Shown here piece by piece: positions 1-25,005 of a stretch of DNA of 25,005 bases. Made by a program: the position numbers and the translations under genes. The notes under the pieces are model-generated. The model saw nothing but the letters and a program-made list of their open reading frames with translations. It did no database searches and was not told where the DNA came from. The stretch's first letter is position 1. Each line of letters begins with the position of its first letter. The DNA lies in IMG/VR virus record IMGVR_UViG_3300015371_000162, positions 1 through 25,005 of that record. The stretch is one strand, 5' to 3'. The DNA is from a virus.

Positions 1-1
1 C

Positions 2-310
2 GGTGTGATTGACTCCTCGGTGTTGGCGACGTGGACTGATCCCGATGCCACACCGGGGGTCATTCGCACAATCACCGGCAAACTGTGTGCTGCCGAGATT
101 TACCGTGTGCGCTTTTCGGAGCAGTCACTTGATGATCCCGGATTCGCGCAAGAGCAATACGATCAGGCGATGAAGATGCTGCAGGATATCATCGCAGGGA
201 ATTTGCTTGTCGAAGGTGTGCCCGATACAACAACCTTCGACAATACGTATTTCGAACCAAATGATGCGTCGACTGATCCTCCGAAGTTCCTGATGAGTGG
301 TAGGTTCTAA
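2..310 (+). CDS. Head-tail connector candidate, cut by the window edge
   Basis: The reading frame is already open at the first base, so the N-terminus probably lies outside the window; a GTG at position 5 would give 101 residues. The visible part has a helical segment (residues about 25-65 from that GTG, with the pattern AAEIYRVRFSE ... YDQAMKMLQDIIAG) and a charged, aspartate-rich tail. That layout recalls the gp36/DUF1320-like connector proteins that sit just before the tail completion gene in siphoviruses. The family call rests on position and general pattern only. The stop TAA overlaps the next ATG (TAATG), which implies translational coupling. Confidence 0.6.
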   Translation, partial: GVIDSSVLATWTDPDATPGVIRTITGKLCAAEIYRVRFSEQSLDDPGFAQEQYDQAMKMLQDIIAGNLLVEGVPDTTTFDNTYFEPNDASTDPPKFLMSGRF

Positions 311-948
311 TGCCCGCTGCAGTCTCATTCTATTGGGAGCCTGATCCACGATTGCTTGCAGCATCGATGGATGCTGTTGCTATGGCTCTAGAGGATCAGA
401 CTGCGCCATTGGTCGCAGCTTCGGAGCAACTGCAAGCCGACATCGCTGAGAGATTCCATACAGAAACTGCTCCTGACGGAACTCCGTGGGAGCCGTGGTC
501 GCCTGCGTATCTGCCGGTCGCGGAGAGTTATCCCAACGAGGGCATTCTGCGACAGAGTGGTGCATTGTACGATGTCGCCACGTCGAGCGAGACTGTAACG
601 ATTCGGGGTGATACGGTTTTCTATCGCACGAATCATCTTCCTAGTTACGGACTCGCGCATCAATTTGGTGATCCCGGTCGTAAAGACCCACTCCCTGCTC
701 GTCCGTTTCTCGGTATGTCAGCGGAGTCCGAGACGTTTATCTTCGCTGCATTCTCTGAGTGGTTCGATCGCTCGATCGATCTGTGGGTTACACCGAGTGG
801 GAAGATTGGCAAGCGGCATGCGCTGCAGGGGCCAGGTGGATTTGTCAGTCGTGCATCTGCAGGACTCGGCCCGATGTCGGCTCGTTCGATGGGCGGGGCG
901 CGATCTGCGGGTTCACTTCGCCGTTCGGCAATGAAGAGCGTCGGATAG
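310..948 (+). CDS. Phage virion morphogenesis protein (Mu gpG / P2 gpS-like tail completion)
   Basis: A 212-residue protein expected to join the tail to the head or complete the tail. The diagnostic pattern of the virion-morphogenesis family is visible in order: F-H-T-E-T-A-P-D-G-T-P-W near residues 49-60, GILRQSGALYD near 78-88, the AHQFGDPG motif near 116-123 and LPARPFLGMS near 128-137, followed by a helical segment. The C-terminal 50 residues are rich in Gly, Ser, Arg and Ala and are probably disordered. The start overlaps the stop of the preceding gene by one base. The stop TAG directly abuts the next ATG. Position between connector and tail genes agrees with this role. Confidence 0.85.
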   Translation: MPAAVSFYWEPDPRLLAASMDAVAMALEDQTAPLVAASEQLQADIAERFHTETAPDGTPWEPWSPAYLPVAESYPNEGILRQSGALYDVATSSETVTIRGDTVFYRTNHLPSYGLAHQFGDPGRKDPLPARPFLGMSAESETFIFAAFSEWFDRSIDLWVTPSGKIGKRHALQGPGGFVSRASAGLGPMSARSMGGARSAGSLRRSAMKSVG

Positions 949-1404
949 ATGGCACAGGATTACTATGATGCCCTACAACCATTCGAGTACATCTACGACC
1001 TACTCGATACCCACAAGGCCGATCTCGGTCTGAGATATATCGCTCGACACGATGAAGAACTCATCCCCCAATATCCCGCCGTTCTCCTGCAGACTGACAG
1101 TGTGGAACGACGAATTCACGCGACCGGACTCTTCTATGTCGAGTTCGGGTTCGATCTGTGGATTTTCCACGCACAGCTTAGTGTCGCAACCGCAGTTCGC
1201 TCCCTCGAAGATATCGAACTCGCGACGAACATTCGGAAACTTCTACACAGCGATCGAACGCTAGGAGGGCATATCATCTTCGGATATGTGAATGGGGAGT
1301 TTCCGGGTGTGACGGCGCGACCGATCAGTGGTGCAGTCGCAACGATCGTGACAACTCGTATCACGTGGGTAGGTGAGAACCGTGTTCCGTTCGATCAGTC
1401 TTAG
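949..1404 (+). CDS. Tail terminator / minor tail protein candidate
   Basis: A 151-residue protein lying immediately after the tail completion gene and two genes before the tail tube gene, which is the usual place of the tail terminator (lambda gpU-like) in siphoviruses. It has alternating hydrophobic strands (for example GLFYVEFGFDLWIFHA at about 60-75 and TIVTTRITWVGE near the C-terminus) and one amphipathic helix (about 80-98), consistent with the small alpha/beta fold of terminators. No sequence motif decides the family, so the role is inferred from order and size. The ATG follows the preceding TAG with no spacer, suggesting coupled translation. Confidence 0.55.
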   Translation: MAQDYYDALQPFEYIYDLLDTHKADLGLRYIARHDEELIPQYPAVLLQTDSVERRIHATGLFYVEFGFDLWIFHAQLSVATAVRSLEDIELATNIRKLLHSDRTLGGHIIFGYVNGEFPGVTARPISGAVATIVTTRITWVGENRVPFDQS

Positions 1405-1416
1405 AAGGGTGGCCTG

Positions 1417-1695
1417 ATGGCATACAAGTTGGAAGTGAATCATCCCCACTTCCCAAAGGGATTCGAGTTCGACTGTGATGGCATTCTCGTCAAGAATGGC
1501 GAGTCGGTCACGTTGTCGAAAGAGGACGAACTTCTCTTCCTCGGTCGATGGGGACAGGACGTGAAGCATTTCTACGGGCATGGAACCCATGCCAAGGTGA
1601 CAGGATCGAGTGAACTATCGGCCAAGGAAAAGGCTGACGCAAAGCCGGAAGTTAGTGATACGCCGGAAATCGATGAGAAGGATGGGGGTGAGTAA
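1417..1695 (+). CDS. Small protein with acidic C-terminus, unknown function, in the tail operon
   Basis: A 92-residue protein of unknown function. The first 55 residues look folded and contain hydrophobic beta-like stretches (YKLEVNHPHF, FDCDGILVKNG). The last 35 residues are charged and rich in Glu, Asp, Lys and Ala, probably disordered. A purine-rich ribosome site (AAGGGTGG) lies 5-6 nt before the ATG. The stop TAA overlaps the next ATG (TAATG), so it is probably made together with the tail tube protein. Similar small genes upstream of the major tail gene occur in many actinophages, but I cannot name the family. Confidence 0.75.
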   Translation: MAYKLEVNHPHFPKGFEFDCDGILVKNGESVTLSKEDELLFLGRWGQDVKHFYGHGTHAKVTGSSELSAKEKADAKPEVSDTPEIDEKDGGE

Positions 1696-2684
1696 TGCCT
1701 GCGGGACTTGGTGGAGGCGGTAAGGTAGGCGTCGCCTTCGAAACCACAATGGGTACGTACGTTGCCCCCGACATCTTCGTGCCGGTTCTCAGTGAATCGT
1801 TGCACTACATGGAGGAACGGTACTACTCGGAGCAGATTCGTCAGCAGACGATCGTCTCAGACGTGAAGCAGGGCTATTACCACGTTGAGGGCGATATCGA
1901 AATGGAGGTTGATCCGACCAATCTCCCGTACTGGCTCTATGCATCGCGTCATACGCCTGCAAAGAGTGGCACGGGGCCGTTCGAGTACACGTTCGTTCCG
2001 TCGTCTGCGGGTTCTGCATCGACGGCGGCTGGTGCAACGACGGCAAAGACGCTCTCGATCACGATCGTCCGCAACAACGTCGTGTTCGGCTACACCGGCT
2101 GTGTGGTTGGTGGATGGGAGTTCACGATCGAAGATGCAGTTCTCCGTGTCACGATGAACGTGCTTGGGTTGGCAGAAGCTGTACAGTCTGCGCCTTCTCC
2201 GACGTGGCCCGCTGCCGATCTTCTCGGTGCAGACGCACACAGGGTGTACACGGCGGCTGCCTCTGCCACACCTACGTTCGGTGCCGCAGTCGACGGCTTC
2301 AACGGATTCACCTTCCGAGCCAACTACAATCCCGAAGCGCAGAACCGCATCAATGCGCTTCGTAGCGCGTCGTACATCAGCTACGGGATCACCGAGGCCG
2401 AGATCGAGTCCGAACTCGACTTCATCGATCGTACAGAGTACGACAACTTCGTCGCCAACACGCAGCGTGCAATCAAGTTGGAGTCCACGAATGGGGGTGC
2501 GACATACGCAGCGGCTACATCGGGAGTGCAGCTTCAAGGCAACCGCGTCGCATACGACACGTACGACGTGGGCCTTGAGGGAATGGGCGATCTGATCATG
2601 GCAGGCTTCACCGGCCGCTTGATCGGTATCGCTGGTGGCTCTGCATATCAGATCGCGGTCAAGTCGCCCGCCGATCTCTCGTAG
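1695..2684 (+). CDS. Major tail (tube) protein
   Basis: A 329-residue protein with the make-up of a siphovirus tail tube protein. The N-terminal glycine-rich segment is followed by a 'GVAFETTMGTYVAPDIFVPV' type opening, a common start of this family. There are many beta-strands and a Thr/Ala/Gly-rich insertion around residues 95-115. A conserved-looking pattern near FTIEDAVLRVTMNVLGLAEA (about 143-162) resembles the strand that packs the tube ring. No membrane segment or signal peptide is present. Its place directly before the frameshifted chaperone gene and the tape measure gene fits the usual order tube, chaperones, tape measure. It should be the most abundant tail protein. Function is assigned from order and fold pattern. 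Confidence 0.8.
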   Translation: MPAGLGGGGKVGVAFETTMGTYVAPDIFVPVLSESLHYMEERYYSEQIRQQTIVSDVKQGYYHVEGDIEMEVDPTNLPYWLYASRHTPAKSGTGPFEYTFVPSSAGSASTAAGATTAKTLSITIVRNNVVFGYTGCVVGGWEFTIEDAVLRVTMNVLGLAEAVQSAPSPTWPAADLLGADAHRVYTAAASATPTFGAAVDGFNGFTFRANYNPEAQNRINALRSASYISYGITEAEIESELDFIDRTEYDNFVANTQRAIKLESTNGGATYAAATSGVQLQGNRVAYDTYDVGLEGMGDLIMAGFTGRLIGIAGGSAYQIAVKSPADLS

Positions 2685-2705
2685 TACAACAACACAGGAG
2701 AGAAC

Positions 2706-3179
2706 ATGCCAAAGGCAACCGTCAATCCAGAATCGCACCGATTCGATTTGGAGACGTGTCCCGGTGGTTTCGTGTCCTTGCGCACTCTGTCTTTTCATGA
2801 GATGGAGATGCGCAAGGACATTGCTGGCCGGATGTATCAGGAAGAGTCTCGCGCCGCTGTGAAGAAGGGCAAGCTCAGCGACGATGAGATGATGCGCGCC
2901 TACTTCGAGGCGATGAACGTCAAGGTTACAGAGTTCGAGTTCCGCAACTGCATCATCGAGCACAACCTCTACGTCGATGACGCAGAGACAAGGCTGATCG
3001 ATTTCTCTCGACCGATGAAGGATTGGCTTCTCGATCCGAAGGTCGGCGAAGAGATCAGCAAGCACATCGCGGAACTCACACAGATCGATGAGGAGGATGT
3101 TGGCCCTTTGCCGAGTGCGCCTTCGCGATCCTCATCGGACGAATCGACGTTGCAGCCCGAGTCTTTGGCGATCAACTAA
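2706..3179 (+). CDS. Tail assembly chaperone, short form (gpG-like)
   Basis: A 157-residue protein between the tube gene and the tape measure gene, the fixed location of the lambda G-like tail assembly chaperone. It is largely helical, and its C-terminal 25 residues are Ser/Pro/Glu-rich, as expected for the part that is replaced by frameshifting. An AGGAGA ribosome site lies 6 nt before the ATG. It should bind the tape measure protein and the tube subunits during tail assembly and be absent from the finished virion (known for lambda G; inferred here). Its frame is left at a -1 slippery site at 3104-3110 to make the longer form listed separately. Confidence 0.82.
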   Translation: MPKATVNPESHRFDLETCPGGFVSLRTLSFHEMEMRKDIAGRMYQEESRAAVKKGKLSDDEMMRAYFEAMNVKVTEFEFRNCIIEHNLYVDDAETRLIDFSRPMKDWLLDPKVGEEISKHIAELTQIDEEDVGPLPSAPSRSSSDESTLQPESLAIN

Positions 3180-3415
3180 CCGCGAAGGCGAATAGGTGGC
3201 TACGCTATGGAGCGATCTGCAAGGCGCTTCATGTATTGCCACGCAGCGGCGGCGTGCTCGAACAGGATGCCGGTGAGATGATCTGTCTCGAAGCGATCCT
3301 CGACGCATTCGGCCGATGGGAAGAGTATCAATCGAAGAAGAGGGGCACACGGGACAAGAATCGCAGTCGGCACGATGCGGTACGTGAAACGGAGACATTG
3401 GTAGATGCCACTTAG
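2706..3415 (+). CDS. Tail assembly chaperone, -1 frameshifted long form (gpGT-like)
   Basis: The -1 frame is open from 3092 to a TAG at 3413-3415 but has no sensible start codon of its own, which is the signature of a gpGT fusion. Slippage on CCCTTTG (3104-3110) joins about 135 residues of the short form to about 101 residues of the new frame, beginning A-E-C-A-F-A-I-L-I-G-R-I-D-V. The extension is helical and strongly coding-like (VFGDQLTAKANRWLRYGAI; EMICLEAILDAFGRWEEYQ) with a basic tail. It ends 11 bases into the tape measure gene, so translation of the two may be coupled. In lambda, the ratio of G to GT is fixed by slippage efficiency and is needed for tail assembly; the same role is inferred here. 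Confidence 0.78.
3091..3110 (+). promoter_or_regulatory. Programmed -1 ribosomal frameshift site with upstream SD-like stimulator
   Basis: The heptamer CCCTTTG occupies 3104-3110 and reads C-CCT-TTG in the zero frame, so both codons can re-pair after slipping back one base (CCC-TTT). An internal AGGAGG at 3091-3096 lies 7 nt upstream. SD-like sequences at about this distance stimulate -1 slippage in bacteria, as in dnaX. The bases after the heptamer can form a small stem (CCGA at 3111-3114 with TCGG at 3135-3138), but that is weak. The open -1 frame downstream and its location in the chaperone gene make this a confident call. Confidence 0.75.
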
Positions 3416-6400
3416 AGTGGGCGAGATGATGGTCGTCGTGCGGGCACAGGACTTCGCGTCCCGCACACTGCGCCGTGTCTCAAGCGATCTCTCACACATG
3501 TCTCGCGACCAGGCCATTGCCGCGCGGCGAGCGCAGATTGCATTCCAAAAAGAGACTGCACTGAGCCGTGTGGCAATGGCTGAGTCGAATGCCCGTCGGA
3601 TCAACTACGTCCGCAACGGTATCGAGATTGAACGATCTCTGAAGAAGCAAGTCGAGGCAATGGATCGGCTGAGTATCGCGCAGTCTCAGGTGATGAAGGG
3701 CGGACGCTTTCGGGGCGGCATCTCTCGCACACAGATGAGGGAATGGCAGAATGCATCAAAGGCAGTGAAAGACCTGGGACTGCAGGGAGTGATGGCTTCT
3801 TCGAGGCTTTCCACCGCCCGTACGGAACTCGATCGTCTGCTCTCAATGAAGCGGCCCGGTAAGGCTAACGTCGCAGCCGCGACAGCCGAACTACGGAATG
3901 CAGAGCGGGCAATGAAATCGCTCGGCGCACAGGGAGAGGCAGAGGTAGCGAGATGGAATCGAATGCAGCGAGCCGCTGCCAACTTTTCATCTCGTATCGA
4001 CACGATGCCCACTTCACTGCGTCGTGCCGCTCTCGGTATAGGCAATCTCGGTACGGCGCTTCATCGCAGTAATGACGAACTGCGCAGGGCATATTTCAAT
4101 CTCGATCAGGCAACACGCGCCGAGATCGCCTTCAATCAGGCTATGGCGCGAATGCCTGCGGCAAGACTTCATGAGTTTGGACAAGCGCTCGGCGGCATTG
4201 GCCGTACGATGCAGCTATTCGGCGCAATAGGTACCGCCGGATTCGGACTTGCCGCAAGAGAAGCGGCGAACTTCAGCAAGTCTGTCTCGCTCGCGACAAC
4301 ACAGATGAATCGTATCTCTGCTAGTCAGGCAGAGGCTCAAGCTAATGCGGCTCGTCTGAGAGTCGAGATTCTTCGGCTAACTAAGGAATACCCTTTCGCA
4401 GCGGAAGAGATGGCCCAAGCTACCTACGAAATCTTCTCGTCTACCAATATCCAGCGCATAGATCAGGGTATGGCGCTGCTTGAAGGAATTGCACGAGTTG
4501 CAGTTGCGGGACAAACTGACCTGCAAACTGCATCAAAGGCGACGATTACTGTACTGAATACATTCAAGGGTGCAGGAGATGATGTCGCTTCGATCTTCAA
4601 TCGGATGTTCTCAATCATCCGGTATGGACGTATGCAGTTCGATGACTTCGCCGCTATGCTCCCGAAAGTTGCAGCAGCAGCCTATGCGTCGGGCCAGCGA
4701 CTTGATGATGTCGCAGGCATCATGGCATTCCTAACACGTAAGACGGGCGATGCGCGAGTCGCAGCTACACAGATTTCTCGCGCGTTCGATGTTCTGACAC
4801 GCAAGGAATTCCGTAATGGAATCAAGCGTCTCGGTGTCGACATCGAAGACACCACTGGCAAAATGCTTCCTCTCCCGCAAGTCCTCGCAAGGATTTGGGC
4901 TAAATGGGGGAAGGAACTTTCACAGGGTGGACGTGCGTCTGAACGATTCATCCAGATCGTCACTCGTGCGGCAGACGAGACAACTAAAGGCTTGCTGTCT
5001 ACACAGGAAGCACGACGCTTCTTCCGCTTCCTCTTCTCTGATTACAGAGAGTACGCGAATCTACAGAAACTCGTCACGAAGAACAATACTCAGTTCCGCA
5101 ATCAGTTCAATCAGATGATTCAAGACCCCGGTGTCCAATGGGCGATCTTCGTCGCACGGATACGTGCAGGAATCATCGAGATTGGACAAGCTGCAATTCC
5201 TGTATTTGCTGATCTCGGACGTATCGTAGCTGGATTCATCGACAAGTGGGAAAGTCTCAGCGACGGAACGCGAGGCATGGTTGTACGGTGGGGAGTGTTC
5301 ATCTCTGTGGGCGGTTTGGTCGCAGGTGTGCTGCTCTCGATCACCGGCGCTCTCATCTCGGTCGGTCTAACCTTCGGTAGTGCGGCTGCAAAGCTGGCGC
5401 GCTTCATGGCCGCGATCTTCGGCTTGTCGAATCTGCTCGGCGGAAAGGGAACGGCAGGAGTAATCGGCCGTGCATTGTTACTCGCGAAGGTTCTCGGATT
5501 CCTCGCGGCGATTGGGACGATCAGTATCGGTGTGAAATTGGAGATGAAGGGTGGTGGTTGGTCTTTCGTCGGGAAGGTCTTGCAGATCGGTGGGATGAAT
5601 CAGCTACTCAAGAAGGCGGGCATGAAAAGCCTTCGCGGGCGCACAGGCATCTCTGCCGTATTGACGGAGTTGATTTGGCCCGAAGGCACAACGAGGTCTA
5701 CGGCCGAGGATGTTCTTGGTCGTATTCAGGAGTTGGACAAGACGCTTGCTGGCAAGATGAAACAGGCCAAGATCAATAAGATTCAGAAGGAAGCATCCAA
5801 CATCTTTCGCGCTGGTCTAAATGTGCAAGGGCCAGGAGGCGAGGGTCGAGGCTTTGAATTCGCGAAGAAGAAGCTCGATGCTTATTTCAAGTCACTCGGA
5901 CTTGCGCCGTTAGAAGCTGCAAAGAATACCGAGACTGCTAGTGACCGCTTTGATGCATTCCTGCGAAATCTGAATAGATCGATGGGAAAAGCAGGAACCA
6001 ATCAATTCCTGAAGAAGATGGGTCTTGATAAGCAGAGCCTTGCACAGTTGGATAGTAGCTTCGATCAGGCGGACGATAAGGTGCATCGGCTTGCACGGAG
6101 TATCGGGCAGGCATTCGACCGTGGCAACGTCTCGCAGGCGGCGCGAATGCTCAATATGTTTACCGCCGTGCAGACGCAGAAACTTACCTCGAACAACATC
6201 CTGAAGTTGATCGCAGCCTCCGTGCGTTCAGGTGATCTAAACCGCGCGACCGAACTTTTGCAGCAATGGCAGCAGGCCGTACAGCAAGGCGACCAAGAGA
6301 TGCAGCAGTATCGAGAGTCGATGAAGCAGTACAGTCAGCAGCTTGCAGAGACATCCAAGCAGGCGGCTGTCGATGTCGTCTCGAACTTGCGCAGTATGTA

Positions 6401-7172
6401 TCAGCAGATGCAGCAAGAGAATGAGACAGCATTCGGTGAACTGTTCAAGGGGCCATTCCTCACGAGTCAGACATTCGATCTTGCAAAGGAATGGGGTATC
6501 GCGCCGCGCATTCAGGACATGATCAAAGACCTGAATCAGCAGAACAACCAATTCACAAAGTGGCGTCGATCGCTCGATGCGATCCTCAAGCGCGGACTGC
6601 CGAAAGAGTTCGTGGATCAGATTCGACAGATGGGGCCAGAAGAGGGACAGGCATTTCTCGACAACATCCTCAAGGCGAAGCCGGGTCAGGTCAATGCGCT
6701 CATCACTCAGTGGAGGCGGCGCAACGTCCAGATTCAGAACGCGACCAAGATGGACTTCAAGAGCGAGATCGATCACTTCCGTCGCGCAGGCGTCTCGATG
6801 GGCGAGGCGATCATCAACGGATTCCAGCAGGCTCAGACCGCGAAGTGGTTCGACAATTGGGTCAAGGTCACATTCCCCGGCGTGATCAACAATGCGGTCA
6901 ATACGGCTGTGCAGGACTGGAAGGCGACCAATCCGCCCCCTACTCGACCCACTGTGCCGGGGTCGGTGCCGGGGGGTGGCACCAAGCCACAGCGCACAGC
7001 GGGGGTCTCAAACACGTCGCACAACACAGACAACTCGAAGCGATGGGATGTCACCGTGACACTGCCGTCAGTGCCCCACACAGAGGGGTATGGCGCGGCC
7101 TATCAGCAGCACAAGGATGACATGCGCCGTGCAGCATTGGCACTTCGTACGATCCTGAGAGGTCTACATTGA
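3405..7172 (+). CDS. Tail tape measure protein (TP901 core type)
   Basis: At 1255 residues this is by far the largest gene, and it sets tail length. The N-terminal 320 residues are helical, Arg/Ala-rich and coiled-coil-like. Residues about 325-470 carry the TP901 tape-measure core, recognisable in YPFAAEEMAQATYEIFSSTN, AVAGQTDLQTASKATITVLN and FDDFAAMLPKVAAAAYASGQ. Hydrophobic, glycine-rich segments at about 622-680 and 688-712 are candidate membrane-inserting helices, as expected of a protein ejected ahead of the DNA. A Gln-rich helical stretch follows at about 950-985. The C-terminus has a Pro/Gly/Thr-rich linker near 1180. I see no lytic enzyme domain. The start overlaps the frameshifted chaperone, and the stop TGA overlaps the TTG start of the next gene. 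Confidence 0.93.
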   Translation: MPLRVGEMMVVVRAQDFASRTLRRVSSDLSHMSRDQAIAARRAQIAFQKETALSRVAMAESNARRINYVRNGIEIERSLKKQVEAMDRLSIAQSQVMKGGRFRGGISRTQMREWQNASKAVKDLGLQGVMASSRLSTARTELDRLLSMKRPGKANVAAATAELRNAERAMKSLGAQGEAEVARWNRMQRAAANFSSRIDTMPTSLRRAALGIGNLGTALHRSNDELRRAYFNLDQATRAEIAFNQAMARMPAARLHEFGQALGGIGRTMQLFGAIGTAGFGLAAREAANFSKSVSLATTQMNRISASQAEAQANAARLRVEILRLTKEYPFAAEEMAQATYEIFSSTNIQRIDQGMALLEGIARVAVAGQTDLQTASKATITVLNTFKGAGDDVASIFNRMFSIIRYGRMQFDDFAAMLPKVAAAAYASGQRLDDVAGIMAFLTRKTGDARVAATQISRAFDVLTRKEFRNGIKRLGVDIEDTTGKMLPLPQVLARIWAKWGKELSQGGRASERFIQIVTRAADETTKGLLSTQEARRFFRFLFSDYREYANLQKLVTKNNTQFRNQFNQMIQDPGVQWAIFVARIRAGIIEIGQAAIPVFADLGRIVAGFIDKWESLSDGTRGMVVRWGVFISVGGLVAGVLLSITGALISVGLTFGSAAAKLARFMAAIFGLSNLLGGKGTAGVIGRALLLAKVLGFLAAIGTISIGVKLEMKGGGWSFVGKVLQIGGMNQLLKKAGMKSLRGRTGISAVLTELIWPEGTTRSTAEDVLGRIQELDKTLAGKMKQAKINKIQKEASNIFRAGLNVQGPGGEGRGFEFAKKKLDAYFKSLGLAPLEAAKNTETASDRFDAFLRNLNRSMGKAGTNQFLKKMGLDKQSLAQLDSSFDQADDKVHRLARSIGQAFDRGNVSQAARMLNMFTAVQTQKLTSNNILKLIAASVRSGDLNRATELLQQWQQAVQQGDQEMQQYRESMKQYSQQLAETSKQAAVDVVSNLRSMYQQMQQENETAFGELFKGPFLTSQTFDLAKEWGIAPRIQDMIKDLNQQNNQFTKWRRSLDAILKRGLPKEFVDQIRQMGPEEGQAFLDNILKAKPGQVNALITQWRRRNVQIQNATKMDFKSEIDHFRRAGVSMGEAIINGFQQAQTAKWFDNWVKVTFPGVINNAVNTAVQDWKATNPPPTRPTVPGSVPGGGTKPQRTAGVSNTSHNTDNSKRWDVTVTLPSVPHTEGYGAAYQQHKDDMRRAALALRTILRGLH

Positions 7173-7675
7173 GTCTCACAAAGGTAGAAATTCGCCCTGT
7201 GGTCGGTTCTCCTCTCGAAGTCAATCGAGTCGACGGGTCTGGTAATCACATCTATCCACTTTCCGAGTTCGACATCGAGACGAATATCGACACGCACGAC
7301 TTCAAGAAAATGTCCGCTCCTGGACAGTGGCCGTCCTATCACTATCCCGATGCAATGATCGTCAATATGACGGGTCGGATTCTCGGCGTTGGTGCAAGCG
7401 ACACGTTACGAGCGGCAGACTATTTCGCGCAACGACTCGCACTGGTCGATGCGGTACTCCCACCCCTGCAGGTACTGACTGCGCGATACCATGCGGTGTT
7501 GCGGGTGCGCTTCGACGGCATGACAGAGGATGCAGACGCGCAAGTTGTAGTAACTCAGAACTCAATCCCACTTGCTGCGCTCTTCCCTGCATACTCCGAG
7601 TTCATGATCACATGGAAGTCGTTTCTTCCATACTTCGTCGGCGTCACTACACAGACTCAGTATCAGCTTGGGTGA
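7169..7675 (+). CDS. Distal tail / minor tail protein candidate
   Basis: A 168-residue protein directly after the tape measure gene, where siphoviruses encode the distal tail (Dit-like) or first minor tail protein. It has beta-rich segments (KVEIRPVVGSPLEVN; YHAVLRVRFDG) and one helix, without signal peptide or membrane segment. The TTG start at 7169 overlaps the tape measure stop (TTGA) and has a GAGAGG ribosome site about 7 nt upstream, which decides the start. It overlaps the next gene by 8 nt. The role as a connector between tube and baseplate hub is inferred from order; the sequence shows no decisive motif. Confidence 0.65.
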   Translation: MSLTKVEIRPVVGSPLEVNRVDGSGNHIYPLSEFDIETNIDTHDFKKMSAPGQWPSYHYPDAMIVNMTGRILGVGASDTLRAADYFAQRLALVDAVLPPLQVLTARYHAVLRVRFDGMTEDADAQVVVTQNSIPLAALFPAYSEFMITWKSFLPYFVGVTTQTQYQLG

Positions 7676-8912
7676 TTTCCTCGTATATCAGCGCGACGTT
7701 GAATCTCAGATCATCACCGGCATCTATCGGCCGGAACATCTGAACTTCAGCATTCGCAATAGTCAAGCGGGTGATGTCTCATATGAGATTCCGCTTGGCG
7801 AACCCAACCTCACATTCGAGGAGTTCGGCCCGTACCGAACCGACTACCAAATCTGGCGTCGTGGTGGATCGGGACTATACAACCTACTTGTCGAGGGTAT
7901 GGTCACGTCGGTCAATCTGAATAAGGATCGCGACTCCGTGCTCGTGAGCGGCAAGGATTGGATTCATTATCTCGAACGTCGCATCTACCCGTTCGATCCT
8001 GCCTTGTATCGCAGTGGTGATTGGGTCAACTGGCCTAAACAGTGGCCTGACGTGCAGCCGCCCAATCTAGCCGCAGATGCCGAAGCTGTCGAGGTTCGAG
8101 ATGTGGTCGAGGAAATTCTCGACGCGATGAACAATGTGACGCTGCCTGCTTTGCCGGGTGGGGTCGCCGCTGATCCGAGTCGGCAGAACGTCTTGCCGAT
8201 CATGTTCAACAATCCCCCCACTGGATCTAGCGTTCTCTACAAGATTCTTCCCGGAGACGAGACGACCGTATTCGAGCACATCCAGAAGCTGAGTGAGCTA
8301 GTCGATGGATTCGAGTTCGACATCCTCCCACAGTCGTACGAGTTCAAGATGTGGTCACCGAGTCGTTTGCAGGATCAGCCGGTCTATCGAATCAAGGGTG
8401 TCAACACCCCGACTACGAGCGAAGCTGGCGGCGCTGTAGTCGAAGCGGACTGGACGAACGACGGCCCGGAAGGAACCTACCTCGTGGGCCTCGGAACAGC
8501 AGAGCACAGGGTGGGCGCGGTCTGGTACTACAAGCCGTCGATTGATCAATATCGCTGGCTCGATCGTATCTACGACTTCGGTGAGCTATCAAATACGAGT
8601 GATCCGTTGCAGCCTCTCCCTGTGCTCGATCCGCAGGATATGGTATTCCGAATGCTGAAGGATCAGGATGATCTCTTTCCTCAACGCAAGCTAGGTATCA
8701 CACTACTCAACCCCGAATTCATGTCGCCTAGTTTTTATACGGGCGGACGGCCTCGCGGTCTGATCGGTCAGCGTGTGAACTTCACACATGATTGGAATCC
8801 GTACTGGCGCAACAATGCTGACTATCGGGTGAACGCGATCAGTTGGGATGTTGATCAGAGCGGGAACGAATCAGTCTCGCTTGAACTCGAAATACTCTAT
8901 GAGGACAGCTAG
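7668..8912 (+). CDS. Minor tail protein, baseplate hub type (ReqiPepy6 Gp37-like candidate)
   Basis: A 414-residue beta-rich protein. The opening pattern (VYQRDVESQIITGIYRPEHL ... YEIPLGEPN, followed by DYQIWRRGGSGLYNLLVEGM and SVLVSGKDWIHYLERRIYPF) matches tail hub proteins that start with a short strand describing 'position and value' loops. I associate it with the Siphovirus ReqiPepy6 Gp37-like family, with moderate certainty. The C-terminal region (about 340-414, with GLIGQRVNFTHDWNPYWRN and VSLELEILYEDS) resembles the last barrel of baseplate hub proteins. The TTG start at 7668 sits inside the previous gene. It should form the tail tip around which the fibre proteins assemble. Confidence 0.72.
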   Translation: MGDFLVYQRDVESQIITGIYRPEHLNFSIRNSQAGDVSYEIPLGEPNLTFEEFGPYRTDYQIWRRGGSGLYNLLVEGMVTSVNLNKDRDSVLVSGKDWIHYLERRIYPFDPALYRSGDWVNWPKQWPDVQPPNLAADAEAVEVRDVVEEILDAMNNVTLPALPGGVAADPSRQNVLPIMFNNPPTGSSVLYKILPGDETTVFEHIQKLSELVDGFEFDILPQSYEFKMWSPSRLQDQPVYRIKGVNTPTTSEAGGAVVEADWTNDGPEGTYLVGLGTAEHRVGAVWYYKPSIDQYRWLDRIYDFGELSNTSDPLQPLPVLDPQDMVFRMLKDQDDLFPQRKLGITLLNPEFMSPSFYTGGRPRGLIGQRVNFTHDWNPYWRNNADYRVNAISWDVDQSGNESVSLELEILYEDS

Positions 8913-8914
8913 AC

Positions 8915-9529
8915 ATGGCACGACGTAAGAAAGCCGTATCTCCTGTTGATCCGATGCAAGTCGTGATCGAGCAGCTTCGCGCTTTGCAGAAGGAAGTCCG
9001 CATCCTGAAGCAAGCGAAGATGTCATCTTCACAGACGGTGAATACGGAGACGCTACTCAATCCCGCGCAGGGGATGACGGCCGTACATTGGCCGCACCGA
9101 CAGTTCTGCTTCTACCACAACAACGAATGGATTTGCCTGCCCTTGCCCCCAACACATGCGATCAAGGTATTCGGAGATCGTACTGCGAATCGTGTAGGAG
9201 ATGGCGCATTCCGATTTGATATCGAGCCTGATCTCGATGGGACGGAACTCTATTGGGCAGGCATCTTCAATGGCACAGCGGGGGGAAGTAGTACATCCGT
9301 TCAAGTGTCGAATCGAACTCGTGGCGTCGACATGCTAAACAGCAATCTGGTAATACCCGGTGGTCTGACCAACTCGTTTGCGACCGATCCTGATATCAAC
9401 GATGGCGGCGATCCCAACAATCCGAACCACAGAGTAGCGACGGGTGACACAATCTGGATCGATCCCGATGCAGTCGGATCGGGATCGAGGGGACTAGGAA
9501 TCTACCTCACCTTCCTATGGGCTACGTAG
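8915..9529 (+). CDS. Tail appendage protein with N-terminal coiled coil and beta-sandwich C-terminus
   Basis: A 204-residue protein. Residues about 11-38 (PMQVVIEQLRALQKEVRILKQ) form a predicted coiled coil, probably a trimerisation stem. From about residue 75 there is a beta-sandwich-like domain with pieces such as GDGAFRFDIEPDLDGTELYW, STSVQVSNRTRGVDMLNSNL, GDTIWIDPDA and RGLGIYLTFLW. That pattern recurs in small fibre or appendage proteins of many phages, in which the domain ends in an 'LGLYLTF' strand. It lies between the hub gene and a second fibre-like gene, so a role as tail-tip appendage or receptor-binding subunit is likely but inferred. A GAGG ribosome site lies about 10 nt before the ATG. 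Confidence 0.65.
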   Translation: MARRKKAVSPVDPMQVVIEQLRALQKEVRILKQAKMSSSQTVNTETLLNPAQGMTAVHWPHRQFCFYHNNEWICLPLPPTHAIKVFGDRTANRVGDGAFRFDIEPDLDGTELYWAGIFNGTAGGSSTSVQVSNRTRGVDMLNSNLVIPGGLTNSFATDPDINDGGDPNNPNHRVATGDTIWIDPDAVGSGSRGLGIYLTFLWAT

Positions 9530-10716
9530 CTGGCACTCTCGATGTCCCCGCTGGTGGCGGTACTGTCGTCGTCCCTGAAGCTGCAGATGCAGTCGTGTTC
9601 TTCGGTACCAACTTTACTGTGATGGACACGATCGTCACAGCCCCCGGTACAGGCATCTTCATGGGATGGGCAGGGCCGGATATCGATGGGTCGGGTGTTC
9701 GTCAGGGTGCGATCGGAATTGTCCCTGATGGAGATGCCTACTGCGCCGATGAAGCTGCAATCCTGTGTCCGTCAACCGCCGGGACTGGCGCTGTGCTGTA
9801 TCGTGCCGAACTCGTATCGTTTGATGGTGCTTCATTCACACTCAATTTCACGCAGGGTGCGGCGGGTGGTTACAAGGTGTTCTATCTCGCAATCAGCGGG
9901 TTCGAGAACTATCTCGCAACGGGCCACGTGGGGAGCGTCAGCACGGCGGTCGGATGGAAAGCCAACTCTGTACTCGGACAAAGTTTCCGAGGTATCTCGG
10001 CAGTGCCCGCCGCGTCTACCAATTTCCACGGTGCGACGTGGGGCGCGACGGCTAACAAGTTCAACACTCCGACATGGGGATATGTGGCCGCATCTTCGTA
10101 TCCGACAAGTCAAAGTGGGCAGGGTATCTCAGAGACGCTTGCTTTGAGTGGTGGCGTCCCCAAGTGTGGACTGACAACGCACTTCACTGGCCCATTCATG
10201 ATCACAGGATTGCTCAATGGTCGACCAACCGGAGTTGACGGATTCACCTTTACTCGTGGCACCGATCCACAGAACTTTGCATGGTGGCTCGCATGGAGTG
10301 GTGGTAGTCAGTTTCGTGGGATGAACATCCCTACGGGTGTGGTAGATGCAGAGGCATCGAGTACGTTCACACAGATGGAAGCCGTGGACTGCCTTATCAC
10401 GTTCACTTGTTCCGATGCCCCGCAAGGTCAGACACCGGCGGCAGGTGGAGCAGTAGGATTCTCGTTTGCAACACCCGATTTCCAATGCTGCGCAATTGTC
10501 GATGCAATGGGAACTCGTGGTGCATTCCAGTCGACCACAAGGGGGTGGGCATCGATGGTCGATTCGACTCAGGTTCGCGCAGGCGAGGTTGAGTTCGTCG
10601 GAAATGTCGCTCTTCTTCGAACGATCGACGCCGGTGCAGTTGGGGGGTCACTCGTCGCACTCGGTTTGGAGGACGAAGAAGACACCCCAGGATTCTTCAG
10701 GGTGGTACATCGATGA
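9517..10716 (+). CDS. Tail fibre / minor structural protein candidate
   Basis: A 399-residue protein dominated by small residues, aromatics and predicted beta-strands, as is usual for fibres and receptor-binding proteins. It opens with a strand-rich segment (GTVVVPEAADAVVFFG) and contains many short Gly/Thr/Ser turns and several cysteines, with no signal peptide or membrane helix. The start ATG lies 13 nt inside the preceding gene, implying coupled translation and probably a shared complex. No catalytic motif (for example sialidase, SGNH or depolymerase) is evident, so host-surface binding is an inference from location and composition. It might instead be a virion decoration protein. Confidence 0.6.
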   Translation: MGYVAGTLDVPAGGGTVVVPEAADAVVFFGTNFTVMDTIVTAPGTGIFMGWAGPDIDGSGVRQGAIGIVPDGDAYCADEAAILCPSTAGTGAVLYRAELVSFDGASFTLNFTQGAAGGYKVFYLAISGFENYLATGHVGSVSTAVGWKANSVLGQSFRGISAVPAASTNFHGATWGATANKFNTPTWGYVAASSYPTSQSGQGISETLALSGGVPKCGLTTHFTGPFMITGLLNGRPTGVDGFTFTRGTDPQNFAWWLAWSGGSQFRGMNIPTGVVDAEASSTFTQMEAVDCLITFTCSDAPQGQTPAAGGAVGFSFATPDFQCCAIVDAMGTRGAFQSTTRGWASMVDSTQVRAGEVEFVGNVALLRTIDAGAVGGSLVALGLEDEEDTPGFFRVVHR

Positions 10717-11060
10717 GTGTCCCGGAGAATGGGCCGACTCTCACTTACCGTGTTGGGCAGCTTGAACGCGATCTGGAACGCTTCGAAGAGCGGTATGAAA
10801 GACGGCATACAGAATTGGTAGCTCAGGTCGTCAGATTGCAAGAGCAAATCGCAGTCCTCCGTGCGGAATTCCACGGGTATGTGGCCTCTGTCGATAGACG
10901 ACTAGACGAACTCGAAGCAAATCTCACCAATGACATCAAGGATTACAACGAGGATGTGAAAGGGCTGAAAAAGGTTCTGATCCTGTCGCTAACCGGAGTC
11001 ATGGGAGCGGCGATAACATTCGCGATAACTAGTTTGGCGGTTTATGGTGGGCCTGGTTAG
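10713..11060 (+). CDS. Coiled-coil protein with C-terminal membrane anchor (XhlA-like)
   Basis: A 115-residue protein. Residues about 9-75 form a strongly charged coiled coil (YRVGQLERDLERFEERYERR; VVRLQEQIAVLRAEFHGYV). Residues about 88-112 form one membrane segment (VLILSLTGVMGAAITFAITS). This layout is that of the XhlA family, which assists holin-lysin release in Bacillus prophages and is common in lysis cassettes. ATG overlaps the previous stop (ATGA), and an AGGGTGG ribosome site lies about 7 nt upstream. Its place just before other membrane and lysis genes supports a lysis or membrane-docking role. A tail-tip accessory role cannot be excluded. Confidence 0.68.
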   Translation: MSVPENGPTLTYRVGQLERDLERFEERYERRHTELVAQVVRLQEQIAVLRAEFHGYVASVDRRLDELEANLTNDIKDYNEDVKGLKKVLILSLTGVMGAAITFAITSLAVYGGPG

Positions 11061-11385
11061 CGGATACGGCGACGACCGTCGGGGGACAGTAAGATGGCTC
11101 TATGCAGCCATCATAAGTTGGGCAATCAGTTTCGTGTTGATGGGGGTGTTCGGCGCATATGTGATCATTCGAGGGAATCAGGTGAACGACGCACTCTGTC
11201 GCGTTTCCGACGACAATCGCACAACTCTCGTGAAGATTCTCGAAAAGGTAAGAGATAACGCTCTTCTAACGGCGACAGGCGTGCCAGAAAGGAATCTTAT
11301 CCGCCAGAACTTTGCTGAACTCATCGCGTTGGTCCCGCCTCTGAAGTGTAACGAATCAGGAGGGCCGAAGGAATTAGAACCGTAG
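11044..11385 (+). CDS. Single-pass membrane protein with paired extracytoplasmic cysteines
   Basis: A 113-residue protein. It has a basic N-terminus (DDRRGTVRW) followed by one membrane helix at about 18-42 (LYAAIISWAISFVLMGVFGA). By the positive-inside rule the remaining 70 residues should lie outside the membrane. That part carries exactly two cysteines (about 52 and 102) that could form a disulfide, and a helical middle. Similar small type II membrane proteins occur next to lysis genes of actinophages; their function is unknown to me. It overlaps the XhlA-like gene by 17 nt, and its 3' end carries the AGGAGG ribosome site of the next gene. Confidence 0.65.
   Translation: MVGLVSGYGDDRRGTVRWLYAAIISWAISFVLMGVFGAYVIIRGNQVNDALCRVSDDNRTTLVKILEKVRDNALLTATGVPERNLIRQNFAELIALVPPLKCNESGGPKELEP
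11358..11363 (+). promoter_or_regulatory. Ribosome binding site (AGGAGG) for an apparent AUU start
   Basis: A perfect AGGAGG lies 9 nt before an ATT at 11373 and 48 nt before the first in-frame ATG (11412). The ATG has no ribosome site of its own. The site therefore points to the ATT as start of the secreted barrel protein. Confidence 0.6.
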
Positions 11386-11828
11386 CCGTCATACTAACCA
11401 CAGCGACTCTAATGGTCACTGCAGTCGCCTCTGCAGCACCGCCAAAGGTGGTATCAGGACGATCCAATATCACGATCACGTCACAAGTGATCAAGGAAGA
11501 GAAATTCCAAAGATTGCGGATTACAGCATTCGCATTGTACAACAAGAATATCTCACCTTACGCTATCGGGAACAGCATCCTCCGTTGTACGATCATAAGC
11601 AGGAAGCGAACTCTTCCACGTAATACAAGAACGTGTTTTGCTGTTTACCGTATGCCACTCGGTCAGATCGTCGCAGCGGGTCTCGTAACGTCCAGTGTTT
11701 TTTATCGATTAGCCGTAATCGGTGGAACTGGTGCATATGCGAATGTGGGGGGAGGTCAACTGCAAGTAGTGACGACACAGCTACAGCCACGCAAGGATCG
11801 ATTGTTCTTTGTCCTGTATTCATTCTAG
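11373..11828 (+). CDS. Secreted allene-oxide-cyclase-barrel / dirigent-like protein with AUU start
   Basis: The protein is 151 residues from ATT 11373. The first 20 or so form a classic signal peptide: Arg2, a hydrophobic run (TVAVILTTATLMVTAVA) and an A-S-A cleavage site. The canonical ATG at 11412 would remove most of it and has no ribosome site, while AGGAGG lies 9 nt before the ATT. The C-terminal half matches the allene oxide cyclase barrel/dirigent superfamily: two cysteines (ILRC, TRTCF), a YRMPLGQIVAAG strand pair, then FYRLAVIGGTGAYANVGGGQ with the hallmark GGTGxY. Secreted members are common in actinobacteria and mostly uncharacterised; plant relatives make oxylipins or steer phenoxy-radical coupling. 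Its role in a lysis cassette is unknown. It could act in the cell wall or periplasm during lysis, or be a moron gene altering the lysogen or infected cell. Confidence 0.72.
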   Translation: MRTVAVILTTATLMVTAVASAAPPKVVSGRSNITITSQVIKEEKFQRLRITAFALYNKNISPYAIGNSILRCTIISRKRTLPRNTRTCFAVYRMPLGQIVAAGLVTSSVFYRLAVIGGTGAYANVGGGQLQVVTTQLQPRKDRLFFVLYSF

Positions 11829-11836
11829 GAGGAAAC

Positions 11837-12019
11837 ATGAGCGAGGTTGAATCCCCTTCTGGTGACGACAAGCCACTGACTGAGCCTCCGGGCGAAGAGG
11901 GCGACGATAGTGTCAACGATCCGGGTGATATCGAGAAGATCGAGGAAGGTGATCTCGAAGATACTACCCCGCTAGACGATGAGGATGACGAGGATGAGTC
12001 TGACATCGACACAGCGTAG
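11837..12019 (+). CDS. Very acidic 60-residue protein
   Basis: Starts at ATG 11837 behind an AGGAGG at 11827-11832 that overlaps the previous stop codon. The same frame is open further upstream, but that part only shadows the barrel gene. About 27 of 60 residues are Asp or Glu against two Lys, and the C-terminal third is almost purely acidic (LDDEDDEDESDIDTA). It has no hydrophobic core and is probably disordered. The function is unknown. An acidic DNA-mimic (anti-restriction) or a chaperone-like tether are possibilities that rest only on charge. Its end overlaps the lysin start by about 26 nt, so it may mainly serve to couple lysin translation. Confidence 0.65.
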   Translation: MSEVESPSGDDKPLTEPPGEEGDDSVNDPGDIEKIEEGDLEDTTPLDDEDDEDESDIDTA

Positions 12020-12485
12020 CGTTGCGCGTATGCTGATTCGCCGCTATCTCGATCAGGTGATCGCGAACAGGGCGAACATCCACTATAGCCAGTTCCGGCC
12101 CACACAAATCCATGCACCTTCCGGTGAGTGGGCTACAGACTGCAGTGGTCTATGCATCAACGCATTCCATTGGGCCGATCTATGGACTCCGTTCCTCATC
12201 AAAGACCCTGCGGGGTACGGCTATACAGGCATTGGAAATACCACAACGATCCTCTCGACCAATCGAAGACGGAGGGTGCCTCTCGACCACAAGTTCTTCG
12301 TCGGTGACATGGCGTTGTTCGGTGATTCGTTGTATCACACCAAGCACGTGATCATCTGTCGCAGGAATGGCACATACACGACATCGATCTGGACATCGCA
12401 TGGTCAGGAATCGGGGCCGTACGATGTACGGATCAACTACCGAAGCGATCTACTCGTCGTTGTTCGGGCAGAATCACTAGCGTAG
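11994..12485 (+). CDS. Endolysin-type NlpC/P60 (CHAP-like) cysteine peptidase candidate
   Basis: The protein is 163 residues from ATG 11994; in-frame ATGs at 11979 and 11985 are alternatives, but GAGG at 11981-11984 suits 11994. The nucleophile motif TDCSGLCINAF places Cys at about residue 50. VGDMALFG is followed by HTKHVIICRR with His at about 118. SHGQESGP at about 135-142 is the third element, common in phage lysins of this fold. This is a papain-like fold that cuts amide or peptide bonds in peptidoglycan. No signal peptide and no recognisable cell-wall-binding domain are present, so it is a single-domain enzyme that would rely on the holin for export. It lies directly before the holin gene. 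Confidence 0.8.
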   Translation: MSLTSTQRSVARMLIRRYLDQVIANRANIHYSQFRPTQIHAPSGEWATDCSGLCINAFHWADLWTPFLIKDPAGYGYTGIGNTTTILSTNRRRRVPLDHKFFVGDMALFGDSLYHTKHVIICRRNGTYTTSIWTSHGQESGPYDVRINYRSDLLVVVRAESLA

Positions 12486-12494
12486 GAGGAATCG

Positions 12495-12749
12495 ATGCAG
12501 CCGAAGGTCAACAAGTGGCTCGATCTACTTGATCGAGTCGGATGGACGGCAGTGCAGGCGTCTGCCGCCGCCGGGATCACTGTGCTGTCCGGCGCAACTC
12601 TCGGATGGCGGGCCGGTCTGACATTCATCGGCACTGCCGCCGCTCTCGCAGTGCTCAAGGTCGTCGTCGGTCAAAACACAGGCGAGGACGATACGGGCGC
12701 ACTCATCGGTAAGTCGGTGATTGAGCCTCCCCCGGAGGCGAAGCCTTGA
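12495..12749 (+). CDS. Holin (phage r1t-like)
   Basis: An 84-residue protein with two hydrophobic segments at about 16-35 and 39-59 (AGLTFIGTAAALAVLKVVVG), a short turn GWR between them, a charged N-terminus beginning with a tryptophan helix (KWLDLLDRVGWTAVQA), and a charged Pro/Glu-rich cytoplasmic tail. This size and the 'W..D...R..WT.VQA' opening are characteristic of r1t-type holins of actinophages. It would form the membrane lesion that releases the lysin. A strong AGGAGG lies about 5 nt before the ATG and follows the lysin stop codon. The stop TGA overlaps the TTG of the next small gene. Confidence 0.82.
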   Translation: MQPKVNKWLDLLDRVGWTAVQASAAAGITVLSGATLGWRAGLTFIGTAAALAVLKVVVGQNTGEDDTGALIGKSVIEPPPEAKP

Positions 12750-12847
12750 GCAGCAACGACGCATTCTCCGTGATCGTTGGTCTATGCGTCATCGCGATCG
12801 CTGTGATGCTCTTCATTGCGATCATCGATGACTCTGTGACCTTCTAA
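12746..12847 (+). CDS. 33-residue single-pass membrane peptide, last gene of the late operon
   Basis: Starts at TTG 12746, overlapping the holin stop (TTGA, the same 4-nt coupling used elsewhere), and ends at TAA 12845-12847. The peptide is almost entirely one membrane helix (FSVIVGLCVIAIAVMLFIAI) with a short polar N-terminus (SSND) and an acidic tail (IDDSVTF). It could be a holin partner or antiholin-like regulator, by position only. Its length makes the call less sure, but the coupled start and the uninterrupted hydrophobic helix support it. Confidence 0.55.
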   Translation: MSSNDAFSVIVGLCVIAIAVMLFIAIIDDSVTF

Positions 12848-12850
12848 GTT

Positions 12851-12949
12851 CTAGGTCAATCCCGTCGGCCTAGATAGGGTGGGGCCAAGAGGGACACCGC
12901 TCGGTGCTGCGACCCCATCCGAAACGTGAGAGATCGTCCCATCTCTCAC
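12851..12949 (+). ncRNA. Structured convergent intergenic region: three consecutive hairpins
   Basis: No gene fits here. Three inverted repeats follow one another: CTAGGTC/GGCCTAG (12851-12857 with 12867-12873, one G-U); GGGTGGGG/CCCCATCC (12877-12884 with 12913-12920), enclosing a smaller CACC/GGTG stem (12895-12898 with 12903-12906); and a perfect 9-bp GTGAGAGAT/ATCTCTCAC (12926-12934 with 12941-12949). A fourth, stronger stem follows at 12956-12991. It may be a small structured RNA or a compound terminator between converging operons. Strand and function are not determined by the sequence. Confidence 0.4.
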
Positions 12950-12955
12950 ACCCTT

Positions 12956-12991
12956 GATCGGCCCGTCCTACTCTCCTGGGGCGGGCCGATC
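12956..12991 (+). terminator. Strong intrinsic terminator hairpin at the convergence point
   Basis: A perfect 10-bp stem GATCGGCCCG (12956-12965) pairs with CGGGCCGATC (12982-12991); it can extend to 13 bp with one G-U pair. The loop is about 10-16 nt, and the plus-strand tail is TTCTAGTTT. It should end the plus-strand late operon. On the minus strand the same bases encode the last residues of the small zinc-protein gene, and the tail there lacks Ts, so termination of the minus-strand operon at this stem is less certain. Confidence 0.65.
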
Positions 12992-13147
12992 TTCTAGTTT
13001 CGCTAGATACTCTTTGATCCGCGAGGCAAGGCAATTGAACTCATGATTGTCAGGCCATCGACCACAGAAGATGCACCAATTAGCTTCATTCCCAACATAC
13101 ACGTGCTCCTCTATGACTTCCTTGAGTAGATCATCTGCCTCTGTCAT
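12968..13147 (-). CDS. 59-residue zinc-knuckle-like protein, last gene of the minus-strand operon
   Basis: ATG 13147-13145 overlaps the RuvC-like gene's stop as ATGA, and the frame runs to TAG at 12970-12968. The protein begins MTEADDLLKEVIEEHVYVGN and then has WCIFCGRWPDNHEFNC at about residues 24-39: a CxxC, a His and a further Cys at spacing suited to one zinc ion, followed by a short helix (SRIKEYLAKLE). Small CxxC proteins of this kind are common and uncharacterised in actinophages. Its C-terminal codons are built from one arm of the terminator stem. It is shorter than 60 residues and easy to miss. Confidence 0.65.
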   Translation of the reverse strand: MTEADDLLKEVIEEHVYVGNEANWCIFCGRWPDNHEFNCLASRIKEYLAKLEDRPAPGE

Positions 13148-13680
13148 ACGTCTAGCTCATCCACAAGTACGATCTCTATCTTGTCGAGATCGATGTGCTC
13201 TGCACCCGGCCCGAACTTGGCCCACTGCAGGAAGTGTCTCGTCGCGTCGCGGCCGTGCTTCTTGCCTACCTTGTATGCACCGACTTGCTTCAGCTTCTCG
13301 TCCGACCAGAATGCCTTACCTGTCGCTGCGCTCTGCTTGTAGAAGTGGACGAACGGCTCATACCTTTCACGGACTAGCTCTATCACACCGATCAGCTTGA
13401 CAGGTGTGAGATCAAGTCCTGACCGTGCATAGTTACGATACTCGAAGTCCTCGTAGATCACATGCAAGTTTGGCTGACTGTCTTGGATGAGATCGATGAG
13501 TAGCTGATCCATCTCGGCCAACGAGAGTCGATCCTCCTGCACGAGCAGCTTCAGCACGTCGTCGCACACGGCGATCGCATAGCCCGTCGTTTTGCCCGGA
13601 TCGATCGCCAGGACGACCATCGGGCCGTCGATCACCGGCAGGCTCAGGGCTTCACGAGCGGGTGTCTGTAGGGCGCTCAT
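13144..13680 (-). CDS. RuvC-like Holliday junction resolvase
   Basis: A 178-residue protein with an RNase-H-fold resolvase pattern. VVLAIDPGKTTGYA holds the first catalytic Asp (about 27), VIYEDFEYR the Glu (about 77), and KKHGRDATRHFLQWA near 141-153 the C-terminal His/Asp cluster. This set is typical of phage RuvC-like nucleases, which resolve branched replication intermediates before packaging. No membrane segment or fusion is present. It is placed two genes downstream of the DNA polymerase. The ATG at 13680 overlaps the preceding stop as ATGA, which decides the start over Met21. The stop overlaps the next ATG the same way. Confidence 0.85.
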   Translation of the reverse strand: MSALQTPAREALSLPVIDGPMVVLAIDPGKTTGYAIAVCDDVLKLLVQEDRLSLAEMDQLLIDLIQDSQPNLHVIYEDFEYRNYARSGLDLTPVKLIGVIELVRERYEPFVHFYKQSAATGKAFWSDEKLKQVGAYKVGKKHGRDATRHFLQWAKFGPGAEHIDLDKIEIVLVDELDV

Positions 13681-13880
13681 GGCGAGTCCGGCCTTGGAGT
13701 CGCGCCCGAGGATTCCGGCCGCTCAGCCGCCCGGAGGACGACGGGACGGGGCATTCGATCGAGCACCTGATCGGCGGCTCTGAGCACCGGCACCGACGAT
13801 CGCTCTACAAGTTGTAGGATTTCTCTTCCGATCGCGCTCGGGTCACGATTGTCGACCCATTGCAAACTTGCATCAGTCAT
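13677..13880 (-). CDS. 67-residue protein of unknown function
   Basis: The frame is open further upstream inside the polymerase gene, but the ATG at 13880-13878 overlaps the polymerase stop as ATGA, and its own stop overlaps the next ATG as ATGA, so the true product is 67 residues. It has one amphipathic helix region (AIGREILQLVERSSVPVLRAADQVLDRM) and a Pro/Arg/Ser-rich tail that is probably disordered. No motif is recognised. It may be an accessory to the polymerase or resolvase between which it lies, but nothing in the sequence shows this. Confidence 0.6.
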   Translation of the reverse strand: MTDASLQWVDNRDPSAIGREILQLVERSSVPVLRAADQVLDRMPRPVVLRAAERPESSGATPRPDSP

Positions 13881-16336
13881 TCCTCTGCTTCTCCCCAACT
13901 CGGGCCGACACTGACTTCGGCTTTGAATGGCAACGTCCATCCGAGTTCATCGAATGCAGTCGCACCCATCACTTGCTTGATGATCTCGGAGTACTCTTCG
14001 ATGTAGTCTTCCTCGACATCCGCAACAATTGAGTCGTGAACGAGAATTCCAATTGCGGCTCGTCGTGGATCGATTTCAGATCGGAGAGTAATTGCTCCGC
14101 AAAGAGTGATATCCGAAGCTGTAGACTGAGGATAAAAGTTGATTCCTTCTCGGTAACATGACTCAAGATTGTCTCGGGTAAGAAGATGGAAACGACGCTT
14201 CCGTCCGAACGGTGATATGAGAACTCTCTTCCCTTTGACTTCCCTCTTGACTGACTCTTCCCACGCCGCGACTCCGGTGAAGGTCTTCCAGACCCACTCG
14301 ATGTATGGCTCAGCTTGGCTCTTCGGAATCCCATGCTTCTCCTGAAAGGTATCGGCCGATTGCAAGTAGAAGACGCCGAAGTTCACATTCTTGCACGTAG
14401 AATACTGTTCGTAGGTATAGTCAGCCCCGTAGAATCTGGTGGCCGTTTCCTTGTGGAGCGAGAGGTCTTCAGTGTAAATTCGCGTGAGTTCTCGATCTCC
14501 TGAGAACTGCGCGATACAACGCAACTCAGCCTGCGAATGATCTGCCGAGACAATCCTTCTACCGGGGGACGCTCGGAACAGAGAACGAATGTCAGGCATG
14601 TCCGGCTTGGTTCGTGTGATATTCTGCAAGTTCGGGCGAGAAGACGATAGTCTTCCGCTGTTAGTTCCGTGTAGGTTGAGTTGAGTGTAAATCCGCGAAT
14701 CTTCATCGAGTTCCGCCCTCTTGATTAGACCGACGAGATACGTACCATCCTGCTTCTGCAGCTTCTTGTATCGGTCGAACTGTTCTGTGAACGAGATGTA
14801 GAACGAACGTCGCTCCTGTGCGTCGTCAGCAGGCGCGACCTTGCGTAGCGCCCCCTCCGCAACAATTTTGGTATCGCCCCGGAACTTGAACCGACCGGCG
14901 ATGATCTCTTTGCGTGCGGCCTCATCGACAGAGCGCGCCGGTTTCTGCATCGTTGGCGTTGGCTTGCGCTTCTGCATCGCATGCTGAATGCCCCACTGAT
15001 CGTAGAGTAGCGCGGCCATGTGAGCGGTCGAGCCTGGATTGAGCAAGTCGTTGTCGACCGCCTTCTGCATCCGAATACGTAGCTCGTCCATCTCCGGTTG
15101 CACGACGAACTCATGCAAGTCCATTGCACGATCCACATCGTAGATCATGCCATTGAGTTCTACCTCTGTTAGAAACTCGTTACCACGTAGGAGCAAGTGT
15201 CGATACGCACCGAGAACGTCATCCCTCTCTGCGCGGGGGAGTTGATTCTGTAGGAGTTGGAAGGTGCCACCCACGTCCATCCCTGCGTAGCGGTAGAACT
15301 CGTCATAGTCTTCTACGACTCCCGTCTTTTTGGCACGTTCCACACGCTCGGAGGAGTAATAGGGCCATCCGAACGTATCCATGAGCAAATAGTCCAGACC
15401 GTGTATACCAATACGTTCATCGGTTCCTGATCTCTCATCGAGAGCATAGGAGAGTAGCATCGTGTCATGATCTACGCGCGCTTCCTCGATGCCATACGTA
15501 TAGCGTAGGATTTTCGTGTCAAACTTTCCACCGTGCCAGCCATACGTACAGTCGGGACGGGAGAGGAATTGTCTAAGGTCACTTCGAACAACATCGTCGA
15601 ACGCATCGAATCTTTCCCCAAGAACGTAAGCCACATCTCCCTCCACAGCGAATTGAAATGAGATAAGGCTTGCTCGGTGAGAAAGTCCTCCCCTTGACTC
15701 GATGTCGCAACACACGAGGGGTACGGCAGTGCCCCCACGTGAATACTTTCGAAGAATAGATCGGGCTGCCCGTTCATTCTCGATTACCTCGATCTCGGGG
15801 AACGTTGGTTCCGGTAGTGGATTCAGTGCTCGTCGGAAGTCTCGCTGTAGGTCAGGGAACTTGGAATCGTTCTTGAGGATGACGGCAGGATTATTCGTAG
15901 CCACAACAACTCGCCCGTTTTGCTGATGACGATACCCACGGTGTCGATCAATCGAGCCTTTTCCAATGAGTAGACCAACTGCCTCGCTTCCGCAGGCGAT
16001 AACAGTGTCAATTCCCTGAAGTTCCCTCTCAAGCCTTGGAGCACACGCTTTGATCGCCTCCGGTGGTACATTGCCCTCGGGTGCGACACACAAGACAGTA
16101 TTCGTGAGAAGCATCTGCTCACGCTTGACTCCATTCATGCCGAACAGATAGTCGAGAATCTTGCCCGAACCCATACTCGATGACATCGGCTCGCCGGTTC
16201 GTACCTCGGCTGCGCCTGGTGAGCGGCTTACGACCGCACCGCGCACAGGATGCATGGTGGGCCGTTTCGTCTTGACACACTGTGCGCTTTGCAAGGGGCA
16301 CTCCCCGCAAAGAGCACCTTCAGCTTTGGGGATCAT
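13877..16336 (-). CDS. Family A DNA polymerase with 3'-5' exonuclease and N-terminal UDG-like domain
   Basis: An 819-residue replicative polymerase. Residues 1-170 resemble the uracil-DNA glycosylase superfamily (family 4 type): Cys10, Cys13, Cys83 and Cys98 in the CxxC-n-C-x14-C arrangement that holds an Fe-S cluster, and TNTVLCVAPEGNVPPEAIKAC. However, motif 1 reads SRSPGAAE instead of GEAPGxxE, and motif 2 reads NNPAVIL instead of HPxxL, so glycosylase chemistry is probably lost. The exonuclease spans about 195-375: DIE (211-213), GKFD (270-273) and YAGMD (350-354). The polymerase has LSSSRPNLQNI, motif A SADHSQAELR (Asp about 599), motif B KNVNFGVFY (Lys about 649) and motif C LVHDSI (Asp about 768). 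Catalytic residues of both latter domains are intact. ATG 16336 overlaps a 21-residue reading frame as ATGA. Confidence 0.92.
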   Translation of the reverse strand: MIPKAEGALCGECPLQSAQCVKTKRPTMHPVRGAVVSRSPGAAEVRTGEPMSSSMGSGKILDYLFGMNGVKREQMLLTNTVLCVAPEGNVPPEAIKACAPRLERELQGIDTVIACGSEAVGLLIGKGSIDRHRGYRHQQNGRVVVATNNPAVILKNDSKFPDLQRDFRRALNPLPEPTFPEIEVIENERAARSILRKYSRGGTAVPLVCCDIESRGGLSHRASLISFQFAVEGDVAYVLGERFDAFDDVVRSDLRQFLSRPDCTYGWHGGKFDTKILRYTYGIEEARVDHDTMLLSYALDERSGTDERIGIHGLDYLLMDTFGWPYYSSERVERAKKTGVVEDYDEFYRYAGMDVGGTFQLLQNQLPRAERDDVLGAYRHLLLRGNEFLTEVELNGMIYDVDRAMDLHEFVVQPEMDELRIRMQKAVDNDLLNPGSTAHMAALLYDQWGIQHAMQKRKPTPTMQKPARSVDEAARKEIIAGRFKFRGDTKIVAEGALRKVAPADDAQERRSFYISFTEQFDRYKKLQKQDGTYLVGLIKRAELDEDSRIYTQLNLHGTNSGRLSSSRPNLQNITRTKPDMPDIRSLFRASPGRRIVSADHSQAELRCIAQFSGDRELTRIYTEDLSLHKETATRFYGADYTYEQYSTCKNVNFGVFYLQSADTFQEKHGIPKSQAEPYIEWVWKTFTGVAAWEESVKREVKGKRVLISPFGRKRRFHLLTRDNLESCYREGINFYPQSTASDITLCGAITLRSEIDPRRAAIGILVHDSIVADVEEDYIEEYSEIIKQVMGATAFDELGWTLPFKAEVSVGPSWGEAEE

Positions 16337-16398
16337 CTGCCAGTCCTAGTTTCATCGTTGAGCACTTGTAGTCGCTGTGCGAGAGATGTCCTACTCAT
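16333..16398 (-). CDS. 21-residue reading frame coupled on both sides
   Basis: The only reading frame filling the gap between the 102-residue gene and the polymerase gene. It starts at ATG 16398-16396, overlapping the upstream stop as ATGA, and ends at TGA 16335-16333, overlapping the polymerase ATG as ATGA. The peptide is MSRTSLAQRLQVLNDETRTGR, basic and helical. Two exact 4-nt overlaps in a row match the linking used by its neighbours, which argues for translation. It may serve mainly to carry ribosomes to the polymerase start. Confidence 0.45.
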   Translation of the reverse strand: MSRTSLAQRLQVLNDETRTGR

Positions 16399-16703
16399 TC
16401 GCACTCCCATACAGGAAATGCACCCTCATCGCTTGCATCACACAGAGTCCAGTGGTCCTCGTCATAGGTTCCGTCCTCGACCCACTCCCCATCGACCAGT
16501 TTCGTGTTAGGAAACTGACGAGGCGTATACTTCATATAGCGCGAGACGACACGTATCTCGGTGAACGATAGATCAGTCTGCTCCATCCAGAACTTGCGTG
16601 CGTCGTGGCGAGTTGGATAATGCAGCTTCGGCAACCACGCTCGTGCACCATCTTCTTCCCACGCCCCCATCTCATCGGGGATATGGAGATCAACTTCGTT
16701 CAC
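16395..16703 (-). CDS. 102-residue conserved-looking phage protein, unknown function
   Basis: A longer frame exists, but the GTG at 16703-16701 overlaps the stop of the upstream DUF4406-like gene as GTGA, so the product is 102 residues beginning MNEVDLHIPDEMGAWEEDG. It is rich in Trp, Glu and Asp. A central helix-strand region (ARKFWMEQTDLSFTEIRVVS) is followed by a loop-rich C-terminus containing two cysteines (HWTLCDASDEGAFPVWECE). No catalytic motif is recognised. It sits between a nucleotide-metabolism candidate and the polymerase, so a replication-related role is possible. Confidence 0.62.
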   Translation of the reverse strand: MNEVDLHIPDEMGAWEEDGARAWLPKLHYPTRHDARKFWMEQTDLSFTEIRVVSRYMKYTPRQFPNTKLVDGEWVEDGTYDEDHWTLCDASDEGAFPVWECE

Positions 16704-17038
16704 GGTCTCATCTCCAACCACTCGTTGATTGTACGGACTGGCATCTTGAGGAACGACGCAACCATGATCTCCATGACTGCACCCTTCGACATTCCGAATC
16801 CCGGCAGCACGGCTACACCATCGGCTTCTAGAACTTGTCGTAGACCGAGACGTAACCATTCGATGTAGTCCTCTGGATCGGGATTAGAGTTGCGTGCAGG
16901 GTTCAACGTCAGATAGCCACACTCAGCTAGCTTTGACTCTGCGTGGAAGAATGCGGGATAGTTCAAGTCGGGCAATCCTGACATCGGCCCCGCGATATAC
17001 AGCGTCGTCGTGCCTGCGCCTGAGAGATCGAGCTTCAC
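16700..17038 (-). CDS. DUF4406 / nucleoside 2-deoxyribosyltransferase-like protein
   Basis: The GTG at 17038-17036 overlaps the upstream stop as GTGA and gives 112 residues. LYIAGPMSGLPDLNYPAFF, close to the N-terminus, is the hallmark opening of DUF4406 and related deoxyribosyltransferase-like folds. DYIEWLRLGLRQVLEADGVAVLPGFGMSKGAVMEIMVA carries the following strand and the conserved Gly-Ser-x-Gly-A...E pattern with the presumed catalytic Glu. Related enzymes cleave or exchange the base of (deoxy)nucleotides, so a role in the phage nucleotide pool is plausible. Substrate and activity are not shown by the sequence. Confidence 0.78.
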   Translation of the reverse strand: MKLDLSGAGTTTLYIAGPMSGLPDLNYPAFFHAESKLAECGYLTLNPARNSNPDPEDYIEWLRLGLRQVLEADGVAVLPGFGMSKGAVMEIMVASFLKMPVRTINEWLEMRP

Positions 17039-17364
17039 AGTTCCACTCCGGGTGGTAGGAACATCCGTTGTTGTTGAGGCACAGCGACTTGTGCCTTCAT
17101 CTTGGCCTTCTTCGTATTCTTCAGCATCATCTCGGCCTGTTCGAACCACTTCTGCTTGATCAGTAGATCGTATTCGTCATCACTCAGATCGAACCGTTCC
17201 TTGATCAAGTCGCTCTGGACAAGCTGCACGACACGGAACATGAACTCGGCATCACCGAGCCTGTACATCGGCGGCGGCGGAATCTGTTCGATCTCGAACC
17301 GCTTCATCAACTGATCGATCTTCTTGTTGATCTGCTCGATTTGATCTTCGATTGGATCGGGCAT
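17035..17364 (-). CDS. 109-residue helical protein, unknown function
   Basis: Starts at ATG 17364, one base after the primase-helicase stop. Residues about 3-28 form a short coiled coil (EDQIEQINKKIDQLMKRFEI). A Pro-rich link (IPPPPMYRLGD) and a helical body follow (FMFRVVQLVQSDLIKERFDL; YDLLIKQKWFEQAEMMLKN), then a basic Lys/Gln tail. No enzyme motif is visible. Its size and helical character would suit an adaptor or loader for the replication proteins encoded on each side, but this is only position-based. Confidence 0.65.
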   Translation of the reverse strand: MPDPIEDQIEQINKKIDQLMKRFEIEQIPPPPMYRLGDAEFMFRVVQLVQSDLIKERFDLSDDEYDLLIKQKWFEQAEMMLKNTKKAKMKAQVAVPQQQRMFLPPGVEL

Positions 17365-17365
17365 G

Positions 17366-19576
17366 CTACCTCCCCACGGGCCAGTAGGATTTCGCTCGTG
17401 TCCCCTTCGACACGATTTGGATCATTGCACGTTGGTGCAAAGTACTCTCGATCGCATCGGCCTCACGTGCGTTGAGCCGATGATGCTGCATGATCTGGCT
17501 ACGCATGATGCCGGGTTGCTTCTCGATCGTGCGGTACACAGAGAGCAGCTTCGTCTCGTCGGCCGTGACACCGGAGTTACGAATCATGTCGACGGCATGT
17601 CGACCCCACTTCTGAATGTAGTACGCGGCGGTGAGCAGATCATGTAGCTCGGCTGTAATCTCAGTACCTTCTGGTTCTTGGCGAGAAGCGGCGAGCAACA
17701 TCATCAGCTTCTGCAGTGAGACGTACATGCGTGAGAACATCGGCAATGCTCGATCGGACTCAGGCGAGTCCTCTGCCGCGCGGAGCAACTGTCTCTCCAT
17801 CGCAGCCATACGCTCCCACACTTCCTGTGTCGGCGTCACCGTAATCTCCGGTGTCATTAGCATCTTCTGTCCGTCGTGCGTCTCCATCAGTACTTCACGA
17901 TCGGTATACATCTGCCACAGAGCCTGGAACGTGGACTGCAGTGCATTGCGCTTGTATCTCTCGTCGGGACGAGGCGGGCCGGTCGGACGTAGGTTCTCTG
18001 TACTGCCGTAACCACGAACGACGAGGAAGCGGGGAATGAATCCCGATGCGTAGTACGACTCATCAATCAGGCTATACATCTTGCCCGGTACGCCACCCCC
18101 AAAGAAGACAAAGATCGGCTCGACAATCTCATATGTGTCCTTCTTCAGCACACGAGAGATATACGGAGGCACGTCATACATCTTGGTCATCGTCTCGTGC
18201 ATCCCCGCAAGGTAATCCTTGCGTTGCATTGAGTCGAAGAAGCCGGTTACCTCGTCACGGTAGAATACCGATACCATCTTCGGCCTCAACGCGAGTCTTG
18301 ATAGCAGCCCCTCCACAGTAGCGTCTGACGCGAGCATCAGTGACTTGTCGATGTCGAGCACGAAGTCCATTGCCATGTCCATTGCGGTCGACTTACGTGT
18401 GAGAGTCGACTCTCCTAGGATCATCGCCCACAGATTAGGCACGATTGGGCGCGGCCTCTCCGTGTACATACGAAGTGTGGTCGACATGAGAGTGGACATC
18501 AACATCGCACAGGAGATTTCGTGGAACTCGGGGATCGCATCCGTTACGCCGGTCGCCCAATTGTGGTACTCGTTGATCAGGGTGGGCTTGAGCGATTCTT
18601 CTTCGCTCTGCGAGATAAGCAGAGGCATCGAGAGATAGCGATGCTCGGCCAGCATGACCTCGACCGACTTGTGCTCCATCTCTGCCTTGAGGATTTCCCT
18701 CCACAGATGTGAGTCGGGTCTGCCGTCGCGCTCGTACTTGTTTGATTTCGAATTCTTCGCGACGACGAATGTCTCTTCGGCAGTCATGCCCACTTCGAAA
18801 CACACCAGGAGCAAGCGCCACAAGTGGCCCGACCAATCACTCGATGGCTCTTCACTCACATAGCGTGCATAGGCCGATGCCAGTCCCTTCACTTTGAGTA
18901 TGTCCTGATAGGCGTAGAACACCATCTCATATGATGGAAGTCCACCGAGTGTGGGGACTGAGATGTCAGGAAGGTCGGCGTATGCGTCCGGTTGCGCTAA
19001 CTCATCGAAGATGCTCGTCGGCAATACATCATCGATCGACGCGAGCAGCCGTACAATCGGCGCATCGTCCGTCTGATACTTGAAGTTGTACGATCCTGGC
19101 ACACGGAGTAGCTGTGTGAGATCGTGGCCTGTCTTGTCAGCGCCAAGACTTGCGTATTGATAGGCGATCCGCTTCGAATAGTTCTCAGCGATTAGCGGAT
19201 CGACCTTGCGATCCAACTTCCACACTGCCTGATACCGCATTGGTGATGACTCGATCACGCACTGCGGTGGAATGTCTACCTGATTCGGCGCACACGCATC
19301 AAGGTCAGCCCATACAAGGTTCTGCGGGATCGTGTTCTCTTTGATCCTCTTCGGAACCGATAGCACGTTCACACAGAAGTACACATTGTGTGTCGGCTTG
19401 ACCCGCTCGATGTACTCCACCATCTTGTCACGATCCTCGGGCCACTTGTAGAACCGCTCATTGAACGTATCACGCCGAGCGGGTGGCCGAGTTGTTGCTA
19501 TACAGACATACCCCTCATCCTTGGAGAAGAGGTAGTCGAAGAACTGCAGGGTTACAGTCTCTTCTGTAGTTGACAT
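17366..19576 (-). CDS. Primase-helicase: AEP-like N-terminus and DUF3987-type ATPase
   Basis: The protein is 736 residues from ATG 19576. The N-terminal 170 residues resemble archaeo-eukaryotic primases: LVWADLDAC gives the metal-binding Asp91 and Asp93, SSPMRYQAVWKL is the second motif with Gln where His is usual, and HDLTQLLRVPGSYNFKY is the third. An ATPase follows with Walker A GESTLTRKS (388-396, Lys395) and Walker B VFYRDEV (Asp441, Glu442). The C-terminal part ends in a winged-helix-like region (RSQIMQHHRLNAREADAIES). It should prime and unwind at the fork, with the polymerase downstream. No ribosome site precedes ATG 19576; a TTG at 19618 is an alternative start that would place a hairpin inside the coding region. 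Confidence 0.82.
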   Translation of the reverse strand: MSTTEETVTLQFFDYLFSKDEGYVCIATTRPPARRDTFNERFYKWPEDRDKMVEYIERVKPTHNVYFCVNVLSVPKRIKENTIPQNLVWADLDACAPNQVDIPPQCVIESSPMRYQAVWKLDRKVDPLIAENYSKRIAYQYASLGADKTGHDLTQLLRVPGSYNFKYQTDDAPIVRLLASIDDVLPTSIFDELAQPDAYADLPDISVPTLGGLPSYEMVFYAYQDILKVKGLASAYARYVSEEPSSDWSGHLWRLLLVCFEVGMTAEETFVVAKNSKSNKYERDGRPDSHLWREILKAEMEHKSVEVMLAEHRYLSMPLLISQSEEESLKPTLINEYHNWATGVTDAIPEFHEISCAMLMSTLMSTTLRMYTERPRPIVPNLWAMILGESTLTRKSTAMDMAMDFVLDIDKSLMLASDATVEGLLSRLALRPKMVSVFYRDEVTGFFDSMQRKDYLAGMHETMTKMYDVPPYISRVLKKDTYEIVEPIFVFFGGGVPGKMYSLIDESYYASGFIPRFLVVRGYGSTENLRPTGPPRPDERYKRNALQSTFQALWQMYTDREVLMETHDGQKMLMTPEITVTPTQEVWERMAAMERQLLRAAEDSPESDRALPMFSRMYVSLQKLMMLLAASRQEPEGTEITAELHDLLTAAYYIQKWGRHAVDMIRNSGVTADETKLLSVYRTIEKQPGIMRSQIMQHHRLNAREADAIESTLHQRAMIQIVSKGTRAKSYWPVGR

Positions 19577-19592
19577 AGGGATAGATGCGAAA

Positions 19593-19610
19593 GCCCCCCT
19601 TGCGGGGGGC
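19593..19610 (-). terminator. GC hairpin with GCAA tetraloop between the SSB-like and primase genes
   Basis: On the minus strand GCCCCCC, loop GCAA, GGGGGGC, then TTT. The 7-bp all-GC stem closed by a GNRA tetraloop is very stable and followed by a short T run, as in an intrinsic terminator. Only 16 nt separate it from the primase start, leaving no room for a promoter, so it may attenuate, stabilise the upstream message or control primase translation rather than stop transcription fully. Confidence 0.5.
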
Positions 19611-19629
19611 CGTCGCAATCATCGTCTCT

Positions 19630-20151
19630 CTACTGAAGCAGTCCTGCGCCCTGTGCGCTGTTGATCTCCGTGCCTGCGGGCTTGAAGCCCTCGATCTCGT
19701 TGACATCCTTGCCCTGTCGCTTGTCATACTTCTTCCGCACGACGGCGACGAGTTCCTTGCCTTCCAACTCTTCGACGGAAGGCATCTTGTAGCCCTTCTT
19801 CTCCCACGATTCACCGATCGCGTTGAGGAAGTTCGCCATGCGGTTGTTCATCTGCTTGCGCTTCGTTGCGTCGTAGTCGGCGGGCGGAATGAAGAGATTC
19901 GTCCCCCCGCAGTACAGTCCCGCGACTTCCTGATCATCGACGGGATCGTGATCCTCATCGACACGAATGCCGAGCGCGAGGTACGGCGTGCCATGCGGCA
20001 GCGCCTTCGAGCCGTCGACGTTCTCGGTCGTCTTCCAGATTGCGCGACCGACGTGTGCGTTGTACATCCCGCTCGGGACTGCGGGAAACCCTACGGCGTC
20101 CGGGTCTGAGCCGGTCAGATCGAGGGTGCCATCGAACTCCTGCTCTGACAT
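19630..20151 (-). CDS. Single-stranded DNA-binding protein candidate (DUF669-like)
   Basis: A 173-residue protein directly downstream of the Sak4-type ATPase, where phages commonly place their single-strand-binding partner. The pattern fits DUF669-like proteins: PSGMYNAHVGRAIWKTTENV, then TPYLALGIRV, a helix near MNNRMANFLNAIGESW, VEELEGKELVAVVRKKYDKR, and an ending ...DVNEIEGFKPAG. A Gly/Gln tail follows. It is probably an OB-fold protein protecting single-stranded DNA during replication and recombination. This is a family-level inference; the aromatic and basic residues are present, but binding is not shown. ATG directly follows the TAG of the upstream gene. Confidence 0.68.
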   Translation of the reverse strand: MSEQEFDGTLDLTGSDPDAVGFPAVPSGMYNAHVGRAIWKTTENVDGSKALPHGTPYLALGIRVDEDHDPVDDQEVAGLYCGGTNLFIPPADYDATKRKQMNNRMANFLNAIGESWEKKGYKMPSVEELEGKELVAVVRKKYDKRQGKDVNEIEGFKPAGTEINSAQGAGLLQ

Positions 20152-20922
20152 CTACTTCTTCTCCTGTTCGTTCGTTTGCTGCAGCTTGTCCCACAACGAC
20201 GGAATCGTTGGGTCGATCTCGGCCGGTTCGAACGCGCCAGTACGATCCTTGGCAATCGTCGTCTCGGTCTTCTGGAATTGCATGATGCGCATCACACCCT
20301 TGTCGCCATCACTCTCCGCTCTGTAGTAGCCGACGATATCGAGGAATCCCGGAATCTCTGTCTTCAGCTTGCCAGTTAGCTTTGGGAACGTCAACAGCTT
20401 CATGTTGTTGTCGCGATCCGTAGCCGAGTGGCAGTTGAAGATTGTATTGCATGGCAGATCACGGAATGCTCGAACGATCTCACGCATGTGACTGCCCGAC
20501 TTTCCATAACCGCGCATGTCGGGCACGTCAGGATCGATCTTGTCATTCATGCGTGCGAATTGTTTCATCACTTCACTAAGATCGAGCGACTGTAGCTCCG
20601 ATAGCGTATCCACTCCAATAGTCCCATACGGGAACTTCTTCCCGTCGGAGGGGATCGCATTGAAGAGCATCTTGTACGCATCGACCAACTGCTTGACTGA
20701 TCTGATCTGAACTACATCGATGTCCCCACGATTGCGCAGTGTAGCGATACCACCATCGATGTCAAGGATCAGCAGGGGCGAAGTCATCTTGTGATCCTGC
20801 GCTGTACCAAGCAGATGTGTCTTGCCCACTCCCGGCTCGCCATAGAACATGGAGTTCAACCACTTGATCGACACGGCAGGAGGCTCAGCACCTAGCTTCG
20901 CACGTAGTTCTGTAGTAGCTAT
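20152..20922 (-). CDS. Sak4-type RecA-fold ATPase (single-strand annealing/recombination), apparent AUA start
   Basis: The ATPase core is clear: Walker A GEPGVGKTHL, LLILDIDGG, Walker B TIGVDTLSEL, and a helix of Sak4-like type (GYGKSGSHMREIVRAFRDLP) followed by TIFNCHSA. Such proteins are RecA-like single-strand annealing recombinases. A GTG at 20874 would give 240 residues but has no ribosome site. The frame upstream is coding-like (ATTELRAKLGAEPPAV), and only ATC 20925 or ATA 20922 precede it. ATA 20922 overlaps the previous stop as ATAG, 6 nt behind a near-perfect ribosome site AAGGGGGTGA, so I place the start there (256 residues). It lies next to the SSB-like gene and one module away from a Cas4/RecB nuclease, as in phage recombination systems. 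Confidence 0.8.
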   Translation of the reverse strand: MATTELRAKLGAEPPAVSIKWLNSMFYGEPGVGKTHLLGTAQDHKMTSPLLILDIDGGIATLRNRGDIDVVQIRSVKQLVDAYKMLFNAIPSDGKKFPYGTIGVDTLSELQSLDLSEVMKQFARMNDKIDPDVPDMRGYGKSGSHMREIVRAFRDLPCNTIFNCHSATDRDNNMKLLTFPKLTGKLKTEIPGFLDIVGYYRAESDGDKGVMRIMQFQKTETTIAKDRTGAFEPAEIDPTIPSLWDKLQQTNEQEKK

Positions 20923-21131
20923 GATTCACCCCCTTCCCTCACGATAGCTTCGGAAGAAGGCACGCCGTTGATTGTGAGATACCAATCTTTGAAGTAGTCA
21001 TTCCAGAGAAACACGAGATCACGGCGATTCTTGTGCCCCTCACTCGACAGTATCTTCTCACCGTTTGGCGCGATCAGCGTGAGATACCACTGATCATCCT
21101 CGCCTTTGAAAATGTCAGCGGTCTTCTGCAT
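20919..21131 (-). CDS. DUF1508-like (YegP-type) small protein
   Basis: A 70-residue product from ATG 21131, chosen because AGGAG lies 6 nt upstream; ATG 21137 abuts that site. FKGEDDQWYLTLIAPNGEKILSSEGHKNRRDLVF is the classic DUF1508 pattern of a beta-hairpin with 'NG..I..SEGY/H', here followed by a tryptophan-rich strand (WNDYFKDWYLTINGVP) and a Glu-rich tail. Members are small and uncharacterised. It overlaps the upstream gene by 17 nt and the ATPase gene by 4 nt, so it belongs to the recombination operon. Its role there is unknown. Confidence 0.7.
   Translation of the reverse strand: MQKTADIFKGEDDQWYLTLIAPNGEKILSSEGHKNRRDLVFLWNDYFKDWYLTINGVPSSEAIVREGGES
20926..20935 (-). promoter_or_regulatory. 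Extended ribosome binding site for the Sak4-like gene
   Basis: AAGGGGGTGA on the minus strand differs from the full anti-SD complement AAGGAGGTGA at one base (G for A, still able to pair as G-U). The GGGGG core ends 6 nt before ATA 20922 and 3 nt before ATC 20925, and over 50 nt before the first canonical start at 20874. Confidence 0.5.
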
Positions 21132-22050
21132 CGCCATCTCCTAGTAGCTGCTTGAGTTCGGCCTCCATCAGTTCACCGGCTGTCATACCCTCACGCTCCT
21201 GCACGAGATGTACGGGAACTCCGTATGCCTTCTCCAAGTTCTCCGCGAACATTCGAATCAGCTTTGTACCAACGTCGCGGACGAATAGCGTCTTCGGATA
21301 GGCATACTGTGCGCGGTACCCTTCGGGACAGACAAGCACGGTACCCCACAGATTGACCTCGCCCCAAATCATTGCGCTTGCCTGCAGATCGCGATGCGTC
21401 GGTCTGTCAAATGCGTAGATTCCACATCCGCACTCCGGGTCAGGCGCATCATGCTTGGCAAAGACATTCCCGTTGCACGTAGCAACCATTGGCTTGTAGT
21501 ATTCCCACATCAGACCGTTGCGCGAGACGAGACTCGGCTCATACACGTCGTCCTTTGCGAGAAGGGCGAAGTCTCGATAGCCTACGAACGGCTCGATGAC
21601 AACACCGCCATCCTTGAGCCTCTGATGTGGCTGTGGGATATCAGCGATGGTGAATGTATAGCTACCTGACGGACTCGATCCACGCAATCCGCTAACACCC
21701 AACTTCTGAGCCAACTGTCCGGGTGTCATCGGCTGCATATTCTTTTTGCTGAACTCCATGATGCGGAAGTCGGTATCGTGCATGCCGCCGATTATAACGG
21801 TGGCATTATACGACTCGATGATCGCATCGCCCCTCATGATCGCCTGCAGAAGATTGTCGATCTCCACGATGATTTGTGTGGCAGGCGCTGGCATGCTAGG
21901 ACTGAATCCGATACTCCAATCGTTCATCCCGCTCAGTGAATCATATCCACACGAGATGCCTGCTACACCGATCTTTCCTGCCTTGAGTTCTCCAACGAGA
22001 CGTTGGAATTCGGCAGAGGCAGGATCGGATGTCGCAAATAACTTTGCCAT
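21115..22050 (-). CDS. 311-residue protein with a C-terminal 'CGCGIYA' actinobacterial domain
   Basis: The N-terminal 150 residues are not recognised; they contain IGVAGISCGYDSLSG and a patch (SYNATVIIGGMHDTDFRIME) suggestive of an alpha/beta domain. From about residue 156 the pattern GYRDFALLA ... ATCNGNVFAKHDAPDPECGCGIYA ... EVNLWGTVLVCPEGYRAQYAYPKTLFV matches a domain I know from many actinobacterial and some Bacillus proteins of unknown function. Its His200, Cys192, Cys207 and Cys209 could bind metal. A C-terminal helix follows (AGELMEAELKQLLGDG). The domain combination in a phage recombination operon is unusual. Start ATG 22050 has only a distant GGAGAAG upstream. Confidence 0.72.
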   Translation of the reverse strand: MAKLFATSDPASAEFQRLVGELKAGKIGVAGISCGYDSLSGMNDWSIGFSPSMPAPATQIIVEIDNLLQAIMRGDAIIESYNATVIIGGMHDTDFRIMEFSKKNMQPMTPGQLAQKLGVSGLRGSSPSGSYTFTIADIPQPHQRLKDGGVVIEPFVGYRDFALLAKDDVYEPSLVSRNGLMWEYYKPMVATCNGNVFAKHDAPDPECGCGIYAFDRPTHRDLQASAMIWGEVNLWGTVLVCPEGYRAQYAYPKTLFVRDVGTKLIRMFAENLEKAYGVPVHLVQEREGMTAGELMEAELKQLLGDGDAEDR

Positions 22051-22053
22051 GAT

Positions 22054-22179
22054 CTATGCAGGGGTCTTCTCCGGTGCCTTCTCGGGCGCAGGAGTGGGGG
22101 ACTCGACAGGCTTGGCCGGAACCGGATTCTCCACCGGCTCGACCGTCACCCTCTTGATTGGATCACCGACCTGACTCAT
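22054..22179 (-). CDS. 41-residue Pro/Ala/Glu-rich protein
   Basis: ATG 22179 overlaps the preceding stop as ATGA and has GGAGGTGA upstream at good spacing, so the true product is 41 residues, shorter than the open frame. Its sequence is low in complexity (VEPVENPVPAKPVESPTPAP...KTPA), with alternating Pro and Lys/Glu, and is surely disordered. The function is unknown. Such Pro-rich small proteins often act as linkers or occur in membrane-linked complexes, and here it follows a two-helix membrane protein. Confidence 0.62.
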   Translation of the reverse strand: MSQVGDPIKRVTVEPVENPVPAKPVESPTPAPEKAPEKTPA

Positions 22180-22391
22180 TGCTTCACCTCCCTGTCTTGA
22201 AGACTGTAAGCGATGTAGCCAATTGCCCACACGGGCCAAATCGTCGCCATCAGCATAGCCATAAAACGAGTACCGAACCAGTCGAAGAAGTCACGATCAT
22301 CGAACTCTTTCGACCAGCGATTGACTGCGATACCCCATGTCACTATGAATCCGATAACATACCAGGCTATGAAGAGGTAGAACCACATCAT
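22176..22391 (-). CDS. Two-helix membrane protein, 71 residues
   Basis: Two hydrophobic segments are visible: residues about 2-22 (MWFYLFIAWYVIGFIVTWGI) and about 43-64 (FMAMLMATIWPVWAIGYIAY), separated by a charged loop (NRWSKEFDDRDFFDWFG). Both are rich in Trp and Phe. ATG 22391 overlaps the nuclease stop as ATGA and the stop overlaps the next ATG, so it is part of the same operon. It might be an early membrane protein (superinfection exclusion or replication anchoring) but nothing proves a role. Confidence 0.65.
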   Translation of the reverse strand: MMWFYLFIAWYVIGFIVTWGIAVNRWSKEFDDRDFFDWFGTRFMAMLMATIWPVWAIGYIAYSLQDREVKQ

Positions 22392-23671
22392 CTATCTCGA
22401 TTCACTTCATAGCCGTCAGCGAGCATACCCTGCCAGTCCGAACCGTCGTCGGCAGCGATGCACGGTGCACGGAATGCACAATTCAGGCACATCCAGTTTC
22501 CTGTTGGATTGGGATAGATCGGCAGATCGGGATTCAGCATTTCCTGTGCGACCATTCGGATGTGCTCGCCCTCTGCCATGATCTCTGCATCATTGCGCGT
22601 AACGAGATCGCGCTGCACGAACAGCGAGTCACCCATCTCCAACAGATACGTGTAGTACTGTTGTGCCTTGTCATTCTTCGTAAACCATTCACCGATGACC
22701 GGATCGCTGTGCACGAGTGCTTCGAACATCTCGGCGGTGGTGCCTTCCTTCTGCCGATCGATCGACGGCACACCCTTCGTCGTCAACGTCGGCGGCTTCG
22801 GGTAGTTCTTCCGCAATGCGGTATACAACACACGGTCGACCATCTTCCCATGCCACGGCAGTGAGTCATCCTGCAGGGACTCCATGATCGTCGCCCACAG
22901 ATATGTCGTGCACTGTGGGTCTTTGTCGAGCTTGCGGAAGTAGTCCTCATCGACACGGGCAGCGGTCTTGTGGTCGTTCACCCCGTACTTGTCCGTCTCG
23001 GGGTACCAGATCACTGCGTCTCGTTTTCCCCTTGCGTGAACTTCCAACTTCTGTCGATAGTTGGGCGAATCTTCACGTAGATCAACTGCCTCAAAACCAA
23101 GAGGAATAGAGAACACTGACTCAGCGGCCACAGTAACGAAGTCGTCATTCTTCTTCGCCCAATCCTTGTAGAAGGTAAGCATGCCGATACCGAGTTCCTT
23201 GTGCAACATGAACTCTTCCTCAACAACCTCGATGTTGGGCAGCATCTCACGCAAACCGTGGATATGCCATTTGCGGATGACTCCCCCCTCATTACGTGCC
23301 TCAAGCATTTCCTCTTCGCTATCGAACACCGGCAGAGGATGAATGTCATACGTCAGGTCAAGCCAGTCGTGACTGACCGTTCCACCATTCCACTGCAATT
23401 CGAACCACGTCTTGAAGGACTCGATGGGATCGTGCTGCAGGATCGGATCATAGTACTTCTCCAAGGCGTAGTGAATCCCTGTGCCGAACCACAACTCCAT
23501 CTTGACGCCGCTGATTTCAACTCGACGCCGAAGGTTATTGCGAGCGGGGCTAGTCCAGTCCCAATAGCGGCGACATCGCTTGTAGTTCGCCACGTCGCTC
23601 GCGTGGATTGGGATGATCTCCCACTTCGACGGGATGCGCGGCGATCGGCTGACCACCTTCGTTGTACTCAT
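22388..23671 (-). CDS. Cas4/RecB-type PD-(D/E)XK nuclease with predicted Fe-S cluster
   Basis: A 427-residue protein with the fold and metal-ligand pattern of Cas4/AddB/Dna2-like exonucleases. Cys33 (NYKRCRRYW) plus Cys395, Cys398 and Cys404 (MCLNCAFRAPC) match a four-cysteine 4Fe-4S site. His67 (GTGIHYALE), Asp218 (GKRDAVIW) and Asp233-His-Lys235 (VNDHKTA) give the catalytic core. It should act as a DNA exonuclease making single-stranded ends for the downstream Sak4-type ATPase, a common pairing. It is the first gene after the promoter at 23705-23733, with only a weak GGAGAG ribosome site. No Cas genes or CRISPR repeats accompany it, so it is a recombination nuclease, not an adaptation protein. 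Confidence 0.85.
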   Translation of the reverse strand: MSTTKVVSRSPRIPSKWEIIPIHASDVANYKRCRRYWDWTSPARNNLRRRVEISGVKMELWFGTGIHYALEKYYDPILQHDPIESFKTWFELQWNGGTVSHDWLDLTYDIHPLPVFDSEEEMLEARNEGGVIRKWHIHGLREMLPNIEVVEEEFMLHKELGIGMLTFYKDWAKKNDDFVTVAAESVFSIPLGFEAVDLREDSPNYRQKLEVHARGKRDAVIWYPETDKYGVNDHKTAARVDEDYFRKLDKDPQCTTYLWATIMESLQDDSLPWHGKMVDRVLYTALRKNYPKPPTLTTKGVPSIDRQKEGTTAEMFEALVHSDPVIGEWFTKNDKAQQYYTYLLEMGDSLFVQRDLVTRNDAEIMAEGEHIRMVAQEMLNPDLPIYPNPTGNWMCLNCAFRAPCIAADDGSDWQGMLADGYEVNRDR

Positions 23672-23704
23672 CGAGTGCTCTCACTCTCCGTAAAGGAAGG
23701 CCGA

Positions 23705-23733
23705 ACGCTACCACTGATCCGGCCGAATGTCAA
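23705..23733 (-). promoter_or_regulatory. Sigma-70-type promoter for the nuclease-led operon
   Basis: On the minus strand TTGACA (23733-23728) is followed by a 17-nt spacer and TAGCGT (23710-23705), a perfect -35 with an actinobacterial-looking -10. Transcription should begin near 23698, giving a leader of about 27 nt before ATG 23671. The -35 overlaps the stop codon of the upstream gene. An inverted repeat GAGTG-4-CACTC (23673-23686) lies in the leader immediately upstream of the start codon. Confidence 0.6.
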
Positions 23734-23948
23734 GCCCCTCCACAGCCGGGGCATGGTCTGAAACCGTTTGGAAGTTCGCCTGCATACTTCACCAGACAGC
23801 ATTCAGATCGTACAGTTTCTACTACGACGGTAGGCTCGGGTCGGACGATTGCACGAGATCGCCGTGAGTAGACAGGAACTTGCAACCTACCCTCCTGGCG
23901 TAGCTTCTCCATGAACTCTCGTCTTCGGCGATTCATCACTTTGCCCAT
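23730..23948 (-). CDS. Small basic protein with C-terminal CxxC
   Basis: 72 residues from ATG 23948, which has GGGAG 5 nt upstream; ATG 23960 lacks a ribosome site and ATG 23936 is a further alternative. The N-terminus is very basic (KVMNRRRREFMEKLRQEGR), suggesting nucleic-acid binding, and the C-terminus has ECCLVKY plus PCPGCGGA, which with the upstream cysteines could hold zinc. The function is unknown. It could be a small regulator next to the promoter of the nuclease operon, which is only an inference from basic character and position. Confidence 0.5.
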   Translation of the reverse strand: MGKVMNRRRREFMEKLRQEGRLQVPVYSRRSRAIVRPEPTVVVETVRSECCLVKYAGELPNGFRPCPGCGGA

Positions 23949-23964
23949 GTCATCTCCCATTCGC

Positions 23965-24063
23965 TCATCGCATCACCAATGAACCGATGACAACGATAAA
24001 CGTAAACATCACGAGATCAGCCACGATCAGTACACCACATGCGGCAAACAGTTTCCTACTCAC
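23965..24063 (-). CDS. 32-residue single-pass membrane peptide
   Basis: GTG 24063 overlaps the upstream stop as GTGA. The product (SRKLFAACGVLIVADLVMFT, then FIVVIGSLVMR) is one hydrophobic helix with a basic N-terminal end, ending at TGA 23967-23965. The same bases are open in a longer frame, but the coupled start and hydrophobicity support the short form. The function is unknown. Confidence 0.45.
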   Translation of the reverse strand: MSRKLFAACGVLIVADLVMFTFIVVIGSLVMR

Positions 24064-24323
24064 CGGGCACCATCCTCGATCTCGAACACTTCGCCCCGTT
24101 CCATCGCCTCGCGGAAATCGCGGTCTGACGGGCGCTCGGGGGCGGTGAAGCCCATGCGTTCCAGTCGTTCGAGCGTGCGGCACCCGAGGCACCATTGGGT
24201 TCGGCGGGGCATGTCGTCGCGGTCGCGGCAGTCGCGTTGCCACATGAACACCGCTCGTTCGCATTCGGCGTTCCTGAGTGCCTGTGCGGAGAGGGCCAGA
24301 AGCCAGCGGTCGCGGCGCGTCAC
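24060..24323 (-). CDS. 87-residue Arg-rich protein with one CxxC
   Basis: GTG 24323 overlaps the upstream stop as GTGA. It is rich in Arg, Glu and Trp, with a helical N-terminus (WLLALSAQALRNAECERAVFMW), a single CxxC (QWCLGCRTLERLERMGF) and an acidic tail ending EIEDGAR. No family is recognised. Its base composition is richer in G+C than the left part of the window. Its 3' end carries part of the repeated junction described for this cluster. Confidence 0.55.
   Translation of the reverse strand: MTRRDRWLLALSAQALRNAECERAVFMWQRDCRDRDDMPRRTQWCLGCRTLERLERMGFTAPERPSDRDFREAMERGEVFEIEDGAR
24061..24075 (-). repeat. Gene-junction repeat, copy 1 (15 bp)
   Basis: On the minus strand GGATGGTGCCCGGTG, covering the end of the 87-residue gene (codons for DGAR, stop) and the start of the next. 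It is identical over 15 bp with 24321-24335. Confidence 0.7.
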
Positions 24324-24526
24324 CGGGCACCATCCAGGCGGGCGCTCTCGACCTCATCCAACGCTTCGCGCAGATAGTGGAACTTCAACCGGCGCGGTTC
24401 CATGCGGTCTCGGCGGCGGCGCAGTTCCTCTAGAAGCTCGTTGGCCTCTGAGTCCACGAGGAGGATGCGCTGGTACTCCTGCTTGAGGCTGCGGCGTCGT
24501 TCCACCCACCGACCAAGACCGCTCAT
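24320..24526 (-). CDS. 68-residue helical, charged protein
   Basis: ATG 24526 overlaps the upstream stop as ATGA. It is almost wholly helical and charged (ERRRSLKQEYQRILLVDSEA; NELLEELRRRRDRMEPRR), looks like a coiled coil, and ends ESARLDGAR. No motif is recognised. The ending LDGAR and the junction sequence are shared with the upstream gene. Confidence 0.55.
   Translation of the reverse strand: MSGLGRWVERRRSLKQEYQRILLVDSEANELLEELRRRRDRMEPRRLKFHYLREALDEVESARLDGAR
24323..24344 (-). repeat. Gene-junction repeat, copy 2 (22 bp)
   Basis: Identical over 22 bp to 24529-24550. On the minus strand it starts CGCCCGCCTGG and ends GGTGCCCGG, encoding the C-terminal ARLDGAR of the 68-residue protein. 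Confidence 0.75.
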
Positions 24527-24774
24527 GGCCGGGCACCATCCAGGCGGGCGAGCGCGTGCCTGACGATCTGTTTGACGAGGCCGGGGTACTCAGCCCTGTG
24601 GTCGCCGAGCCTGTCGATCTGCTCAAGCGCGGCCCTGGCGTCGTCGGCTTGCGCGACGAGATCACGGAGAGCAGCGCGAGCGGCCTGCGTGTTGGGGCGC
24701 ACGTCGTTGACGAGCACGGTGTCGATCCAGTCGAACACCCGCTCCACGGTCTGCTGGTTCTCGGCCGGGGTCAC
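24523..24774 (-). CDS. 83-residue helical protein
   Basis: GTG 24774 overlaps the upstream stop as GTGA and has AGGTG 6 nt upstream, so I prefer it to GTG 24783. The product is helical and Ala/Arg/Asp-rich (TVERVFDWIDTVLVNDVRP; ALRDLVAQADDARAALEQID), ending ALARLDGARP. No family is recognised. The stop overlaps the next ATG (ATGA). Confidence 0.55.
   Translation of the reverse strand: MTPAENQQTVERVFDWIDTVLVNDVRPNTQAARAALRDLVAQADDARAALEQIDRLGDHRAEYPGLVKQIVRHALARLDGARP
24529..24550 (-). repeat. Gene-junction repeat, copy 3 (22 bp)
   Basis: Identical over 22 bp to 24323-24344. It encodes the ARLDGAR end of the 83-residue protein, in the same frame relative to the gene end. Confidence 0.75.
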
Positions 24775-25004
24775 TCGCAGCACCTATCGCACACGGACAC
24801 GTTGGCGGGCTTGCCGCAGATCATGCAGACGCGCTCCGCGCCACCCCCGTCCCCGGCCAGCGCGGCGTCGATCTTGCACGGATCAGTGACGAGGATTCCG
24901 CTCGATTCCGCGAACGACTCCGCATCTGCCTTCTCGTCCCGCAGCGCGGCTTCCAGTTCGGCTACCCGGCGAGCCTGTCGCGCGACGACCACGCCGTCTT
25001 CTTT
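24771..25004 (-). CDS. Coiled-coil protein with C-terminal zinc ribbon, cut by the window edge
   Basis: The frame is open to the last base, so the N-terminus probably lies outside the window; GTG 24992 would give 73 residues. The visible part has a coiled coil (RQARRVAELEAALRDEKADA) and a C-terminal CMICGKPANVSVCDRCCE: two CxxC pairs 9 residues apart, a treble-clef or ribbon-like zinc site. The function is unknown. Similar small zinc-ribbon proteins are frequent in actinophage early regions. Confidence 0.55.
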   Translation of the reverse strand, partial: KEDGVVVARQARRVAELEAALRDEKADAESFAESSGILVTDPCKIDAALAGDGGGAERVCMICGKPANVSVCDRCCE

Positions 25005-25005
25005 C

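Follow-up and report, generated by a model that had tools for sequence, protein, structure and literature searches.

The lysis region and the barrel gene

The window analysed here is a virus record of 25,005 bases (G000), which carries tail genes and a lysis region at approximately 10.7–12.8 kb (Table 1). The original prediction had placed a secreted protein resembling allene oxide cyclases (AOC) and dirigent proteins between membrane proteins and the lysin, and this arrangement was upheld: a coiled-coil protein with a transmembrane (TM) helix and a second, one-TM protein (hereafter the membrane partner) are encoded upstream of it, while the downstream genes are those of an NlpC/P60-like lysin and a holin of the r1t type. 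A 33-aa ORF with a TTG start and one hydrophobic helix (12746-12847) overlaps the end of the holin gene. Beside the DNA polymerase A gene lies a gene for a RuvC-like protein, recognised by eye (AIDPGKTTGYA; 13144-13680 (-)), and the N-terminal part of the polymerase itself resembles, also by eye, uracil-DNA glycosylase-type domains. No near relative of the window DNA over positions 11000-12500 was found among annotated phages, and an Rfam search of the window returned zero matches.

The frame on the (+) strand at 11373-11828 comprises 151 open codons. Its upstream in-frame stop is at 11349 and its first ATG at 11412, within the predicted signal peptide, with neither ATG nor GTG nor TTG in between. 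The ATT triplet at 11373-11375 is conserved together with its surroundings in the close relatives L001 (5001-5003) and L076 (3779-3781), and in alignments it falls on the ATG with which the genes of more distant relatives begin. As the hydrophobic N-terminus has no ATG, GTG or TTG upstream of it, and the conserved, ATG-aligned ATT is preceded by an AGGAGG sequence, we conclude that the gene indeed begins at 11373 with an unusual ATT start. The use of ATT in three related phages and of ATG in more distant ones may reflect a weak or regulated start. The barrel protein shares 71% identity in alignment with its counterpart in L001, and the distribution of nucleotide differences over the three codon positions (39/21/81 over 150 codons) indicates purifying selection on a gene evolving as coding DNA. 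The open frame, the conserved ATT and the codon-position pattern together bear out that the ORF is a real gene.

Table 1. Features of the window discussed in the text
Feature	Coordinates	Strand	Basis and remarks
Tape measure gene	3405-7172		
Coiled-coil protein, one C-terminal TM helix, weakly XhlA-like	10713..11060	+	PF10779 E 5e-4, below cut-off
Membrane partner; C52 and C102 lie in the extracytoplasmic part, after a single TM helix at residues 23-41	11044..11385	+	3' end overlaps barrel gene by 13 nt
AGGAGG Shine-Dalgarno sequence	11358..11363	+	9 nt before ATT; AGG(A/G)GGGCCG kept in L001 and L076
AOC-like/dirigent-like barrel protein, predicted to be secreted, 151 aa, ATT start	11373..11828	+	Open frame, family HMM and shuffles, AF2, Foldseek
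Signal-peptide-like N-terminus, IRTVAVILTTATLMVTAVASA	11373..11435	+	Hydropathy peak at residues 4-22; without lipobox cysteine
C72 codon; residue in strand 3, opens the invariant pair	11586..11588	+	Invariant in phage and bacterial members
C88 codon; residue in strand 4, in hairpin register with C72	11634..11636	+	Invariant; strands 64-74 and 86-94
GGTGAY family motif, residues 117-122, after strand 6	11721..11738	+	Sequence, alignments
Short ORF rich in Asp and Glu, between the genes for barrel and lysin	11837..12019	+	Acidic counterparts in L001, L005/L006 and L076
NlpC/P60-like lysin, TDCSG motif	11994..12485	+	Relatives in L004-L006 and L076; PF00877 match (E 0.013) under cut-off
Holin, r1t-like	12495..12749	+	phrog_443 holin E 6.2e-5; PF16945 E 0.0078
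DNA polymerase A gene	13877-16336	-	Strand opposite to lysis region

Homology and predicted fold of the barrel protein

In Pfam searches the window barrel gave a single hit, AOC_like (PF18678), at 15.3 bits (E 0.017) and hence under the curated cut-off of 25.9 bits, with no match to PF06351 (Allene_ox_cyc) at E<=1 and none to PF03018 (dirigent). On this score, a glycine-rich secreted phage protein might merely look AOC-like by chance. Its phage relative L034, however, lies above the AOC_like cut-off with 27.7 bits (against PF03018, L034 and L042 reach 18.8 and 15.8 bits, both below the cut-off of 29.1). Further to that, an HMM was built from 21 bacterial members, which had been fetched with a query modelled on the consensus of the bacterial family; the one of them tested (L024) passes the curated cut-offs of both AOC_like and Allene_ox_cyc. 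This HMM scored the window barrel at 38.3 bits (E 5.6e-14), compared to 11.3 bits for the best of 10,000 shuffles, a resemblance beyond chance.

The motifs and the two cysteines that had been read as marks of the family are likewise present. MPLGQI occupies residues 94-99 of the window barrel, and GGTGAY corresponds to the GGTGx[YF]-type motif described for bacterial dirigent-like proteins (PMC9344732). C72 and C88 are its only cysteines; neither this pair nor the glycines in the GGTG region vary among the phage and bacterial proteins, and a cysteine pair in strands 3 and 4 has been described for 42 of 49 bacterial members (PMC9344732). In the structure model the two cysteines face each other across the hairpin of these strands, in agreement with the description of bacterial dirigent-like proteins in PMC9344732, and a C72-C88 disulphide is predicted to join strands 3 and 4.

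An AF2 model built on an alignment of 20 sequences, bacterial family members included, has eight strands (pLDDT 78.4, pTM 0.69), so that the protein is predicted to form an eight-stranded barrel; a model from the two closest phage sequences alone was uninformative (pLDDT 39). Compared with the PDB by Foldseek, the model matched pyocyanin demethylase best (E 1.6e-7), followed by allene oxide cyclases, AbyU-type Diels-Alderases and a dirigent protein. There were 52 PDB matches at E<=0.001 and, among the matches listed, all belong to the AOC/dirigent-type barrel group. Pyocyanin demethylase was also the best PDB relative by sequence, at a non-significant E of 0.58. The same fold was sought among viral structure models as well, where the single match at E<=0.001 had a TM-score of 0.38 and an rmsd of 14.8 and was rejected.

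Given the shuffle test, the invariant cysteine pair, the fold search and the score of L034, chance resemblance is very hard to credit. Both the fold and the profile comparisons thus came out as the original prediction anticipated, and we conclude that the product of the window gene belongs, as a divergent member, to the AOC_like/dirigent-like family of bacteria. Like the bacterial members (PF18678, PF03018; PMC9344732), which have signal peptides, it has a length within 130-170 aa, GGTGx[YF], cysteines in strands 3 and 4 and a predicted eight-stranded barrel, and its N-terminus resembles a signal peptide in hydropathy; in contrast to the phage gene, the bacterial genes are chromosomal and their products have a conserved Asp in a GD motif and often an Arg in an ARG motif. 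A phage or lysis context of bacterial dirigent-like proteins is not described in PMC9344732, from which the words phage and virus are absent.

The barrel gene has a fixed place in the lysis cassettes of eleven phages

A motif scan of IMG/VR followed by HMM comparison identified relatives in L001/L043, L029/L041, L032, L034, L035, L037 and L042. L054, a 38.9 kb contig in an actinobacterial genome which reads as phage (its tape-measure-sized ORF is judged from size and position only), came from a search of genomes, and a second, independent scan for barrel motifs added L076 and L080, both of which fit the context pattern recorded beforehand. In both scans, stretches with the motif and without an HMM match were discarded as chance hits. 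The resulting set of phages is small (n=11), and motif scans miss divergent members. Other searches returned nothing: tblastn against annotated phages found no relative with the window barrel, a bacterial member, L032 or L034 as the query, nor with the membrane partner of L029; no PHROG family matched any of eight phage members at E<=0.01; neither the bacterial alignment A3 nor L023 detected a relative when viral contigs were scanned, these sequences being too divergent; an initial scan of genomes with the two phage sequences was likewise empty; and a phylum-wide sample of 397 genomes held zero further phage-type copies at E<=1e-14.

In 11/11 phages the gene directly 5' of the barrel gene encodes a one-TM protein whose two cysteines are separated by 41-55 residues. 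The two genes overlap by 13 nt in L001 and L076, as in the window, by 4 nt in L032, L042, L037/L050, L034/L048 and L035/L049, and by 1 nt in L029/L046 and L080; in L054 they abut. L001 apart, the membrane partners share only 15-23% identity with that of the window, with one invariant cysteine column as aligned; they are alike in architecture more than in sequence, and their common ancestry is therefore not proven. In L054 (1933-2391(-)) and L080 (2615-3103) the partner has a collagen-like, Gly-rich N-terminal stretch before the TM helix, which in L054 matches PF01391 (E 5e-5).

A holin or lysin gene is found near the barrel gene across the set, while the type of lysin varies: NlpC/P60-like in the window, L001 and L076, Amidase_2 in L029 and L042, and M23 in L034 and L054. 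In L032 an r1t-type holin was found and the lysin was not identified, and in L080 the gene after the barrel gene encodes a holin-like membrane protein, as judged by eye. Small proteins with similar ends (in L051, DLHEACELVRQGCPPARALDILL) are encoded after the barrel or holin gene in L051 (9572-9919), L054 (1289-1501(-)) and L080 (3997-4209).

One could regard the barrel gene as host-derived cargo with no part in lysis, bringing for instance a benefit in lysogeny or decorating the virion from within the late operon. Its host-like origin in the tree (see below) would agree with this, as would the related phages L005 and L006, which have the lysin type of the window at 56% identity and lack the barrel gene at this place. 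Cargo genes, however, usually change position, and here the same slot and the same upstream membrane gene are kept in eleven divergent phages with exchanged lysins. We consider the cargo reading improbable. Related genes at the same place in eleven phages are what had been proposed as a check on the prediction, and we conclude that the AOC-like family in phages is one clade and a fixed part of the lysis cassette, directly after a one-TM, two-cysteine protein.

Several actinobacterial relatives are encoded next to CHASE3 sensor kinases

In a tree of 43 proteins, nine phage proteins form one clade (support 97/96), which lies within a supported set (96/90) otherwise composed of actinobacterial proteins, of the class of G009. 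Among bacterial proteins, secreted AOC-like proteins of actinobacteria (L055-L063) are the nearest to the phage clade, and several of their genes directly follow, with an overlap, a gene for a CHASE3-HAMP-HisKA-HATPase histidine kinase; our literature search found no report of this pairing of an AOC-like gene with a CHASE3 kinase gene. Comparison of the phage and CHASE3-linked sets by hhalign gave a probability of 99.8% (E 7e-29). The two sets have in common a (Y/F)N-K/R-x-I/L...IG motif before the first cysteine, as well as, in several CHASE3-linked cases, the overlap with the end of the upstream membrane-protein gene. They differ in the nature of the upstream partner, which is a sensor histidine kinase in the bacteria, and in the Asp and Arg positions, which the bacterial proteins keep. 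Read most simply, the tree suggests that the phage gene was probably taken from this actinobacterial host family, with host to phage as the inferred direction.

This kinship raises the possibility that the phage barrel mimics the secreted partner of a host CHASE3 sensor kinase and blocks or feigns an envelope signal late in infection. The identity of the closest bacterial relatives, their overlapping position directly after the kinase gene and the support of the joint set (96/90) all speak for such a signalling role. In the phages, however, the gene stays within the lysis cassette, next to that of a membrane protein of their own, and this protein is not detectably related to CHASE3 (a CHASE3 ancestry was rejected at an hhalign probability of 0.7%). 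We therefore regard signalling mimicry as unlikely.

Conserved residues speak for a binding or structural role

Two residues conserved in the bacterial members have been lost from the phage clade: the GD Asp is kept in 1/9 members of the phage clade and the ARG Arg in 0/9, compared to 94% and 72%, respectively, in the bacterial set and 89% and 100% in the CHASE3-linked set. Since bacterial members also vary at the Arg, these residues are not a strict criterion of membership. All positions that are invariant in the nine phage proteins hold Cys, Gly, Ala, Thr or Tyr, with zero invariant acid or base.

It might still be argued that the barrel is an enzyme or binder of small molecules, which takes up a hydrophobic or redox-active compound (a lipid peroxide, quinone or phenazine-like pigment) from the failing envelope and thereby protects the phage or changes the envelope. 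Enzymes and ligand-binding proteins are numerous among the solved structures of this fold, and PodA (PDB 5k21), the best solved relative by fold and sequence profile, demethylates pyocyanin. PodA, which acts on phenazines, has about 19% identity, and plant allene oxide cyclases and dirigent proteins, with which the barrel fold is held in common, show about 12-19% identity and belong to plant pathways. The loss of Asp and Arg from the phage clade makes a catalytic role less likely, and strict linkage to a lysis membrane protein would be unexpected for a free enzyme. The residues inside the plant dirigent pocket vary between members (PMC4340379), and the loss of Asp and Arg is thus compatible with ligand binding. 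We see a small-molecule role as a minor possibility, and cyclase or dirigent chemistry by the phage barrel is probably not to be expected. The retention of structural Cys and Gly without an invariant acid or base, taken with the constant presence of the membrane partner, makes it more likely that the barrel binds or has a structural function than that it catalyses a reaction.

A putative lysis component acting outside the cytoplasmic membrane

From its hydropathy and an AxA-like site, the two features on which we judged signal peptides, the barrel protein is predicted to be exported via the Sec pathway. The o-spanin lipobox cysteine after the signal peptide is absent, and the mature protein is devoid of holin-type TM helices, its sole other hydrophobic peak (residues 99-117) corresponding to strands 5 and 6.

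We suggest that the exported barrel is a binding partner of the one-TM membrane protein and acts in lysis rather than as a cyclase, a reading of gene order and coupling to which we give about even chances. The barrel would bind the extracytoplasmic part of the membrane protein, possibly as a trimer like its family relatives, and during lysis the pair would act on the outer side of the cytoplasmic membrane. There it may help to disrupt the envelope once the wall has been cut by the lysin, a task done by other means by spanins and, as proposed, by LysZ, or it may set the timing of lysis.

Several known lysis factors invite comparison. Spanins are also lysis-cassette accessories outside the cytoplasmic membrane, but consist of a membrane protein and often a lipoprotein, as opposed to the soluble secreted barrel without a lipobox seen here. 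LysZ of Corynebacterium phages is, as described in PMC13056207, a one-TM lysis accessory outside the cytoplasmic membrane, with a proposed N-in/C-out topology that is also proposed for the membrane partner, and is proposed to break the envelope. LysF1b of cluster F1 mycobacteriophages is likewise a one-TM protein of an actinophage lysis cassette and is needed for efficient lysis, but has the opposite topology (N-out/C-in), and the passages of PMC13056207 consulted here report no barrel partner for it. According to the same article, antiholins and spanin-like factors for Gram-positive hosts are largely undefined, and actinobacterial phages have several small genes without an assigned role in their lysis cassettes.

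The presence of a conserved exported barrel directly after a small membrane protein in at least eleven uncultivated phages suggests a lysis component not described before. More tentatively, and with somewhat less than even confidence, we propose that these phages, whose hosts are probably actinobacteria, possess a coupled system in which a one-TM protein, its extracytoplasmic part closed by a disulphide, is paired with a secreted AOC-type barrel, serving a step of envelope disruption or timing distinct from those of holin, endolysin, spanin, LysB and LysZ. A barrel from a family of plant-hormone and natural-product chemistry, fixed beside the same kind of membrane protein in eleven divergent phages whose lysins have been exchanged, is a sign that lysis has a missing component which can be tested for. 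The AOC-like family is tied to membrane proteins twice, to a CHASE3 kinase in bacteria and to a lysis-cassette protein in phages, and these two links suggest that the general role of the barrel in bacteria may be to bind the outer domains of membrane proteins.
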